Shown here in pieces: positions 1-64,000 of a DNA stretch of 64,000 nt. The DNA comes from Rhodothermus marinus (lineage in GTDB: Bacteria > Bacteroidota > Rhodothermia > Rhodothermales > Rhodothermaceae), in NCBI RefSeq assembly GCF_009936275.1, contig NZ_AP019797.1:3331890-3395889 (forward strand), given 5' to 3'. Position 1 is the stretch's first letter. Each line of letters opens with the position of its first letter. Position numbers and translations under genes: made by a program. The notes below the pieces were generated by a model. The model saw nothing but the letters and a program-made list of their open reading frames with translations, did no database searches and was not told the DNA's origin.

Positions 1-1751
1 TACACCTGTCCGTCCGGCCCGACCAGCTCCGGGACGGCGTCGGTCGGAAACGTCTGGAGCCGGATGCGGGCGGGCATGCCGGCCGTCAGCGCGTCCTGCG
101 CCTCTTCTTCGCTCCCCGCCAGGTAGAACACCGATCGGTAAAGCAACGGCACGAACAGCCCGCGCAGCGGAAGCTCGCTCCAGGCCGGATCGGGGGCCGT
201 CGTCCAGAGCAGCACGCGTCCTGCGACGTGCCGCACCTCCTGCAGCAGAGGGAGTCCGTTGCTGAGCCGGATCAGCGTCTGCTCCAGGCCGCTACCGGGC
301 GCATAGTTCAACGCGAAGTACACGGCCGGGCGCTCGGTCCGGATCGCGCGCTGGCCGGGCAGTCGCACGAACAGCCCTTCAAAAAGCGGATGGGCCAGGT
401 CCATGCGATCGAACGTCGCGATCGGCATCGTGCCGTTCCAGTTGCCAACAAACCCGCGCACCTGTCCGGCCTCCAGCGCCTCCAACAGCCGCCGGTAGTC
501 TTCCAGTCGCCCGTCGGCGCCCGGGAAAAACAGCAGCCCGCCGCCCTCGGCCACATAGCGGGCCAGCGTCGCCACCTCGCCACTCGAAAGGTCGTGCAGG
601 CCGACCAGCCCCACCACATCGTAGCCATCGAGCGCGGTGGCCGGCAGCGCCTCCTCCGGGATCCGGGTGATCTCGAAGCGCACGCGCTCCTGACGAATCT
701 CCGGCGAAAGCGCCAGCTCCAGATAGTCGGTGCGGGCCTGCGCACCGGCCACCAGCAACAGCCGCCGCACTTCCGGTACGTGCAGCACCAGGTAACGCGT
801 GTTGTCTTCGAGCAGGGCATCGGGCTGGAGCAGTTCCACCACGCCGGGCAGCCAGCCCCGACGGGCCGGCGTGGTGGTCAACGTGACGCGGGCAGTGCCG
901 CCGGGCGGTAGATCGACCGAAGCCTGCGCCACCCGCTGCTCCTCCAGCGAAAGCGTCGCCACTACGCCCTCGGCGGCGGCCGTTCCGAAATTCGCCAGTG
1001 TGACTTCAATTCGGACAGGCTGCCCCTGTTCGATGATGCGGCTGACGATTCGAACGGCCGTGATGGCCAGGTTGGCGGGCGTCTGGCCACCGACGGGAAT
1101 CAGCAGCGCGGGCAGCGGCTCCGCAACGGGTTGGGCCAGCGAATCGACCAGCGTTGAAGCCTGCAGGTCGCCGATCGCATACAACACGGCCGGCGCCTGC
1201 ACCTGTTGCACGCAAGCGTAGGCCTCGCGCAACGCGGCCGCAAACGTCCGGGCACCGTGCTGAACCGTCAGCAGACGCAGCTGTTCTTCGGCCACGTCGC
1301 GCGGCACCGGCTCCGGCGTCATCGCCGCACCGGCCACCGGCACCAGACAGACGCGGGCGTCGGGATCGAGCTGCGCCAGAATGCCGGCGGCAATGGTCCG
1401 GGCCTGCGCAAAATAGGCGCCGCCGGCATCCCGCACGGCCATCGAGGGCGAATTGTCCACCACCAGTCCCACGACCGGGGGCGTTCCGCCTCCGGCCCAG
1501 GACGCCAGCGGTCCACGAACGACCGGTCGGGCAAACGCCAGCACCAGGCACACCAGCGCCAGCGTGCGCAGCAGCAACAGGAGCCACTGGCGAATGCGCA
1601 GCCGCTGCAGGGCCGTCTGCTGCAGTTCCTTCAGAAAAGCCAGCGAACTGAAGGCCACACGCTGCGGCCGCCGAAAGTGAAACAGATGCACCAGAATCGG
1701 AATGGCGGCCGCCGCCAGGGCCAGCAGCGCCAGCGGGTTCAAAAACGTCAT
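1..1751 (-). CDS. BatA-like membrane-anchored VWA domain protein (3' end outside window)
   Basis: The frame is open from an ATG at 1751 down to the window edge, so only the N-terminal ~583 residues are visible. The N-terminus (MTFLNPLALLALAAAAIP) and a second hydrophobic stretch at about residues 56-75 form the two-helix 'aerotolerance regulator N-terminal' layout of BatA-type proteins. A von Willebrand A fold follows, with a MIDAS-like D-N-S-P-S at residues 99-103. Further on comes a region with CARDB-like and glutamine-amidotransferase-like character, as in large Bacteroidota members of this family. The protein is probably held in the inner membrane. Family members often work with MoxR ATPases, but no partner is visible because the downstream side is cut off. 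Family assignment is good; exact function is unknown. Confidence 0.8.
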   Translation of the reverse strand, partial: MTFLNPLALLALAAAAIPILVHLFHFRRPQRVAFSSLAFLKELQQTALQRLRIRQWLLLLLRTLALVCLVLAFARPVVRGPLASWAGGGTPPVVGLVVDNSPSMAVRDAGGAYFAQARTIAAGILAQLDPDARVCLVPVAGAAMTPEPVPRDVAEEQLRLLTVQHGARTFAAALREAYACVQQVQAPAVLYAIGDLQASTLVDSLAQPVAEPLPALLIPVGGQTPANLAITAVRIVSRIIEQGQPVRIEVTLANFGTAAAEGVVATLSLEEQRVAQASVDLPPGGTARVTLTTTPARRGWLPGVVELLQPDALLEDNTRYLVLHVPEVRRLLLVAGAQARTDYLELALSPEIRQERVRFEITRIPEEALPATALDGYDVVGLVGLHDLSSGEVATLARYVAEGGGLLFFPGADGRLEDYRRLLEALEAGQVRGFVGNWNGTMPIATFDRMDLAHPLFEGLFVRLPGQRAIRTERPAVYFALNYAPGSGLEQTLIRLSNGLPLLQEVRHVAGRVLLWTTAPDPAWSELPLRGLFVPLLYRSVFYLAGSEEEAQDALTAGMPARIRLQTFPTDAVPELVGPDGQV

Positions 1752-1812
1752 GGGCTACCCTGCCACGTCGTACCTCGAGGCACCGAACCGCAGCCTGCGG
1801 CTTACGTTCCGC

Positions 1813-2616
1813 TTACAGCCAGGCGAAATGCACCTCGGCGCCGCGCTCGGCAGGCACGAAGCGCAGCCGGAAGCGATTGCCCATGCGCGGCGTCCACACA
1901 TAGGGCCAGTTCGGACAACGCCCGGCCTGGCAGATCAGCCGGTCGCCGTGGTAGATCTGAAGCCCCAGGTACAGCAGGTCGCCCTCTCGGCCGCTCAGAT
2001 CACACACGACCTCGCGCTCGGCCTGTCCGAACGCCCAGCGGGCGACCGGAAACTGCAGCGGCAGATCCCCTTCGTCGAAAAGCCCCGACACCAGCGCTCC
2101 TTCGAGGCGGCGCACGACAGCCGGCGTAACGGTTTCGTCGGCCACCTGCTCGATCCAGGTCAACCCGCCCATCAGCACGGCTCGATCCGGCAACACGAGG
2201 CGGGGACGAAAACGGAGCGCTTCGAGCACGTGCAGGTCTTCGTCGTAGAGCAGCGGCCCGAAGAATTCGTGGACGAGCACATCGACGGGCTCGTCCGGCT
2301 CGAACTGCTGGATTTCCTGATGAACGCAGACCACCTCCGAGTAGGCGGCCAGTCGTTCCGAAGCCAGCGCGTACAGGTGGGGGTTGGCCTCGACCGCATA
2401 GACTCGTCGGGCGCCCAGGCGCACCAGTTCCTCGCTAAAGTATCCCATTCCACAGCCCGCATCGACGCATACGGCCCCGGCGATGGCGCGGCGGTGCGCC
2501 CGCAGCAGTCGCAGGTAGGCGCGCGTGCGCGCTCGATCGTCGTAGATGCTGATGAACGTCAGCAGATCGTCCAGCGCGGCAAACGTCGCTTCGGGCAGGA
2601 CGTTGAGAATATCCAT
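1813..2616 (-). CDS. Class I SAM methyltransferase with PRMT-type double-E loop
   Basis: The protein has 267 residues. SAM-binding motif I is VDAGCGMG (residues 51-58), and the acidic end of strand 2 is E76 (VYAVE). After strand 4 comes VHEFFGPLLYDE, with E117 and E126 separated by eight residues. This is the spacing of the two catalytic glutamates in the double-E loop of protein arginine methyltransferases (S-E-W-M-G-Y-x-L-x-x-E). A C-terminal beta-rich half follows, with an N-W pair near residue 236 that could stand in for the PRMT THW loop. By family logic it would methylate a guanidinium or another amine. The substrate is unknown, and a small-molecule methyltransferase remains possible. 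It lies between the VWA gene and the HDOD gene on the same strand. Confidence 0.7.
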   Translation of the reverse strand: MDILNVLPEATFAALDDLLTFISIYDDRARTRAYLRLLRAHRRAIAGAVCVDAGCGMGYFSEELVRLGARRVYAVEANPHLYALASERLAAYSEVVCVHQEIQQFEPDEPVDVLVHEFFGPLLYDEDLHVLEALRFRPRLVLPDRAVLMGGLTWIEQVADETVTPAVVRRLEGALVSGLFDEGDLPLQFPVARWAFGQAEREVVCDLSGREGDLLYLGLQIYHGDRLICQAGRCPNWPYVWTPRMGNRFRLRFVPAERGAEVHFAWL

Positions 2617-2674
2617 CGTTTCGACGCCAGGCCTTTCCGTCCGGAGTCGAAAGATAGGACGTGCCGGTTATCGC

Positions 2675-2779
2675 TCAGAAGTGCGCGTCGACGTAGTTCT
2701 GCAGGATTTCGCGGGCCGCTTCTACGGTCTGCCAGACGGAATCGGCATCCGGATAGCCGAAGAGCTGTGCGGTCAGTTC
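2675..2779 (-). other. In-frame C-terminal continuation of the HDOD gene after the TGA
   Basis: Directly after the TGA at 2780-2782 the same frame reads ELTAQLFGYPDADSVWQTVE and on to NYVDAHF, then a second TGA at 2675-2677. Most of these 34 codons end in G or C, like the rest of the gene, and the text looks like a normal helical protein tail. The simplest explanation is a single-base nonsense change (for example TGG to TGA), a strain variant or a sequence error. Functional readthrough is possible but has no further support. Confidence 0.55.
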
Positions 2780-3568
2780 TCAGTCGGCGTCCAGCGGTTC
2801 TTCTTCCCTGCGGAGCGGTTCGTCGAAGCCATAGTCCAGCCAGGTAGCGCCCAGGCTGGCCACCCGCAGCAGTGCGCCCGGGGTGGCGGCCACGCCGTCG
2901 CCGCGTCCTTCGCCGTACAGGTCCATCAGCGCCCGGAAGAGCGGCTCGGGTAGTTTCATGTGCAGTGCCAGCGCCTGGGTGATCACCTCCAGGCTGTAGC
3001 CAAAGACGGCCTCCTGTTCTTCGGGCGTACGTGGACCGGCGCCCGGCTGGAAGGCGGCCAGTGCCGCGTCGGGCTTGTTGTAAAGCAGCAGAAGTTTGGC
3101 AAAGTCGTGCAGCAGTCCGGCCGTGTAGGCCGACTCCGGCCGCCAGTCGCCCGGCCGGGGTGCGCGCTGAATGAGCAAACGGGCCAGGTAGGCGGTGGCC
3201 GCGCAATGGCGCACCAGATTCAGAAACGGCGCGGCCGTCCGGGCATCGAAGGCGCTCTTCATCGAGAGCATGCCCATGCTCATGACCATCCCGACTACGG
3301 CGGGCGGCCCCAGCACGACGATCGCATGGCGCACGTCGCCGATGCGTCCCCGGAGTCCGTAATAGGCCGAGTTGGCCACGCGCAGCAGGCGGGCTACCGC
3401 TGCCGGATCGTGCTGCAGCATGGCTTCGACCTCCTCAGGCTCGGGCGGCTCCGGTCGTTCCATGAGCAGAATGGCTTCCAGCAGCGTCTGCGGAAGCGGG
3501 GGACACTCCAGCTCCAGGTCGGTCAGCGTCGGGATATGCTCTGAAGGAGTGAGTGCGGTCGGAGTCAT
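2780..3568 (-). CDS. HDOD domain signalling protein, ending at an in-frame TGA
   Basis: From the ATG at 3568 the frame encodes 262 residues of an HDOD (HD-related output) domain. It contains PPLPQTLLEAILLM, an LLRVANSAYYGL segment, the DVRHAIVVLGPPAV helix and YTAGLLHDFAKLLLLY. HDOD proteins are signalling or scaffold outputs related to HD phosphodiesterases. Here the HD pair survives only as H-D in LLHDF, and activity is not predicted. The reading frame meets TGA at 2780-2782 but continues open for 34 more protein-like codons (see the next entry). The upstream gap (3569-3854) holds no gene. Confidence 0.75.
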   Translation of the reverse strand: MTPTALTPSEHIPTLTDLELECPPLPQTLLEAILLMERPEPPEPEEVEAMLQHDPAAVARLLRVANSAYYGLRGRIGDVRHAIVVLGPPAVVGMVMSMGMLSMKSAFDARTAAPFLNLVRHCAATAYLARLLIQRAPRPGDWRPESAYTAGLLHDFAKLLLLYNKPDAALAAFQPGAGPRTPEEQEAVFGYSLEVITQALALHMKLPEPLFRALMDLYGEGRGDGVAATPGALLRVASLGATWLDYGFDEPLRREEEPLDAD

Positions 3569-3854
3569 CGGGGTGCCAGACTGTAAACGGTTTCGCGCCA
3601 GAAAGTATCGCTTAATCCCGGTGAAACTTAAAAACTCCCTGTCACACAACCTCCCTGCATGCAGGTTTTCTTGCTTTCTAATTCCATGCCACCCCACGAC
3701 CAACACCCCACTGATGATGCGGCCTTGCTTTTCTGTGCGGAAAAACCTACCCTCCCGATATAAGTCGTCCATAGCCGGATAACGTTTTCGAAACGGAACC
3801 TTTTTCCTTTTGCGCCCCTCCGCGCCGGGTTTTCTTTCACCAAAACGACCTGTC

Positions 3855-5823
3855 ATGAGCATGCATGGCCGCCCCGCCTTCTGGTCCATCCTGCTGAGCC
3901 TCCTGCTGATCAGTGGCATGCCCGATGCACGGGCACAGATCGGCACGCCCGGTCCGCGCCTGACCTGGCTCGGCACGGCCGACGGCAACTGGAGCATTGC
4001 CTACGACGTCTCGGCCTTCGGCCACATCGTGGTCGGCTACTATCAGCAGGTCGAAGGGCTCACGGTGCAAAACACCCGGCTGTTCCGGTGGACGAAAAGC
4101 GACGGCATGGAGACCGCCATCCTGCCCGATCGCACCGGTCGTGCCGGGGACTCTCGCACGACGGCGCTACGTTCGTGGGATCGGCCTTCCTGACGCTCAC
4201 GCAGGCGTTCCGGTGGCACCCGGACAATCCGGACCAGGATCAGAACGGCCAGCCGGACGTGCTTCCGCTGGAGACGCCCGGCTACAATTCCGGCGAGGCC
4301 TGGGCCGTCTCGGCCGACGGTGGCGTTATCGTGGGCGTCGTTTACAACTGGTCGCTCCTGGAAGGCCCTTCTCCCCGCGAAGCCTTTCGCTGGACGGAGA
4401 CCGACGGCCTGCAACTGCTCGGCACGCTGGGCGGCGAGGCAAGTCTGGCCGAAAACGTCTCGGCCGACGGAGCGATCGTCGTGGGCAGCGCGCAGAACCA
4501 GTTCGGGAAATACCACGCGTTTCGCTGGACGGCGGCCGATGGCATGCAGCCGCTCGGAACGCTGATGTACGTGCTCTATGACTCCAGCACCGCCACAGCC
4601 GTCTCGGACGATGGTAGCGTGGTCGTTGGCTGGGCCCACGTGCCCGGCAACGACGTGCTGGTTGCCTTTCGCGTGGACAACGGGGTGCTCAGCGAGCTGG
4701 CCGGGCCGACCGCATACCCGCAGACGCAGGCCTACGACGTGACGGCCGACGGCTCGATGGTGGTCGGCGTGATGTTCAACGAAAACGGTGAGCGTCGGGC
4801 TTTTCGCTGGACCGACGGAGTCGGCCTGGAAGATCTGAGCGCGGTCTATGCCGATCTGCTCACGCCGGTCGGATCTTACCTGCGCACGGCGCAGGCCATC
4901 TCGCCAAACGGCCGCTACATCGTAGGCCAGGGGTTCAACGCGGCGACCAACCGGCTCGAAGCCTTTCTGCTCGACACCTGGCAGACGACGGCGGCCGAGC
5001 CGACCGATGCCCGACCGGAAGCGCCCGACACCGCCGCGCTGCGCGTGGTCAGCTACAACCTGCGCTTCGACAATCCGGCCGACGGACCCAACGCCTGGCC
5101 ACACCGCATCGACCGCATCGCGGCCTTCGTGCGCTTCTTCGAGCCCGACGTGCTCGGCGTGCAGGAAGCCCTCCGCGCCATGCTCGACAGCCTGCAGGCC
5201 CGCCTGCCGGACTACCGCTGGGTGGGTGTCGGACGCACCGACGGCCGCGACGGCGGCGAGTTCAGTGCCATCTTTTACCGCACGGATCGGTTCTGCTGGA
5301 AAGCCACACGTTCTGGCTTTCGCCCACGCCGGAGGTGCCCGGCAGCCGCGGCTGGGACGCCGCCCATGAACGCATCTGCACCTGGGCCCGCTTCCGCGAC
5401 CGCCGCACCGGCCGAACATTCTTCGTCTTCAACACGCACTTCGACCACGAAGGCGCACAGGCCCGCCTCGAAAGCGCCCGACTCCTGCATCGCGTGATCG
5501 CCGAACGCGCCCGCACAGCGCCGGTCCTCCTCACCGGGGACTTCAACACGACCGAAGACACGCCCCCCTACCGGGCCCTAACCGCCGACGGCCTGCTACG
5601 CGATGCGCTCTGTCAGGCCGAAAACGGACACTACGGGCCCCGCACCACCTGGAACGGCTTCGAGCGCCTCGTACCCGGCCGCCGCATCGACTTCATCTTC
5701 GTCACACCCGACGTGCGCGTGCTGCGACATGCCATCCTGGTGGACCTCGACGAACAGGGCCGCTTCGCCTCGGACCACCTGCCCGTCCTGGCCGACGTGC
5801 TACTTTCCGAAACGTCGCACTGA
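3855..5823 (+). pseudogene. HAF-repeat / endonuclease-exonuclease-phosphatase fusion, broken by two -1 frameshifts
   Basis: An ATG at 3855 gives a signal peptide (MSMHGRPAFWSILLSLLLIS, cleavage probably after ARA). It is followed by HAF-type repeats of the style 'FRWT..DG...LGTL....SADG..VVG', with about six copies up to ~4980. From ~5040 an endonuclease/exonuclease/phosphatase domain begins (LRVVSYNLRFDNP, PDVLGVQEAL) and ends with VLLTGDFNTTEDTPPY and FASDHLPVLADV, so the catalytic motifs are present. Reading needs three frames. One base is missing near the G run at 4146-4149, and another near 5287-5297. All segments remain codon-like, so the breaks are recent or are sequencing errors. The intact product would be an exported nuclease or phosphodiesterase-like enzyme. 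Confidence 0.75.
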
Positions 5824-6192
5824 CGCGGTCGTGCTCGCCGGCACCCAGACGCGCTGCCAGCGCCAGTCGTTCTGCAGAAATGTGGCCCAGAAAACCACCA
5901 TGGTGATACCCACTTCGCCTTGAGGTACCTGCACCGGGAAGATCTTCGTCTGACCGGCCTCCAGATTGGGCTCCAGACAGGGTTCAAGGGCAATGTCGGC
6001 CAGAACCAGTGTGCGCTCATCGATCATCCACACACAGAGCGCCACACCCATCCGGTTTTCCACCACGATCTGCGCAGGTCCGGACTCGATGAGCACCGTC
6101 CCTCTTTCCGAACCTACCAGCTGACATCCGGCCAGCGCCAGGAGCATCAGCAGCCAGCGTCCACGCTTCAGCATATCGGATCGCGAGCGCAA
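5800..6192 (-). CDS. Small lipoprotein of unknown function
   Basis: The protein has 130 residues and a lipobox-bearing signal (LMLLALAGC, lipidated Cys near residue 23), so it should be membrane-attached after export. The mature part is a compact, beta-looking domain (QIVVENRMGVALCVWMI, QGEVGITMVVFWATF). I recognise no family. Its 3' end overlaps the end of the convergent HAF/EEP gene by 24 bp. An internal ATG at 6174 is an alternative start. Confidence 0.65.
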   Translation of the reverse strand: MRSRSDMLKRGRWLLMLLALAGCQLVGSERGTVLIESGPAQIVVENRMGVALCVWMIDERTLVLADIALEPCLEPNLEAGQTKIFPVQVPQGEVGITMVVFWATFLQNDWRWQRVWVPASTTASVRRFGK

Positions 6193-6215
6193 TTTGCTTT
6201 TTGTTTCACCAACTC

Positions 6216-6246
6216 TTGATTTAAAAAATTAACGAATTTATGTTTA
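6216..6246 (+). promoter_or_regulatory. Candidate Bacteroidota-type promoter for the DoxX gene
   Basis: In an unusually AT-rich gap, TTG at 6216-6218 is followed after 20 nt by TATGTTTA (6239-6246). This is one base off the Bacteroidota -7 consensus TAnnTTTG and has the expected spacing. The DoxX start codon lies about 40 nt downstream. Confidence 0.45.
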
Positions 6247-6285
6247 AACAGTTCGCAACCTCCCCCACCAAACCCCTTAAGCGCC

Positions 6286-6666
6286 ATGAAATTCTCGACG
6301 CTCAAAATCGGCCGGATTCTCTACGGGCTCACGTTCATCATTTTCGGCCTGAATCATTTTATCAACGCCTCCATGTTGAGCGGCATCGTGCCGATTCCCG
6401 GCGGGGTATTCTGGGTGTACCTGACGGGGCTGGCCATGCTGGCGGCGGCCATCGCCATCCTGACGGGCAAGCAGGCGCGGCTGGCCTGCCAACTGCTCGG
6501 TATTCTGCTGTTCATCTTTGCGCTGACCATCCACCTGCCGGCCATGATCAACCAGGGCGTCATGGCCGGGCTGACGAACTTCCTGAAAGACACGGCGCTG
6601 GGCGGCGCCGCCTGGGTCATCGCCGAAACCTATGCCGAACAACCCAAGCAGGCGGAAGCGGCCTGA
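6286..6666 (+). CDS. DoxX-like integral membrane protein
   Basis: The product is 126 residues with four hydrophobic helices (LYGLTFIIFGLNHFI, FWVYLTGLAMLAAAIAIL, LACQLLGILLFIFALTIH, and a C-terminal helix). This is the length and layout of the DoxX/SURF4 superfamily. It begins with MKFSTLKIGRILYGLTF and ends with a short charged tail. The gene stands alone between its own promoter-like site and a strong terminator, so it is probably monocistronic. Biochemical function in this superfamily is poorly defined; redox or quinone-related roles have been proposed. Confidence 0.75.
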   Translation: MKFSTLKIGRILYGLTFIIFGLNHFINASMLSGIVPIPGGVFWVYLTGLAMLAAAIAILTGKQARLACQLLGILLFIFALTIHLPAMINQGVMAGLTNFLKDTALGGAAWVIAETYAEQPKQAEAA

Positions 6667-6686
6667 GACAGGCGCATCCGTTTCAC

Positions 6687-6718
6687 AAAAAAGCCGGCTC
6701 CAATGAGCCGGCTTTTTT
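6687..6718. terminator. Bidirectional rho-independent terminator
   Basis: A perfect 14-bp stem (AAAAAAGCCGGCTC / GAGCCGGCTTTTTT) with a CAAT loop has a T run on either strand. It sits between the converging DoxX and cupin genes and overlaps the cupin stop codon, so it can serve both. Confidence 0.92.
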
Positions 6719-7058
6719 ATGGCAACCAGTCCTGCCGTGGTGGACTGAAAACGTCGAGCGAGATGGTCGCTTCGAGCGCTTCGGCTTCGTGCGGAACGTT
6801 GGCGGGAATGCAGACCACGTCGCCCGCGGTCAGCACTATCTCGCGCGCAGGCGCTTCACCGATCCGGAGCCGCAGGCGGCCCTGCAGCACATAGGTGAAC
6901 TGCTCATTCTCATGCCGGTGCCAGGGCACGCGGGCGCCCGGCTCGAACTCGAACCAGGCCAGCATCGCCTGCGCGCCGCTCATCAGCCGACGCGTCATGC
7001 CGGGCGCCGGCTCGGCAACCGGCAACGCCTTCCAGGTGCTTACCTGAACGTCGTCCAT
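6717..7058 (-). CDS. Cupin domain protein
   Basis: The product is 113 residues from the ATG at 7058. That start is preceded by a clear GGGAGG ribosome-binding site, which favours it over the longer frame. Cupin motif 1 is visible as GARVPWHRHENEQFTYVLQG (His-x-His plus Glu), and motif 2 as GDVVCIPANVPHEAEA. A metal site is therefore likely. Small single-domain cupins of this kind range from sugar isomerases to sensors and dioxygenase-like proteins, so the substrate cannot be named. It is transcribed away from uvrA. Confidence 0.8.
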   Translation of the reverse strand: MDDVQVSTWKALPVAEPAPGMTRRLMSGAQAMLAWFEFEPGARVPWHRHENEQFTYVLQGRLRLRIGEAPAREIVLTAGDVVCIPANVPHEAEALEATISLDVFSPPRQDWLP

Positions 7059-7173
7059 CGTCGCCTCCCGTGTTTTTGCGTCCAAGATCGGATGCACCGA
7101 CCGCCGACGCAACGCATCTATCGGGCCGGCTGCGCGTTAACGGAAAACGCATCGCAAACGTGCTGAAGGGTTC

Positions 7174-10062
7174 ATGGAGTCCGTTACCCCGGTAGCCGCA
7201 CTGGCCGTATCCGACGAATTGCGCCGGAAGGCGCGCACGCACATCGTGCTGCGCGGCGTGCGCCAGCACAACCTGAAAAACATCGACCTGGACCTGCCCA
7301 AGCGAAAGCTGATCGTCATCACGGGGCCAAGTGGATCGGGCAAGTCGAGCCTGGCCTTCGACACGATCTATGCCGAAGGCCAGCGGCGCTACGTGGAGAG
7401 TCTTTCGGCCTACGCCCGCCAGTTTCTGGAGCGCATGGACCGGCCCGATGCCGATCTGATCACGGGGCTGGCGCCCGCCATCGCCATCGAGCAGAAGTCT
7501 GGCTCCCGCAACCCGCGTTCGACGGTCGCCACCCAGACCGAGATCTACGACTACCTGCGGCTGCTCTATGCCCGCATCGGTCGCACCTACTCGCCCATCA
7601 GCGGCGAAGAGGTGCGGCGCGACTCGCCCACCACCGTGGCCCAGGCGCTGCACGAACGCCTGCCGGACGGCACGCGCTGCTACCTGTGCTTTTTCTGCCC
7701 TTCCCACAAAAAGCGCACGCTGCAGGACGAACTGGCCGCGCTGCGCCAGCGCGGTTTTTCGCGATTGGTGGTGCTCCCCACCGAAAAACAGGCCGCCAAC
7801 GGGGCTGCTCCCGAGGTGCTGGACCTGAGCGAGCGCGATCCGGCTTCGGTCCGGGTGGCCCGCGACCGACTGCTGGTGCTGGTCGATCGCCTGGTGGTGC
7901 GTCCGGGCGACGAGGCCAACCGTTCCCGCATCGCCGATTCGGTGGAGCAGGCTTTCCGGGAAGGGGGCGGTCGCTGCGTGGTCGTGCGCGTGCCACGCCG
8001 CGACGAACGCTTCGACCCGAAGGCCGACCTGCTCTTCTTCAGCGAGCACTTCGAGCGCGACGGGATGGTCTTCGAGGAGCCCACGCCGCTGCTGTTCTCG
8101 TTCAACAGCCCGGTCGGCGCCTGCCCCACCTGCCAGGGCTTCGGTCGCGTGCCCGGCCTCGACCCGGACCTGATCATCCCGAACCCGGACCTGTCGATCC
8201 GCCAGGGTGCCATCGCGCCGTTCCGCACCGAGAAGTGGAGCCAGCACTACCGCCAGCTCCTGCGGCTCGCCCTCGAAGAGCGCATCGACATCGACAAACC
8301 CTATCGCCTGCTTTCCGAACGCGAAAAGCGCCTGATCTGGGAAGGTAAGGGCGACTATATCGGCATCTACGGCTTCTTCCGCTTTCTGGAAAAGCATAGC
8401 TACAAGCCCCACTACCGGATCTTCCACGCCCGCTTCCGCGGCTACACGCGGTGCCCGGATTGCGACGGCTACCGGCTCCGCAAAGAGGCGCTTTACGTGA
8501 AGGTGGGCGGCCTGCATATCGGCGAAGTGTGCGAACTGACCATTCGGGCCGCCCGTGAGTTTTTCGACACGCTGGAACTCACTCCTTACGAGCAGCAGGT
8601 GGCGGGCGAACTGCTGGAGGAAATCCGGCGCCGGCTGCGCTACCTGGACGAAGTCGGACTCGACTACCTGACGCTCGACCGGCTCAGCCACACGCTCTCG
8701 GGCGGCGAGGCGCAACGCATCCATCTGGCCACGTCGCTGGGCTCGGCGCTGGTGGGCGCGCTCTATGTGCTCGACGAGCCGTCGATCGGCCTGCATCCGC
8801 GCGACACGGACCGGCTGATCCGCATTCTGGAGCGGCTGCGCGATCTGGGCAACACGGTGATCGTCGTCGAGCACGACGCCGAGACGATCCGCCGCGCCGA
8901 CCACATCGTGGACCTCGGACCGGGTAGCGGCCAGCATGGCGGCGAGGTCGTCTTCCAGGGCACCTACGAAGAACTGCTCCGGGACGAGCGCTCGCTGACG
9001 GGCGCCTACCTGAGCGGCCGCCGACGGATCGAGGTGCCCCGCCGTCGCCGCCCCATCAACGAAGAAGACATGATCGTGGTGGAAAACGCCCGCCAGCACA
9101 ACCTGAAGTGGCTGACCGTGCGCTTCCCGCTGGGTGTGCTGGTGTGCGTGACGGGCGTTTCCGGCTCGGGCAAGTCGACGCTCGTGCACGACACGCTGTA
9201 CCTGGGGCTGGCCCGCCTCAAGGGCACCTACGACGGCGAGGCGAAGGTCGGCGCGCACGATGCCATTCATGGCCACCACCTGATCGATCGCGTGGAAATG
9301 GTCGATCAGAGTCCGATCGGCCGCTCGCCGCGCTCTAACCCTGCCACTTACACGAAGGTCTTCGACCCGATCCGGGAGCTGCTGGCCGCGACGCCCCAGG
9401 CCCGCGTGCGCGGTCTCAAGCCTGGCTACTTCTCGTTCAACGTGCCCGGCGGCCGCTGCGAGGTCTGCCAGGGCGAGGGGTTCGTGCGCGTGGAGATGCA
9501 GTTTCTGGCCGATCTGTACCTGGAGTGCGAGGCCTGCCACGGCACGCGCTACAAGCAGGACGTGCTGGAGATCCGCTACCGCGGCAAGAACGTGCACGAG
9601 ATCCTGAACATGACGGTGGACGAGGCGCTGGAATTCTTCGCGGACGTGCCCGCCATCGTCGACCGGCTGCGCGTGCTGCAGGAGATCGGCCTCGGCTACC
9701 TGAAGCTGGGCCAGCCATCCACCACGCTCTCAGGCGGCGAGGCGCAGCGCATCAAGCTGGCGGCCCACCTGAACAGCAACAACCGCGAGCGCGTGCTCTA
9801 CATTCTGGACGAGCCCACCACCGGACTGCACTTCGACGACGTGCGCAAACTCATCGACGCGCTCAACCGACTGGTCGATGCCGGCCACTCGGTGATCGTC
9901 GTCGAGCACAACCTGGACGTGATCAAGTGCGCCGACTGGGTGATCGACCTGGGCCCCGAGGGCGGCCACCGCGGCGGCTTCATCGTGGCCGAGGGCACGC
10001 CCGAAGAGATCGCCGCCCACCCGGAAAGCCACACGGGCCGCTTCCTGCGCGAAGTGCTCTGA
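7174..10062 (+). CDS. uvrA: UvrABC excinuclease subunit A
   Basis: The protein has 962 residues, the normal UvrA length. It has two ABC ATPase halves. Walker A sequences are GPSGSGKSSLAFDT (near residue 50) and GVSGSGKSTLVHDT (near 660). Signature motifs LSGGEAQRI occur in both halves. Zinc-finger cysteine pairs are at CPTC...CPDC and CEVC...CEAC. UvrA dimers find helix-distorting DNA damage and load UvrB at the start of nucleotide excision repair. The coupling factor Mfd, which recruits UvrA, is encoded elsewhere in this window. The start is the first ATG after the divergent cupin promoter region. Confidence 0.98.
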   Translation: MESVTPVAALAVSDELRRKARTHIVLRGVRQHNLKNIDLDLPKRKLIVITGPSGSGKSSLAFDTIYAEGQRRYVESLSAYARQFLERMDRPDADLITGLAPAIAIEQKSGSRNPRSTVATQTEIYDYLRLLYARIGRTYSPISGEEVRRDSPTTVAQALHERLPDGTRCYLCFFCPSHKKRTLQDELAALRQRGFSRLVVLPTEKQAANGAAPEVLDLSERDPASVRVARDRLLVLVDRLVVRPGDEANRSRIADSVEQAFREGGGRCVVVRVPRRDERFDPKADLLFFSEHFERDGMVFEEPTPLLFSFNSPVGACPTCQGFGRVPGLDPDLIIPNPDLSIRQGAIAPFRTEKWSQHYRQLLRLALEERIDIDKPYRLLSEREKRLIWEGKGDYIGIYGFFRFLEKHSYKPHYRIFHARFRGYTRCPDCDGYRLRKEALYVKVGGLHIGEVCELTIRAAREFFDTLELTPYEQQVAGELLEEIRRRLRYLDEVGLDYLTLDRLSHTLSGGEAQRIHLATSLGSALVGALYVLDEPSIGLHPRDTDRLIRILERLRDLGNTVIVVEHDAETIRRADHIVDLGPGSGQHGGEVVFQGTYEELLRDERSLTGAYLSGRRRIEVPRRRRPINEEDMIVVENARQHNLKWLTVRFPLGVLVCVTGVSGSGKSTLVHDTLYLGLARLKGTYDGEAKVGAHDAIHGHHLIDRVEMVDQSPIGRSPRSNPATYTKVFDPIRELLAATPQARVRGLKPGYFSFNVPGGRCEVCQGEGFVRVEMQFLADLYLECEACHGTRYKQDVLEIRYRGKNVHEILNMTVDEALEFFADVPAIVDRLRVLQEIGLGYLKLGQPSTTLSGGEAQRIKLAAHLNSNNRERVLYILDEPTTGLHFDDVRKLIDALNRLVDAGHSVIVVEHNLDVIKCADWVIDLGPEGGHRGGFIVAEGTPEEIAAHPESHTGRFLREVL

Positions 10063-10100
10063 ACAATCGACCGCCGCGCCGCACGCCGCAACCGGCACGC

Positions 10101-10538
10101 TCAGGGCGTACCATCCGACCCGGATCTCAGAAAATATTGCTGTAAATTGCGGCGAAACGGCTTCAAATACTTCAATTCGTCCCAGCAGCGGCGGATTGTG
10201 CGGGAAAAATAGCTCCCGGCGTCGAAGTCCGGACGGGCGTAGAGCAGACAGTTGGGCCGCAGGGCTTCGAGCGTCAGCACCATGTCGGCTTCTTCGAGCA
10301 ACACCGGATCGGCGCGTTCCAGACCGGCTTCCACCAGGGCTTGCAGCAGCGCAAGGTACTGCGCGCGAAGCGCCCCGGCCGGTCCGACCAGCGCCAGGTC
10401 GATGTCGCTGTCGGGCCGTGCCCGCCCTTCGGCGACGGACCCGAACAGATAAACGGCCTGAAGTGCCGGAAAACACGGGCCGATCTGTTGCAGGCGGGTG
10501 CGGAGCTGCTCGAGCGTCAGGGCGTCGGTACCGACCAT
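10101..10538 (-). CDS. MNT-type minimal nucleotidyltransferase
   Basis: The product is 145 residues. It contains the nucleotidyltransferase motif GS-x9-SDxD (G33-S34 and D45/D47 in LFGSVAEGRARPDSDIDL), characteristic of the MNT/Pol-beta family found as MntA in HepT/MntA toxin-antitoxin pairs. No HepT/HEPN partner lies on either side: the neighbours are the 3' end of uvrA and a thioredoxin gene. It may be an orphan of such a pair or a stand-alone enzyme. The C-terminal ~40 residues are basic and helical. Confidence 0.75.
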   Translation of the reverse strand: MVGTDALTLEQLRTRLQQIGPCFPALQAVYLFGSVAEGRARPDSDIDLALVGPAGALRAQYLALLQALVEAGLERADPVLLEEADMVLTLEALRPNCLLYARPDFDAGSYFSRTIRRCWDELKYLKPFRRNLQQYFLRSGSDGTP

Positions 10539-10565
10539 TTTTCCACCGGGCGGTCTGTGCCGCTC

Positions 10566-11138
10566 TTACGCGATCGGCGGCGGTTCGCTCCAGGGCCAAC
10601 GGCGCGCTTCGGGGCTGTCCGGGTAGCGGCGAAGCAGCTCGATCATGTCTTCCCGAAACTGACGGCTGTCGCCCCCGGACTTCAGGTAACGGGCCATGGC
10701 CCACCAGAGCATGACCTGTGCCGCCATTGGATGATCTGGAAACAGCGCCAGCGCTTCTTCCAGCAGGGCAATGGCCTCGGTGTACTGCCCGCGCGGCACC
10801 AGTTCCTTGGCGCGTCCCAGTCGGAGCACCAGGCGCAGATCGTCGGGCGGTAGGTAGCCCAGCTCGACGTGATGCGCCATGCCGCGCGCATCAAGCACGT
10901 AGAACGAGGGCGTCCATACCGCCGCGTAGCGGGCACGCACGATCCGGTCGCGCCGGATATCCTGACGAAGCAGTACAAAAGCCTCGCGCAACTCAACCTG
11001 CACCCGTGGATCGCGATAGGTGACCGCTTCCATTCGGGCACATCCGGCGCACCCTTCGCGCACGAACATCAGCCACACGGGGCGGCGCGTCCGTCGCGCT
11101 TCGGCCAGTGCCGCGTCCAGATCTTCCAGCCAGTTCAT
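10566..11138 (-). CDS. Thioredoxin-fold protein with C-terminal TPR-like region
   Basis: The protein has 190 residues. The N-terminal ~110 residues form a thioredoxin-like domain with C30-A-G-C33 (LMFVREGCAGCARME) and the cis-proline region WTPSFYVLD. The C-terminal ~75 residues resemble tetratricopeptide helices (QYTEAIALLEEALALFPDHP). No signal peptide is seen, so it should be cytoplasmic. It probably reduces or senses disulfides. It is transcribed divergently from msrA, another thiol-dependent enzyme, with about 64 bp between them. Confidence 0.8.
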   Translation of the reverse strand: MNWLEDLDAALAEARRTRRPVWLMFVREGCAGCARMEAVTYRDPRVQVELREAFVLLRQDIRRDRIVRARYAAVWTPSFYVLDARGMAHHVELGYLPPDDLRLVLRLGRAKELVPRGQYTEAIALLEEALALFPDHPMAAQVMLWWAMARYLKSGGDSRQFREDMIELLRRYPDSPEARRWPWSEPPPIA

Positions 11139-11202
11139 CGTTGTACAGGAGCCCCTGGATTCCTACCAGGTATAAAAAGAAAAAGTCAGAGCATATTCAA
11201 CG

Positions 11203-11760
11203 ATGGCTCCTTTTCGGGAAAAGGCAACCCTCGGCGGCGGCTGCTTCTGGTGCCTGGAGGCGGCTTTCCTCGAGCTGCGCGGCGTGACCGACGTCGTGCC
11301 CGGATATGCCGGCGGGCATGTGCCCGATCCTACCTACGAGCAGGTTTGCACGGGCACGACCGGCCATGCCGAGGCGGTGCAGATCACCTTTGACCCCTCC
11401 GTCATTTCGTATCGGGATCTGCTCGAGGTCTTCTTTGCCATTCACGATCCCACCACGCCTGACCGCCAGGGCAACGACGTGGGGCCGCAGTACCGCTCGA
11501 TCATCCTGTATCACGACGAGCAGCAGCAACGGACGGCCGAAGCCGTCATCCGCGAGCTGGAGGCGTCCGGCGTGTACGATGCGCCCATCGTGACGGAAGT
11601 GGTGCCTTTGAAAGCTTTCTACCCGGCCGAACCCTACCATCACCGCTACTACCAGCGCCATCCCTGGCAGCCCTACTGCCGGGTGGTCATCGCCCCCAAG
11701 CTGGCCAAACTCCGCCAGCAGTTTACCGATCGGCTGCGCATCCCCACGCCAACTTCGTAA
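11203..11760 (+). CDS. msrA: Peptide methionine sulfoxide reductase A
   Basis: The protein has 185 residues. The active-site motif GCFWC (catalytic Cys14) near the N-terminus is typical of MsrA, as are GYAGG, THAE-like [13 protein letters not shown] and the tail motif HHRYYQRHP. The enzyme reduces methionine-S-sulfoxide in proteins and is recycled by thioredoxin. The marR gene follows 8 bp downstream, so the two may be cotranscribed. Confidence 0.97.
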
Positions 11761-11768
11761 AATCGGCG

Positions 11769-12230
11769 ATGGAGTTTCCAGAAAAACCCACAACAACCAG
11801 TACCCCACGCCCGCCTTTACCGGATGAATTGAAGGGCTGGATTGGCTTTATGCTTAAAAAAGCCCTGCAGGAGCTTCTGGATATCTTCAATCAGTATCTG
11901 TCACCTCTTGGGGTTGAACCCCGGCATCTGGGAGTACTCTGGTTGTTGCGCGCGCGAGGCCCCATGCGGCAGGTGGCGCTGAGCGAAGCCATGCGTCTGG
12001 ATCGCACCACCATCATGCGTTTGGTAGATGATCTGGAACAACGCGGCCTGGTGCGACGCGCCCCGGATCCTGAAGATCGCCGCGCGCATGCCGTGACGAT
12101 CACGTCCGAGGGACTCCGCCTCCTTCAGCAGGCCCGTCCGCTTCTTGAAGCCGCCGAAAACCACTTCCTGCGTCGTCTTTCGCCGGAAGAACGCGTAACC
12201 CTTCGCGCACTGCTGGAACGGCTGGTCTGA
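11769..12230 (+). CDS. MarR family transcriptional regulator
   Basis: The protein has 153 residues. The winged-helix core shows VEPRHLGVLWLLRARGPMRQVALSEAM, then the recognition helix LDRTTIMRLVDDLEQRGLV and the wing RRAPDPEDRRAHAVTITSEG, all standard MarR features. It heads the emrA-emrB-tolC export genes and is likely their local, ligand-relieved repressor. The 94-bp gap to emrA holds a direct repeat GACTGAAAAT / GACTGAATAT (12257-12281) that could be its operator; this is inference. Confidence 0.92.
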   Translation: MEFPEKPTTTSTPRPPLPDELKGWIGFMLKKALQELLDIFNQYLSPLGVEPRHLGVLWLLRARGPMRQVALSEAMRLDRTTIMRLVDDLEQRGLVRRAPDPEDRRAHAVTITSEGLRLLQQARPLLEAAENHFLRRLSPEERVTLRALLERLV

Positions 12231-12256
12231 TTTTTTTCTCACCAAATCATCACATC

Positions 12257-12281
12257 GACTGAAAATCTTATAGACTGAATA
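12257..12281 (+). promoter_or_regulatory. Direct repeat upstream of emrA, possible MarR operator
   Basis: GACTGAAAAT (12257-12266) and GACTGAATAT (12273-12281, last base shared by the pattern) recur with a 16-bp period. They lie in the AT-rich gap between marR and emrA. Most MarR proteins prefer inverted repeats, so this is only a candidate. Confidence 0.25.
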
Positions 12282-12324
12282 TTCGTTAGAACGCTCCGTC
12301 TTGCCCAACCAGCCAATCGCGACC

Positions 12325-13371
12325 ATGATGGAGACACTTCAGGAGGTGGATGTGCGCCCCAATGCGCAGGCAGCCCGGCCTCGTCGCTTGCAGCTTCGGC
12401 TTGTGTTGCTAAGCCTGACGGGCCTGCTGATACTGGGTGTGTTGCTCTTCTGGGGCATTCGCTGGTACCAGTACAACCGCAGTCATGTCAGCACAGATAA
12501 TGCGCAGATCGAAGGACATCTGGTACGGGTTGCCCCGCGAGTGGGGGGATACGTGCAGGCGGTACTGGTCGAAGACGACCAGCCGGTAACAGCCGGTCAG
12601 TTGCTGGTCGTGATCGACTCGACCGACTACGTGCTGCAGGTCCGCCAGGCCGAAGCTGCACTGGCGGTCGCGCGCGCCGGCCTGGAAAGCGCACGGACGG
12701 CACTGGCGGTCGCCCGTGCGCAACGTGACCAGGCGGCGGTTGCGCTCCATCTGGCCGAGCAGGAAGCGGCGCGTGTCCGACGTTTGCAGGCCGATGGGGC
12801 TGTCACGCAGCAGCAGGTCGATCGCACGCTGGCCGCTTTAGAGGAAGCGCGGGCGCGCTACCAGTTGGCCGAAGCGCAGCTGCACAACGCGCAGGCACAG
12901 ATTGCTCAGGCCGAAGCGCACGTCCATCAAATGGAAGCTGCACTGGCCCAGGCTCAACAACAACTCAGCTATACCCAGGTGCGAGCCCCTATCAGCGGCC
13001 AGGTCGCCAAAAAATCGGTAGAGCCCGGCCAGTTCGTGCAACCCGGCCAGCCGTTGATGACCGTGGTTGGTGATGCCGAAGTATGGGTAGTGGCCAATCT
13101 GAAAGAAACCGACCTGGCCGAGGTCCGGCCCGGTCAACCTGTCGATATTGAGGTCGATGCGTATCCGGACCATCCCTTCCGAGGGGTGGTCGCGTCGATT
13201 GCCGGGGCGGCCGGAGTCAAATTCGCCCTGATACCGCCAGACAACGCTGTGGGGAACTTTGTTAAAGTCACCCAGAAGGTGCCGGTTAAAATCCGATTTG
13301 AAACGCCGCTGGATCCGGCCTATCCGCTACGACCCGGGATGAATGTAGTAGTGCATATCCAAACCCGCTGA
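12325..13371 (+). CDS. emrA: HlyD/EmrA-type membrane fusion protein
   Basis: The product is 348 residues from the ATG at 12325 (the frame extends to a TTG at 12301). A single N-terminal membrane helix (LVLLSLTGLLILGVLLFWGI) is followed by the lipoyl half-motif VRVAPRVGGYVQAVLVEDDQPV. A long Ala/Gln-rich coiled-coil hairpin follows (~residues 90-205), then the second lipoyl half (VRAPISGQVAKKSVEPGQFV) and a beta-barrel domain. It links the inner-membrane pump to the outer-membrane channel. It sits 5 bp before the emrB-like gene. Confidence 0.92.
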   Translation: MMETLQEVDVRPNAQAARPRRLQLRLVLLSLTGLLILGVLLFWGIRWYQYNRSHVSTDNAQIEGHLVRVAPRVGGYVQAVLVEDDQPVTAGQLLVVIDSTDYVLQVRQAEAALAVARAGLESARTALAVARAQRDQAAVALHLAEQEAARVRRLQADGAVTQQQVDRTLAALEEARARYQLAEAQLHNAQAQIAQAEAHVHQMEAALAQAQQQLSYTQVRAPISGQVAKKSVEPGQFVQPGQPLMTVVGDAEVWVVANLKETDLAEVRPGQPVDIEVDAYPDHPFRGVVASIAGAAGVKFALIPPDNAVGNFVKVTQKVPVKIRFETPLDPAYPLRPGMNVVVHIQTR

Positions 13372-13376
13372 AGATC

Positions 13377-14930
13377 ATGGCGGCTCCTTTGTTTCGACGC
13401 ATTATGATCACCATCACGGTGGTCAGCGTGGCGCTCCTGCAATTGATCGATACCACCATTGTCAACGTAGCCATCCCGGTTATCCAGGGCAATCTGGGCG
13501 CCACGCTGAGCGAAGCCACCTGGATTGTTGCCGGGTACGCCGTTGCCAATGCAATCGTGGTGCCCATGACCGGCTGGCTCAGCGCCACCCTGGGCCGGCG
13601 CAATTACTACCTGGGGTCGATCGCGCTGTTTACGCTGGCCTCGGCCCTGTGCGGACAGGCCAGCACAATCTGGGAGTTGATCTTCTTTCGAATCATTCAG
13701 GGCGTTGGTGGCGGAGCCCTGCTGGCCACCTCGCAGGCGATTCTGGTCGAGGCCTATCCGCCGGAGCAGTTGGGATTGGCCAACGCTTTGTTTGGCATCG
13801 GCGCGGTTGTAGGTCCTACCATCGGGCCGTTGCTGGGCGGCTGGCTTACGGACAATTATTCCTGGCCCTGGATTTTTTATGTCAATATTCCGGTGGGGAT
13901 CGTTGCCATCTTGTTAACGCTGCTCTTTATCGAAGATGAACAAAGCCCAACGCGTTCTCGTCGCGTCGACTGGCCCGGCATTTTGCTCCTTACCATCGGT
14001 GTGGGCGCGCTGCAGACGCTGCTCGAACGCGGCCAGGATGAAGACTGGTTTGAAAGCTCGCTGATCGTTACCCTGACCGTCGTTGCCGTCTTAGGCCTGC
14101 TGCTTTTTGTCTGGTGGGAATTGCATACCGACACGCCGGTCGTCAACCTGCGGGTTCTACGGCATCGCAATACGGCCATTGGTACGCTATTCATCTTCAT
14201 CCTGGGCTTTGGACTCTACGCCTCGGTTTTCATCTACCCGGTCTTTGTGCAGAATTTGCTGGGTTTTTCGGCCTATCAAACCGGGCTTTCGCTGCTACCG
14301 GGCGGTCTGACCACGATGGCCGTGCTGCCTCTTACCGGGCTGGCGCTGCGACGCGGCGTCTCTCCCAAACTGCTGACGCTGATTGGCTTTGTCAGCTTTT
14401 TCGTGTTCGCATGGGAGCTATCGAACGAGACGCTCCAATCGGGCCCGGAAGATTTCTTCTGGCCGCTCATCATCCGCGGCTTTGCCATGGGCTTTCTCTT
14501 TGTTCCCCTGACCACCGTAGCGCTATCGGGTTTGCAGGGCGCCGAGGTGGCGCAGGCGACCGGTCTGACCAACATGTTGCGACAGCTGGGCGGCTCCTTT
14601 GGCCTGGCGGCCATCTCCACGTTCATCGAACGAGACCTGGCCTTCCATCGCCATGAACTCAGCATGCATCTGACCCCCTTTTCAGCATCTACTCGGCAAT
14701 TTCTGCAAACAGTACAGCACGGGCTGGTGCAACAGGGGATGGACCTGACCACGGCCCAGCAGAGCGCCTATGGGCTGCTCAACCAAACACTTATCCGCCA
14801 GGCCCTGGTTATGACTTATAACGATGCATTCTTCTACGCAGGATTGTTCTTTCTGCTATGCATTCCGCTTTTACTCCTGCTGCCTCGTTTGCGCCCGAGT
14901 GTATCGGAATCCCATTTGATTCTTGAATAA
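13377..14930 (+). CDS. emrB: DHA2-family (EmrB/QacA) MFS drug exporter, 14 TM
   Basis: The protein has 517 residues with about 14 hydrophobic segments. It carries the DHA2 signatures LLQLIDTTIVNVAIPVIQ in TM1 and a GxxxGPxxGPLLGGWL motif C (GIGAVVGPTIGPLLGGWL). The family couples proton influx to multidrug efflux. With the HlyD-type adaptor upstream and the TolC-type channel 11 bp downstream it should form a tripartite pump. The N-terminus MAAPLFRRIMIT fits the short cytoplasmic leader. Confidence 0.93.
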   Translation: MAAPLFRRIMITITVVSVALLQLIDTTIVNVAIPVIQGNLGATLSEATWIVAGYAVANAIVVPMTGWLSATLGRRNYYLGSIALFTLASALCGQASTIWELIFFRIIQGVGGGALLATSQAILVEAYPPEQLGLANALFGIGAVVGPTIGPLLGGWLTDNYSWPWIFYVNIPVGIVAILLTLLFIEDEQSPTRSRRVDWPGILLLTIGVGALQTLLERGQDEDWFESSLIVTLTVVAVLGLLLFVWWELHTDTPVVNLRVLRHRNTAIGTLFIFILGFGLYASVFIYPVFVQNLLGFSAYQTGLSLLPGGLTTMAVLPLTGLALRRGVSPKLLTLIGFVSFFVFAWELSNETLQSGPEDFFWPLIIRGFAMGFLFVPLTTVALSGLQGAEVAQATGLTNMLRQLGGSFGLAAISTFIERDLAFHRHELSMHLTPFSASTRQFLQTVQHGLVQQGMDLTTAQQSAYGLLNQTLIRQALVMTYNDAFFYAGLFFLLCIPLLLLLPRLRPSVSESHLILE

Positions 14931-14941
14931 TTACCAAGGCC

Positions 14942-16234
14942 ATGATGCTTGTAATACTTCTGAGTTGTCTGCTGCATGGAGCGGCCGACACCTTGTGGAC
15001 GCCTCAGCTGGCTGTTCAACGGGTGTTGCAGGTATATCCTTCGCTGGAGGCAAGCCGACAGGCATTGCAGATTGCCTGGCTGCAGGTAGAAGAAGCGCGT
15101 ACAGGCTACTGGCCCAGCCTGCAATTAAGCGGCACGTATGTGCGTCAGGACCCTGTGCCTGAATTCCCGCTGGGTACCGAGCGCTTTGCCGTTCAGCCTC
15201 ACAATCTCTACAACGGGGGACTGGAAGCCAGCTACGTGCTGCTCGATTTTGGCCGGCGTGCGGCCCAGGAACACCTGGCCCAGACGCAGGTCCAGCAGCA
15301 GGAGGCCGCGCTCGAAACGCAGCGTCAGACTCTGATGCTGCAGACACTTGCCCATCTGTACCGCATCCGATTGTTGGACGAACAGCTGCAGGTACAGGAG
15401 CAGACTATCGCTGCGCTACAAACAGCCCGGCGGATGGCGCAAGCGCGTCAGGCGGCCGGCACCGCCACGGAACTGGACGTGCGCCTGGCCGAAACGCGCC
15501 TGGCCGAGGCCACCAGCCGGTATATTCAGCTGCGCAGCGAAAAACACCAACAAATCCTGGCTATCCGCCAGCTGCTCCAGCTTGTGCCAGACACTACGCT
15601 GGCACTGCAGGCCACCATTGTGCCCCTCGATACCTTCCCGTCGCTGGAGCAACTTCTAAGCTGGACGTATCAGCGCCACCCTGCCCTTCAGGAATTAGCC
15701 GCGGCGGAGGCAGGCGTACAATTTCAGATTCAGTACCTTCAGGCCCAGTATCGCCCTCTGCTGCATGTAGGCGCTACGGCGGGCATTCGAAATGGCTATC
15801 CGCTGGATCTGAATAAGCCGCATTTCAACACAGCCCTGCAGCTACAGCTGCAGCTGCCCCTCTTCGATGGCGGCGCCCGTGCGCTGCGCCTGGAAGAAGC
15901 ACGCACCCGGCTGAACCAGATCCGGACGCGCCAGCAGGAGACCCGCCAGACGCTGGCAACCAGACTACGCCAGCAGTACACCGAACTACAGGCTCTCAAC
16001 GCCCAGCTTCAGGAAGCCCGCCTGCAACTGGAACACGCGCAGTTGGCCGTCGATTTTGCTCGCACGCATTACCGAAATGGTACGGCAACCATCATGGAGT
16101 TGTTAGAGGCGGAAGTCCGGCTGGCCCAGGCTCGGCTTCAGCTCCATTCCTTGCAGTATGCATTGCTAATGCAGCAGTGCACCTTGCTTCAGTTGGCCGG
16201 CGTGTTGCCTGAATATCTCGGGAAGCTTCCATAG
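14942..16234 (+). CDS. tolC: TolC-family outer membrane efflux protein
   Basis: The protein has 430 residues with a short signal-like N-terminus (MMLVILLSCLLHGAADT). It contains the duplicated outer-membrane-efflux-protein repeat, with long amphipathic Ala/Gln-rich helices and beta segments (LYNGGLEASYVLLDFGRRAA, LQLQLQLPLFDGGARALRLE). TolC proteins form trimeric channels across the outer membrane and periplasm. It is the last gene of the marR-emrA-emrB-tolC unit and is followed by a terminator. Confidence 0.92.
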   Translation: MMLVILLSCLLHGAADTLWTPQLAVQRVLQVYPSLEASRQALQIAWLQVEEARTGYWPSLQLSGTYVRQDPVPEFPLGTERFAVQPHNLYNGGLEASYVLLDFGRRAAQEHLAQTQVQQQEAALETQRQTLMLQTLAHLYRIRLLDEQLQVQEQTIAALQTARRMAQARQAAGTATELDVRLAETRLAEATSRYIQLRSEKHQQILAIRQLLQLVPDTTLALQATIVPLDTFPSLEQLLSWTYQRHPALQELAAAEAGVQFQIQYLQAQYRPLLHVGATAGIRNGYPLDLNKPHFNTALQLQLQLPLFDGGARALRLEEARTRLNQIRTRQQETRQTLATRLRQQYTELQALNAQLQEARLQLEHAQLAVDFARTHYRNGTATIMELLEAEVRLAQARLQLHSLQYALLMQQCTLLQLAGVLPEYLGKLP

Positions 16235-16245
16235 CCTGTTACTTT

Positions 16246-16268
16246 CCGCCCGGCTGCGGCGGCTTTTT
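16246..16268 (+). terminator. Probable rho-independent terminator after tolC
   Basis: CCGCC / GGCGG stem with a 7-nt loop, then C and five T. It lies 11 bp after the tolC stop. Confidence 0.6.
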
Positions 16269-16434
16269 ACAGGCCGGAGGCGGAAGAGCCCCGTGACGTT
16301 CCGGTGAATTTATCGGGGTTTCTGAAAGGAATGCCGCCGCCGGCGAATCTAAGGGACGGGCGGATCCGTTTGTGCCGGCGTTGTGCGATTCGTCCGGGCC
16401 CGATGCCCCCGCAAACCAAAGCCGGACGCCCGGC

Positions 16435-17685
16435 ATGTATACACCCGTAACGACCGAACGCAAGGAGGCCCCGATCCATGCCCTGCCACGGGCGCCGCGC
16501 ATCGCGCTGTTCACCGGCGCCTACAATCACATTGCCGACGGCGTCTCGCGCACGTTGAACCGTCTGGTGGGCTACCTGGAGCGACGCGGGGCCTCGGTGC
16601 TCGTCTTTGCGCCCACGATTCCCAATCCGCCCGTTCGGCACGAAGGCACGCTGGTGCCGGTGCCGTCGATCCCGGTGCCCGGACGTTCGGAATACCGCAT
16701 CAGCCTGGGGCTCACACGCCGCCATCGCAAGCTGCTGGCTGCTTTCGAGCCCGACCTGATCCACATCGCCACGCCGGACTTTCTGGGGCTGCAGGCACTC
16801 CTTCTGGCCCGCCGCCGGGGCATTCCCGTGGTGGCCTCTTACCACACGCACTTCAGCGCCTATCTGAAATACTACCACCTGCAGTGGTCCGAGCGCATGC
16901 TCTGGGCCTACCTGCGCTGGTTCTACCGGCAGTGCCGGCAGATCTACGTGCCCTCCACCTCCATGATCGAGATTCTGCAGGCGCACGGCATCGATCAGAA
17001 CCTCTATCTCTGGGAACGGGGTGTCGATACCGGCCTGTTCAATCCGGCGCAGCGCTCGTCCGTCTGGCGGCGCAACGTGCTGGGCGTGGCCGACGACGAA
17101 GTGGTGGTGGCCTACGTGGGACGGCTGGTCTGGGAAAAAGGGCTGGACGTGCTGGCCGCCACGATCAACCGGCTCAAGCAGGAGCAGGTGCCCCATCGTT
17201 GCCTGATCGTGGGCGAAGGGCCGGCCCGGCGTGAACTGGAAGCGCGGCTTCCGGAAGCGATCTTCACCGGCTATCTGGAAGGACGCGAGCTGGCCCGGGC
17301 CTACGCCTCGGCCGACGTGTTTTTCTTCCCGAGCGAGACGGAAACGTTCGGCAACGTCACGCTCGAAGCGATGGCTTCGGGCCTGCCGGCCGTCTGCGCC
17401 GACGCGCCGGGCAGCAACATGCTCATCGAACATGGCCGCACGGGCTTTCTGGCCACACCGGGCCGCGTCGAAGAATTCGCCGGCTACCTCCGGCGGCTGA
17501 TTCTCGACGCCGAACTGCGCCGCACCATGAGCCGCCACGCACTGGAGCGCGCCCGGCATTTCGACTGGGAGGCCGTACTGAACCGCCTCTACGGCTACTA
17601 TCTGGACGTGCTCGCCCCGGCCCTGCTGCCGACGGGCGACGGCGTCGCCACCGAACTGCCCGAACTGACGGCCACGGCTGCCTGA
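16435..17685 (+). CDS. Glycosyltransferase family 4
   Basis: The product is 416 residues from the ATG at 16435; the frame also opens at 16372. The GT4 N-domain starts with IALFTGAYNHIADGVSRTLN, where the early glycine/aspartate loop binds the acceptor. The C-domain carries VVAYVGRLVWEKGLDVL and the donor-site motif FFFPSETETFGNVTLEAMAS (E-x7-E). It most resembles the mannosyl/glucosyl-diacylglycerol and phosphatidylinositol mannosyltransferase group. The acceptor could therefore be a lipid, but the sugar and acceptor are not certain. It lies 10 bp before a second GT4. Confidence 0.85.
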   Translation: MYTPVTTERKEAPIHALPRAPRIALFTGAYNHIADGVSRTLNRLVGYLERRGASVLVFAPTIPNPPVRHEGTLVPVPSIPVPGRSEYRISLGLTRRHRKLLAAFEPDLIHIATPDFLGLQALLLARRRGIPVVASYHTHFSAYLKYYHLQWSERMLWAYLRWFYRQCRQIYVPSTSMIEILQAHGIDQNLYLWERGVDTGLFNPAQRSSVWRRNVLGVADDEVVVAYVGRLVWEKGLDVLAATINRLKQEQVPHRCLIVGEGPARRELEARLPEAIFTGYLEGRELARAYASADVFFFPSETETFGNVTLEAMASGLPAVCADAPGSNMLIEHGRTGFLATPGRVEEFAGYLRRLILDAELRRTMSRHALERARHFDWEAVLNRLYGYYLDVLAPALLPTGDGVATELPELTATAA

Positions 17686-17695
17686 ACGTCCCGGC

Positions 17696-18838
17696 ATGGC
17701 CTCGCCGCTCCGGCTCCTGTTCGTCTCGCACTCGTTTCCACCGCCCGGCCGCCCGCTGGCCAACATCGGCGGCATGCAGCGCGTAGCGACCGAGCTTGAC
17801 GCCGCGCTGGCCCGCCACTCGGACCTCGCCTATCACCATCTGGTACTGCGGACCTCCTGGCGCTGGACGCACGTGCGCGTGGTGCCTTTCCTCCTCCGGC
17901 TGGTGCTTCAGATTCCCCGTGTGGTGGCCCGCCACGGAATCAACGTGGTGCTGTTTTCGTCCATGGTGACGGCTCCGCTGGCTCCGCTGCTGCGCCGCAA
18001 ACTGAACGGCACGCGTCTGGTAGCCATTGCGCACGGACGCGACGTGACGCTGCCGGTGGCCCCCTACCAGCGTTTCCTGCCTCACGTATTTGCGCACCTC
18101 GACGCCGTGCTGGCCGTCAGTCGGGCCACCGGCGAAGCCTGCCTGCAGCGCGGTCTTCCCCCGGAACGCCTGCATGTGATCCCGAACGGGATCGATCCGG
18201 CCCGTTTTGCCCGGCCGCTCGACCGCCGGGCCGCCCGTCACGAGCTGAGCCGGACGCTCGGCCTGCCGCTTCCCGACGACGCCCTGCTGCTCTGCAGCGT
18301 GGGCCGACAGGTCCCCCGCAAAGGCTTCGCCTGGTTCGTGGACGCCGTCATGCCCCGCCTGCCCGCCCACGTCCACTACTGGCTGGCCGGCGACGGACCC
18401 GACGCTTCCGCCATCGAAGCCGCCATCAAACGTCACCGGCTTCAGGAACGCGTGCGCCGACTGGGCCGCGTGCCCGACGACGTGCTGCACCAGCTCTACC
18501 GGGCCGCCGATCTGTTCATCATGCCCAACCGTCCCGTGCCCGGCGACATGGAAGGCTTCGGCGTGGTCATGCTCGAAGCGGCTCTGTGCGGCGCACCCGT
18601 GCTTGCCGCCCGCCTGGAAGGCATTCAGGACGTGGTGGCCGAAGGCGAAAACGGCCACCTCATCGAAAGCGGCGACGCGGACGGCTTCGTGCGCTGGATC
18701 CTGCACTACGATCGGGACCGCACGGCGCTTCAGACGCTCTCGGAGCGTGCCGCCGCCTACGTGCGCGCGCACTTCAGCTGGGAGGTGGTGGCCGACCGCT
18801 ACGTGCAGACGCTCCGGGTTATTTGCTCAGCGACGTAG
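17696..18838 (+). CDS. Glycosyltransferase family 4
   Basis: The protein has 380 residues. The N-domain begins LRLLFVSHSFPPPG with a GGMQRVATEL loop. The acceptor-side AHGRDV and the hinge HVIPNGIDPARF are clear. The C-domain has CSVGRQVPRKGFAWFVDAV and the donor motif EGFGVVMLEAALCGAPV. It is a retaining GT-B enzyme, probably for an envelope glycan or glycolipid together with the preceding GT4. Its 3' end overlaps the convergent RND gene by 20 bp. Confidence 0.87.
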   Translation: MASPLRLLFVSHSFPPPGRPLANIGGMQRVATELDAALARHSDLAYHHLVLRTSWRWTHVRVVPFLLRLVLQIPRVVARHGINVVLFSSMVTAPLAPLLRRKLNGTRLVAIAHGRDVTLPVAPYQRFLPHVFAHLDAVLAVSRATGEACLQRGLPPERLHVIPNGIDPARFARPLDRRAARHELSRTLGLPLPDDALLLCSVGRQVPRKGFAWFVDAVMPRLPAHVHYWLAGDGPDASAIEAAIKRHRLQERVRRLGRVPDDVLHQLYRAADLFIMPNRPVPGDMEGFGVVMLEAALCGAPVLAARLEGIQDVVAEGENGHLIESGDADGFVRWILHYDRDRTALQTLSERAAAYVRAHFSWEVVADRYVQTLRVICSAT

Positions 18839-21356
18839 TCGGCGCCGCCTCCGGCTCGGGCGCCGGACGCTTCTCCCGATCCTCCAGCCACTGAATGAGC
18901 GCGGGCAGAAAGACCAGCGCGGCCAGCAGCGTGGTCCCGATTCCCACGACGGCCAGCTCGCCGATCGAGCGCAAGCCCGGATGAAAGCTGAGCAGCAGCC
19001 CTGCAAAGCCCATCATGGTAGTCAGCGAGGCTATCGTCACGTGCTCGCCCGTCGAGCGCAGCACCTGCAGAATGCTCCCCGGCCCTCGCTCGCGGTAGCG
19101 GTGCACCAGGTGCGCGCCTGCATCGTTGCCGATGCCCAGCACGGCCGGCAGGACCACCATGTTGTAGAAGTTGAGCTTCATGCCGAGCAGCTCCATCACC
19201 AGCAGCATCCAGAGCACGCCCACCACCAGTGGAAGCAGCGCCAGCATCGTCCAGCGCGGCGTGCGGAAGTTCAGCCACATGAGCAGCGTGACGGCCACGA
19301 ACGTCAGCAGCACCATCCAGGGCGCCTCTTTGAGCATGAGCCGGAGCATGTCGGCCGCCACCAGCGACGTGGAGCCCGCGTAGTATACCTTGCCATTCAC
19401 CTCTACACGCCCGACGTCCTCGGCAAAGGCCATCGAGTTGCGGCCGTCGGCCAGACGCACCGAGGGATAGATCAGCACGAAGTTACCGATCTCGCCGGTC
19501 TTTGACGTGAAGCGGGCTTTCAGAAAGTCCGGTACTTCGTCGATCGAGATCGGTCGCCTGGTCTGGGCCGCCTCGCGCAGGCGCTGCATCCAGACCGACG
19601 TATCGGCCCGCAGGAACGGATCGTTGAGCAGTTCTCGGATGCGTTCGATGCGGGCCAGTTTGGCCTGCTGGGCCTCGGGCGTCATCGGAAAGCGATCCTG
19701 CAGGCTTTCCACGTCGAGGATCGTGGGCGAGAGCGTGTCTTTTGCCGCGCGTTCCTTCAGGGCGGCCACCACGGCCGGCACCTCCGCGGGGTCGTCCACC
19801 ACGATGTAGGCCGGATTGCGCCGGCCGTGCGTCTGATAGACCCGCTCCACGTAATCCTGACGCGCTTCGTAGTCTTCGTAACGGGGCTCCAGTTTGCCGA
19901 AATCCCACTCGAACGACACGCGCGGCAGGAACAGTAACGCCAGCACGACGGCCGCCACGCTGGCGAGCACCACGCCACGCGCCGCCGGAAAGCGTCCACG
20001 CCCCACCTGGTGCACGGGGGCCGCATGGCCGGCCTCCAGGTTCAGCAGCCGGAAGCGCTCGGCCAGCGAAAGCAACGCCGGCATCACCACGAGCATGGCC
20101 ACCAGCGCGAACAGAATCCCGCTCCCCGCGATAAAGCCGAACTCGCTGAACCCCCTGAAGTCCGCGATCATCAGCACGTAGAGCGAGACGGCCGTCGTCA
20201 GCGCCCCGATCGTGATGGCCTGGCCCGTGCTCAGAAACGTGATCTCGGCCGCTTCGGCCACGTCGCGTCCCTCGGCCCGCTCCTCGGCATAGCGCGCGTA
20301 GAAGTGAATGCCGTAGTCGATGCCCAGGCCGAAAAGCACCAGCCCGAGCGTCGAGGTCATCAGGTTCAGCGTCTTGAAAGCCACGTAGGCCAGCCCGAAC
20401 GACCACGACAGGCTCATCAGCAGCGGCACCCCGATCAGCACGGCCATCACGGGCATGCGGCCCAGCTCGGCCAACAACACGCGTCGGTCGAAGCGGCGTC
20501 CGGCCCGCGCCCGGTACGACTTGTAGGTGAAGTAGAGCACCACCAGCAGCAGTACGGCCGTCACGCCTGCCCCGAACGAGCTGAACACGTCGTCGGTAAT
20601 GGCCCGCACCTCGACGAGCTGGCGCAACAGCCGTCCGGCCAGAATCACCTGCATCTCCGGATGATAGCGGTGCGGCTGCATCTCGTCCACCAGCCGCTGC
20701 AGGTCCCGGTACAGGTCCGCGATGTAGCCGATGTTCGTCTGAGAGTTCGTCGGATAGAAGCGCACGACCAGCGTCGTGCTGTCGTCCGAGATCGGATACT
20801 CCTTGCCGATCAGCTCCTCGTAGACGACCTGCAGCGCCTCGACCGTCGTGTCCTCTTCGGCCTCCTCTTCTTCCTCCAGCTCGAAGAAGAACGGATTGGC
20901 CTTCAGACGCGCCTCTTCGATTTTTTCCTGCAGAAACTGCTCCAGGCGATCCAGCTCCTCGTCGGTGGCAAAGTAGAGCGCATTTTTGCGCAGGAACTCC
21001 GTTTCGCGGCGGTACTCGACGCGCCCCAGGTAGGGTTCGTCGTAGCCTTCTCCTTTGAGCGCCAGCGCTTTCGGAATCAGGTCCTCGGCAAAGCGCCGGT
21101 TGGCCTCGAACGACGGGCTGACGATGGCCACGTCGACCGTGCTCTCGCCGCCGACCATCTCGCGCAGCCGCTCAAGCGCCTGCACGCTGGGGTAAGATTT
21201 CGGGATCAGCTTGGAGAAATCCGTGTCGATGCGCAGCCGCATGGCAAGCGCGACGCCGAGCACCGAAAGCGTCAGCGCCAGCGCCAGGACCGTTCCGGGC
21301 CGACGAACGGCCCAGCGAATGATCGGACGCAATCGTTGAAACACCTGCTCCATCAT
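18819..21356 (-). CDS. RND/MMPL family transporter
   Basis: The protein has 845 residues with two repeats of one TM helix, a large periplasmic loop and five TM helices. TM1 is GTVLALALTLSVLGVALAMRL, followed by DTDFSKLIP. The first helical block contains GLVLFGLGIDYGIHFYARY, and the second contains AVLGIGNDAGAHLVHRYRE at the equivalent place. These are the sterol-sensing-like RND cores seen in MmpL/HpnN-type lipid exporters. It is the last gene of the strand-minus set beginning with wzi, so a lipid or glycolipid export role is plausible. Confidence 0.88.
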   Translation of the reverse strand: MMEQVFQRLRPIIRWAVRRPGTVLALALTLSVLGVALAMRLRIDTDFSKLIPKSYPSVQALERLREMVGGESTVDVAIVSPSFEANRRFAEDLIPKALALKGEGYDEPYLGRVEYRRETEFLRKNALYFATDEELDRLEQFLQEKIEEARLKANPFFFELEEEEEAEEDTTVEALQVVYEELIGKEYPISDDSTTLVVRFYPTNSQTNIGYIADLYRDLQRLVDEMQPHRYHPEMQVILAGRLLRQLVEVRAITDDVFSSFGAGVTAVLLLVVLYFTYKSYRARAGRRFDRRVLLAELGRMPVMAVLIGVPLLMSLSWSFGLAYVAFKTLNLMTSTLGLVLFGLGIDYGIHFYARYAEERAEGRDVAEAAEITFLSTGQAITIGALTTAVSLYVLMIADFRGFSEFGFIAGSGILFALVAMLVVMPALLSLAERFRLLNLEAGHAAPVHQVGRGRFPAARGVVLASVAAVVLALLFLPRVSFEWDFGKLEPRYEDYEARQDYVERVYQTHGRRNPAYIVVDDPAEVPAVVAALKERAAKDTLSPTILDVESLQDRFPMTPEAQQAKLARIERIRELLNDPFLRADTSVWMQRLREAAQTRRPISIDEVPDFLKARFTSKTGEIGNFVLIYPSVRLADGRNSMAFAEDVGRVEVNGKVYYAGSTSLVAADMLRLMLKEAPWMVLLTFVAVTLLMWLNFRTPRWTMLALLPLVVGVLWMLLVMELLGMKLNFYNMVVLPAVLGIGNDAGAHLVHRYRERGPGSILQVLRSTGEHVTIASLTTMMGFAGLLLSFHPGLRSIGELAVVGIGTTLLAALVFLPALIQWLEDREKRPAPEPEAAPTTSLSK

Positions 21357-21358
21357 GA

Positions 21359-22087
21359 TTATCGAACCGCAGCGGCGGCGGGTAAGAGTTCAAAGTCGTC
21401 GAAATCGACCACGGCGTAGTCTTTCGTGTTGTCCGAGTCGCTCCAGATCGTAATCGATAGCGGACGCGCGGGCGGCTCCTTGCCGAACACGCGCCGATAG
21501 TCGGCCACCACGTCGCGTTCGACCGTGACCCAGCGACCGAAACCTTCCCGGCCGGACGAAACCACGATCACCTTCAAGGGCCCGTAGTCCACCACGGTCT
21601 CACGGGGCAACAACGAGCTGTAGGTGTACTTGATGCTGATCGGACGGCCCAGCCAGTCCGTACCGAACGTCACGTAAACGGCCCCCCCGCTGTCGTTCCA
21701 GCGGCGGTTGTCCTCACGGGCACCGGCCGGCAGGTGGATGGCCCGCCAGCGCCAGCCGAGGCGGGGATGCGCGCGCAGATCCCAGTCCAGCCCGAAGTCT
21801 TCCCGGTTGGCCAGCGTGATGCGCTGGGCTTCGGCCCGCGTGATGCAGCGCAGAAACTTGTTGCCCGCCTCGACCTGCACCCGGCACTCCTCGCGCTCGT
21901 TCATGAACTCCTCCAGCGGCCGGAACTCCCGCTTGCTGGTAAGAAACTTCCAGCGCGACGGATAGGAGCCAGCCGGATAGGCCTCGAAGTCCTCGACGCG
22001 CACGCGTTGCGGGTCCGGCGCCGATCCGGGCGCCAGCCCCTGCAACAGCAGGCCGATGCACAGCAGTAAAGTCAGACGGCGTAGCAT
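21359..22087 (-). CDS. Exported DUF3047-type protein
   Basis: The protein has 242 residues with an N-terminal signal peptide (LTLLLCIGLLLQGLAPGSA). The mature part has the features of DUF3047: a 'VEDFEAYPAG..P..WK' opening, DLRAHPRLGWRWRAIHLPAGA, a GGAVYVTFG strand and a C-terminal ITIWSDSDNTKDYAVVDFDDFEL. DUF3047 proteins are periplasmic jelly-roll-like proteins of unknown function. The gene ends 2 bp before the RND start and begins 1 bp after the upstream membrane gene ends, so the three are an operon. Confidence 0.75.
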   Translation of the reverse strand: MLRRLTLLLCIGLLLQGLAPGSAPDPQRVRVEDFEAYPAGSYPSRWKFLTSKREFRPLEEFMNEREECRVQVEAGNKFLRCITRAEAQRITLANREDFGLDWDLRAHPRLGWRWRAIHLPAGAREDNRRWNDSGGAVYVTFGTDWLGRPISIKYTYSSLLPRETVVDYGPLKVIVVSSGREGFGRWVTVERDVVADYRRVFGKEPPARPLSITIWSDSDNTKDYAVVDFDDFELLPAAAAVR

Positions 22088-22088
22088 G

Positions 22089-23081
22089 TCATTCGGTCGG
22101 GGTTGTCAGGGGCTGTTCGGCGTCGGCCGAGGGGACCGGGGCTACCGAAGCGGCAGGCTGCCGACGCTCCAGCCAGCTCGTCACCACAAAGAGCACGGCG
22201 TTGGCTGTGCGATCCAGCACGCTTCGGACAACAAGCATGCCGGCCAGCACGGCCGCCGAGGCCTCCAGCAGGTGCGTCATACCCAGCACGGCCCCCAGCG
22301 CCAGCAGATCGGTGGCGGGCAGGAACGGAATCCGGTTCGTGACGGTGCCCACCACCAGAATCGTGGCCCACACGCGCAGCGGCGCTTCGGGCAGCACCAC
22401 CCACCACTGGAGCACCTGCAGCGCATACATGGCAAAGAACCGGAGCACGTGCACGCCCAGTAGCACCGCGGCCGTCCGCCCCGGCACGTAAAAAATGGCT
22501 TTGCGGAACCGCACGGCCAGCGCACCCAGCACGCTAAGCGCCAGCCCACCTGCCGCAACATAGACCGGATCGGCCGCCTGGCCCAGCAGATCCACCAGCG
22601 CAAACTGGCCGCTCAGCACGGCCCCGGCCACCAGCAGCACCACGGCCACCGTCGAGGCCACCGACGACAGGATCGTGTTGTCCTTGATCGTGCGCAGCAG
22701 GTGCCCATCCGGCCGGTCGGTGTGGCGGCGCGCCCACAGGTACAGGTACACCTCGCCCGAATAGCCCAGCACGTCGGTGTTCAGTACGCGCTTGCGCACG
22801 AGCACCGGAAACACGCGCCGCCAGCGAATCTTCCAGAGTGCCCGGTAGATGAACGCCTCGGTGGCCGGCAGCAGAAAGTACAGGCCCAGCCAGAGCACAT
22901 AGAACCAGGGCGTACGCGGCAGCCCCTCGTACACTTCCCGCCAGCCGATCTGCGTCAGGCGGTACAGCAGCCACCCCACCACGCCGCCCACAAACAGCAG
23001 CCGCCCGTAGCGCTGGATCCGGCGCCCGACGGGCGTCTGCAACCACGATCGCACCTGCTGCACCCTGATTTTGAGCGACAT
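22089..23081 (-). CDS. Polytopic membrane protein, LPG-synthase/UPF0104-like
   Basis: The product is 330 residues from the ATG at 23081; the frame also opens with GTG at 23114. About eight hydrophobic helices are visible, including LLFVGGVVGWLLYRLTQIGW near the start, FYVLWLGLYFLLPATEAFIY, and an NRIPFLPATDLLALGAVLG segment. The last recalls the NxxP...E/D..R core of flippase-like lysylphosphatidylglycerol synthase/AglD membrane domains. Members often sit near glycosyltransferases and are suspected lipid or polyprenol carriers. It belongs to the wzi-to-RND operon. Function is uncertain. Confidence 0.6.
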   Translation of the reverse strand: MSLKIRVQQVRSWLQTPVGRRIQRYGRLLFVGGVVGWLLYRLTQIGWREVYEGLPRTPWFYVLWLGLYFLLPATEAFIYRALWKIRWRRVFPVLVRKRVLNTDVLGYSGEVYLYLWARRHTDRPDGHLLRTIKDNTILSSVASTVAVVLLVAGAVLSGQFALVDLLGQAADPVYVAAGGLALSVLGALAVRFRKAIFYVPGRTAAVLLGVHVLRFFAMYALQVLQWWVVLPEAPLRVWATILVVGTVTNRIPFLPATDLLALGAVLGMTHLLEASAAVLAGMLVVRSVLDRTANAVLFVVTSWLERRQPAASVAPVPSADAEQPLTTPTE

Positions 23082-23176
23082 GCCGCGCGTCGGCTCTGGC
23101 TGTTCGAATCGCACGTGCTAACGGCGGCGGCCGGGCTCGTGTTGCCGACCGGCCCGCGAACTTTTCGCGGAAGCCT

Positions 23177-24613
23177 TTATGGCATCGGACGATAGCGTAC
23201 GCCCAGCGCTACGCCCAGGTTGTCGGGGTAGAGCTGGCCGACGTCTCCGGCCAGGGCCACCTGCACGGCCAGCGGTCGTCCTTCGGGCTGCCAGTCCAGC
23301 GCCACCAGCACCGAAAGCTGCTCGGGCGGCGGCTCGAAGCGGTAGGTGGCGCCCGGCTGCTGGAGCACGTCGCGTCCGTTGTAGGTGCCGTAGTTGCGCG
23401 AGTAGGTGGCCAGCAATCGGTAGCGCAGCGCCGCCGCCAGACGCCCGGCCAGTCCCAGATGATGCGCCATGACGCGGTTGTTTTCCACGCCGCCGGTCAA
23501 CCGCTTTGCCCGATCCTCGAAGGCGAACATCAGCGGCGAGCCGACCGTGCGGCCGTAGTGCGTCCAGCCCGTGCGGTAGATGTAGTGGTTGTAGTAGTTG
23601 TCGCGGCCGCCCGGCCCCCCGCGTCCCGGTCCGGGGCCGATCGGTCCGCTCTGACGCTTCGTGTAGAGAAACTCGTAAACGACGCGTTCAATCAGCCGGC
23701 CTTCCCGATCTCGAAGCGACAGCCCCAGCAGCCCATCCTGAGGATTTTTGAACTTGAGCCCGTCCCGATCTTCGTAGAAGAAGTGTCGGTAGACCAGCAG
23801 CCCGAAGCGCCGCCCTTCCAGCGAAAAGCCGAAATCGTACGTCCCGAAGTGATCTCCCTGGATGTAGATCTGCTCGCCCCGGGGCGCACCTTCTCCGGCA
23901 TTGAGCGCGAAAAATGTTCTGAAATAATCATCCAACCCCTGCGGTAGGCGACCGATAGAGGGATTGCGCGAGATGCCGCCCCAGAAGGCCTGATGCACGA
24001 GCCCGGCATAGATGCGCCAGCTGCCCGGCCCGAAGCGGAGGTAGAGATACTTCTGGTGCAGGTAGGTGTCTTCGACCTGCCGCACGTCCTTCATCCAGCC
24101 GTGCGCCCAGTAGCCGTGAAATTGCACCCAGCCGCGTGTGCCGGGCACCGACGTGTAGCGAGGCGTGCGCACCACGATTTTCGGAATGGGCGTGGCGTTC
24201 GGGCTGACGTCTGGCGAGCCGGACGAAAGCAGCGTATCAACCGTGCCGATCGTCTCGCGTCGGCGTCCCACATAGGCTTCCAGAAAACCCACCCGCACCC
24301 GGCCGTAGGCTTCGACAAAATGCGCGGACGGATCGTGCGCCTGCCGCAGCAGCAGCTCACCGCCCACGCCGTAGGAAAGCCAGGAGCGCGGCCGTCGCTC
24401 CCATCGGCCATTCAGCAGGACATAGCCGTTGGCCGACTTCGGATCGAACCGCCCCCACTGGTTGGCGGCCAGCCAGAACGGCAACCGACCCGCCGTCGCC
24501 GCCCGCACGCCCAGTTCGCTTTCCAGCTGGAGAGATGAAGGCGCCTGAGCCTTACCCAACGATGCGCTCAGACCAGCCAGCAACAGAACGATCAGGACCT
24601 TCCGCATAAACAA
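23177..24613 (-). CDS. Wzi-family capsule assembly outer-membrane protein
   Basis: The protein has 478 residues. A signal peptide (MRKVLIVLLLAGLSASLGKAQ) is followed by many amphipathic beta strands, as in an outer-membrane barrel. Wzi-like features are the early LPFWLAANQWGRF, the WVQFHGYWAHGWM block, QAFWGGISRNP, and the central HFGTYDFGFSLEGRRFGLLVYRHF strands. Wzi proteins help tether or assemble capsular polysaccharide at the surface. It heads the minus-strand operon with the LPG-synthase-like, DUF3047 and RND genes and is divergent from a GT4. This supports an exopolysaccharide or envelope locus. Confidence 0.82.
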   Translation of the reverse strand: MFMRKVLIVLLLAGLSASLGKAQAPSSLQLESELGVRAATAGRLPFWLAANQWGRFDPKSANGYVLLNGRWERRPRSWLSYGVGGELLLRQAHDPSAHFVEAYGRVRVGFLEAYVGRRRETIGTVDTLLSSGSPDVSPNATPIPKIVVRTPRYTSVPGTRGWVQFHGYWAHGWMKDVRQVEDTYLHQKYLYLRFGPGSWRIYAGLVHQAFWGGISRNPSIGRLPQGLDDYFRTFFALNAGEGAPRGEQIYIQGDHFGTYDFGFSLEGRRFGLLVYRHFFYEDRDGLKFKNPQDGLLGLSLRDREGRLIERVVYEFLYTKRQSGPIGPGPGRGGPGGRDNYYNHYIYRTGWTHYGRTVGSPLMFAFEDRAKRLTGGVENNRVMAHHLGLAGRLAAALRYRLLATYSRNYGTYNGRDVLQQPGATYRFEPPPEQLSVLVALDWQPEGRPLAVQVALAGDVGQLYPDNLGVALGVRYRPMP

Positions 24614-24670
24614 GCAGGTTGATGCTCGAAAACAGCCGTGAACGGTTCAGACAATTGCGGGAAAATACAC

Positions 24671-25774
24671 ATGCAGCCGGTTGTGTTGCATTTCAAATCG
24701 GTCTATCTCAACCTTTCCGAAACCTTCATCGATCGGCTCGTGCGGCACCACGAGCGCTACCGGCCGGTGGTGGGCACCCTGCACCCCCGCCACTATCTGG
24801 ACGGCCTGCCGGTTTACGCGCCGCGCGGCCCGGCGGCCTGGCGCGACCGCCTGCTGCAGCAGCTCAACCGAACGCCCCGGTTTCTTTTCGCGGTATGCCG
24901 TCGGGAACAGCCTGCTGTGCTGCACGCCCATTTCGGCCTGGACGGCTACCGGCTGCTGGGCCTGACCCGTCGCACCCGCCGGCCGCTCGTGGTCAGCTTT
25001 TACGGGCACGACGTGTCGCGGCTGCCGGACGAGCCGGGCTGGCGCCGACGCTACCGGCACCTGGCCCGCGGGGGCACGCGCTTCATCGCGGCCACCGACT
25101 TCATGAAGCGACAACTCATCGCGCTGGGCTTTCCGGAGGAAAAAATTGATGTGGTTCGCTTCGGCCTCGACCTGAGCGCCTTTCCCTTTCAGCCACGCAC
25201 GCGGGCCGGCCTGCGCCTGCTTATGATCGGGCGATTGGTGGAAAAAAAGGGCCATCGTACGGCGCTCGAAGCGGTGGCGCGTCTGCGGGCGGCCGGCTAC
25301 GCCGTCGAACTGCACTGCTACGGCGACGGCCCGCTCCGCGGTGCGCTTCAGGCCGAAGCGCACCGGCTGGGCATTGCCGCCTGCGTGGCTTTTCACGGGG
25401 CTGTAACAAACGAGGTGGCCTGCCAGACGTACTACACACACGACGTGCTGCTCGTACCGAGCCAGACGGCGGCCGACGGCGACCAGGAAGGCCTGCCCAA
25501 CGTGATCATCGAAGGGCTGGCCGCCGGTATCCCCGTGGTGGCCACCCGGCACGCCGGTATTCCGGAACTGGTCGTCCATGAAAAAACCGGCCTGCTGGTG
25601 CCGGAGCGGGACGCCAAAGCGCTGGCCGCCACCGTGACACGGCTGATCGAAACGCCGGCGCTGGTGGAGCGGCTGAGCCGGACCGGACGGGCGGCCGTCG
25701 AACAACTGTATAGCCTGACGCGCATGGTGCGCGACACCGAAGCCGTGTACGACGCGGCACGCCGATCCCGATGA
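24671..25774 (+). CDS. Glycosyltransferase family 4
   Basis: The product is 367 residues from the ATG at 24671; a GTG at 24638 in frame is an alternative. The N-domain has VLHAHFGLDGYRLLGL and SFYGHDVSRL, and the C-domain has LRLLMIGRLVEKKGHRTALE and the donor motif EGLPNVIIEGLAAGIPVVAT. This layout is typical of 'colanic-acid-like' GT4 enzymes in exopolysaccharide loci. It is divergent from wzi and leads into three genes with ATGA-type overlaps. Confidence 0.88.
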   Translation: MQPVVLHFKSVYLNLSETFIDRLVRHHERYRPVVGTLHPRHYLDGLPVYAPRGPAAWRDRLLQQLNRTPRFLFAVCRREQPAVLHAHFGLDGYRLLGLTRRTRRPLVVSFYGHDVSRLPDEPGWRRRYRHLARGGTRFIAATDFMKRQLIALGFPEEKIDVVRFGLDLSAFPFQPRTRAGLRLLMIGRLVEKKGHRTALEAVARLRAAGYAVELHCYGDGPLRGALQAEAHRLGIAACVAFHGAVTNEVACQTYYTHDVLLVPSQTAADGDQEGLPNVIIEGLAAGIPVVATRHAGIPELVVHEKTGLLVPERDAKALAATVTRLIETPALVERLSRTGRAAVEQLYSLTRMVRDTEAVYDAARRSR

Positions 25775-26259
25775 ATCGCACCCGCATTCGCCGGCTTTTC
25801 CGGGCGCTGGCCGTGCTGCTCCCACTGCAGTACGCGCTGGTGGGACTTGTGCAGCTCGGTGGCGGCCGCGAGCCCTGGCCCCTGCTGGTCATGCCGGGCT
25901 TCAAGGCCACCTGGCACGAAGGTATGCCGCTGCTTTCGCAGCGGGTGACGTTCGTCGTCCACCGGCCCGACGGCTCGATCCGGCACCTTCCGGCCGACAC
26001 GGTGCTGGCCGTGCTGCCCTACTCCCACCACCGCGCCATGCTCGAGGCATTCTTCCGGCCAGCCTCGCTCAGCGGTACGCCGGAGACCGAACGCATCCGC
26101 CGGCCGGACGCCAGGCGCTGGCTGTGGGATCGGCTTCAGACGCTGACGAGAAGCACGCCCGTGCAGGTGGACATCGTCTGGGAAGCGCTCCGTATCGATC
26201 CGAAAACGGGCACCCTACAGGCGCAACCGCTCGACACGCTCACCCTGCAACGGCCATGA
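25771..26259 (+). CDS. Conserved small protein of unknown function, upstream of HTTM
   Basis: The protein has 162 residues. One N-terminal hydrophobic segment (LFRALAVLLPLQYALVGLVQL) is followed by a soluble domain (RVTFVVHRPDGSIRHLPADT, QVDIVWEALRIDPKTG). No family is recognised. It overlaps the preceding GT4 and the following HTTM gene by 4 bp each (ATGA junctions), so translation is coupled. A role as a partner of the HTTM protein is the obvious guess. Confidence 0.6.
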   Translation: MNRTRIRRLFRALAVLLPLQYALVGLVQLGGGREPWPLLVMPGFKATWHEGMPLLSQRVTFVVHRPDGSIRHLPADTVLAVLPYSHHRAMLEAFFRPASLSGTPETERIRRPDARRWLWDRLQTLTRSTPVQVDIVWEALRIDPKTGTLQAQPLDTLTLQRP

Positions 26260-27821
26260 ACGCCGACCGCCTCGATCGCTGGCTGTTCGATTCGTTCCGC
26301 CCGACGGCCCGCGGACTGGCCGCCTACCGGATCGCCTACGCGCTGTTCGTGCTGCTCCTGATCGATCCGGGCCACAGCCCGTACTTCAACTTCCACCCGC
26401 TCGCCGAACTGCCCGACAGCTTCTTCCTGCCGCTGCCCGGTCCAATGCAGCTTTTCTCGGGCTTCCCGCCGCGCTGGTTCTTCGCCGGACTGCACCTGCT
26501 GCTCGATCTGAGTCTGGTGGCGCTGCTTTTCGGCTACCGGACCCGGCTGGCCTCCTGGATGACCGGTCTGCTGTTTCTGATCGGCTTCGGGTTTCTGTTT
26601 TCGGCGGGTAAGATCAACCACGTGATCCTGTTCGTGCTGCTGCCCTGGGTGATGAGCTTCAGCAACTGGGGCGCCGCCTGGTCGCTGGACGCCCGCCTGG
26701 GTCGCGCCCGCCCCACCGTCGAGGGCTGGCCGCTGGCGCTGCTGGCCCTGCTGACCGGCTTTGCCATGTTCACGGCCGGCTTCACGAAGCTGCTGGGCGG
26801 CTGGCTCGATCCCGCCACACAGGCCACGCGCGGCCACTGGCTCAAGCAGTACTTCGTGGTCGGTCGCCAGGACCTGCTGGCCGATCTGGCCACCGCGCCG
26901 CTCCCTGCCGGCCTCTGGGAGCTGATGGACTGGGGCACCGTGCTGCTGGAGATCGGCTTCCTGCCGGCCGCCTTCGTGCCCGGTCTGTTTCGTGTGTTTC
27001 TGAGCCTGATGGTGCTGTTTCACCTGGGCACCGCCCTGTTTTTCAACATCACCTTCGTGCAGAACCTGATCGTTTATGCCGCTTTTCTGAACTGGGACCG
27101 TATCGCTGCCCGTGCCCCACGCCTTCGCCTGTCGCCTCGTCTGGCCCTGCTCCTGATTCCGCTGCTGGGCCTTGCCTTCTACCTCTTCGGCTCGCCGCTG
27201 CGTCGCCTCGACGTCCTTGTCACGTTTTCGTCCGACCTGTCGCTGACCGAGTTGCTGGCCAACATCGCGGCCGCGCTGGTCGTGCTCGGCCTCGCTCTTT
27301 CCCGCGCCCGAGACCTGCTCCGCCGTCCGCTTCCGCTGACGCCGGCGGCGGCCGGTGCCTACCGCCGGGCTCGCTGGACCCTGGCGATCGTACTCGTACT
27401 CTATGCCGCCCTGGTGGGCACGCACGCCGGCGAGTTCTGGCCGATGAGCGTGTTTCCCATGTTCTCGCGCGCTGGCCAGCCCTGGACGCGGGCCGTGGTG
27501 CGCGAGCTTGAAGCCACCGAGCCCGTACACTGGGACACGCTGCAGGCGCCGGCGTCCCTGCCTGGTCGGCCGTTTCCGCTGAACCAGACTGCACTGGATC
27601 CGGTCGACCTGATCAACTTCGTCACGCGCCCGGAGCCCTGGGACGCCCGAAGGCGCCAGACGCTGCAGCGGCTCTTCGGCCCGGAACTGGAAGGCCGCCG
27701 CCTGCTCGTGCTGCAGGTGCAAGGCATGCCGAGCGGCGAAGGGGTGCAGCTTCGCTACCTCCCGATCCTGGTACTGACCGCCGACACCGTTCAGGTTCAT
27801 CCTGCGCTGCAGCAGCCATGA
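26256..27821 (+). CDS. HTTM-domain (vitamin K carboxylase-related) membrane protein
   Basis: The product is 521 residues from the ATG at 26256, which overlaps the previous stop as ATGA; the long upstream extension of the frame is an artefact. It starts with the HTTM pattern DSFRPTARGLAAYRIAYALFVLLLI, followed by further helices with GYRTRLASWMTGLLFLIGF and INHVILFVLLPWVMSFS. It is the horizontally transferred transmembrane domain family, homologous to the membrane part of gamma-glutamyl carboxylase. The C-terminal ~130 residues are soluble (ELEATEPVHWDTLQAP). Catalytic function is unproven. Confidence 0.78.
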   Translation: MNADRLDRWLFDSFRPTARGLAAYRIAYALFVLLLIDPGHSPYFNFHPLAELPDSFFLPLPGPMQLFSGFPPRWFFAGLHLLLDLSLVALLFGYRTRLASWMTGLLFLIGFGFLFSAGKINHVILFVLLPWVMSFSNWGAAWSLDARLGRARPTVEGWPLALLALLTGFAMFTAGFTKLLGGWLDPATQATRGHWLKQYFVVGRQDLLADLATAPLPAGLWELMDWGTVLLEIGFLPAAFVPGLFRVFLSLMVLFHLGTALFFNITFVQNLIVYAAFLNWDRIAARAPRLRLSPRLALLLIPLLGLAFYLFGSPLRRLDVLVTFSSDLSLTELLANIAAALVVLGLALSRARDLLRRPLPLTPAAAGAYRRARWTLAIVLVLYAALVGTHAGEFWPMSVFPMFSRAGQPWTRAVVRELEATEPVHWDTLQAPASLPGRPFPLNQTALDPVDLINFVTRPEPWDARRRQTLQRLFGPELEGRRLLVLQVQGMPSGEGVQLRYLPILVLTADTVQVHPALQQP

Positions 27822-28723
27822 GATCTCCCCTGCGCGACCTGTTCGACTTCGAGCGCCCGGAAACGCTAGGCGAGCGGCTGTTTTTCTGGCTGTTCGAGCT
27901 GTTCGTGGTCCTCGCCCTGAGCGGACACGCCTGGAACTGGGCCGTTTATCTGGGTCGGCTGGAAGCGCCGCTGTACCCGACCGGGCTGGCGCGCTACCTG
28001 GACGTGTCGCTGCTCATGGCGCCCGGCGTTGCCCTCGCCGTGGCAGCCGTCGTCACGGTGCTGTTGCTGCTGGGCCTGACGCATCGCTGGCCGCTGGCCT
28101 ATCTACTGGCCCTGCTGGGCCTGCATCTGCTGTACGTGAGCCGGTTTTCGCTGGGCAAGACGCCTCACGGCGTTCATCTGCTGGGGCTGACACTATTGAG
28201 CCTGGCGCTGGGCTCATTGCTGTTTCGGACGCCGCTGCACCGCCGTCGCGCGGCTATGGGGTTTACGTTCTTCTTCGTGGGGCTGAGCTACACGCTCGCT
28301 GCCCTCAGCAAACTGGTGGCTACCGGTCCGGGCTGGGCCGACGGCATGCATCTGACGCTCTGGATTCTGGAAAAGGGCACCGACATGATGGCCCGAACAG
28401 GCGCCTGGACACCCAACCCGGTGCAGCAACTGCTTCTGGCGCATCCCGAGCTGAGCACGGTCCTGCTTGCCGGCGCACTCCTGCTGGAGCTGCTGGCCTT
28501 CACGGTCTGGTGGCGGCCGTTCCGCCTTCCGGTACTGCTGGCACTGGTGGGCATGCATGCCGGCATCTATGCCGCCATGCAGATCTCCTTCCACTTTGCC
28601 GCCATTGAATTGCTGCTTCTGGCACTTCCCTGGAGCAGATGGCTGGACCGCCTGCTTCAGGTGCAATGGGCCGCTCGGATCGGCCGGCCGCTCCTTCGGC
28701 TGGCTCAATGGTGCAACGCCTGA
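27818..28723 (+). CDS. Polytopic membrane protein of unknown function
   Basis: The protein has 301 residues with about seven hydrophobic helices (FFWLFELFVVLALSGHAW, VALAVAAVVTVLLLLGL, MGFTFFFVGLSYTLAALSKL, PVLLALVGMHAGIYAAMQI). The order and the 'F..G..Y..AALSKL' helix echo the HTTM family, so it may be a diverged relative of its neighbour. It overlaps the HTTM gene by 4 bp and its end overlaps the convergent GT2 gene by 19 bp. No catalytic motif is evident. Confidence 0.6.
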   Translation: MRSPLRDLFDFERPETLGERLFFWLFELFVVLALSGHAWNWAVYLGRLEAPLYPTGLARYLDVSLLMAPGVALAVAAVVTVLLLLGLTHRWPLAYLLALLGLHLLYVSRFSLGKTPHGVHLLGLTLLSLALGSLLFRTPLHRRRAAMGFTFFFVGLSYTLAALSKLVATGPGWADGMHLTLWILEKGTDMMARTGAWTPNPVQQLLLAHPELSTVLLAGALLLELLAFTVWWRPFRLPVLLALVGMHAGIYAAMQISFHFAAIELLLLALPWSRWLDRLLQVQWAARIGRPLLRLAQWCNA

Positions 28724-29538
28724 AGTCGCTCCAGATCGAAGACCCCGGTCTCGATCGAATCCTGCAGATAGCGCTCGAAGGCTGCCTGCATAGCCGGTGT
28801 CAGCCGGAATCGCGGATGATCAAACTCGTTTCCGCGAACGTACCGGTACCAGAGATAGGCCAGAAAATCCCGGGGCGTGTTGCGCATGCGGCGCAGAAAG
28901 TGTTCCTGCTCCCACAGGTTGCCGCCGTGGAAATAACGCAGATACAGGTAGGATTCGGACGGCGGCAAAATCACGTAGCGGCCGGTGCGACGCCAGGCCT
29001 CGACGTAGTGCGTGTCGCTGGTGCGCCGCAGGTCGGGGTAGCGAATCGTCGCGTTGCGCCGGTGCACGATGGTGGGTGGCACGCCATGGCGGAGCAGCCC
29101 GATGAAGGGATGGAAAAAGTAGGCCGGGTGGTTGACGTGCATGAGCGTACCGGCCAGCGTGCAGGCGTCGTAGTCGCCGGAGAGCAGCACCTGCATCTGG
29201 CGCATCAGCCGCTCGGGATGCGACCAGTCGTCGTCGTCCCACTGAGGCGCAACGTAGTCGCCCCGTGCCAGCTCCAGCGCCTGATTGCGGAGCGTACCGA
29301 TCACCAGATCGGGCCGGGGTTCGACGCGCGCATAGACCAACTCGTCGGCAGGGACTTCGGCGAGCAGCGCCTCGTCGAGCGGCTGCCGTCCGTTGTCGAG
29401 CACCACCAGCTCGCGGTTGGGATAGGTCTGCTGCAGATAGGACCGGATGGCCCGCCGCACCAGATGCGGCCGATCGGCCGTCACCATCAGGCAACTGACC
29501 TTCGGCCAGCGCTGCTTTTCCTGAAGCTCCTGCGCCAT
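28705..29538 (-). CDS. Glycosyltransferase family 2
   Basis: The protein has 277 residues. GT-A fold signatures are visible: VSCLMVTADRPHLVRRAIRS at the N-terminus, then QTYPNRELVVLDNG, and the metal-binding DxD region in APQWDDDDWSHPERL. It would be an inverting glycosyltransferase acting on a nucleotide sugar. It is convergent with the HTTM-neighbour gene and is the last member of this envelope cluster. Confidence 0.85.
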   Translation of the reverse strand: MAQELQEKQRWPKVSCLMVTADRPHLVRRAIRSYLQQTYPNRELVVLDNGRQPLDEALLAEVPADELVYARVEPRPDLVIGTLRNQALELARGDYVAPQWDDDDWSHPERLMRQMQVLLSGDYDACTLAGTLMHVNHPAYFFHPFIGLLRHGVPPTIVHRRNATIRYPDLRRTSDTHYVEAWRRTGRYVILPPSESYLYLRYFHGGNLWEQEHFLRRMRNTPRDFLAYLWYRYVRGNEFDHPRFRLTPAMQAAFERYLQDSIETGVFDLERLQALHH

Positions 29539-29686
29539 CGCATTTTCCGTTTACACAACCTCTCCCACGCTGCCCCCCATGTTCACGTTCCTTGTGAAAC
29601 GCATGAAGCAGCCTTCAGGCATTTCGTTTTTGGCCGCCGCTTCGTTTATTCAGAGTCTCTTCCCGCCAAAAAGCCCAAAACGCACC

Positions 29687-30109
29687 ATGTACACCTACGA
29701 GACGTTACAGGTAGGCGATCGCTTTACGGCCACACGCCGCATTACGGCCGAAGACGTGCGCAAGTTTGCCGAACTGACCGGCGACGACAACCCCATTCAT
29801 CTCGATCCGGAATACGCCAAACGTACCCGATTTGGCCGGCCCATCGTGCATGGCGTGCTGCTACTGGGCATTATCTCCAAGGTGCTGGGCCGCGACTTTC
29901 CCGGCCACGGAAGCATCGCCGTGGCGCTCTCGTGCCGTTTTCTGCGCCCGGTGCCCGTCGATTCGGAAATCACCGTCGAGGTCAAAATCGCCGAAAAAAT
30001 CGAAAAGCACCGGCACATCCGGGCGAAGGTGTACATCTACCTGGACGGTAAGATTGCCGTGGGCGGCGAGGCTACGCTGATCCCCCCCTCGCCCGAGACG
30101 GCTCCGTAA
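29687..30109 (+). CDS. MaoC-like (R)-specific enoyl-CoA hydratase
   Basis: The product is 140 residues from the ATG at 29687 (the frame also opens earlier). The hot-dog fold hydratase motif is clear: FAELTGDDNPIHLDPEYAKR contains the catalytic Asp and His, followed by FGRPIVHGVLLLG. The length fits PhaJ-type single-domain hydratases, which hydrate enoyl-CoA to the (R)-3-hydroxyacyl form. No fatty-acid genes are adjacent. It stands alone and converges on the M48 gene 7 bp away. Confidence 0.88.
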   Translation: MYTYETLQVGDRFTATRRITAEDVRKFAELTGDDNPIHLDPEYAKRTRFGRPIVHGVLLLGIISKVLGRDFPGHGSIAVALSCRFLRPVPVDSEITVEVKIAEKIEKHRHIRAKVYIYLDGKIAVGGEATLIPPSPETAP

Positions 30110-30116
30110 GCCGGTT

Positions 30117-31598
30117 TTACCGCTGCGGGAGCTTCAACGGCGTGCCGGCCTGCACGACGGCGTCCAGCTCCACCTGATTCATGATCGCGACCGCCTCCGG
30201 CGTGAACGCTTCGGGCAAGGCGGGTAGCAGCGCGCGGAACGGGGCCGTGCGTTCGGCCGGACGGATCGCCAGCACGACCGGCTGCACGTTCAACCGCGCC
30301 GGATCCCGAAGCGGCGCAAAGCCGCGCATCACCTGCAGAAACACGGGCCGGTAACGTGCATACTGCGCGGCCAATGTGTAGCCGGCCAGACTGTAGACCC
30401 GCCCTTCGTGCTCGATGAAATACCGGAGCACGCGCACGGTCTGTCCCTCGGACGTCTGCCCCTCGGCCACCACGTAGACGGCGGGCAGGCCGTTCACACG
30501 TTCGCTGCCCCGATCCAGCACGGTCAGCCCCTCCCGGGCTGCCCACGCCCGGGCAGCCTCCTCGGCCGACGACTCGGAAGCCAGCGTCAGCACCACCACG
30601 GCCTGCTGCTCCGCTTCGACCAGCAATACCTGACTCGGCTGGTTGATCACCTGGAAGGCGGCCGGTACGGGAAACCAGAACCGCAGCGTCGGATGATAGA
30701 AGGCACCATCGGCCACGTAGCCCTGCCGCGGATCCTCGCCCAGCACGATGCCCTCGATGCGGGCGTAGTAGGCGGCCTGATTCACCCGCGTAGCAGGGCC
30801 TACCTCCTGCGCCCAGCGGGCGGCCAGTTCGCGGATGGTCTGCTCACGCTCACCCGGGTCGGGATGCGTCGAGAGAAACGACGGCAGGCTGGCGCCGCTC
30901 TGCTCACTGAGCCGCTTCAGCGACCGGAAGAAGGCGGCGGCCTCGGCCGCGTCGTAACCGGCCCGGACGGCATATTCGACGCCCAGCCGGTCCGACTCGC
31001 GCTCGTCGTCCCGGCTGTATTTCAGGAACAGGAGCTGCGCGACGGCCCCGCCCAGTTGCAGCACATCGCCGCCGGGAAGTCCCAGCACCTCCTGCCCGAG
31101 TACGGCTCCGCCCAGCAGGGCCACCTGTCCGAGCTGTAGCTCGAAGGCCCGCTGCGAAGCGTGCCGGGCAGCCACGTGGCCGATCTCGTGGCCCAGCACG
31201 ACGGCCAGTTGTGCCTCATTGTTCAGGTGCGCCAGCAGCCCGCGCGTCACGTACACGTACCCGCCCGGCAACGCGAAGGCATTCACCACCGGACTGTCAA
31301 GCACCCGAAAAACGAAGGGCGTCTCCCGAAACTCTTTCGGCGTATTCGGGCGGCGCAGGTGGCTGTGGGCCAGGATGACCTGCCCCAGACTGTCCACGTA
31401 GGCGGCCAGTTCTGGATCGTCATAAAGGCCGTACTGTGCCACGATCTGGCGGTCGGCTTCCTGACCGATCCGGCGCTCTTCGGCCCAGGAGTAGCCGTAA
31501 AGCCGTCGGCGTCCGCTGACCGGGTTCGTCGAAACGGCACATCCTTCCACGAAGAAGATAAGAATCAAAAATACAAGAAGATAAGTCCTTACACGCAT
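30117..31598 (-). CDS. M48-family metalloprotease lipoprotein
   Basis: The product is 493 residues from the ATG at 31598 (MRVRTYLLVFLILIFFVEGC), whose Cys20 is a lipobox cysteine. The zinc site HEIGHVAARH is present, with the downstream Glu in RDDERESDRLGVEYAVRAGYD, as in BepA/LoiP-type M48 proteases. The C-terminal ~200 residues are a separate beta-rich region. It is likely periplasmic, lipid-anchored and active in envelope protein quality control. In the gap upstream, TATCTTTG (31643-31636, minus strand) matches the -7 consensus TAnnTTTG, but no -33 TTG is placed correctly. Confidence 0.88.
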   Translation of the reverse strand: MRVRTYLLVFLILIFFVEGCAVSTNPVSGRRRLYGYSWAEERRIGQEADRQIVAQYGLYDDPELAAYVDSLGQVILAHSHLRRPNTPKEFRETPFVFRVLDSPVVNAFALPGGYVYVTRGLLAHLNNEAQLAVVLGHEIGHVAARHASQRAFELQLGQVALLGGAVLGQEVLGLPGGDVLQLGGAVAQLLFLKYSRDDERESDRLGVEYAVRAGYDAAEAAAFFRSLKRLSEQSGASLPSFLSTHPDPGEREQTIRELAARWAQEVGPATRVNQAAYYARIEGIVLGEDPRQGYVADGAFYHPTLRFWFPVPAAFQVINQPSQVLLVEAEQQAVVVLTLASESSAEEAARAWAAREGLTVLDRGSERVNGLPAVYVVAEGQTSEGQTVRVLRYFIEHEGRVYSLAGYTLAAQYARYRPVFLQVMRGFAPLRDPARLNVQPVVLAIRPAERTAPFRALLPALPEAFTPEAVAIMNQVELDAVVQAGTPLKLPQR

Positions 31599-31629
31599 GG
31601 CACCTGCTCCAAGTATGGGTACCGTTTGA

Positions 31630-32793
31630 TTACGACAAAGATAGGGACGGGTCAGGCTCACGCACCCGACCGGCTTCTACCCAGAAGAGACGATTTTCCG
31701 GCGCGGCCAGCGTCTGCAGTTCCTGCAACAGATCCAGCCGGGCCGACGTAACGAAGCTCTGTTCGATCTGCTCGCCGTGCTGGAGCAGTTCCAGAATGCG
31801 TTGCGTGCGGTAGCGATCCAGCCCATCGAACACATCGTCGAGCAGTAGCAGCGGCGTCTCGTCACGGCGGGCCCGCAGGTAGAAAAACTTGGCCAGTTTG
31901 AGCGCCAGGCCCATGATGCGGTGCTGTCCCTGCGAGGCGTAGCGCCGCACTTCGAGGCCGTTCAGCCGCAGGATGAGTTCATCGCGGTGGGGTCCGGCGA
32001 GCGTGCGTCCCTGTTCGCGTTCGCGCGTGGCCAGCCGGTGCAGACGTGCCCGAAAGGCCGCCGCGATCGTCTCCGGATCGGCCTCCGGATCGAGCGGTGC
32101 CACCGTGACATATTCGATGCGCGGGACTTCGGCGGTCAGTCCCAGGCAGGCATGTGCTTCGGCCAGATAGGCGGCGAATTCCTGCACGAAGCGCAGCCGC
32201 CGGTGAATCAGACGACCGCCGAGCGTAACCAGCTCTTCCTGCCAGGACTCCAGCAGCGAGGGTTGCACGGAGGCCGGATGGCGGCGCCACCGGGCCAGGA
32301 GTTCATTGCGCTGACGCAGCGCCCGCCGGTATTGCAGCAGGTCCTGGAGGTAGGCCGGATAGGCCTGACTGAGCAGGTTGTCGAGAAAGCGCCGACGTTC
32401 TTCGGGCGGTCCGCCTGTCAGCGCCTGATCGGCCGGCGAGAGCACCACGACCGGAAGCTCGCCCACCAGGTCGGCCAGCCGTTCCAGCGGCGCCCCGTTG
32501 AAAAAGACCCGTTTGCCCTCGCCGGGCACATAGACGAGCCGCACCACCAGTTCCGGCCGATGCGTCCCGACAAAGACACCCTCCAGCTCAAAAAAAGGCG
32601 CCCCCTCCCGGAGCGCATAGGTATCCTGCGCCGCCAGAAAGCTTTTCGAGAGGCACAGGTAATGGATGGCCTCCAGCAGGTTTGTCTTTCCGGCGCCGTT
32701 GGGTCCCCCGATCAGGTTGATGCGCGGGGCAAACGCAACCCGCGTGTCTTCGTGCGCGCGGAAGTTGCGCACCCGAAGCGATCGCAACAGCAT
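31630..32793 (-). CDS. recF: DNA replication/repair protein RecF
   Basis: The product is 387 residues from the ATG at 32793 (MLLRSLRVRNFRAHEDTRVA). Walker A is GGPNGAGKTNLLEAIHYL. The RecF-specific segment LSPADQALTGGPPEERRRFL and the C-terminal signature/Walker B block ASQGQHRIMGLALKLAKF...PLLLLDDVFDGLD are present. RecF helps load RecA at gaps. It often sits next to dnaA/dnaN, but here its neighbours are the M48 protease gene and the TPR-CHAT gene. Confidence 0.95.
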   Translation of the reverse strand: MLLRSLRVRNFRAHEDTRVAFAPRINLIGGPNGAGKTNLLEAIHYLCLSKSFLAAQDTYALREGAPFFELEGVFVGTHRPELVVRLVYVPGEGKRVFFNGAPLERLADLVGELPVVVLSPADQALTGGPPEERRRFLDNLLSQAYPAYLQDLLQYRRALRQRNELLARWRRHPASVQPSLLESWQEELVTLGGRLIHRRLRFVQEFAAYLAEAHACLGLTAEVPRIEYVTVAPLDPEADPETIAAAFRARLHRLATREREQGRTLAGPHRDELILRLNGLEVRRYASQGQHRIMGLALKLAKFFYLRARRDETPLLLLDDVFDGLDRYRTQRILELLQHGEQIEQSFVTSARLDLLQELQTLAAPENRLFWVEAGRVREPDPSLSLS

Positions 32794-33076
32794 AGGCGCA
32801 CAGAACAACTCAACGTGTTGCCTGTACGCCTGCCCTGCCGTTTCGTTCTTTACTGCTGCTGTTGTTCTTCCCTTGATTCCGGATCGTCTGGATGCGTTGG
32901 ATTATCTCCCCCGTCTCCTCCTGGAGGATCCTTCTCTTGTTCCTGCATCCAACGACGTGCAGGGTTCCACACGCTCATCATGACCGAATGGACTGGTTTG
33001 AGAAATGTGTTGCTACCTAAAGTTACAAATTGCTCTTGCATCTTCCAAGAGAAGCGCTACATTTTTTCTCATCTGA

Positions 33077-35773
33077 ATGCCCCACACTGAGTCATCCATG
33101 TGGCTTTTAGTCCTGTGGCTGTACTTACAGCCCTTACTGTCTTCAGGGAATCCCTGTGATTCCCTGCGTCAGGTCGTGGCCCAGTTGCCACGTGACGCGC
33201 GGGAAGCCTCCGCCGAGCTCTATCCGCTGGCCGTGCAATCTCTGCGCCGATACCGCCAGTGTCCGGGGCTGACACGGCAGCAACTCATGCAGCTCTACCG
33301 CCGGGAAGCCAGTTACCTTCATGCGCTCCATCGCTACGCGGACGTGCTGGCACTGGTGGATACCTTCCTGACCCGCTTCGCCCGTCAGCCCGACTCTCTG
33401 ATGTTTTACCAGATGTACCGCTGGCGGGGCTACGAGTATTATCTGCTCGGCGACCTTCCGGCTGCCGTCGTAGCCTATAACCAGGCGCTTCGTTATCTGC
33501 CGGCCCGAGAAATCCGAGCGCGGGTCAGTCGGTTGAGCGATCTCGGGGCCATCTACTCTCGCATTCAGGATTATGAAACAGCCTATCAGTATTACCTGCA
33601 GGCCTACTACCTGTGGAACCAGATTCCTCCCGACGACTCATTGCGTCTCTGGGCGCGTCTGGACGTATTGCATGGTCTGGCCAGCTTACTGGTAGTCCAT
33701 CCAACGGCGGGGGGTCGCTCTCGGGAAGCAGGACTTGCAGAAGCCGGCCGGTTGCTTGTCGAAGCCAGACAGCTTCTTCCCCGCGCGAACATCGCCCGTC
33801 GTCTTCGCCTGCAAATGCAATTAGAACTGGGCCTTACAGAAGCCATGCAGCGCTACCTGTCCGGCCGTCCGGAGCAGGCACTCCAAGTCCTAGAAGAACT
33901 TCTTCAACGGGCCCGGCAACTTAACGAGCCGCACTGGCGCGTGGAGATTCTTTACCGGCAGGGGCTGGCCTTTTGGTATGCCGGACGCCTGCAGGAGGCC
34001 GAGCGGTCTTTCCTGGAGGCCCAGGCCCATGCCAATGAAGCGCTGAACGATGATACACGGCGTCTGATTCTGACCAGACTGGCTCAATTGTACGAGGAAC
34101 AAGGTCGGCCGGCCAAGGCCGAAAAGTTCTTTCGGCAAGCTATCCCCTACGTCGAGACCTATCTGATCCGCCTGCAGACCACGCAATGGGCGACCCTGCC
34201 GACCGCCAGCTGGTATGACCCCTACCGGGGACTGGTCCGCGTTCTTCTGCGTCAGCAGCACTACGCCGAAGCACTTCAGTGGCTGGAGCGCGGTCGGGCT
34301 CGCAATCTGCAGGCCTTCCGCCGCTACCACGCCTGGACCCGCCAGATGCCACTTGCGCAACAGCAGCGCCGAGACAGTCTGGTCCATGCGCTCAACCAGA
34401 TTCGTGCACGTCTGAGCAACCCAAACCTACCCGCCGACGAAGCCCTGAGGCTGAAAAGCCAGGAGGCAACGCTCGAACTTCAGTTGCGCAATCTGCTGGC
34501 GCTGCCTCCGGAGCAACCGGAAGCACCTCCTGCTACGCTGCAGCAACGTCTGGCTCGACTCGGGGCCGCTGCACTGGTATACTTCATTGACTCGGTAAGC
34601 GGCCTTTTTCTGCTGACGGCCGACACGCTGCGCTTTTTCCCGCTGACGCTCACGCCCGACAGCCTGGAGCAACTCTTGCGCCAGGTCAGTCCGGTTTTCG
34701 ACTCAGAAGGATCCGGCTCGGTACGTGGCGCCCGCCATTTCAACCTGCGCGCACTGCACCGGCTTTTTGAACTGCTTGTCGCTCCGGCGCTCCCGTTCCT
34801 GCCACCCGACAGCCCGCTTTTTATCGTCCCCGACGGGCCGCTCTTCCGACTGCCGTTCGCCGCACTGGTGCTCGACTTTCAGCGCCCTTACGCCTACGAT
34901 CACGCCACCTATCTGACCGAGCGCTACCCGATCAGCATCCTGCCCGCGCTGGGATTGCTGCTGGACAGCCTTCAGGCAACCGACGCCCTGCTGGACGTCA
35001 GTGGCCTGGGGCGCGCGCGCTTTGCCGACGACCCACGCCTGCGCGAGGTGCTGCCTGTGGTCTTTCGCCGGAACCCGCTGCCAGACCTGCCCGGCGTGCA
35101 CGAAGAGCTGGAGCGGATCACCCGACGCTTTGTCCGCGCGCAGCGCTGGGAGGACTACCGGGCCACCGAGCCGCGCTTTCGTCAGGCGGCCACCGAAAGC
35201 CGCGTGCTTCATCTGGCCTCGCACGTGCTGCTGCATCCGACCAGCTCGGCATTTCATGCCATCGTGCTCTCCCCGTCACCCGGCGACGATGGCGTGCTAT
35301 TCCTGCACGAGCTGCTTCGTAATCCGCTCTCGGCCGACCTGGTAGTGCTCAGCGGCTGCAACACGGCCGACGGCGCGGTGCTGCCCGGCGAGGGCCTCGA
35401 AGGGCTGCAGTACGCCATCTTGGCGGCCGGGGCCCGCGGCGTGGTCGCCACGCGCTGGCTGGTCGAAGACCGCTCGATGGCCGAATTGATGGACCGGTTT
35501 TACGGATACTTGGCGGCCGGGCTACCGCTGGATCGAGCGCTTCAGCAGGCACGACTGGACTTCCTGAAAAACGCTCCCCTCGAACTCCAGAGCCCCTTCT
35601 ACTGGGCGGCTCCCGCGTTCTTCGGCGCGCCTCGGGTGCTGCCGCTGACCCCGAAGTCCTACCCGCTACTTCCGTGGGGCTGGATCCTGCTGCTCCTGCT
35701 CGGGGTTGGCCTGGGCGTACTGCTTCGTTACCGCAAACACCGTCGTGCCCATGGAGCGTCCCTCGCTGTTTGA
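33077..35773 (+). CDS. Exported TPR-CHAT caspase-like protease
   Basis: The protein has 898 residues. The start has a hydrophobic leader (WLLVLWLYLQPLLSSG), so it is probably exported; the ATG at 33098 is an equally good start. About eight TPR-type helical repeats cover residues ~60-400 (for example YYLLGDLPAAVVAYNQALRY). A linker follows, then a CHAT domain (~550-850) with the caspase-type dyad intact: His716 in LHLASHVLLH and Cys761 in VVLSGCNTADG. A final TM helix (WGWILLLLLGVGLGVLLRY) and a basic tail anchor it. TPR-CHAT proteins act as proteases or scaffolds, some in stress or immune pathways. No partner gene is seen. Its end overlaps murQ by 23 bp. Confidence 0.85.
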   Translation: MPHTESSMWLLVLWLYLQPLLSSGNPCDSLRQVVAQLPRDAREASAELYPLAVQSLRRYRQCPGLTRQQLMQLYRREASYLHALHRYADVLALVDTFLTRFARQPDSLMFYQMYRWRGYEYYLLGDLPAAVVAYNQALRYLPAREIRARVSRLSDLGAIYSRIQDYETAYQYYLQAYYLWNQIPPDDSLRLWARLDVLHGLASLLVVHPTAGGRSREAGLAEAGRLLVEARQLLPRANIARRLRLQMQLELGLTEAMQRYLSGRPEQALQVLEELLQRARQLNEPHWRVEILYRQGLAFWYAGRLQEAERSFLEAQAHANEALNDDTRRLILTRLAQLYEEQGRPAKAEKFFRQAIPYVETYLIRLQTTQWATLPTASWYDPYRGLVRVLLRQQHYAEALQWLERGRARNLQAFRRYHAWTRQMPLAQQQRRDSLVHALNQIRARLSNPNLPADEALRLKSQEATLELQLRNLLALPPEQPEAPPATLQQRLARLGAAALVYFIDSVSGLFLLTADTLRFFPLTLTPDSLEQLLRQVSPVFDSEGSGSVRGARHFNLRALHRLFELLVAPALPFLPPDSPLFIVPDGPLFRLPFAALVLDFQRPYAYDHATYLTERYPISILPALGLLLDSLQATDALLDVSGLGRARFADDPRLREVLPVVFRRNPLPDLPGVHEELERITRRFVRAQRWEDYRATEPRFRQAATESRVLHLASHVLLHPTSSAFHAIVLSPSPGDDGVLFLHELLRNPLSADLVVLSGCNTADGAVLPGEGLEGLQYAILAAGARGVVATRWLVEDRSMAELMDRFYGYLAAGLPLDRALQQARLDFLKNAPLELQSPFYWAAPAFFGAPRVLPLTPKSYPLLPWGWILLLLLGVGLGVLLRYRKHRRAHGASLAV

Positions 35774-36683
35774 AGAACTAAAAGCCCTGGCCACCGAGCA
35801 GCGGAACCCGCACTCCATGCACATCGACACGGCCCCGGTGCGGGAGATCCTGGAAATCATCAACACGGAAGACCACCTGGTACCCATCGCCGTACGCCGC
35901 GAAATTCCCTACATCGAGCAGGCGGTGCATCTGATCGTGGACGCCTTCAAGCAGGGAGGGCGTCTCTTTTACGTGGGAGCCGGCACCAGCGGCCGACTGG
36001 GCATTCTGGACGCGGCCGAATGTCCGCCCACGTTCGGCACCCCGCCCGAGATGGTCCAGGGCCTGATTGCCGGCGGCCCGGAGGCCGTCTTCCGGGCCCA
36101 GGAAGGCGCCGAAGACCGGGAGGAGGACGGTGCGCGCGATCTTCAGCGGGCCGGCGTCACGCCGCGCGATGTGGTCTGCGGGCTGGCCGCCAGCCGTCGC
36201 ACGCCGTACGTGGTGGGGGCCATTCGCTACGCCCGCCAGCTCGGCTGTCGCACGATCTTCATCACCTGCACGCCCCGCGAGGAATTTCCCCTGGAGGTGG
36301 ATGTGGCGATCTGCCCGGTCGTCGGTCCCGAAGTGATCATGGGCTCCACGCGCATGAAAAGCGGCACGGCCCAGAAGCTCGTGCTCAACATGCTCTCGAC
36401 GGCCGCCATGATCCGGCTCGGCAAGGTCTACGAAAACATGATGGTGGACCTGCAGATGACGAACCAGAAACTGCGCGAGCGTGCCAGGCGCACCGTCATG
36501 ATCGTGACCGGGCTGGATTACGAGGCCGCCTCACGCCTGCTCGAGGCGGCCGGCGGACACGTCAAGACGGCCATTGTGATGGCGCTGGCCGGCGTTTCGG
36601 CCGAGGAGGCCCGGCGGCGGTTGGCCCGGGCCGACGGCTTCGTGCGCGCCGCCATCGCCAACGAGGGCCCTCCGCCCGCCTGA
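35751..36683 (+). CDS. murQ: N-acetylmuramic acid 6-phosphate etherase
   Basis: The product is 310 residues from the ATG at 35751. The SIS domain is clear: GRLFYVGAGTSGRLGILDAAECPPTFGTPP, ending with GSTRMKSGTAQKLVLNMLST, both near-invariant in MurQ. The enzyme cleaves the lactyl ether of MurNAc-6-phosphate during peptidoglycan recycling. The ATG lies inside the 3' end of the CHAT gene in another frame, so the genes may be translationally coupled. Confidence 0.96.
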   Translation: MERPSLFEELKALATEQRNPHSMHIDTAPVREILEIINTEDHLVPIAVRREIPYIEQAVHLIVDAFKQGGRLFYVGAGTSGRLGILDAAECPPTFGTPPEMVQGLIAGGPEAVFRAQEGAEDREEDGARDLQRAGVTPRDVVCGLAASRRTPYVVGAIRYARQLGCRTIFITCTPREEFPLEVDVAICPVVGPEVIMGSTRMKSGTAQKLVLNMLSTAAMIRLGKVYENMMVDLQMTNQKLRERARRTVMIVTGLDYEAASRLLEAAGGHVKTAIVMALAGVSAEEARRRLARADGFVRAAIANEGPPPA

Positions 36684-36684
36684 A

Positions 36685-36700
36685 TGTTTCACGTGAAACA
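36685..36700. promoter_or_regulatory. parS: parS site 1 (ParB/Spo0J type)
   Basis: TGTTTCACGTGAAACA, a perfect 16-bp match to the universal chromosomal parS. It starts 1 bp after the murQ stop. Confidence 0.93.
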
Positions 36701-36733
36701 CTGCAACACGGCCGCACCTCCGCTCCGACCGGA

Positions 36734-36749
36734 TGTTTCACGTGAAACG
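36734..36749. promoter_or_regulatory. parS: parS site 2
   Basis: TGTTTCACGTGAAACG: the 14-bp palindromic core is intact, with one mismatch at the outer base. Confidence 0.9.
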
Positions 36750-36774
36750 CTGCGGAGAAGCCGAGCGCCCGACA

Positions 36775-36790
36775 TGTTTCACGTGAAACA
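36775..36790. promoter_or_regulatory. parS: parS site 3
   Basis: TGTTTCACGTGAAACA, a perfect match, in the murQ-mfd gap. Confidence 0.93.
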
Positions 36791-36810
36791 GTAGCGTCGC
36801 CTGCGCCGAG

Positions 36811-36826
36811 CGTTTCACGTGAAACG
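36811..36826. promoter_or_regulatory. parS: parS site 4
   Basis: CGTTTCACGTGAAACG: the core palindrome is perfect and the outer pair is C/G instead of T/A. It is the last of four sites within 142 bp in the murQ-mfd gap. Confidence 0.9.
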
Positions 36827-36909
36827 CTGCGTGAACCCTGTGCCTGCTTGCTCGTTCTACCGCGCGCAACGCTACAACGGGAACCGAGCCAGAGGCACAC
36901 CTGCCTTCC

Positions 36910-39900
36910 GTGAAACTGACCGATCTGCAGCACCGCCTGGAATCGGCGGCCTTCTTTGAGCCGCTACATGCTCACCTGGAATCCCTGTCGGCATCGACCC
37001 GCCTGCACCTGCGCGGACTGGCGGGATCGCTGCCCGCGTTCGTGCTCTACGACCTGAGCCGACACTTTCGCCGCCCCGTCCTCTGCCTGACGCCCGACGA
37101 AGAGCAGGCCGCCTATCTCTTCAGCGACCTGGAACAGCTGCTGGGCGTCTCGGACCGCCTGCTGCGCTTTCCGGCTACCGGACAGAAACCCTACGATCCG
37201 GAGCAGATTCCCGACTCCGCCCCGCTCATCGAACGCACCGACGTGCTGCGCCGCCTGGCGGAAGGCTTCGACGGCCTGCTCGTCGCCAGCGCCGAGGCGA
37301 TCGCCGAACGCGTCCCCCCACCCGACCGGGTCCGCCAGGAAACGCTCGTGCTCACCCCGGGCATGGTGATCGATCCCGCCCAACTCCTGGCCCACCTCAT
37401 CGCCCGGGGCTTCGAGCGCGTGGAGTTCGTCGAAGCACCCGGCGAAGTGGCCCTCCGCGGCGGCATCCTCGACGTGTACCCCTTCACCGGGACGCACCCG
37501 ATCCGCGTCGAATTCTTCGGCGACGAGATCGACACGATCCGGGAATTCGATCCGCGCACGCAACGCTCCATCAGCCGCCTGACCTCGGCCCGGATCGTTC
37601 CGAACCTGTCGGCGGCCGATTCCGAAGAAACAGCCCGCTCCATCTTTGAACACCTGCCCGACGGCGCGCTGCTCGTTCTTTTCGAGGAAGGCGCCCTCTT
37701 CGACGCCGTGCAGGCCCGCTTTGCCGAGGCCGAGCAGGCCTACGCCCGGCTGAGCACGCCCGACGAACACCCCCGGCCGGAAACCCGCTACCTGCCACCT
37801 GCCGAACTGGCCACGCACCTGCACCGCTACCCCGCGTTGCTTTTCGGCACGCTGGCCGAGGCCGAGCTGACGCTGAGCTGGGACACCCACCCCCAGCCTG
37901 CCTTCCATGGCAACCTGAACCTGCTACGCGAGCGCCTGCACGAAAACGCACGGCGCGGCTGGGAAACCGTCATCCTGTGCGACAGCCGGAGCCAGGAGGC
38001 CCGTCTGCACGATCTGCTTCAGGAAGAAATCGAGGCGGGCGGCGTGCGCCTGCTCGTCGAATCGCTCCACGAAGGCTTCGAGGTGCCCGAAGCCCGTCTG
38101 GCCGTCTACACGGACCACCAGATCTTCGGCCGCTACCACCGCCCCACCACCCGGCGGCGGCGTCGCCTGCTGGGCGGCCTCTCGCTCCGCGCCCTGCAGA
38201 ACCTCCAGCCCGGCGACTACGTGGTGCACGTCGATTTCGGCATCGGTCAGTTCGCCGGCCTGCAGCGCATCACCATCCGGGGCAAGCAGCAGGAAGTCGT
38301 CCGCCTGCATTATGCCGACGGCGACGTGCTCTACGTGAGCGTCAACGCACTCCACAAGCTGCACCGCTACACGGGCAAAGAAGGCCACCGGCCGCGCCTG
38401 ACCAAGCTGGGCTCGGGCCAGTGGGAAAAGGTCAAGGCCCGCACGAAAAAGCGGGTCAAGGACATCGCGCGCGACCTGATCCGGCTCTACGCGAAACGCA
38501 AGGCCTCCCGCGGCTTCGCTTTCTCACCCGACACGGTCTGGCAACGCGAGATGGAGGCGGCCTTCGAGTACGAAGACACTCCCGATCAGGCCGCCGCGGC
38601 CGAGGCCGTCAAGCGCGACATGGAGCAGCCCGTGCCCATGGACCGGCTCGTGTGCGGCGACGTGGGCTTCGGCAAGACCGAGATCGCCATCCGTGCCGCC
38701 TTCAAGGCCGTGCAGGACGGCAAGCAGGTGGCCGTGCTCGTACCCACCACGATCCTGGCCGACCAGCACTATGAGACGTTCACGCGTCGGCTGGCCCCCT
38801 ACCCGGTCCGCATCGAGGTGCTCTCGCGCTTCCGCTCGCCCGCCCAGCAACGAGCCGTCCTGCGCGACCTGGCCGCCGGCAAGGTGGACATCATCATCGG
38901 CACGCACCGGCTGCTCTCGAAAGACGTGCAGTTCAAGGACCTGGGCCTGCTCATCATCGACGAAGAGCAGCGCTTCGGCGTGGCCGCCAAAGAACGCCTG
39001 CGCCAGCTCCGCGTCGAGGTGGACACGCTCACGCTGACGGCCACACCCATCCCCCGTACGCTCCAGTTCGCCCTGATGGGCGCCCGCGATCTGTCGATCA
39101 TCTCCACGCCGCCGCCCAACCGACAGCCCATCGTTACCGAAATCCACACGTTCGACGAAACGCTCATCCGCGACGCCATCCGCTACGAGATCAGCCGCGG
39201 CGGCCAGGTCTTCTTCATCCACAACCGCGTGCAGTCCATCTACGAGATGGCCGCCCGCCTGCAGGCCATCGTGCCGGACGTACGCATCGCCGTGGCACAC
39301 GGCCAGATGAAGCCCCGCGAACTGGAGCGCGTCATGCACGACTTCATGGCGCGCAAGTACGACGTGCTCGTCTCGACGAACATCATCGAAAGCGGCCTGG
39401 ACATCCCCAACGCGAACACGATCATTATCAACCACGCCGAGCAGTTCGGCCTGGCCGACCTGCACCAGCTCCGCGGCCGCGTCGGGCGCTCCGACCGCAA
39501 GGCCTTCTGCTACCTGCTCGTGCCCTCCATTCACGGGCTCACGCGCGAGGCGCGCCAGCGCCTGCAGGCCATCGAGGAGTTCAGCGAGCTGGGGAGCGGC
39601 TTTTCCATCGCGATGCGCGACCTGGACATCCGCGGCGCGGGCAACCTGCTGGGTGCCGAGCAGAGCGGCTTCATCGAAGAGATCGGCTTCGAAACCTACC
39701 AGCAGATTCTCGACGAGGCGATCCGCGAACTGCGCGAGGAAGAGTTTGCGGACGTGCTGGGCGCGCCGCCCCCGAAGCCGCCCGAAACGAGCGTGGACGT
39801 CGAGGCCGATGCGTTCATTCCGGACACCTACGTCAGCAGCAACGTGGAGCGGCTCAACCTGTACCGACGCCTGAGCGAGGCAACCGACGAGGCGGCCATC

Positions 39901-40248
39901 GAGGCTTTCCGCGAGGAGCTGGCCGACCGGTTCGGGCCGGTTCCACCCGAAGTGGACAACCTGCTCTGGGCCGCCCGCCTCAAGCTGCTGGGTCAGGCGC
40001 TGCGCCTGCCGAAGGTGCTGTTCAAAAACCGGCGGCTCTTTCTGGAATTTCCGCTGCAGGACGAAGACCCGCACTTCTACGCGCACCATTTCATGCCGCT
40101 ACTGGAGCGGCTGAGCCAGCTCGACCGCCGCTACGTGCTGAAGGACCAGAACAGAAAGCTGCGGGCCATCGTGCAGGACGTGCCCGATCTGGAAACGGCC
40201 TATCAGGTGCTTCGCCAGCTTCAGCCCGCCGAAGTGCCGGTCTCCTGA
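36910..40248 (+). CDS. mfd: Transcription-repair coupling factor
   Basis: The protein has 1112 residues, starting with GTG (MKLTDLQHRLESAAFF). The N-terminal UvrB-homology region is followed by the RNA-polymerase-interaction domain near GDYVVHVDFGIGQFAGLQRI. The translocase core has Walker A GDVGFGKTEIAIRAAF, the DEEQ box in LLIIDEEQRFGVAAKERL, TATPIPRTLQFALMGARDLS, and motif VI ADLHQLRGRVGRSDRKAFC. The C-terminal TRCF domain is present. Mfd removes stalled RNA polymerase and recruits UvrA. The 3' end overlaps the convergent WYL gene by 28 bp. Two parS clusters flank it. Confidence 0.98.
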   Translation: MKLTDLQHRLESAAFFEPLHAHLESLSASTRLHLRGLAGSLPAFVLYDLSRHFRRPVLCLTPDEEQAAYLFSDLEQLLGVSDRLLRFPATGQKPYDPEQIPDSAPLIERTDVLRRLAEGFDGLLVASAEAIAERVPPPDRVRQETLVLTPGMVIDPAQLLAHLIARGFERVEFVEAPGEVALRGGILDVYPFTGTHPIRVEFFGDEIDTIREFDPRTQRSISRLTSARIVPNLSAADSEETARSIFEHLPDGALLVLFEEGALFDAVQARFAEAEQAYARLSTPDEHPRPETRYLPPAELATHLHRYPALLFGTLAEAELTLSWDTHPQPAFHGNLNLLRERLHENARRGWETVILCDSRSQEARLHDLLQEEIEAGGVRLLVESLHEGFEVPEARLAVYTDHQIFGRYHRPTTRRRRRLLGGLSLRALQNLQPGDYVVHVDFGIGQFAGLQRITIRGKQQEVVRLHYADGDVLYVSVNALHKLHRYTGKEGHRPRLTKLGSGQWEKVKARTKKRVKDIARDLIRLYAKRKASRGFAFSPDTVWQREMEAAFEYEDTPDQAAAAEAVKRDMEQPVPMDRLVCGDVGFGKTEIAIRAAFKAVQDGKQVAVLVPTTILADQHYETFTRRLAPYPVRIEVLSRFRSPAQQRAVLRDLAAGKVDIIIGTHRLLSKDVQFKDLGLLIIDEEQRFGVAAKERLRQLRVEVDTLTLTATPIPRTLQFALMGARDLSIISTPPPNRQPIVTEIHTFDETLIRDAIRYEISRGGQVFFIHNRVQSIYEMAARLQAIVPDVRIAVAHGQMKPRELERVMHDFMARKYDVLVSTNIIESGLDIPNANTIIINHAEQFGLADLHQLRGRVGRSDRKAFCYLLVPSIHGLTREARQRLQAIEEFSELGSGFSIAMRDLDIRGAGNLLGAEQSGFIEEIGFETYQQILDEAIRELREEEFADVLGAPPPKPPETSVDVEADAFIPDTYVSSNVERLNLYRRLSEATDEAAIEAFREELADRFGPVPPEVDNLLWAARLKLLGQALRLPKVLFKNRRLFLEFPLQDEDPHFYAHHFMPLLERLSQLDRRYVLKDQNRKLRAIVQDVPDLETAYQVLRQLQPAEVPVS

Positions 40249-41231
40249 GCAGCCTCCGGTTCGTAGCGGGCCAGGATGGCGCGCGCCTGCGCGCGGAGCT
40301 GCGCCCGGAGCGCTTCGGGCTCCAGCACCTCGACCTCCGTGCCGTAGCGCAACAGCCAGCGCGCCAGGTATTCCAGGTTTTCGAACGAAAAGGTCACCTC
40401 GACGCCCTCGGCCGTCTCCTGCTCCGACTCGATCCGGGCCGGGATGCTGCGCCGCGCCCAGCGATAAGTGGGCCGGGCGAAGCGGAGGCGGATGCGGTGC
40501 GCCTCGGCCGGGGCGCCCTGCGCCTCCAGGTAGGCGTTCAGGTCGAAGTCGCGCGGCGGTGTGAAGCGCTCCCGAAGCACGGTCAGCCGCTGAATCCGAT
40601 CGAGCCGGAAATTGCGGATGTCTTTGCGGAGATGATCGTAGGCGATCAGGTTCCAGTGGTCCGTGTAGTAGACGAGCCCCAGCGGGTCCACCTTACGCTG
40701 CGTCAGTTCGTCGCGGCTGGGCACGTAGTATTCGAGGTGGACGGACTGCTGGCGGGCGATGGCCTCGCTGAGTTCGTACCAGTAGCCGGCCTCTTCGTCC
40801 GACCCCTGCATGGTCTGCAGCCAGTAGGGATCGATCACGATACGCTCCTGCAGGCGGTCGATGTATTCGCGAATGGACCGGGGTAGCACGGAGCGGATCT
40901 TGAGCGCGACCGCGTCGGCGTCGGCCCGGAGCGAGGCGTCCGGCTGGCGTTTCATGAACGCGGTGCCGATGAGCAGCGTGGCCGCCTCGCGGGCCGTGAA
41001 CATGAGCGGCGGGAGCTGATAGCCTTCGAGGATCTCGTAGCCGCCGCCCTCGGCGTAGGTCAGCGGCACGTTCGCCTCGCTGAGCGCCCGGAGGTCCCGG
41101 AAGATGGTGCGGCGGCTCACGCCAAAGTGCTCGGCCAGTTGCCGGGCCGTGAGGCCGGGCCGCGTCTGCAGCAGCAACGTCAGCGCAAAGAGACGTTCGG
41201 TGCGGTTCCGGGTGCGTTCGGCCAGTTTCAT
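40221..41231 (-). CDS. YafY-type HTH/WYL domain transcriptional regulator
   Basis: The product is 336 residues from the ATG at 41231 (MKLAERTRNRTERLFALTLL). The N-terminal DeoR-like winged helix is clear (LTARQLAEHFGVSRRTIFRDLRALSEANVPL). A central WYL domain follows (VDPLGLVYYTDHWNLIAYDHLRKDIRNFRLDRI) and then a C-terminal WCX-like region. WYL regulators bind nucleic-acid or nucleotide ligands and often control DNA-damage or defence genes. It lies between mfd and rsmG with no obvious target operon. Confidence 0.9.
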   Translation of the reverse strand: MKLAERTRNRTERLFALTLLLQTRPGLTARQLAEHFGVSRRTIFRDLRALSEANVPLTYAEGGGYEILEGYQLPPLMFTAREAATLLIGTAFMKRQPDASLRADADAVALKIRSVLPRSIREYIDRLQERIVIDPYWLQTMQGSDEEAGYWYELSEAIARQQSVHLEYYVPSRDELTQRKVDPLGLVYYTDHWNLIAYDHLRKDIRNFRLDRIQRLTVLRERFTPPRDFDLNAYLEAQGAPAEAHRIRLRFARPTYRWARRSIPARIESEQETAEGVEVTFSFENLEYLARWLLRYGTEVEVLEPEALRAQLRAQARAILARYEPEAAQETGTSAG

Positions 41232-41271
41232 GCGATCGGCTGCAACGCGCGTTTTTTCGGGCGTTTTGCCG

Positions 41272-41991
41272 TTACCGAACCGAAGCGTTCGGCTCCGGTT
41301 CCGCTGCAACATGGACCAGGTATTTCTCCGCGAAGAGTGGATCGCCCAGCAGCCGGTCCAGCGGCCAGATCCTGACGTGCAGGTGCGGATCCAGCCGTTC
41401 GAGCGCGGCCAGTTCGTCGGACAGATCGCCGCCTTTGAGGGCCAGCAGGCCGGGTGGCCAGGCGTCCGGCGGCGCCGCAAGCGGTCGGGCCACGCGGCGG
41501 TGCCACTGCCAGAGCGTGGCGAGCGGGGCCGTGGCCCGTGAGACGCTGTAGTGCGCCGCGCCCTCCCAGTGCTCGGCCCGCGCGTGGTGTACGTGCAGGT
41601 TCGTCAGTCCCAGCCGCCGGACCATCGTGCGCACGGCCAGCACTTTCTTCTGCGCGGCATCGACGGCGTGCACGGTCACTTCGGGAAAGGCGATGGCGAG
41701 CGGCACGGCCGGCAAGCCCCCACCCGTGCCCCAGTCCACCACGACGCTTTCCGGCGGGAACGGCTGCCACGTCAGCGCCAGACAGTGCAGCAGGTGGCGG
41801 CGGTGCAGCTCGGGGAGTGTTTCACGTGAAACAAGGTTGTGACGCCGACCCAGCTCCTGCAACAGCCGGGCATAGTGTTCCAGTTGCTCCCGCTGCGCCG
41901 GATCGAGCTGCGCCCACGGATCCCATCCCGCGGGCGGTGTTTCACGTGAAACACGCATGGGAAGCCGCGCCGGATGTTTCACGTGAAACAT
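41272..41991 (-). CDS. rsmG: 16S rRNA m7G527 methyltransferase RsmG
   Basis: The product is 239 residues from the ATG at 41991, immediately after the mnmG stop. A second ATG at 41958 would drop 11 residues. The SAM site VVDWGTGGGLPAVPLAIAFPE is typical of RsmG (GidB), which methylates G527 of 16S rRNA. Three parS sites lie in its 5' part. They are read as MFHVKH, RVSRET and LVSRET, so the coding sequence accommodates the segregation sites. The order mnmG-rsmG is the classic one. Confidence 0.94.
   Translation of the reverse strand: MFHVKHPARLPMRVSRETPPAGWDPWAQLDPAQREQLEHYARLLQELGRRHNLVSRETLPELHRRHLLHCLALTWQPFPPESVVVDWGTGGGLPAVPLAIAFPEVTVHAVDAAQKKVLAVRTMVRRLGLTNLHVHHARAEHWEGAAHYSVSRATAPLATLWQWHRRVARPLAAPPDAWPPGLLALKGGDLSDELAALERLDPHLHVRIWPLDRLLGDPLFAEKYLVHVAAEPEPNASVR
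41818..41833. promoter_or_regulatory. parS: parS site 5 (inside rsmG)
   Basis: TGTTTCACGTGAAACA, perfect; it encodes V-S-R-E-T within the NLVSRET segment of RsmG. Confidence 0.93.
41938..41953. promoter_or_regulatory. parS: parS site 6 (inside rsmG)
   Basis: TGTTTCACGTGAAACA, perfect; it encodes V-S-R-E-T near the RsmG N-terminus. Confidence 0.93.
41975..41990. promoter_or_regulatory. parS: parS site 7 (overlaps rsmG start codon)
   Basis: TGTTTCACGTGAAACA, perfect; read in another frame it gives the N-terminus F-H-V-K-H, with the rsmG ATG at its edge. Confidence 0.93.
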
Positions 41992-43893
41992 TCAGGCGGC
42001 CTGCGGACGCCGGTAGCGCCGGAGCAGCACCATCAGCACCGAGATGTCGGCCGGACGCACCCCGCTGATGCGCGAGGCCTGCCCCAGATTCTCCGGCCGG
42101 ATTTTGCTGAGCTTTTCGCGGGCTTCCTTCGAGATGGTCTCGACTGCCTCGTAGTCGAAGTCCGGCGGAATGCGCCAGTCCTCCAGCTCCCGCATCTTCT
42201 CGACCAGCTCCCGCTCCCGGTCCATGTAGCCCTCGTACTTCAGCTCGATCTCCACGAGCATCTCGACGGGCTCCATGCCCGGCGCCGGCACCACCACCTG
42301 CTCACGCAACCCGGTGGCTTCGAGCAGGTCGCGGAGGTTGACCTGCGGCCTGAGCGCCAGCCGCACCAGCCGTTCGGGCCGATCGATCGGCGAAGTGCCC
42401 ACCCGCTCCAGGTAGCCGTTCACCTGCTCCGGCCGCACGGTCGTCTCTTCCAGCGCCCGACGCGTCCGCGCGATCGCCTCCTTCTTTTTCAGCAGGCGCT
42501 CGTATCGCTCGCGCGTGGCCAGTCCCAGCCGATAGCCCAGCTCGGTCAGCCGGAGATCGGCGTTGTCCTGCCGGAGCAGGATCCGGTGCTCGGCCCGCGA
42601 GGTGAACATCCGGTAGGGCTCGTCCGTCCCCTTCGCCACCAGATCGTCGATCAACACCCCGATATAGGCCTCGGAACGTCGCAACACGACCGGCTCGGCG
42701 CCCCGGAGCTTCTGCACGGCGTTGATCCCGGCCATGAGACCCTGTGCGGCCGCTTCCTCGTAGCCCGTCGTGCCGTTGATCTGCCCCGCAAAGAACAGCC
42801 CCTCGACGTACTTCGTCTCCAGACTGTAGCGAATCTGATAGGGCGGAAAGTAATCGTACTCGATGGCATAGCCCGGCCGCAACACATGCACGCGCTCCAG
42901 GCCGGGAATCTTCCGAAGGGCGGCCACCTGCACCTCCTCGGGAAGACTCGTCGAAAAGCCGTTCACATAGACCTCGTAGGTGTCCCAGCCCTCCGGCTCC
43001 AGAAAGATGGGATGGCGCTCCCGCTCCGCGAAGCGCTCGATCTTGTCTTCAATGGACGGGCAGTAACGTGGTCCCCGGCCTTTGATCCGGCCCGTAAACA
43101 TGGGACTGCGGTCGAAGCCGGTGCGCAGAATGGCATGTACCTCGGGCGTCGTGTAGGTGAGCCAGCAGCTGAGCTGGCGGTCCGGAAGCCGATCCGTCAT
43201 GTAGGAAAACGGGAGCGGCTCCGGATCGCCCGGCTGCTCCTGCAACCGGCTGTAGTCGATCGTGCGGCCGTCGATGCGCGGCGGCGTACCCGTCTTGAGC
43301 CGCCCGCTCTCGAAGCCCAGCCGCTCCAGACAGGCCGTCAGCCCGGTGGCCGCCCGCTCGCCCATACGGCCGCCGCCGAGCTGGCGCTCGCCCACGTGAA
43401 TGACGCCGTTCAGGAAGGTGCCGTTCGTCAGGATCACGCACGGCGCATAGAAGGTCTTGCCGAGCTGCGTGCGCACCCCCTTCACGCGCCGGTCTTCGAC
43501 GAGCACCTCGGTGACCGTGTCGGCCCGCATCCACAGGTTCGGGATCGACTCCAGCTCGCGCCGCACGGCCTCCGCGTAACGCTTGCGGTCGCACTGGGCG
43601 CGCGGCCCCCAGACGGCCGGCCCCTTGCTCCGGTTGAGCATCCGGAACTGAATGCCCGTCTGATCGGCCATCCGCCCCATGATCCCGCCCAGCGCATCGA
43701 TCTCCCGCACCAGATGTCCCTTGCCGATTCCCCCGATGGCCGGGTTGCACGACATGCGGCCGATCGTCTCCAGGCTCATCGTGATCAGCAGCGTGCGGGC
43801 TCCCATCCGCGCCGCGGCCGCCGCCGCCTCAGCCCCGGCATGGCCGCCCCCCACCACGATCACATCGTACCGCTCATCCGAAAAAATCTCCAT
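41992..43893 (-). CDS. mnmG: tRNA uridine-5-carboxymethylaminomethyl modification enzyme MnmG
   Basis: The product is 633 residues from the ATG at 43893 ([20 protein letters not shown]); the frame runs further upstream without homology. FAD-binding [17 protein letters not shown] and the signatures [20 protein letters not shown] and [18 protein letters not shown] are canonical. With MnmE it builds the cmnm5 group on wobble uridine 34. mnmE is encoded downstream in this window, separated by two histidine-kinase genes on the other strand. Confidence 0.97.
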
Positions 43894-44011
43894 CGCGCTT
43901 TTTTCCAGTTCGTTACCGGAGACAGGGCTTAAAACGCCGGGACCGGCAACGGTTTCACTTGACAGTTCAGGATCGTTCACATTTTCTTTACAATTAAAAA
44001 GTGCAGGTATG

Positions 44012-44031
44012 CTTTTTGTTTGAACAAAAAG
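44012..44031. promoter_or_regulatory. Inverted repeat between mnmG and the kinase gene
   Basis: CTTTTTGTT / AACAAAAAG, a perfect 9-bp inverted repeat with a 2-bp centre, 22 bp before the kinase start codon. It is AT-rich in GC-rich surroundings and could be an operator. The 159-bp gap holds no other gene. Confidence 0.4.
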
Positions 44032-44052
44032 TCGTGACCACCCTTTCCGCGC

Positions 44053-46626
44053 ATGGAAGCCGTATCCATCACCTGCTGGACGCCGACGGCGGAGGCGCCG
44101 CTTCCGGCGGAGCTGGCCGAACGGCTGCCGCCGGAGGCCCGGCGCTGGATCGAAGCGGTGCGTGAGAACCCGCCTCAGGCCCCCCTGGCCCATCCGTTCG
44201 ACACGGCCACCGGTCCGCTGCTGCTGCTCGCCCTTCCCTACCCTTCGGAGCCGCCGCTGCTGATAGCCGCGCTGGACCTGCGCACGATTTTCCCGGAAAC
44301 GGACACATTTTTCCGCACGCTCGTGCAGAGCCTGCGGGCCGTGCTCTGGGAAGCCGATGCACACACGTTTCGCTTCACCTACGTGAGCCCTCAAGCCGAG
44401 GAGCTGCTGGGCTATCCGGTCCATCGCTGGCTGGAGGAGCCGGACTTCTGGGCCGCCCACATCCATCCGGAAGACCGCGACCGGGCCGTCGCCTACTGCC
44501 GCGAAACGACCGACCGGGGCAAGGACCACGACTTCACCTACCGGATGATCCGTGCCGACGGCCAGGTGATCTGGGTGCGCGACATCGTCACCGTGGTGCC
44601 GGACGAGCAGGGGCGCCCGCACCGCCTGCGCGGCCTGCTGCTGGACGTCACCGAGGAGCAGGAAACACGTCGGGAGCTGGAAGTCTTCCGGCAACGCTAC
44701 CAGGACCTGATCTCGAATAACCCCATCGCCACCGGGGTTTACTGCCGCGGCCAGGTGGTCTACGCCAACCCGTCCATGGCCCGGCTGTTCGGCGCGGAGC
44801 GGCCGGAAGACCTGCTGGGCAAGACCGCCGCCGATCTGATCCACCCCAGCAACCTGGAGGCCGCGCTGGAAAACGTCCGCAAAGTCGTCGAGCGGCGCGA
44901 GTCCGTCTCCTACGGTCGCGGACGCATTCAGCGGCTGGACGGCCGCTCAGCCATCGTGGACTTCCGCGGCGTGCCTATCACCTGGGAGGGCGAGCCGGCC
45001 GTGCTGTTTTTCATGTGGGACGTCAGTGAACAGCTCCACACGGCCCGCCGCCTGGCCGAACGCGAAGCCCAGTATCAGGCGCTCTTTGAAAACGCCCCGG
45101 CCCCCATGTACGTGCGGCGCGACCGGCAATTTCTGCTGGTCAACCCGGCCTTTGTGCGACTTACAGGCTATTCGGCCGAGGAGCTGACCGCACCCGGATT
45201 CGACGCAATGCGCCTGGTGGCGCCTCAGAGCCTCCCCGTCGTTCAGGAACGCCTGGCCCGGCGGCGTCAGGGCCTTCCTGTAGCTCCGCGCTATGAACTA
45301 TGGATCCGACGCAAAGACGGGAAGGAAATCCTCGTCGAGGCCATCTCCATCAACATCCGCTGGGAAGGCGAGCCTGCTGTACTGGGCTTCTTCCGGGACC
45401 TGAGTGCTCAGCGCGAGGCGGAGGCTTACCTGAAGCAGGCCCGCAAGCAGGCCGAGGAGGCCAGCCAGCTCAAAAGCCGCTTCCTGGAGCTGATGACGCA
45501 TGAGATCCGCACGCCGCTCAGCACCATCCTCGGCTATGCGGATCTGCTTCGAGAAGAACTGGCCGATAAGATTCCGCCGGAGCTGCTGGAGTTCGTCGAC
45601 GTCATCCGCGACAGCGGCCGCCGACTGCTGGGCATGCTCTCCGATGTGCTGGACCTGAGCCTGCTCGAAACGCAACGTCGCCGACTGGAAGCCGAAGCGG
45701 TCGATCTGAACGATCTGGCGCGCCGCTTAGCGGCCGACTTTGCCCCGATGGCCCGGGAGAAAGGCCTCCGGTGGGAAACAGTGTGCCCCGAACAGCCCGT
45801 ACGCGTCGTGGCCGACAGCGAGATGCTGTACCGGGCGCTGGCCAACATCGTGCACAATGCCGTCAAGTTCACCGAAAACGGTACGGTGCGGCTGCGCGTC
45901 GGCCGGAGCGACCGGGAAGGCTGGATCCAGGTGATCGACACCGGCCCCGGTATGGATCCGGCGTTTGCCCGCACCGGCCTGTTCGAGCCCTTCCGCCAGG
46001 AGTCCGAAGGCACGGCGCGTCGCCACGAGGGAGCCGGGCTGGGCATGGCCGTTGCCCGCCGTTTCGTCGAAGCCATGCACGGCCGCATCGAAGTGGACAC
46101 GGCGCCCGGACGGGGCACCACCGTGACGGTATATCTGCCGCTACTCACAGCGCAATCCGCTTCCACGTCTTCGGCCCTGCATCCGGAAGCCCGCGAGCTG
46201 CGCCGTCTGCAGCAACGCCTTCAAGAGCGTCATCCGCGCATCCTGATCGTCGAAGACAATCCGGAAAACGCCCGCTTTCTGGAGCTGGCGCTGCAGGACG
46301 TGGCCGAGGTGACGGTGGCCACCGACGCCCACCGGGCACTGGAGCTGATCGATGCCGGCCTGCTGCAGGGCCAGACGTTCGACCTGATTCTGCTGGATCT
46401 GAACCTGCCCGGCGACTTCAACGGCCAGGCACTCCTCCACGAAATCCGTCGGCGGTCGGCCTACCACCACGTCCCGATTGTCGCCCAGACCGCCTACGCC
46501 GAACCCTTCCGTCCGGAAGACTTCCTGGCCGAAGGGTTCGACGGCTTTCTGATCAAACCCATCGACCGCCTCACGCTCTACCGCGAACTGGACCGCCTGC
46601 TGACCCGGCAACCGACACCCTCCTGA
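44053..46626 (+). CDS. Hybrid histidine kinase (3 PAS, HisKA, HATPase, receiver)
   Basis: The protein has 857 residues and no membrane segment, so it is a cytoplasmic sensor. Three PAS domains (~85-205, ~215-330, ~337-455; for example [20 protein letters not shown] and [17 protein letters not shown]) are followed by HisKA with phospho-acceptor His483 ([16 protein letters not shown]). The HATPase domain has N-box [15 protein letters not shown] and G-boxes DTGPGMDP and [14 protein letters not shown]-terminal receiver domain has phospho-acceptor Asp782 ([10 protein letters not shown]). The signal is unknown. A second kinase gene follows after 1 bp. Confidence 0.93.
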
Positions 46627-46627
46627 C

Positions 46628-48961
46628 ATGCCCGCCCCCACCGAACCACTGCCGGACATTTACCGCATCCTTTTCGAGCAGGCCAACGATGCCATCTTTC
46701 TGGCCGACGTCGAAACCGGCTGCCTGCTCGACGCCAACCCGCGTGCCTGCGAACTGATCGGCCGCACGCGGGATGAAATCCGGGGCATGCACCACCTGGA
46801 ACTGCACCCCCGTGAAGAACGCGAACGCTACCGGGCCATCTTTCAGCGTCACGCCGAGGCCGGCCAGGCCATCGAAGACGTCGAGGTGGTACACAGCGAC
46901 GGCACGCGCATCCCCGTCGAGATCAGCGCTTCCCGCGTCGTGCTCAACGGACGTCCGGCACTGATCGGCATCTTCCGCGACCTGCGCCCGCGCCGCGAGC
47001 TGGAGCAAAAGCTGAACGAAGCGGAAAGCCACTACCGCATCCTGGCCGAGCAGAACCTGATCGGCGTGTACCTGGTCCAGGACGGTCGCTTCGTCTATGT
47101 CAATCAGTACATTGCCGATTTTCTGGGCTACGAGCGCCCCGAGGACCTGATCGGCCGGTCCCTGGTCGAGTTGGTTCACCCCGAAGACCTTCCTACGGTA
47201 ACGGCAAATATTCAGAAGCGGCTTTCGGGTGAAATTCGCACGGTCCATTACAGTCTTCGAGGCTTTCACCGACAAGGATACCTGGTGGAAGTAGAGGTGA
47301 TCGGCTCGGCCACCACCTACCGGGGACGCCCGGCCGTGCTCGGCGTCATGCTCCACACGAGCGAGGCCCGGCGTCAGGCCCGCTTCTACGAGACCGAAAG
47401 CCGCATCCTGCAGGACCTGCTCCGGGGCGCTCCCCAGGAGGCCCTGCTCGACGCGCTGTGCACCGCCATCGAAACGCGCCTGCCCGACGGCATCTGCACG
47501 ATCCTGTTGCTCTCCAAAGACCGCCTTTACCGAGGCGCCTCGCACATGCCGCCGGAGTACGACGCACTGATCGAAGGACTGGAAATCGGCCCCGAAGTCG
47601 GCTCCTGCGGCACGGCGCCCTTCACGAAGCAGCCGGTCTGGGTAAGCGACGTCTTTTCCGATCCCCGCTGGGCCGCCTACCGGGAGCTGGCCGAACGGTT
47701 CAACTTCCGCGCCTGCTGGTCCTATCCCATCCAGAATGCCCGCGGCGAGGTGCTGGGAACGTTCGCCGTGTACTTCCCCAAGGAGCGAACACCGGAGCCG
47801 TCCGAGAAGGAAGTGCTGGCCCACGGCGCCTCGCTGGCCACGCTCATCCTGGAGACCCACCGCCTGCAGACCGAGAACGCCCGCCTGGCCGAGGTGGCCC
47901 GCCAGACTTCTTCGGGCGTGCTCATCACCGACTCCGAGCGCCGCGTGCTGTGGCTCAACGAAGGCTTCACGCGCCTGACCGGTTACACGCTGGCCGACGT
48001 CTACGGACGACGCCCGCCGGAATTTCTGGCCGGAGAGCGGACGGATCGCAACACGCTGGAAGGGATCGGAGAGCGCCTGCGCGAGGGGCTGCCGGTCCAC
48101 ACCCGGATCTACTTCTACCGCAAAGACGGCACGGGCTTCTGGGACGAACTGCGCATCGAGCCGCTCCGGGACGAGCAGGGCCGCCTGATCGGCTTTATGG
48201 GCCTCAACCACGACATCACCGCGCTGGTCGAATACGAGCAGGAGCTGGAGCGCGCCCGCGCCGAGGCCGAAACGGCTGCCCGCCTGAAGGCCGCCTTCCT
48301 GGCCAACATGAGCCATGAGATCCGCACGCCGCTCAACAGCATCCTGGGCTTCGCGGAGCTGCTCGACGAACAGCTCGCCGCCAACGGCCTGGAGCCTCTG
48401 CGGGAATTCACGGGCATCATCCAGCGCTCGGGCCGCCGCCTGCTCCGCCTGATCAACGATATTCTGGAGCTGAGCCGGCTGGAAGCCGACCGACTCGTGC
48501 TGCAGACCGAACCCTGTGCGCTGCACACGATCGTCGAAGAAGCCGTAGCCGAACTCCAGCCACAGGCCGCCCAGAAAGGGCTGGCGCTTGTCGTACGCGC
48601 CGAACAGGTCTCCCCGGTGCTGGGCGATCCCCGACGGCTCCACCAGATCGTGACCAACCTGGTCGCCAACGCCATCAAGTACACCGAACAGGGCGAAGTG
48701 CGGATCGAACTGCACGAAACAACGAAAGACGAAGCCCGACAGGTCGTGCTGCGCGTGACGGACACCGGCCCCGGCATCGACCCCGACTTCCTGCCGCATC
48801 TGTTCGAGCCGTTCCAGCGGGCGCCGTCCGAAAACGACCGGAGCGAAGGAAGCGGACTCGGCCTGGCCATCACGAAGCGGCTCGTCGAGCAGATGAGCGG
48901 CCGGATCACGGTGGAATCTGCGCCGGGCAAAGGCACAACCTTCACCGTGACGTTTCCGGCG

Positions 48962-48985
<24 letters not shown>
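46628..48985 (+). CDS. PAS/GAF-domain histidine kinase
   Basis: The protein has 785 residues and no membrane segment. Two PAS domains (~10-125 and ~130-245; IFLADVETGCLLDANPRACEL, FVYVNQYIADFLGYERPEDL) come first. A GAF domain follows (~255-420; SKDRLYRGASHMPPEYDALI, SCGTAPFTKQPVWVSDVF), then a third PAS (~430-545; WLNEGFTRLTGYTLADVYG). HisKA carries His563 (NMSHEIRTPLNSILGFAELL), and the HATPase has TNLVANAIKYTEQG and GSGLGLAITKRLVEQ. It has no receiver domain. With the hybrid kinase 1 bp upstream it probably forms one signalling unit. The 3' end overlaps mnmE by 24 bp. Confidence 0.93.
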
Positions 48986-50353
<1,368 letters not shown>

Positions 50354-50368
50354 CCCACGCCTGCTACG

Positions 50369-52192
50369 TTATCGACGGGTTCGGGCTTTCTTCTTGCGCC
50401 GGGCTTCGGCCGCCTTACGCGCCGCCTTCTGCGCGGCCCGGCGATCTCCCTGCCCGTCCACCGCCGCCTTCGCTTTTTCTCTCTCCAGCGAACGATTGAT
50501 CCAGAACTGCTGAATCGCCGAGAAGATGTTGTAGCAGAGGTAGTAGAGGTTGAGCGCCGAAGACAGCCGGTTGAAAATCGCGAAGATGAAGACCGGGAAG
50601 ACGTAGGTCAGGATCTTCGTCTGCGGGTTCGAGGGCGTCGAAGCGGACTGAATGCGCATCTGGATGATCATGGAAAGGCCCATCAGCAGCGTGAAGCCCG
50701 CCACGAAGTCGCCGTAGAGCGGAATCTTGAACGGAAGGTGCAGGATGGGATCCGGTGCCGAAAGGTCCTTCGCCCAGAGGAAGGCCTGCTGGCGCACGAT
50801 GAGCGACTGCTGGAAGTACTGCCAGAGCGCGATCAGCACGGGCCACTGCAGCAGCATCGGGAGGCATCCGCCCAGCGGATTGATTTTCTTCTCCCGATAG
50901 AGCTTCATCATGGCCTCCTGCTGCTTCTGGGGATTGTCCGCGTACTTTTCGCGGATGGCCTCCAGCTCGGGCTGCAGCTCCCGCATCTTTGCCATGTTGC
51001 GGAACGAAGCCCGCGTGAGCGGATAGAGCGCGATCTTGACCAGCAGCGCGAAGACGATGATGGCCAGCCCGTAGTTGCCCAGCAGGCGCCCCAGCAGCGT
51101 GAAGAGCGGAATGAAGACGAACTTGGCCAGCGGCCGGGTCATCCACTCGAAGGCGTCCCAGCCGTAATCGACCATGTCGTAGAGCCCCAGGTCGTAGCGG
51201 GCCAGGCGGAAGTATTCCATGGGACCCAGATAGAGCCGGAATTCATCCACCTGCCCGTCTTCGGGCCGGGGCATCAGGAGCCGGGCGGCATAGTCCTCCC
51301 AGTACGAAGGATCTTCGGGTTCGCCCAGCCGTTCGCCGACCAGTTCGGCCCCCCGGGTCTCGCCGGAGGGAATCATTACGGCCGTGAAGAACTTGTTCTT
51401 GACGGCCACCCAGTCGACCTGTCCAGCCAGGCGCTTTTCCTCGGTGCGGTGCCGGTCGAGCGTGATCTTTTCCAGCTCGCCGCCGCTGCGGGCAAAGGCG
51501 CCGCTGTGCCGGGCCTCGTCGTCACGGTCGCGCTCGGCGAACGGCACGCCACCGTTCCAGACCAGCTCGTAGCCTTCGATGGTGCTGAAGGTGGCCGCGC
51601 CCTCCTGCTCAACGCGAAGCCGGACCTCGTAGTCGCCTGGAAGGAACGTGTAAACCTGGCGAATGCGGCCGTCGCCGACGGGCACCTCGAAGGCCACCTC
51701 GACCGGCTCGTCGGCCACGCGGATCGTGTCGGCCGTCGTGGCCGTCCGGAAGTACAGCGCGCGCGTGTCGACCAGGTGGTTGGTCGGTGTGGTGAAGACC
51801 AGACTCAGCGCGCCCGGTTTGGTGGTATCGACGAGCTGGACGGGCGTCTCGAAGTCGTACTGTTTGTATTTCTTGAGCTTCAGCGAGACCAGCGTGGCCC
51901 CTTTCGTGGAAAGCCGCGCCTCGTAGAGATCGGTTTCGATCGTGATGGTGCGGGCCCGGCCGTTGCGGGCGGCGGCCAGCAGCGTGTCGCTCAGGGGACC
52001 GGCCAGCAGTGGCGCCCCGGGGCTGGCCGGGGTCTCTTCGGGAACGGGCGTTTCCTGCGCGGCGGTGTCTTCCTGCTGGAGCGAGTCGCGCGCGGCCGTC
52101 GTCAGCGGTGGCGGCGGTGGGGCCAGCCACCACAGCCAGACGAACATGATCAGCGCGGTCAGAATCGTGGCGATGACAACGTTGCGGTCCAC
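50369..52192 (-). CDS. yidC: Membrane protein insertase YidC
   Basis: The protein has 607 residues. The N-terminal helix (VVIATILTALIMFVWLWWLA) is followed by a ~330-residue periplasmic beta domain of the Gram-negative type. The five-helix insertase core is in the C-terminal half (YGLAIIVFALLVKIALYPLT with its conserved basic residue, PLGGCLPMLLQWPVLIALWQ, and FVAGFTLLMGLSMIIQMRIQ). A basic C-terminal tail (RRKKKARTRR) is typical. It inserts membrane proteins alone or with SecYEG. Confidence 0.97.
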   Translation of the reverse strand: MDRNVVIATILTALIMFVWLWWLAPPPPPLTTAARDSLQQEDTAAQETPVPEETPASPGAPLLAGPLSDTLLAAARNGRARTITIETDLYEARLSTKGATLVSLKLKKYKQYDFETPVQLVDTTKPGALSLVFTTPTNHLVDTRALYFRTATTADTIRVADEPVEVAFEVPVGDGRIRQVYTFLPGDYEVRLRVEQEGAATFSTIEGYELVWNGGVPFAERDRDDEARHSGAFARSGGELEKITLDRHRTEEKRLAGQVDWVAVKNKFFTAVMIPSGETRGAELVGERLGEPEDPSYWEDYAARLLMPRPEDGQVDEFRLYLGPMEYFRLARYDLGLYDMVDYGWDAFEWMTRPLAKFVFIPLFTLLGRLLGNYGLAIIVFALLVKIALYPLTRASFRNMAKMRELQPELEAIREKYADNPQKQQEAMMKLYREKKINPLGGCLPMLLQWPVLIALWQYFQQSLIVRQQAFLWAKDLSAPDPILHLPFKIPLYGDFVAGFTLLMGLSMIIQMRIQSASTPSNPQTKILTYVFPVFIFAIFNRLSSALNLYYLCYNIFSAIQQFWINRSLEREKAKAAVDGQGDRRAAQKAARKAAEARRKKKARTRR

Positions 52193-52267
52193 GGCAGGGC
52201 CTTCTTCTGGCTCGGCAATTCAAACGGAGCAGGATACGGAGCGGATGACCCGCTGTTCCGTCTCCGC

Positions 52268-52729
52268 TCAGGCTTCAAGTAGCGTGTTTTTAAGCTGTTC
52301 CGTCAGACGCCGGAGCGCCTCGGGCAGGTCACGGCGAATGCACTCGCGGGCGACGGCCGGATCGGCCCGGTAAAGGATCATCAGCGTGAGCGTGTCGGGC
52401 CGATTCCGGAACAGTTCCACCAGGGGATGCTGATGCAGGCGGTAGGTTTCGCGGAGCAGGCGGCGAATGCGGTTGCGCACCACGGCGCGCCGAGCCTGGC
52501 GTCCGGCCGAAAAGCCCACCTGCACCGGCACGTCGGCGCCCACTTCGCTGCGCGGCACCACGCGATAGAGCAGCCGCACGCACCCCCTGGCGATGGTGCC
52601 GACGTCGGTCCGCGAGCGGTCGAATAACGGACGAATCAGGCGCTGACGCCGCAACCGAAAGGCGCGCGGCAACCGGTTTGTGCCCCGCGGACCACCCCCG
52701 GATGGTGCCTGCTCCTGCGACGTCGTCAC
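52268..52729 (-). CDS. rnpA: Ribonuclease P protein component
   Basis: The protein has 153 residues. The RNR signature is visible as ARRAVVRNRIRRLLRETYRL, with the upstream FSAGRQARRA. It is the protein cofactor that helps RNase P RNA mature tRNA 5' ends. The N-terminal ~20 residues (QEQAPSGGGPRGTNRLPRAF) are a longer leader than usual, so an internal start is possible. It lies 13 bp after rpmH. There is no yidD between it and yidC. Confidence 0.94.
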   Translation of the reverse strand: MTTSQEQAPSGGGPRGTNRLPRAFRLRRQRLIRPLFDRSRTDVGTIARGCVRLLYRVVPRSEVGADVPVQVGFSAGRQARRAVVRNRIRRLLRETYRLHQHPLVELFRNRPDTLTLMILYRADPAVARECIRRDLPEALRRLTEQLKNTLLEA

Positions 52730-52742
52730 CCTGAAGACGGGT

Positions 52743-52901
52743 TCACTTGCCCGACATCCGGTCGCTGACGGTCAGGCTCTTGCGGCCTTTTTTGCGGCGG
52801 CGGGCCAGAATCTTGCGGCCGTCCTTCGTTTTCATCCGGGCCCGGAAGCCGTGCGTGTTCAGACGCTTGCGACGGCTCGGCTGATACGTACGCTTGGGCA
52901 T
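52743..52901 (-). CDS. rpmH: 50S ribosomal protein L34
   Basis: A 52-residue ORF on the minus strand, starting [19 protein letters not shown] and continuing with [20 protein letters not shown], the L34 signature. It begins at the ATG at 52901 and ends with TGA at 52743-52745. It is slightly longer than the usual 44-46 residues because of a short C-terminal extension ([11 protein letters not shown]). The order rpmH-rnpA-yidC-mnmE is standard. Confidence 0.97.
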
Positions 52902-53057
52902 GGCGTGTTCGGGTCTATTTCGGAAAGCCTTTTTCGCTCGAAAACGGCTGCTGAAACGCCCGCCCGGCGGTCAGGTTGCCTGGAACCTGCGGACGGGATC
53001 AGGCGATAGAAGGACCTGGAATTTACAATGCACCGGCAACGCGCGGCACGGGTCCTC

Positions 53058-53087
53058 TTGACATTCACCGAAAACCTGCAGTAAACT
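53058..53087 (+). promoter_or_regulatory. Promoter for the tRNA genes
   Basis: TTGACA (53058-53063), an 18-nt spacer and TAAACT (53082-53087), 39 bp before the tRNA-Gly gene. It can also be read as TTG-N21-TAAACTTA, a weak Bacteroidota-type variant. Confidence 0.55.
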
Positions 53088-53126
53088 TAATGTTGCCCGT
53101 GCCCGGAAAGGGCCGGTGACGAACGA

Positions 53127-53199
53127 GCGGAAGTAGCTCAGTTGGTAGAGCATCAGCTTCCCAAGCTGAGGGTCGCGGGTTCGAGTCCCGTCTTCCGCT
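53127..53199 (+). tRNA. tRNA-Gly (anticodon CCC)
   Basis: A 73-nt cloverleaf. The acceptor GCGGAAG pairs with CTTCCGC. The D-arm is GCTCAGTTGGTAGAGC. The anticodon stem-loop TCAGC-TTCCCAA-GCTGA gives CCC. The T-arm is GCGGGTTCGAGTCCCGT. CCA is not encoded in place (CCCA follows the discriminator). Confidence 0.95.
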
Positions 53200-53213
53200 C
53201 CCACGCAAAGGTG

Positions 53214-53255
53214 GCGATTGCCCCCCGAATGCCGGGCGCGGCAATCGCTTTTTTT
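53214..53255 (+). terminator. Rho-independent terminator after tRNA-Gly
   Basis: GCGATTGCC (53214-53222) pairs with GGCAATCGC (53240-53248), and seven T follow directly. It ends the tRNA-Gly transcript or attenuates the run into tRNA-Val. Confidence 0.85.
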
Positions 53256-53266
53256 CGTGGACACGC

Positions 53267-53340
53267 GGGCGGTTAGCTCAGCTGGTTAGAGCGCCTGCCT
53301 TACAAGCAGGAGGTCAGTGGTTCGAGTCCACTACCGCCCA
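53267..53340 (+). tRNA. tRNA-Val (anticodon TAC)
   Basis: A 74-nt cloverleaf. The acceptor GGGCGGT pairs with ACCGCCC. The D-arm is GCTCAGCTGGTTAGAGC. The anticodon stem-loop CCTGC-CTTACAA-GCAGG gives TAC. The T-arm is GTGGTTCGAGTCCAC. CCA is not encoded. Confidence 0.95.
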
Positions 53341-53369
53341 CGTTCGGTTCATGGCGCCCTCCTGCGTTT

Positions 53370-53396
53370 GCCCGTGCTCCGGCACGGGCTTTTTTT
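53370..53396 (+). terminator. Rho-independent terminator after tRNA-Val
   Basis: GCCCGTGC / GCACGGGC, an 8-bp perfect stem with a TCCG tetraloop and seven T. Confidence 0.92.
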
Positions 53397-53452
53397 GTTG
53401 CCGCAAAGCTTTTGTTGCTGCAAAGCACCCGGCCACTTTTTCTGACAGGTCA

Positions 53453-53480
53453 TTACAACCGCGTTACAAGATCGTTACAA
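53453..53480 (+). promoter_or_regulatory. Triple TTACAA direct repeat, possible activator site
   Basis: TTACAA occurs at 53453, 53464 and 53475, an exact 11-bp period, and the last two copies share CGTTACAA. One-helical-turn spacing is typical of OmpR/PhoP-type response-regulator sites. It lies about 30 bp upstream of the candidate -33 element of the interrupted cox promoter. Confidence 0.4.
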
Positions 53481-53509
53481 TTCTAACCGGTTCACCTTTT
53501 CATCATCTG

Positions 53510-53512
53510 TTG
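53510..53512 (+). promoter_or_regulatory. Stranded -33 TTG of the predicted cox promoter
   Basis: TTG directly before the left target duplication. If the IS and one duplication copy are removed, it lies 21 nt before TATTTTTG (54650-54657), the spacing of a Bacteroidota promoter. Confidence 0.4.
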
Positions 53513-53520
53513 CAACAGCA
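53513..53520 (+). repeat. Target-site duplication, left copy
   Basis: CAACAGCA, repeated exactly at 54629-54636 at the other end of the IS. Confidence 0.9.
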
Positions 53521-54628
53521 GGTAGTCACTCCCTCTTGTATTGATAATGTCTGAAACTCAGGAATTCTTCCCAACTCCAAACATGCTCAGCCAGGCCAAT
53601 CGCCATAGCTGGCGTGCGGGGTCGATAGCGCCGCCCGCCCGGCAAGCCTCCAACGCGCTCTCGCAACGCCCGATGCGGACGCATCCAGTTGTGCTCGAAC
53701 AAACAGAGCCGCACCAGCGCATCCCAAGTCGTCGGCTGCTTCGCAAAAGCATGGGTTTTGCGCGTCAAGGCGTTGAGCCGATCTCGCAACACCCCGTTGA
53801 GGCGTTCCACGTGCACACAGTAGGGACAGGCGACCGGCTCCCCCACGACCGGGCGCACTTCCACCCCAACGACGCGCCCACCCACCCGTTGCTTGACCGC
53901 TTGCGTCAAGCGCACATCCTGCCGCAGCACCAGGGGCGGACGCCCCCGCTTGCCGCTCCGTTGCGGGTCACGATACACCCGCCGGACGGCCTTTTCGTAG
54001 GCCTTCCGGCCATCACTGACCCAACACACACCGGCCTGCCCCCGAGTGCGCTCACGGCTCAGACGGACCACTTCCGGCGCCAGTGCATCCTCGGTCGGCC
54101 CAAAGGCCCAGGCCACCACAAAGCGGCTGGCCCGCTCCTGGCTTATGCATCCCCAGCGCGGGCCCACCCCGTCCGGCGTGCCTGTCCTGCTTCTAAGCGC
54201 GCCCCGCTTTTTTTAACAAATGACCAGAAGGCGTCCACTTCCAGCTGGCTCAGTTGGAGCTCGCGCACCAGGGCCTGGGTGATGGCCTCCGCATGGTCGG
54301 CCGCCCGCCGCAGCCAGCGGCCGATCGTCTCGTACTTGTGGCCGGTGATCTCCTCGGCGGCGCTCAAACTCCCTCGCCGCATGACGAGGAGCAGGGCACG
54401 GGCCACTTCGGCCGGTGGGGTGCGCAGGCGGTACAAGGGCGTGCCGAAGGTGGGGCCGAAGGAACGCCCGCAGCCGCGACACACCCAGCGCTGGCGCCCG
54501 TCTTTGCGGCCGTTACGCACCGTGTGCTTGTGGCCACAATGGGGACAGGGGGGATTGTTCGGGGATGGTCTTCTCGCCATAGTTCACCTCCTGCCCCATT
54601 ATAATCAACACCATAAAGAGTGACAACC
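53521..54628 (-). mobile_element. Intact IS1-family insertion sequence (1108 bp)
   Basis: Both ends carry a matching terminal inverted repeat: GGTAGTCACTC at the left and GGTTGTCACTC (read from the right), then weaker similarity for ~20 bp more. The element is flanked by an 8-bp target duplication, CAACAGCA. It contains one transposase gene in two overlapping frames on the minus strand, whose stop lies inside the left inverted repeat, as in IS1. Structure and duplication are intact, so the insertion looks recent. It lies between the tRNA-Val terminator and coxM. Confidence 0.9.
53526..54580 (-). CDS. IS1-family transposase made by -1 frameshift (InsA/InsB type)
   Basis: Frame 1 (54580-54143, 145 residues) has a zinc-ribbon (CPHCGHKHTVRNGRKDGRQR, then CRGC), a helix-turn-helix, and the first catalytic Asp in LEVDAFWSFVKK. 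Frame 2 (open through the frame-1 end down to 53526) has the second Asp in WVSDGRKAYEKAV and the Glu helix VERLNGVLRDRLN...RKTHAFAK, typical of IS1 InsB. Frame 1 hits a run of seven A (54214-54208, minus strand). A -1 step there joins FVKKK to RGALRSRTG... and restores the DDE protein of about 350 residues. This parallels the A-run frameshift of IS1. Confidence 0.85.
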
Positions 54629-54636
54629 CAACAGCA
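54629..54636 (+). repeat. Target-site duplication, right copy
   Basis: CAACAGCA, identical to 53513-53520. Confidence 0.9.
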
Positions 54637-54649
54637 AGACTCAACCTAT

Positions 54650-54657
54650 TATTTTTG
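54650..54657 (+). promoter_or_regulatory. Candidate -7 element of the cox promoter
   Basis: TATTTTTG is a perfect TAnnTTTG match, 49 bp before the coxM ATG. In the present sequence no TTG is found at the right distance, because the IS end occupies that position. Confidence 0.45.
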
Positions 54658-54706
54658 ATTCCTTGAAGGAAGCTTCAACATCTGTGTTCATCAGCTGGGA
54701 GATGTC

Positions 54707-55582
54707 ATGATTCCCCCACCCTTCACGTACGCGGCGCCCGCCAGTCTGGAGGAAGCGCTTGCGTTGCTGCAGCAGCACGGTCCGATGGCCAAGATCCTGG
54801 CCGGCGGCCACAGTCTGCTGCCCATGATGAAGCTCCGCCTGCTGGAGCCCGAAGTGCTCATCGACCTGCGACGCGTGCCCGGCCTGGCCGACATCCGCGA
54901 GGAGAACGGCTACCTGCACATCGGGGCCATGGTGCGCGAGGTCGAACTCGAAGAACACCCGCTCATCCGGGAGAAATACCCGCTGCTCCACGAAACGACG
55001 CGCTGGATCGCCGATCCCCAGGTCCGCAACATGGGCACCGTCGGGGGCAACCTGGCCCACGGCGACCCGGGCAACGACCACCCGGCCACCATGATGGCCT
55101 ACGACGCGCAATTCGTGGTGGTCGGGCCGCGCGGCGAGCGCGTCATCCCGGCGCGGGAGTTTTTCCTGGACTTCTACACGACGGCGCTGGAGCCGGAAGA
55201 AATCCTCACGGCCATCCGCATCCCGACGCCACCTCCGCGCAGCGGCGGCGCCTACGAAAAACTGGAACGCAAGGTGGGCGACTATGCGACAGCCGCCGTG
55301 GCCGTGCAGCTCTCGCTGGCCGAGGACGGCACGCTCAGCTACGTGGGCATCGGCCTGACGAACGTCGCCCACGTGCCGCTGTTTGCCGCCCGGTCGTGCG
55401 CTCATCTGCAGGGCCAGCGTCCCACGCCGGAACGCATCGACGAAGCGGCCCGGATGGCTTCGGAAGACTGCGACCCGCGGTCGGACCTGCGCGGTTCGGC
55501 CGAATACAAACGCGCGATGGTGCGGGAGCTCACCCGTCGCGCTTTTCGTCGAGCCCTTGAGCGAGCCCAGGGAGGTCAATAA
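54707..55582 (+). CDS. coxM: Carbon-monoxide dehydrogenase medium (FAD) subunit
   Basis: The protein has 291 residues. The FAD-binding motifs of the CODH medium chain are [14 protein letters not shown] and [17 protein letters not shown], near-identical in form to characterised CoxM. The C-terminal CO-dehydrogenase flavoprotein domain is complete. It passes electrons from the 2Fe-2S subunit to the respiratory chain. A GGGAG site lies 5 nt before the ATG. It starts the coxM-S-L order usual for form I CODH. The upstream sequence is interrupted by an IS1-family element. Confidence 0.93.
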
Positions 55583-55585
55583 GCC

Positions 55586-56089
55586 ATGGCAAAGCAAACA
55601 GTAACGGTAACCCTTACGGTCAACGGGGAAACACACACGGCCGAAGTCGAGCCCCGCCTGCTGCTCGTGCACTTTCTGCGGGAGCATCTGAACCTGACCG
55701 GCACGCACATCGGCTGCGACACGACGCACTGCGGCGCCTGCACCGTGCTGATGAACGGCCGGGCCGTCAAGTCCTGCACCGTGCTCACCGTACAGGCCGA
55801 CGGGGCCACGATCAAGACGATCGAAGGCATGGCCGAAAACGGCAAAATGCACCCGTTGCAGGAAGGCTTTCACGTGGAGCACGGACTGCAGTGCGGCTAC
55901 TGCACGCCCGGCATGATCATGCGGGCTGCCGAGCTGCTGGCGAAAAATCCCGATCCCACGGAGGACGAGATCCGCTGGGGCATCTCGGGCAACCTGTGTC
56001 GCTGCACCGGCTACGTCAACATCGTGAAGGCCATCCAGTACGCCGCCCGCAAGCTGCGCGAACGCGAGCAGGCAGCGGCCGGCTCTTGA
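55586..56089 (+). CDS. coxS: Carbon-monoxide dehydrogenase small (2Fe-2S) subunit
   Basis: The protein has 167 residues. The plant-type 2Fe-2S cluster is bound by Cys44, 49, 52 and 64 ([22 protein letters not shown] spans them). The second cluster is bound by Cys103, 106, 138 and 140 (GLQCGYC and NLCRC). All eight ligands are present. It links the Mo site in CoxL to FAD in CoxM. It starts 3 bp after coxM. Confidence 0.96.
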
Positions 56090-56123
56090 AGCTTCCGCCA
56101 ACCACGCAAGCCACGGAAAAATC

Positions 56124-58490
56124 ATGGAAACCGAAGTCCGGACGCCCCCGACGATCTGCGGCATGGGGCATCGCATGAAGCGCAAGGAAGATGCCCGCTT
56201 TCTGTTTGGCAAAGGGCGCTACGTGGACGACATCAAGCTGCCCGGCATGCTCTACATGGACATCGTCCGGAGCCCCTTTGCCCATGCCCGCATCAAAAGC
56301 ATCAACGCCGAACGGGCCCTGGCCATGGACGGCGTCGTGGCCGTCATCACGGGCAGGGACCTGGAGAAATACAACCTGCACTGGATGCCCACGCTGATGG
56401 GCGACACCCAGATGGTCCTGCCCACCGATCGCGTCATGTACCAGGCGCAGGAGGTGGCGGCCGTGATCGCCACGGATCGCTACATCGCGGCCGACGCCGT
56501 CGAGGCCATTGAAGTCGAGTACGAGCCGCTGGAGCCGGTCGTCGATCCGTTCCGGGCGCTGGAGCCCGACGCGCCGGTGCTCCGCACCGACAAGGGCAAG
56601 ACGGACAACCACATCTGGCACTGGGAGGTCGGCGATCGCGAGGCCACCGAGCGCGCCTTTCAGGAGGCCGACGTGGTCGTCAAGCAGCAGATTTACATTC
56701 CGCGCATCCACGTGGCCTCCATCGAGACGTGCGGCTGCATCGCCGACTACAACCCCGTCGAGGGAAAGCTGACCGTCTACATGACCACGCAGGCGCCGCA
56801 CGTGGTGCGGACGGCCCTGGCGCTCGTGGCCGGCCACGTGGGTCTGTCGGAGGAGAAGATCCGGGTCATCTCGCCGGACATCGGCGGCGGCTTCGGGGGC
56901 AAGGTGCCCATCTATCCGGGCTACGTCATCGCCATTGCCGCCTCGGTGCTGCTGGGCAAGCCGGTCAAGTGGATCGAAGATCGGTCCGAAAACCTGCAGG
57001 CCGATTCGTTTGCGCGCGATTACCACATCACGGCCGAGCTGGCCGCCACGAAAGACGGCAAGATCACGGCGCTGCGGATCAAGACGCTGGCCGACCACGG
57101 CTACACCGACGCGGCCGCCAACCCGTCGAAATTCCCGGCCGGGCTGTTTTCGATCTGCACCGGCTCCTACGACATCAAGCACGCCTTCGTCGAAGTCGAC
57201 GCCGTCTATACGAACAAGCCGCCCGGCGGCGTGGCCTACCGCTGCTCGTTCCGCGTGACCGAGGCCGTGCACGCCATCGAACGCATGGTGGACGTGCTGG
57301 CCCAGAAGCTGGGCATGGATCCGGCCGAGCTGCGCTTCAAGAATTTCATCCAGCCGGACCAATTTCCTTACAAATCGGCGCTGGGCTGGGAGTATGACAG
57401 CGGCAACTACCCGGCCGCCCTGCGCAAGGCGATGGACCTGATTGGCTACGAGGAGCTGCGCCGCGAGCAGGCCGAGCGGCGCGCCCGGGGCGAGTTGATG
57501 GGCATCGGCATCAGCAGCTTCACGGAGATCGTGGGCGCGGGTCCCTCGCGGCACTTCGACATCCTCGGCATCAAGATGTTCGACAGCTGCGAGCTGCGCA
57601 TCCATCCCACGGGCAAGGCCATCGCCCGCTTTGGCACGAAGTCGCAGGGCCAGGGTCACGAGACCACCTACGCCCAGATCATCGCCGAGGAGCTGGGCAT
57701 TCCGGCCGCGCACGTGCAGGTGGAAGAGGGTGACACCGACACAGCGCCCTACGGGCTGGGCACCTATGCCAGTCGTTCCACGCCGACGGCCGGTGCCGCC
57801 GCGGCCATGGCCGCCCGCAAGGTGCGCGAAAAGGCCCGCAAAATCGCCGCCTACCTGCTCGAAGTCAGCGAAGAAGACCTCGAATGGGAGCCGGGCGTCT
57901 TCCGCGTCAAAGGCGCGCCGGACAAGTCCGTCACCATTCAGGAGATCGCCTTTGCGGCCTACACGAACCATCCGCCGGGCATGGAGGCCGGCCTGGAGGC
58001 CGTCCACTACTACGATCCGCCCAACCTCACCTTCCCCTTCGGTTCGTACATCTGCGTGGTGGACATCGACAAAGGCACCGGCCAGGTGAAGATCCGTCGC
58101 TTCGTGGCCGTGGACGACTGCGGCCATGTGATCAATCCGATGATCGTCGAAGGCCAGATCCACGGCGGCCTCACGATGGGCTTCGCGCCGGCCATGATGG
58201 AGGAGCTGGTCTACGACGAAGAGGGCAACATCCTGACCGGCTCGTTCATGGACTACCTGCTGCCCACGGCCGTCGAGACGCCGCGCTGGGAGACGGCCCG
58301 CACCGTCACGCCCTCGCCGCACCATCCGCTGGGCGCCAAAGGCGTGGGCGAATCGGCCACGGTGGGCGCTCCCGCGGCCATCGTCAACGCCGTCGTCGAT
58401 GCGCTCTCGCCCTATGGCGTGACGCACATCGACATCCCGATCACGCCCTATAAAGTCTGGAAAATCCTGCACGAAAAAGGCGTGGTCTGA
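56124..58490 (+). CDS. coxL: Carbon-monoxide dehydrogenase large (Mo-Cu) subunit, form I
   Basis: The protein has 788 residues, matching CoxL. The active-site loop reads A-Y-R-C374-S-F-R, the AYxCSFR signature that separates true form I CODH from form II homologues (AYRGAGR). Cys374 would be the copper ligand bridging Cu to Mo. Molybdopterin-contacting [11 protein letters not shown] and the catalytic Glu743 in [14 protein letters not shown] are present. The enzyme oxidises CO to CO2 with water. It lies 34 bp after coxS and is followed by the maturation genes. Confidence 0.95.
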
Positions 58491-58592
58491 AGCGAACTTT
58501 CAGGCGGGCCGCCCGTCTAAAACGGACGGAGCCGGGAAACGAACCCTGTCGGGCCTACACGGAAGTACGCCTGTGCATAAACATGTAACGCC

Positions 58593-59144
58593 ATGAAAAC
58601 CACCATCGAGAAAACTTTTACCGTTCGCCAGCCGCTGGAAAAGGTCTGGACTTACCTGAGCGATCCGGCCAAGGTGGTGCCCTGCGTGCCCGGGGCCCAG
58701 CTCACCGAACAGCTCGACGAACGCCACTACCGGGGCACCGTCAGCCTGAAGGTGGGACCGGTCAGCGCCAGCTACAAAGGGGAAATCACCATCGAGACGC
58801 TCGACCACGAGACGCACACGATCCAGCTCGTGGGCAAAGGGCTGGACGCACGTGGCAAGGGAAGTGCCTCGATGACCATGCGCGGCCAGGCCCGGGCGCT
58901 GGACGACGGCACCACCGAGATCACCAATCAGATCGAAATCTCCGTGACCGGCATGCTGGCGCAATTCGGCTCGCGCCTGATCGAGGATGTCTCGAGCCGT
59001 CTTTTCGATCAGTTTACCGAATGCTTCGAGTCGCTGCTGGCGGGCGAGGCGCCGGAAGATCAGGCGCTCAGCGCCGGCTCGCTGATCAAGGAAGGCATCA
59101 AATCGGTTGCCGGACGATTCTTCGGGAAGAAGGAAGGCGAATGA
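58593..59144 (+). CDS. coxG: CoxG-type SRPBCC protein
   Basis: The protein has 183 residues. It has the SRPBCC fold of the 'CO dehydrogenase subunit G' family: KTFTVRQPLEKVWTYLSDPAKVVPCVPGAQ, GPVSASYKGEITIETLD and ARGKGSASMTMRGQ. CoxG is thought to help anchor CODH at the membrane. The last ~30 residues are extended and basic. It follows coxL after 102 bp and overlaps coxD by 4 bp (ATGA). Confidence 0.9.
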   Translation: MKTTIEKTFTVRQPLEKVWTYLSDPAKVVPCVPGAQLTEQLDERHYRGTVSLKVGPVSASYKGEITIETLDHETHTIQLVGKGLDARGKGSASMTMRGQARALDDGTTEITNQIEISVTGMLAQFGSRLIEDVSSRLFDQFTECFESLLAGEAPEDQALSAGSLIKEGIKSVAGRFFGKKEGE

Positions 59145-60034
59145 GTACGGAGGCCGCCGCCCGCATTGCGGGGTTGATCGAAGGACTGGAGCAGCAGGGC
59201 TACGTGGTGGACGAGGCGCTGGCCACGGTACTGTACCTGGTACTGACGCTGCGCCGGCCGCTGCTCGTGGAGGGCGACGCCGGCGTGGGCAAAACCGAAA
59301 TCGCCTACGCGCTGGCCGGCTACCTCGACACGGAGCTGATCCGCCTGCAGTGCTACGAAGGGCTCGACGTCCACTCGGCCGTCTACGAGTGGAACTATCC
59401 CCGCCAGCTGCTGGCCATCAAGCTCTGGGAAAGGAGCGACGTGCCGCTGGAAGAGCGCGAGCGGCACCTGTTCAGCGAAACCTATCTGCTGGCGCGGCCG
59501 CTGCTGAAGGCCATTCAGGCCGAGGCGAAAGCGCCCGTGCTGCTTATCGACGAGATCGACCGGGCCGACGAGGAGTTCGAGGCTTTCCTGCTGGAGCTGC
59601 TGTCGGCCTTTCAGATCTCGATCCCCGAGCTGGGCACGATCCGCGCCCGCCATGTGCCGTACGTGGTGCTGACCTCCAACCGCACGCGCGAGCTGAGCGA
59701 CGCGCTCAAGCGGCGCTGCCTGTATTACTGGCTCGACTACCCCGACGAGGCGAAAGAGCTGCGTATCATCCGGAAGCGGCTGCCGGACATCGAGACCGAG
59801 CTGGCCCGCCAGGTGGTGCGCTTCGTGCAGGCGCTGCGCCGAGAGCGGCTGCACAAGATCCCCGGCATCGCCGAGACGCTCGACTGGGCGCGGGCGCTCG
59901 TGGCGCTGGGCGTGCGTCGGATCGACGAGGCCACGGTGGCACGCACGGCGGGCTGCCTGCTCAAGTCGGCCGAAGACCTCGAACGCCTGCGCAACCACGT
60001 GCTGGAAGAGCTGCTGGCCCAAATCGAAGCCTGA
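59141..60034 (+). CDS. coxD: MoxR-family AAA+ ATPase CoxD
   Basis: The product is 297 residues from the ATG at 59141, which overlaps the coxG stop. Walker A is GDAGVGKTEIAYALAG, Walker B is PVLLIDEIDRADEEFEAFLL, and sensor 1 is VVLTSNRTRELSDALKRRCL. In Oligotropha carboxidovorans, CoxD is a membrane-associated chaperone needed for sulfuration of the Mo-S-Cu site. It normally pairs with the VWA protein CoxE, encoded next. Confidence 0.93.
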   Translation: MSTEAAARIAGLIEGLEQQGYVVDEALATVLYLVLTLRRPLLVEGDAGVGKTEIAYALAGYLDTELIRLQCYEGLDVHSAVYEWNYPRQLLAIKLWERSDVPLEERERHLFSETYLLARPLLKAIQAEAKAPVLLIDEIDRADEEFEAFLLELLSAFQISIPELGTIRARHVPYVVLTSNRTRELSDALKRRCLYYWLDYPDEAKELRIIRKRLPDIETELARQVVRFVQALRRERLHKIPGIAETLDWARALVALGVRRIDEATVARTAGCLLKSAEDLERLRNHVLEELLAQIEA

Positions 60035-60037
60035 GCC

Positions 60038-61198
60038 ATGAGGGCGCCGGGCACCATACCGCCGACCTTTTCGGCCTCCACGAACTTCACCGGGGCGGTG
60101 CGGGGCTTCTGCACCTTCCTGAAAAGCCATGGCTTCACGATCGGCGTTGCCGAGACGCTCGACGCGTTGCACATAGCCCGGAGCGAGCTGTTGCACACGC
60201 CCGAGCGTTTCCGGACGGCCCTGCGTGCGCTGCTGTGCATCTCGCCGGACGAATGCCGGCGCTTCGACGTGCTGTTCGACACCTACTGGCTCGGCCGCTC
60301 GCCGGACGGCGACACGCCGCCTGCCCCGCGCCAGCGGCGTCAACGTCCCCCGGCCACCGAACGGGCCGCCCCGCTGCTCATGGCCCTGCAGCAGACGGCG
60401 GCCCCGCCCGAAGAAGACGGCAAGACCACCACGGGCGCCAGCACGGCCCACCGGCTCCGCCAGGTGGACTTTGCCCGCGTGCCGGCACCCGAGCAGGAAC
60501 AGCTCGAAGCGCTGGCCGAACAGCTCTTCCGCCGGTTGCACGTGCGTCTTTCACGCCGGGAAAAAGCCGCCCGCCGCGGCCGTCGCATCGACCTGCGGCG
60601 CACGATCCGCCGCAACCTCGACCGGGGCGGCGAGCTGGTCACGCTCCGCTACCGCCGACGCCAGCCGGATCGTCCCCGCCTGGTGGCGCTGCTCGACGTG
60701 AGCGGCTCCATGGACCGCTACAGCTACTTCCTGCTGCGCTTCCTGCACGCGCTCCAGCAACACTTCCGGCGCGTCGATTCGTTCGTATTCAGCACCGAGC
60801 TGACCTGCATCACCGAGCTGCTGCGCCAGCCGACGCTGCCCGACAGCCTGCGTCAGCTGGCCGAAACACCCACGCCCTGGTCCAGCGGCACCCGCATCGG
60901 CGCCTGCCTCGAGGCGTTCGTGGCGCATTACGGCCGCCGGCTGCTCTCGCGCCGCACGCTCGTACTCATCCTGAGCGACGGTCTCGATACGGGCGACCCG
61001 GCCCTGCTGGCCCACGCACTGCAGGCCATCCGTGCCCGTTGCCGCCGGATCATCTGGCTTAACCCGCTCATGGGCATGGACGGCTACGCACCGCTGGCCC
61101 GGGGCATGCAGGCGGCCCTGCCCTACCTCGACGTGTTTCATCCCGCCCACAACCTCGACAGCCTGCTCCGCCTGGAGCAGCATCTGCGCCATGTTTGA
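60038..61198 (+). CDS. coxE: CoxE, VWA domain CODH maturation protein
   Basis: The protein has 386 residues. The C-terminal half is a VWA domain of the CoxE class with MIDAS D-V-S-G-S in LVALLDVSGSMDRYSYFLLR and the later SSGTRIGACLEAF and LILSDGLDTG. MoxR/VWA pairs act together in metal-cofactor insertion; CoxE is assigned to active-site assembly together with CoxD and CoxF. It overlaps coxF by 5 bp. Confidence 0.93.
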   Translation: MRAPGTIPPTFSASTNFTGAVRGFCTFLKSHGFTIGVAETLDALHIARSELLHTPERFRTALRALLCISPDECRRFDVLFDTYWLGRSPDGDTPPAPRQRRQRPPATERAAPLLMALQQTAAPPEEDGKTTTGASTAHRLRQVDFARVPAPEQEQLEALAEQLFRRLHVRLSRREKAARRGRRIDLRRTIRRNLDRGGELVTLRYRRRQPDRPRLVALLDVSGSMDRYSYFLLRFLHALQQHFRRVDSFVFSTELTCITELLRQPTLPDSLRQLAETPTPWSSGTRIGACLEAFVAHYGRRLLSRRTLVLILSDGLDTGDPALLAHALQAIRARCRRIIWLNPLMGMDGYAPLARGMQAALPYLDVFHPAHNLDSLLRLEQHLRHV

Positions 61199-62228
61199 CC
61201 CGATTCTCGAACGTGCCCGCGAGCAGACGGAACGGGGTGAACCCTGCGCCCTGGCCATCGTCGTGCGCTACGAAGCGCCGATCTCCGGCAAGCCCGGCGA
61301 CAAGGCGCTGATCCTGCCCGACGGCACGCTGCACGGCTGGGTGGGCGGCGGCTGCACGCGCCCGGTAGTTATTCGCGAAGCCCTGCGGGCCATGCGCGAC
61401 GGCCGCCCCCGTCTGGTGCGCATCACGCCTGAAGCGGCCGAAGTCGAAGTCGAGGGCATCGTCGCCTACTCGATGACCTGCTACAGCGGCGGCACGCTCG
61501 ACGTGTACATCGAGCCGCTGCTACCCCCGCCGCAGTTGCTGGTGCTGGGCCGCTCGGCCGTGGCTCAGGCTCTGGTGCGCCTGGGCCGGGCCCTCGGCTA
61601 TCGCGTGCTGGTCGCCGACCCCGAAGCTTCCACCGCGCTGTTTCCGGAAGCCGACTTTCTGGTGCCGTCGTTCGCCCTCGACAACCTGCCGCTGACGCCC
61701 TGGACGTTCGCCGTCGTGGCCACCCAGGGCGAAGGCGACGAAGAAGCGCTGGAAGCCGCCCTCGCCCATCCTTTTCCGTACGTGGCGCTGGTGGCCAGCC
61801 GCCGCAAGGCCGCCCGCCTGCGCGAAGTGCTCGCCGAACGCGGTGTGCCGGCCGACCGTCTGGCGACCGTGCGCGCCCCGGCCGGACTGAACCTCGGCGC
61901 CCGCACCCCGGAGGAAATTGCCCTGAGCATCCTGGCCGAGATCGTGCAGGAACGGCACCGGAATCCCGTGCCGGCGCTCGCCGACGAACCGGCTCCGGCC
62001 GAAGGCCTGATCGAAACCACGCTGCACATTGAGGGCATGAGCTGCGCGCACTGCCTCCACACCGTCGAAAAGACGCTCAAAGCATTGCCCGGCGTGGTGG
62101 TGCGCACGGTGGAGCTCGGCTACGCCGAAGTGGCCTACGACCCCGCCCGGGTAACGCTGAGTGCGCTGGCCGAGGCGCTCGAAGCCCGGGGGTATCATCT
62201 GCGCACCGACACCGTGGCCGAACCATGA
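61194..62228 (+). CDS. coxF: CoxF-like XdhC protein fused to a C-terminal copper-binding HMA domain
   Basis: The product is 344 residues from the ATG at 61194. The first ~115 residues are the XdhC/CoxI N-domain (LILPDGTLHGWVGGGCTRPVV). A Rossmann-like domain follows (LLVLGRSAVAQALVRLGRALGYRVLVADP) with the C-terminal XdhC block (RAPAGLNLGARTPEEIALSIL). After a short linker, residues ~277-340 form a heavy-metal-associated domain with M-S-C284-A-H-C287 in HIEGMSCAHCLHTVEKTL and a GVVVRTVELGYAEVAYDP tail, as in CopZ-type chaperones. I know of no such fusion in the reference cox cluster. It suggests direct copper delivery during cofactor assembly. It overlaps coxE by 5 bp and the next gene by 4 bp. 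Confidence 0.85.
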   Translation, partial: FDPILERAREQTERGEPCALAIVVRYEAPISGKPGDKALILPDGTLHGWVGGGCTRPVVIREALRAMRDGRPRLVRITPEAAEVEVEGIVAYSMTCYSGGTLDVYIEPLLPPPQLLVLGRSAVAQALVRLGRALGYRVLVADPEASTALFPEADFLVPSFALDNLPLTPWTFAVVATQGEGDEEALEAALAHPFPYVALVASRRKAARLREVLAERGVPADRLATVRAPAGLNLGARTPEEIALSILAEIVQERHRNPVPALADEPAPAEGLIETTLHIEGMSCAHCLHTVEKTLKALPGVVVRTVELGYAEVAYDPARVTLSALAEALEARGYHLRTDTVAEP

Positions 62229-62857
62229 AGGTACCGGAACGCGTGGCGGCCATCGTGCTGGCGGCCGGCGCTTCCCGGCGCATGGGCGGCCGCAACAAGC
62301 TGCTGTTGCCCTTCGGCGGCCAGCCCCTCGTGCGCCACGTCGTGACCACGATTCTGGCAAGCCGGGCCGATCCGGTCCTTGTGGTGCTGGGACACGAGGC
62401 CGAGGCCGTCCGCGCTGCGCTGGCCGAACTGCCCGTCACGTTCGTTCACAACCCGCGCCATGCCGAGGGCATGACCACCTCGATCCAGTCGGGCGTGGCG
62501 GCGGCGCCGGCGGACGTGCTCGGCTACATGATCTGCCTGTCGGACCTGCCCCTGATCGAAGCGGCGGAGTACGACCGGCTCCTCGACGCGTTCCGGGAAG
62601 CCCACGCCCGCGATCCGGCCTGCATCATCGTGCCCGAATTCGAGGGACGGCGCGGCAACCCCGTCCTGTTCGCGGCCCGCTACCGAACGGCCATCCTGGC
62701 CGAGGAGCGGCTGACCGGCTGCCGCGGCCTCGTGCAGCGCCATCCCGAACACGTCGTGCGCGTGCCCATGCCCACCGATCACATCCTGCAGGACATTGAC
62801 ACGCCCGAAGCGTTCGCAGCGCTCACCGAACGCACGCCCGGGCAAACACCGCGCTGA
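62225..62857 (+). CDS. MocA/MobA-like molybdenum cofactor cytidylyltransferase
   Basis: The protein has 210 residues. The nucleotidyltransferase opening is AAIVLAAGASRRMGGRNKLLLPFG (the LAAGxSxRMG..K signature). Other motifs are ICLSDLPLI, corresponding to the metal-binding 'D' region, and GNPVLFAARYR. This subgroup attaches CMP to the Mo cofactor for xanthine-oxidase-type enzymes, and the CODH Mo-pterin is a cytosine dinucleotide. It is translationally coupled to coxF and probably is the last gene of the operon. Confidence 0.88.
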   Translation: MKVPERVAAIVLAAGASRRMGGRNKLLLPFGGQPLVRHVVTTILASRADPVLVVLGHEAEAVRAALAELPVTFVHNPRHAEGMTTSIQSGVAAAPADVLGYMICLSDLPLIEAAEYDRLLDAFREAHARDPACIIVPEFEGRRGNPVLFAARYRTAILAEERLTGCRGLVQRHPEHVVRVPMPTDHILQDIDTPEAFAALTERTPGQTPR

Positions 62858-63236
62858 GCCCATCTCCTCCTGCAGTGCGCCACGAAGGGCTCCTGGAGAA
62901 CGGCACTCCGCTTCGCTCCGTGCCTGATACGATTTCCGGGAAATCATCGTGCATGTGAGAAAGCACGGGCGCACACGGCGGTGCGCCCCTACAGATCCCT
63001 GACGTTTTCCTTCCGTAGGGGCGGACCCCTGTGTCCGCCCGATCATACCCGCCGGATCACGTCCGCCACACGGGGTGTGGCACCCTCATGCGCCAGTAAA
63101 CCAGCGATCCCATATTACCCGAGACGGCACTCCGCTTTCGCTCCGTGCCTGACGACAGGCGCGCTGGTAGGAGGCGTCAGTTGTAGGGGCTTCGGAAGAC
63201 AAGAGTCCTGCCGCGGCATGACGATCCCGCGTCCGC
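62858..63236. repeat. Gene-free gap with dispersed intergenic repeats
   Basis: This 379-bp gap between the convergent cytidylyltransferase and xdhC genes has no credible ORF. A ~27-bp unit (CGGCACTCCGC...CTCCGTGCCTGA) occurs at 62901-62927 and, with one extra T, at 63125-63152; each can fold through GGCAC/GTGCC. Between them, GGGCGCAC...GTGCGCCCCTAC (62967-62992) and GTAGGGGCGGAC...GTCCGCCC (63015-63040) form two facing GTAGGGGC-type hairpin elements. They look like REP/MITE-type intergenic repeats and could also serve as terminators. Confidence 0.65.
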
Positions 63237-64000
63237 TCACGAAGACACGTTGAGCGGACGCGGAAGCGGCGGGCGCTCGCCGTGGATGGGCGCGTCGCGT
63301 TCCCGGAGCGGCCGCGCCGAACGTCCGTGCAGCACGGCCTGGATTTCGGCCAGCGCCGAGAGCGCGATCTCCTCGGCCGTCTCCGTGCCGATGTCCAGCC
63401 CGACGGGCCCGTAAATGCGCGCGCGCTCGGCCTCCAGGCGCTCGCCGTGCGTGCGGGCCAGCTCGCTCAGCATCCGTTCGGTGCGCTCCTTCGGCCCCAG
63501 CATTCCGATGTACGGGATGTCGGTCTCAAAGAGCAGCGTCCCCAGGATCTGCCGATCCCGCAGGTAGGTGTGGTTCATGACCAGCGCGGCCGTGCGGCGA
63601 TCGACCCGCACATGCTGCGTGAGCTGCTCCGGGTGCATCAGGAAGCGACAGGTGTCCGCTTCGGGAAAGCGTCGGGCCAGCTCTTCCGGCGGACGGCGGC
63701 CGATGACCTCCACTTCCCAGCCCAGCCCCCGCGCAAAGCGCACCACCGGAAACACGTCGTGTCCCTCGCCGAAGACGAGCAGGCGCACGGGTGGCTGCAC
63801 GGCCTCCAGCAGCACGTCCATCTGCGCCGGGCCTTCGGCGACGCGGTGGGTGGCCCAGCCCCGCTCCTCGCGTCCGGCCAGCAGGCGCTCGAGCATCTGG
63901 CGGGCCGCCTCGTAGATCAACCGGGCCGGAGGTCCTTCCAGCAGATCGCCTTCGGCGCCTCCGTCGGCCCGGAGCAGCAGGTGCCGCCCGAGCCAGTTCG
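63237..64000 (-). CDS. XdhC/CoxI-family protein (5' end outside window)
   Basis: The frame is open to the right edge, so the N-terminus is missing; an apparent start near 63920 is only a TTG. The visible ~253 residues include an N-domain fragment, the Rossmann segment VRLLVFGEGHDVFPVVRFARGLGWEVEVI and the C-terminal ALVMNHTYLRDRQIL...YIGMLGPKERTERML...IYGPVGLDIGTETAEEIALSALAE. This is the full XdhC C-domain signature, closer to canonical XdhC/CoxI than the coxF product, and it lacks an HMA domain. XdhC-type proteins insert or sulfurate Mo cofactor. It converges on the cox operon. Confidence 0.9.
   Translation of the reverse strand, partial: NWLGRHLLLRADGGAEGDLLEGPPARLIYEAARQMLERLLAGREERGWATHRVAEGPAQMDVLLEAVQPPVRLLVFGEGHDVFPVVRFARGLGWEVEVIGRRPPEELARRFPEADTCRFLMHPEQLTQHVRVDRRTAALVMNHTYLRDRQILGTLLFETDIPYIGMLGPKERTERMLSELARTHGERLEAERARIYGPVGLDIGTETAEEIALSALAEIQAVLHGRSARPLRERDAPIHGERPPLPRPLNVSS

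Follow-up and report, generated by a model that had tools for sequence, protein, structure and literature searches.

A CopZ-type domain on CoxF of Rhodothermus marinus points to CoxF as the probable copper deliverer of form I CO dehydrogenase

Form I CO dehydrogenase (CODH) is a molybdenum-copper enzyme with a unique Mo-S-Cu site. The maturation protein CoxF of Rhodothermus marinus ends in a domain of copper-chaperone type, which raises the question of how copper gets to that site and whether CoxF brings it there.

The existing model of CoxF combines mutants with weak sequence motifs. In Oligotropha carboxidovorans, CODH from CoxF and CoxE mutants retains its sulfurated molybdenum and lacks copper; the same study proposed CoxF as the copper supplier and drew attention to two sequence features, a proposed phytase motif near the C-terminus and the stretch M107CPSHGTM (PMC4240915). 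Among the matches listed in our survey, the phytase histidine is retained in 3/27 short tails of that type, and the M107CPSHGTM cysteine is common to ordinary XdhC proteins, the C-x-S-x-G spacing being specific to CoxF. In the open-access papers searched, CoxF and copper led to the O. carboxidovorans work and otherwise to papers unrelated to the fusion, and none treats XdhC together with "HMA domain" or "YHS domain." A copper-chaperone domain on CoxF, with an apparent swap for YHS in relatives, constitutes an independent line of evidence and supplies precise residues to mutate.

The coxF-HMA gene and its surroundings

The window, meaning the whole stretch of 64,000 nucleotides analyzed, contains a complete form I cox cluster, coxMSLGDEF-mocA:

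54707..55582, + strand: coxM, FAD subunit (PF00941, PF03450)
55586..56089, + strand: coxS, 2Fe-2S subunit (PF01799, PF00111)
56124..58490, + strand: coxL, large subunit of form I type (AYRCSFR present; TIGR02416, 1294.6 bits against a cut-off of 991)
58593..59144, + strand: coxG (PF06240)
59141..60034, + strand: coxD, MoxR-type AAA ATPase
60038..61198, + strand: coxE, VWA protein (PF05762, E 3.9e-61)
61191..62228, + strand: coxF-HMA, whole gene from ATG to stop, 345 aa in a single unbroken frame
61191..61955, + strand: XdhC/CoxF core of coxF-HMA, residues 1-255 (PF02625 and PF13478)
61956..62009, + strand: linker, residues about 256-273, flexible, of low model confidence and the fastest-evolving part
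62019..62198, + strand: HMA (CopZ-type) domain, residues 277-336 (PF00403, E 2.7e-10; CopZ folds, TMt 0.85-0.87)
62037..62054, + strand: MSCAHC motif (Cys285, Cys288), putative metal site (MSCxHC in 9/9 fused genomes)
62225..62857, + strand: mocA-like molybdenum cofactor cytidylyltransferase (TIGR03310, 171.9 bits, below the cut-off of 186)

The TIGR02416 score above cut-off and the AYRCSFR motif of CoxL identify the enzyme as form I CODH, and coxF has the position expected of the family, next to coxE in a form I coxL cluster. Its start overlaps coxE by 8 bases and its stop overlaps mocA by 4. All Pfam matches of the protein exceed the curated cut-offs (XdhC_CoxI, E 4.1e-18; XdhC_C, E 5.7e-33; HMA, E 2.7e-10), and they agree with the open reading frame and with the first-pass annotation, which had read an XdhC core and an HMA domain with M-S-C-A-H-C in one frame. 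That annotation placed the gene at 61194-62228 with the cysteines at 284 and 287; the stop was right, and the start and numbering needed correction, since the ATG lies at 61191, one codon ahead, and the cysteines are thus Cys285 and Cys288. The core holds Cys55, Cys97, and the C-x-S-x-G signature of CoxF.

Three other features of this genome lie outside the cox genes themselves. An IS1-like insertion element (window 53526-54580, − strand; two ORFs, with weak, sub-threshold DDE_Tnp_IS1 and Zn-ribbon matches) ends about 125 bases before coxM and may affect the cox promoter. A second XdhC-family gene (window 63237-63920, − strand) faces the cluster and runs past the window; no metal module was found in its 453-aa open frame. 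A further CoxL-like enzyme is encoded outside the window (G000:C1:624754-627048) and scores 779 bits, below the form I cut-off.

A survey of 245 genomes of the class (CoxF at E <= 1e-25, form I coxL by curated cut-off) found CoxF-HMA in 9, and it is these same genomes, and no others, that have form I coxL; within the class the fusion and form I CODH go together without exception. The HMA domain is covered in all nine CoxF proteins, which come from the window's genome, five others of the same genus, and three further genera. Within the genus, five of the six other genomes carry the fusion, and the sixth (G001) lacks form I coxL as well. Mean dN/dS in the genus is 0.109 for the HMA domain, 0.094 for the core, and 0.209 for the linker; the fused HMA is under purifying selection near the level of the core, and the linker is looser. 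Conservation at full length in nine genomes and purifying selection rule out a chance ORF or a mis-assembly.

In the AlphaFold model a linker of low confidence leads into an HMA domain with ferredoxin-like fold, and Foldseek matches the modeled domain to 2l3m (TMt 0.87), a copper-ion-binding protein from Bacillus, and to CopZ (2qif, TMt 0.85). In a small tree of 24 short Rhodothermales domains, the fused domains and stand-alone Rhodothermales CopZ-like proteins form one branch (support 95/96); domains within longer ORFs lie apart from this branch, and the fused ones group with neither P-type ATPase nor MerA-like domains. The genome retains a separate stand-alone CopZ-like gene, 57% identical to the fused HMA. 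The PF00403 match and the MxCxxC motif are those of a CopZ-type domain, and the CopZ likeness noted at first pass is borne out by the structure matches and the tree. Against the NCBIfam CopZ models, which are narrow and made for whole proteins, the domain scores 56.0 bits, below the cut-off of 91, and for this reason we call it CopZ-type rather than CopZ. CopZ models and structures score better than those of a MerP-type (mercury) domain, which was ruled out. As judged from sequence and the predicted structure, then, the fused HMA is a CopZ-type domain with a metal-transfer fold.

Tail modules on CoxF and on other XdhC proteins

The R. marinus fusion had looked like a one-off. A C-terminal metal module on CoxF is instead widespread, with HMA as one of its forms and YHS as the usual one. 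A CoxF core-pattern scan of a collection of 84,980 species gave at least 80 loci, mostly in form I clusters, and past the core these proteins carry a YHS domain, a CCGG-type cysteine tail, both, an HMA domain, or a short tail. The 89 CoxF-clade tails (matches listed, class, and plasmid rows) comprise 34 with YHS, 3 with YHS and CC, 9 with CC, 9 with HMA, 27 RGQR-type short tails, and 7 others; a metal module is present on 55/89, among the matches listed. HMA on CoxF was found in Rhodothermales only, among the matches listed, and appears to be a rare version of the tail module. A tblastn search of 72,556 plasmids returned no XdhC-HMA covering 80% of the query.

At the place of the HMA, YHS is found on CoxF of Chloroflexota, Gemmatimonadota, other Bacteroidota, Acidobacteriota, SAR324, some Proteobacteria, and one haloarchaeon. 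It passes the Pfam cut-off in some Bacteroidota and Acidobacteriota proteins and in those of Thermomicrobium, bacterium HR26, a gammaproteobacterium, Paraburkholderia, and the haloarchaeon; in Deinococcus the domain is degenerate and falls just short. Even phylum draws, each made up of the best 30 matches and with a few rows common to the first sample, show YHS on 30/30 CoxF from Chloroflexota (two of these tails were judged by eye) and on 29/30 from Gemmatimonadota; it is common in Acidobacteriota and rare in Pseudomonadota. Three cysteine columns are invariant in 37 aligned CoxF YHS domains, and the fourth is Cys in 30. One Chloroflexota CoxF (L056, ORF from 8947) has two tandem YHS domains.

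CCGG tails occur on Burkholderiales CoxF, and alphaproteobacteria, O. carboxidovorans included, have neither module. Long low-complexity Burkholderiales tails end in SCCGG-type motifs, often repeated (L064, L065, L071, L074, L075, L076, L080, L084), and possibly bind metal. The one actinobacterial case, Nonomuraea, has no module; its CoxL (L207, 6671-9337) reads AYACSFR where other form I enzymes read AYRCSFR. Among the cox clusters examined whose CoxF has no module, none contains a stand-alone HMA or YHS gene. Six clusters (L026, L029, L034, L047, L051, L082) have a second CoxF-like XdhC gene without metal module just downstream, which in L029 and L034 looks like a doubled core.

Both the tree and the C-x-S-x-G spacing place the R. 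marinus protein among CoxF and apart from other XdhC proteins; the spacing has Ser in 88/89 CoxF, and its column is absent in 69/69 other XdhC. HMA, YHS, or CCGG tails are on 0/100 non-CoxF XdhC proteins (69, plus 29 from Chloroflexota, plus L060 and L105, placed here as they lie outside the CoxF clade). The first-pass annotation had allowed that the fusion might also be common in XdhC proteins unlinked to form I CODH; this count excludes it. Comparison with the 55/89 CoxF among the matches listed gives a Fisher p of about 2e-24, with rows taken as independent though related, a caveat offset by the spread of modules over many phyla and by the many controls from the same genomes as CoxF.

On the CoxF core tree the tail label changes once for HMA, once for CC, and four times between metal and none. 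HMA has a single origin (support 94/72) among YHS-bearing relatives, its Rhodothermales branch adjoining YHS-bearing Bacteroidota and Acidobacteriota, so that HMA probably took the place of a metal module of an unrelated kind. As to its position in the local YHS group, a tree with those YHS rows as one clade is not rejected (AU p 0.38). Since YHS is present in both deep CoxF groups, it is likely the older state, by parsimony and root.

Proposed copper delivery and its alternatives

Copper loading best explains the presence of two unrelated soft-metal modules at the same place on the sole XdhC branch with a copper-needing client. This pattern, together with the copper-free CODH of O. carboxidovorans CoxF mutants (PMC4240915), the Cu-specific response that a YHS domain confers on an adenylyl cyclase (PMC4626032), the conserved cysteines of CoxF YHS domains, the 9/245 co-occurrence, the specificity of the module to CoxF, and the CopZ affinity of the HMA, favors as our best reading that CoxF would be a dedicated copper donor and its tail an exchangeable Cu-loading module. 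At a probability of about 0.7, CoxF is a form I CODH maturase whose XdhC core docks at the Mo site and whose C-terminal module brings Cu(I) there. The core would dock on the Mo site of apo-CODH, Cys285 and Cys288 would pick up Cu(I) from the cell pool, and the linker would swing the HMA domain to the core. Invariant Cys97, which coincides with the "Cu site" suggested in O. carboxidovorans, may relay Cu(I), which would then pass to the sulfido-Mo/Cys-thiolate site of CoxL. The module would vary by lineage: CopZ-type HMA in Rhodothermales, YHS in most others, and a CCGG tail in Burkholderiales. Counting against copper delivery, domains of both families are able to hold metals besides copper, and the nine HMA cases represent one origin. 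Nor is the module universally needed, since alphaproteobacterial CoxF, the sole experimentally studied kind we found, has none, and in the cox clusters examined no separate HMA or YHS gene stands in for it.

The module could alternatively be a copper sensor or gate, switching CoxF on or off by binding copper other than that of CODH. The sole YHS domain with functional data that we found confers a Cu-specific response on an adenylyl cyclase, as a sensor that activates it (PMC4626032), and delivery is possible without modules, given that alphaproteobacteria lack them. The fused HMA, however, is of CopZ chaperone type with a metal-transfer fold, and CoxF itself is required for copper insertion in O. 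carboxidovorans (PMC4240915), which leaves the sensor unlikely. We consider it improbable that the metal is one other than copper (Zn, Ni, Hg) or that the module is a relic of fusion with no part in CODH maturation: the HMA is under purifying selection near that of the core, occurs strictly together with form I CODH, and has CopZ-type affinity, all of which speaks against this, even if metal specificity is not readable from sequence alone and some lineages lack the module. Least probable is that the tail cysteines serve sulfur chemistry (carrying persulfide toward Mo sulfuration) or Mo-sulfido protection. In favor of this, sulfurated Moco is guarded by XdhC in other enzyme systems, a protective role was also proposed for CoxF (PMC4240915), and CCGG tails are conceivable persulfide carriers. 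Against it, the HMA and YHS folds bind metal, XdhC proteins generally serve sulfurated Moco enzymes yet 0/100 others have a module, and CoxF mutants keep the Mo sulfur and lack copper.

Returning to copper delivery, we lean toward a wider reading in which CoxF would be the dedicated copper metallochaperone of Mo-Cu CODH in Bacteria and Archaea, with a C-terminal slot for exchangeable modules: YHS probably ancestral, CCGG and CopZ-type HMA later, and the module lost in alphaproteobacteria. That loss would have hidden the copper-delivery site in the only model organism studied. The HMA tail and the unrelated YHS module at the same place in relatives point to CoxF as the long-sought copper deliverer, and because modules could be moved between CoxF proteins, copper delivery is directly testable.

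Comparison with known systems

CoxF of O. carboxidovorans (Afipia; pHCG3) resembles the R. marinus protein in its core (41% identical), its place after coxE, and its invariant core cysteines, but it has a short basic tail (RHGQRQS...) and no metal domain. XdhC/CoxI maturation proteins of other xanthine-oxidase-family enzymes have both core domains in common with it and, in most cases, the cysteines of the core, whereas they have neither a metal module (0/100) nor the C-x-S-x-G spacing. CopZ copper chaperones have the same HMA fold and MSCxHC motif, and those of Rhodothermales share a branch with the fused domain; they stand alone, while the R. marinus domain sits on an XdhC-type maturase. The YHS-type CoxF proteins (Thermomicrobium roseum, Thermogemmatispora, Saprospiraceae, and Natronorubrum, among others) like that of R. 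marinus combine a CoxF core, a linker, and a C-terminal metal module in form I clusters, and differ in that the module is YHS (PF04945), of another family and fold than HMA, in some cases with CCGG motifs as well.
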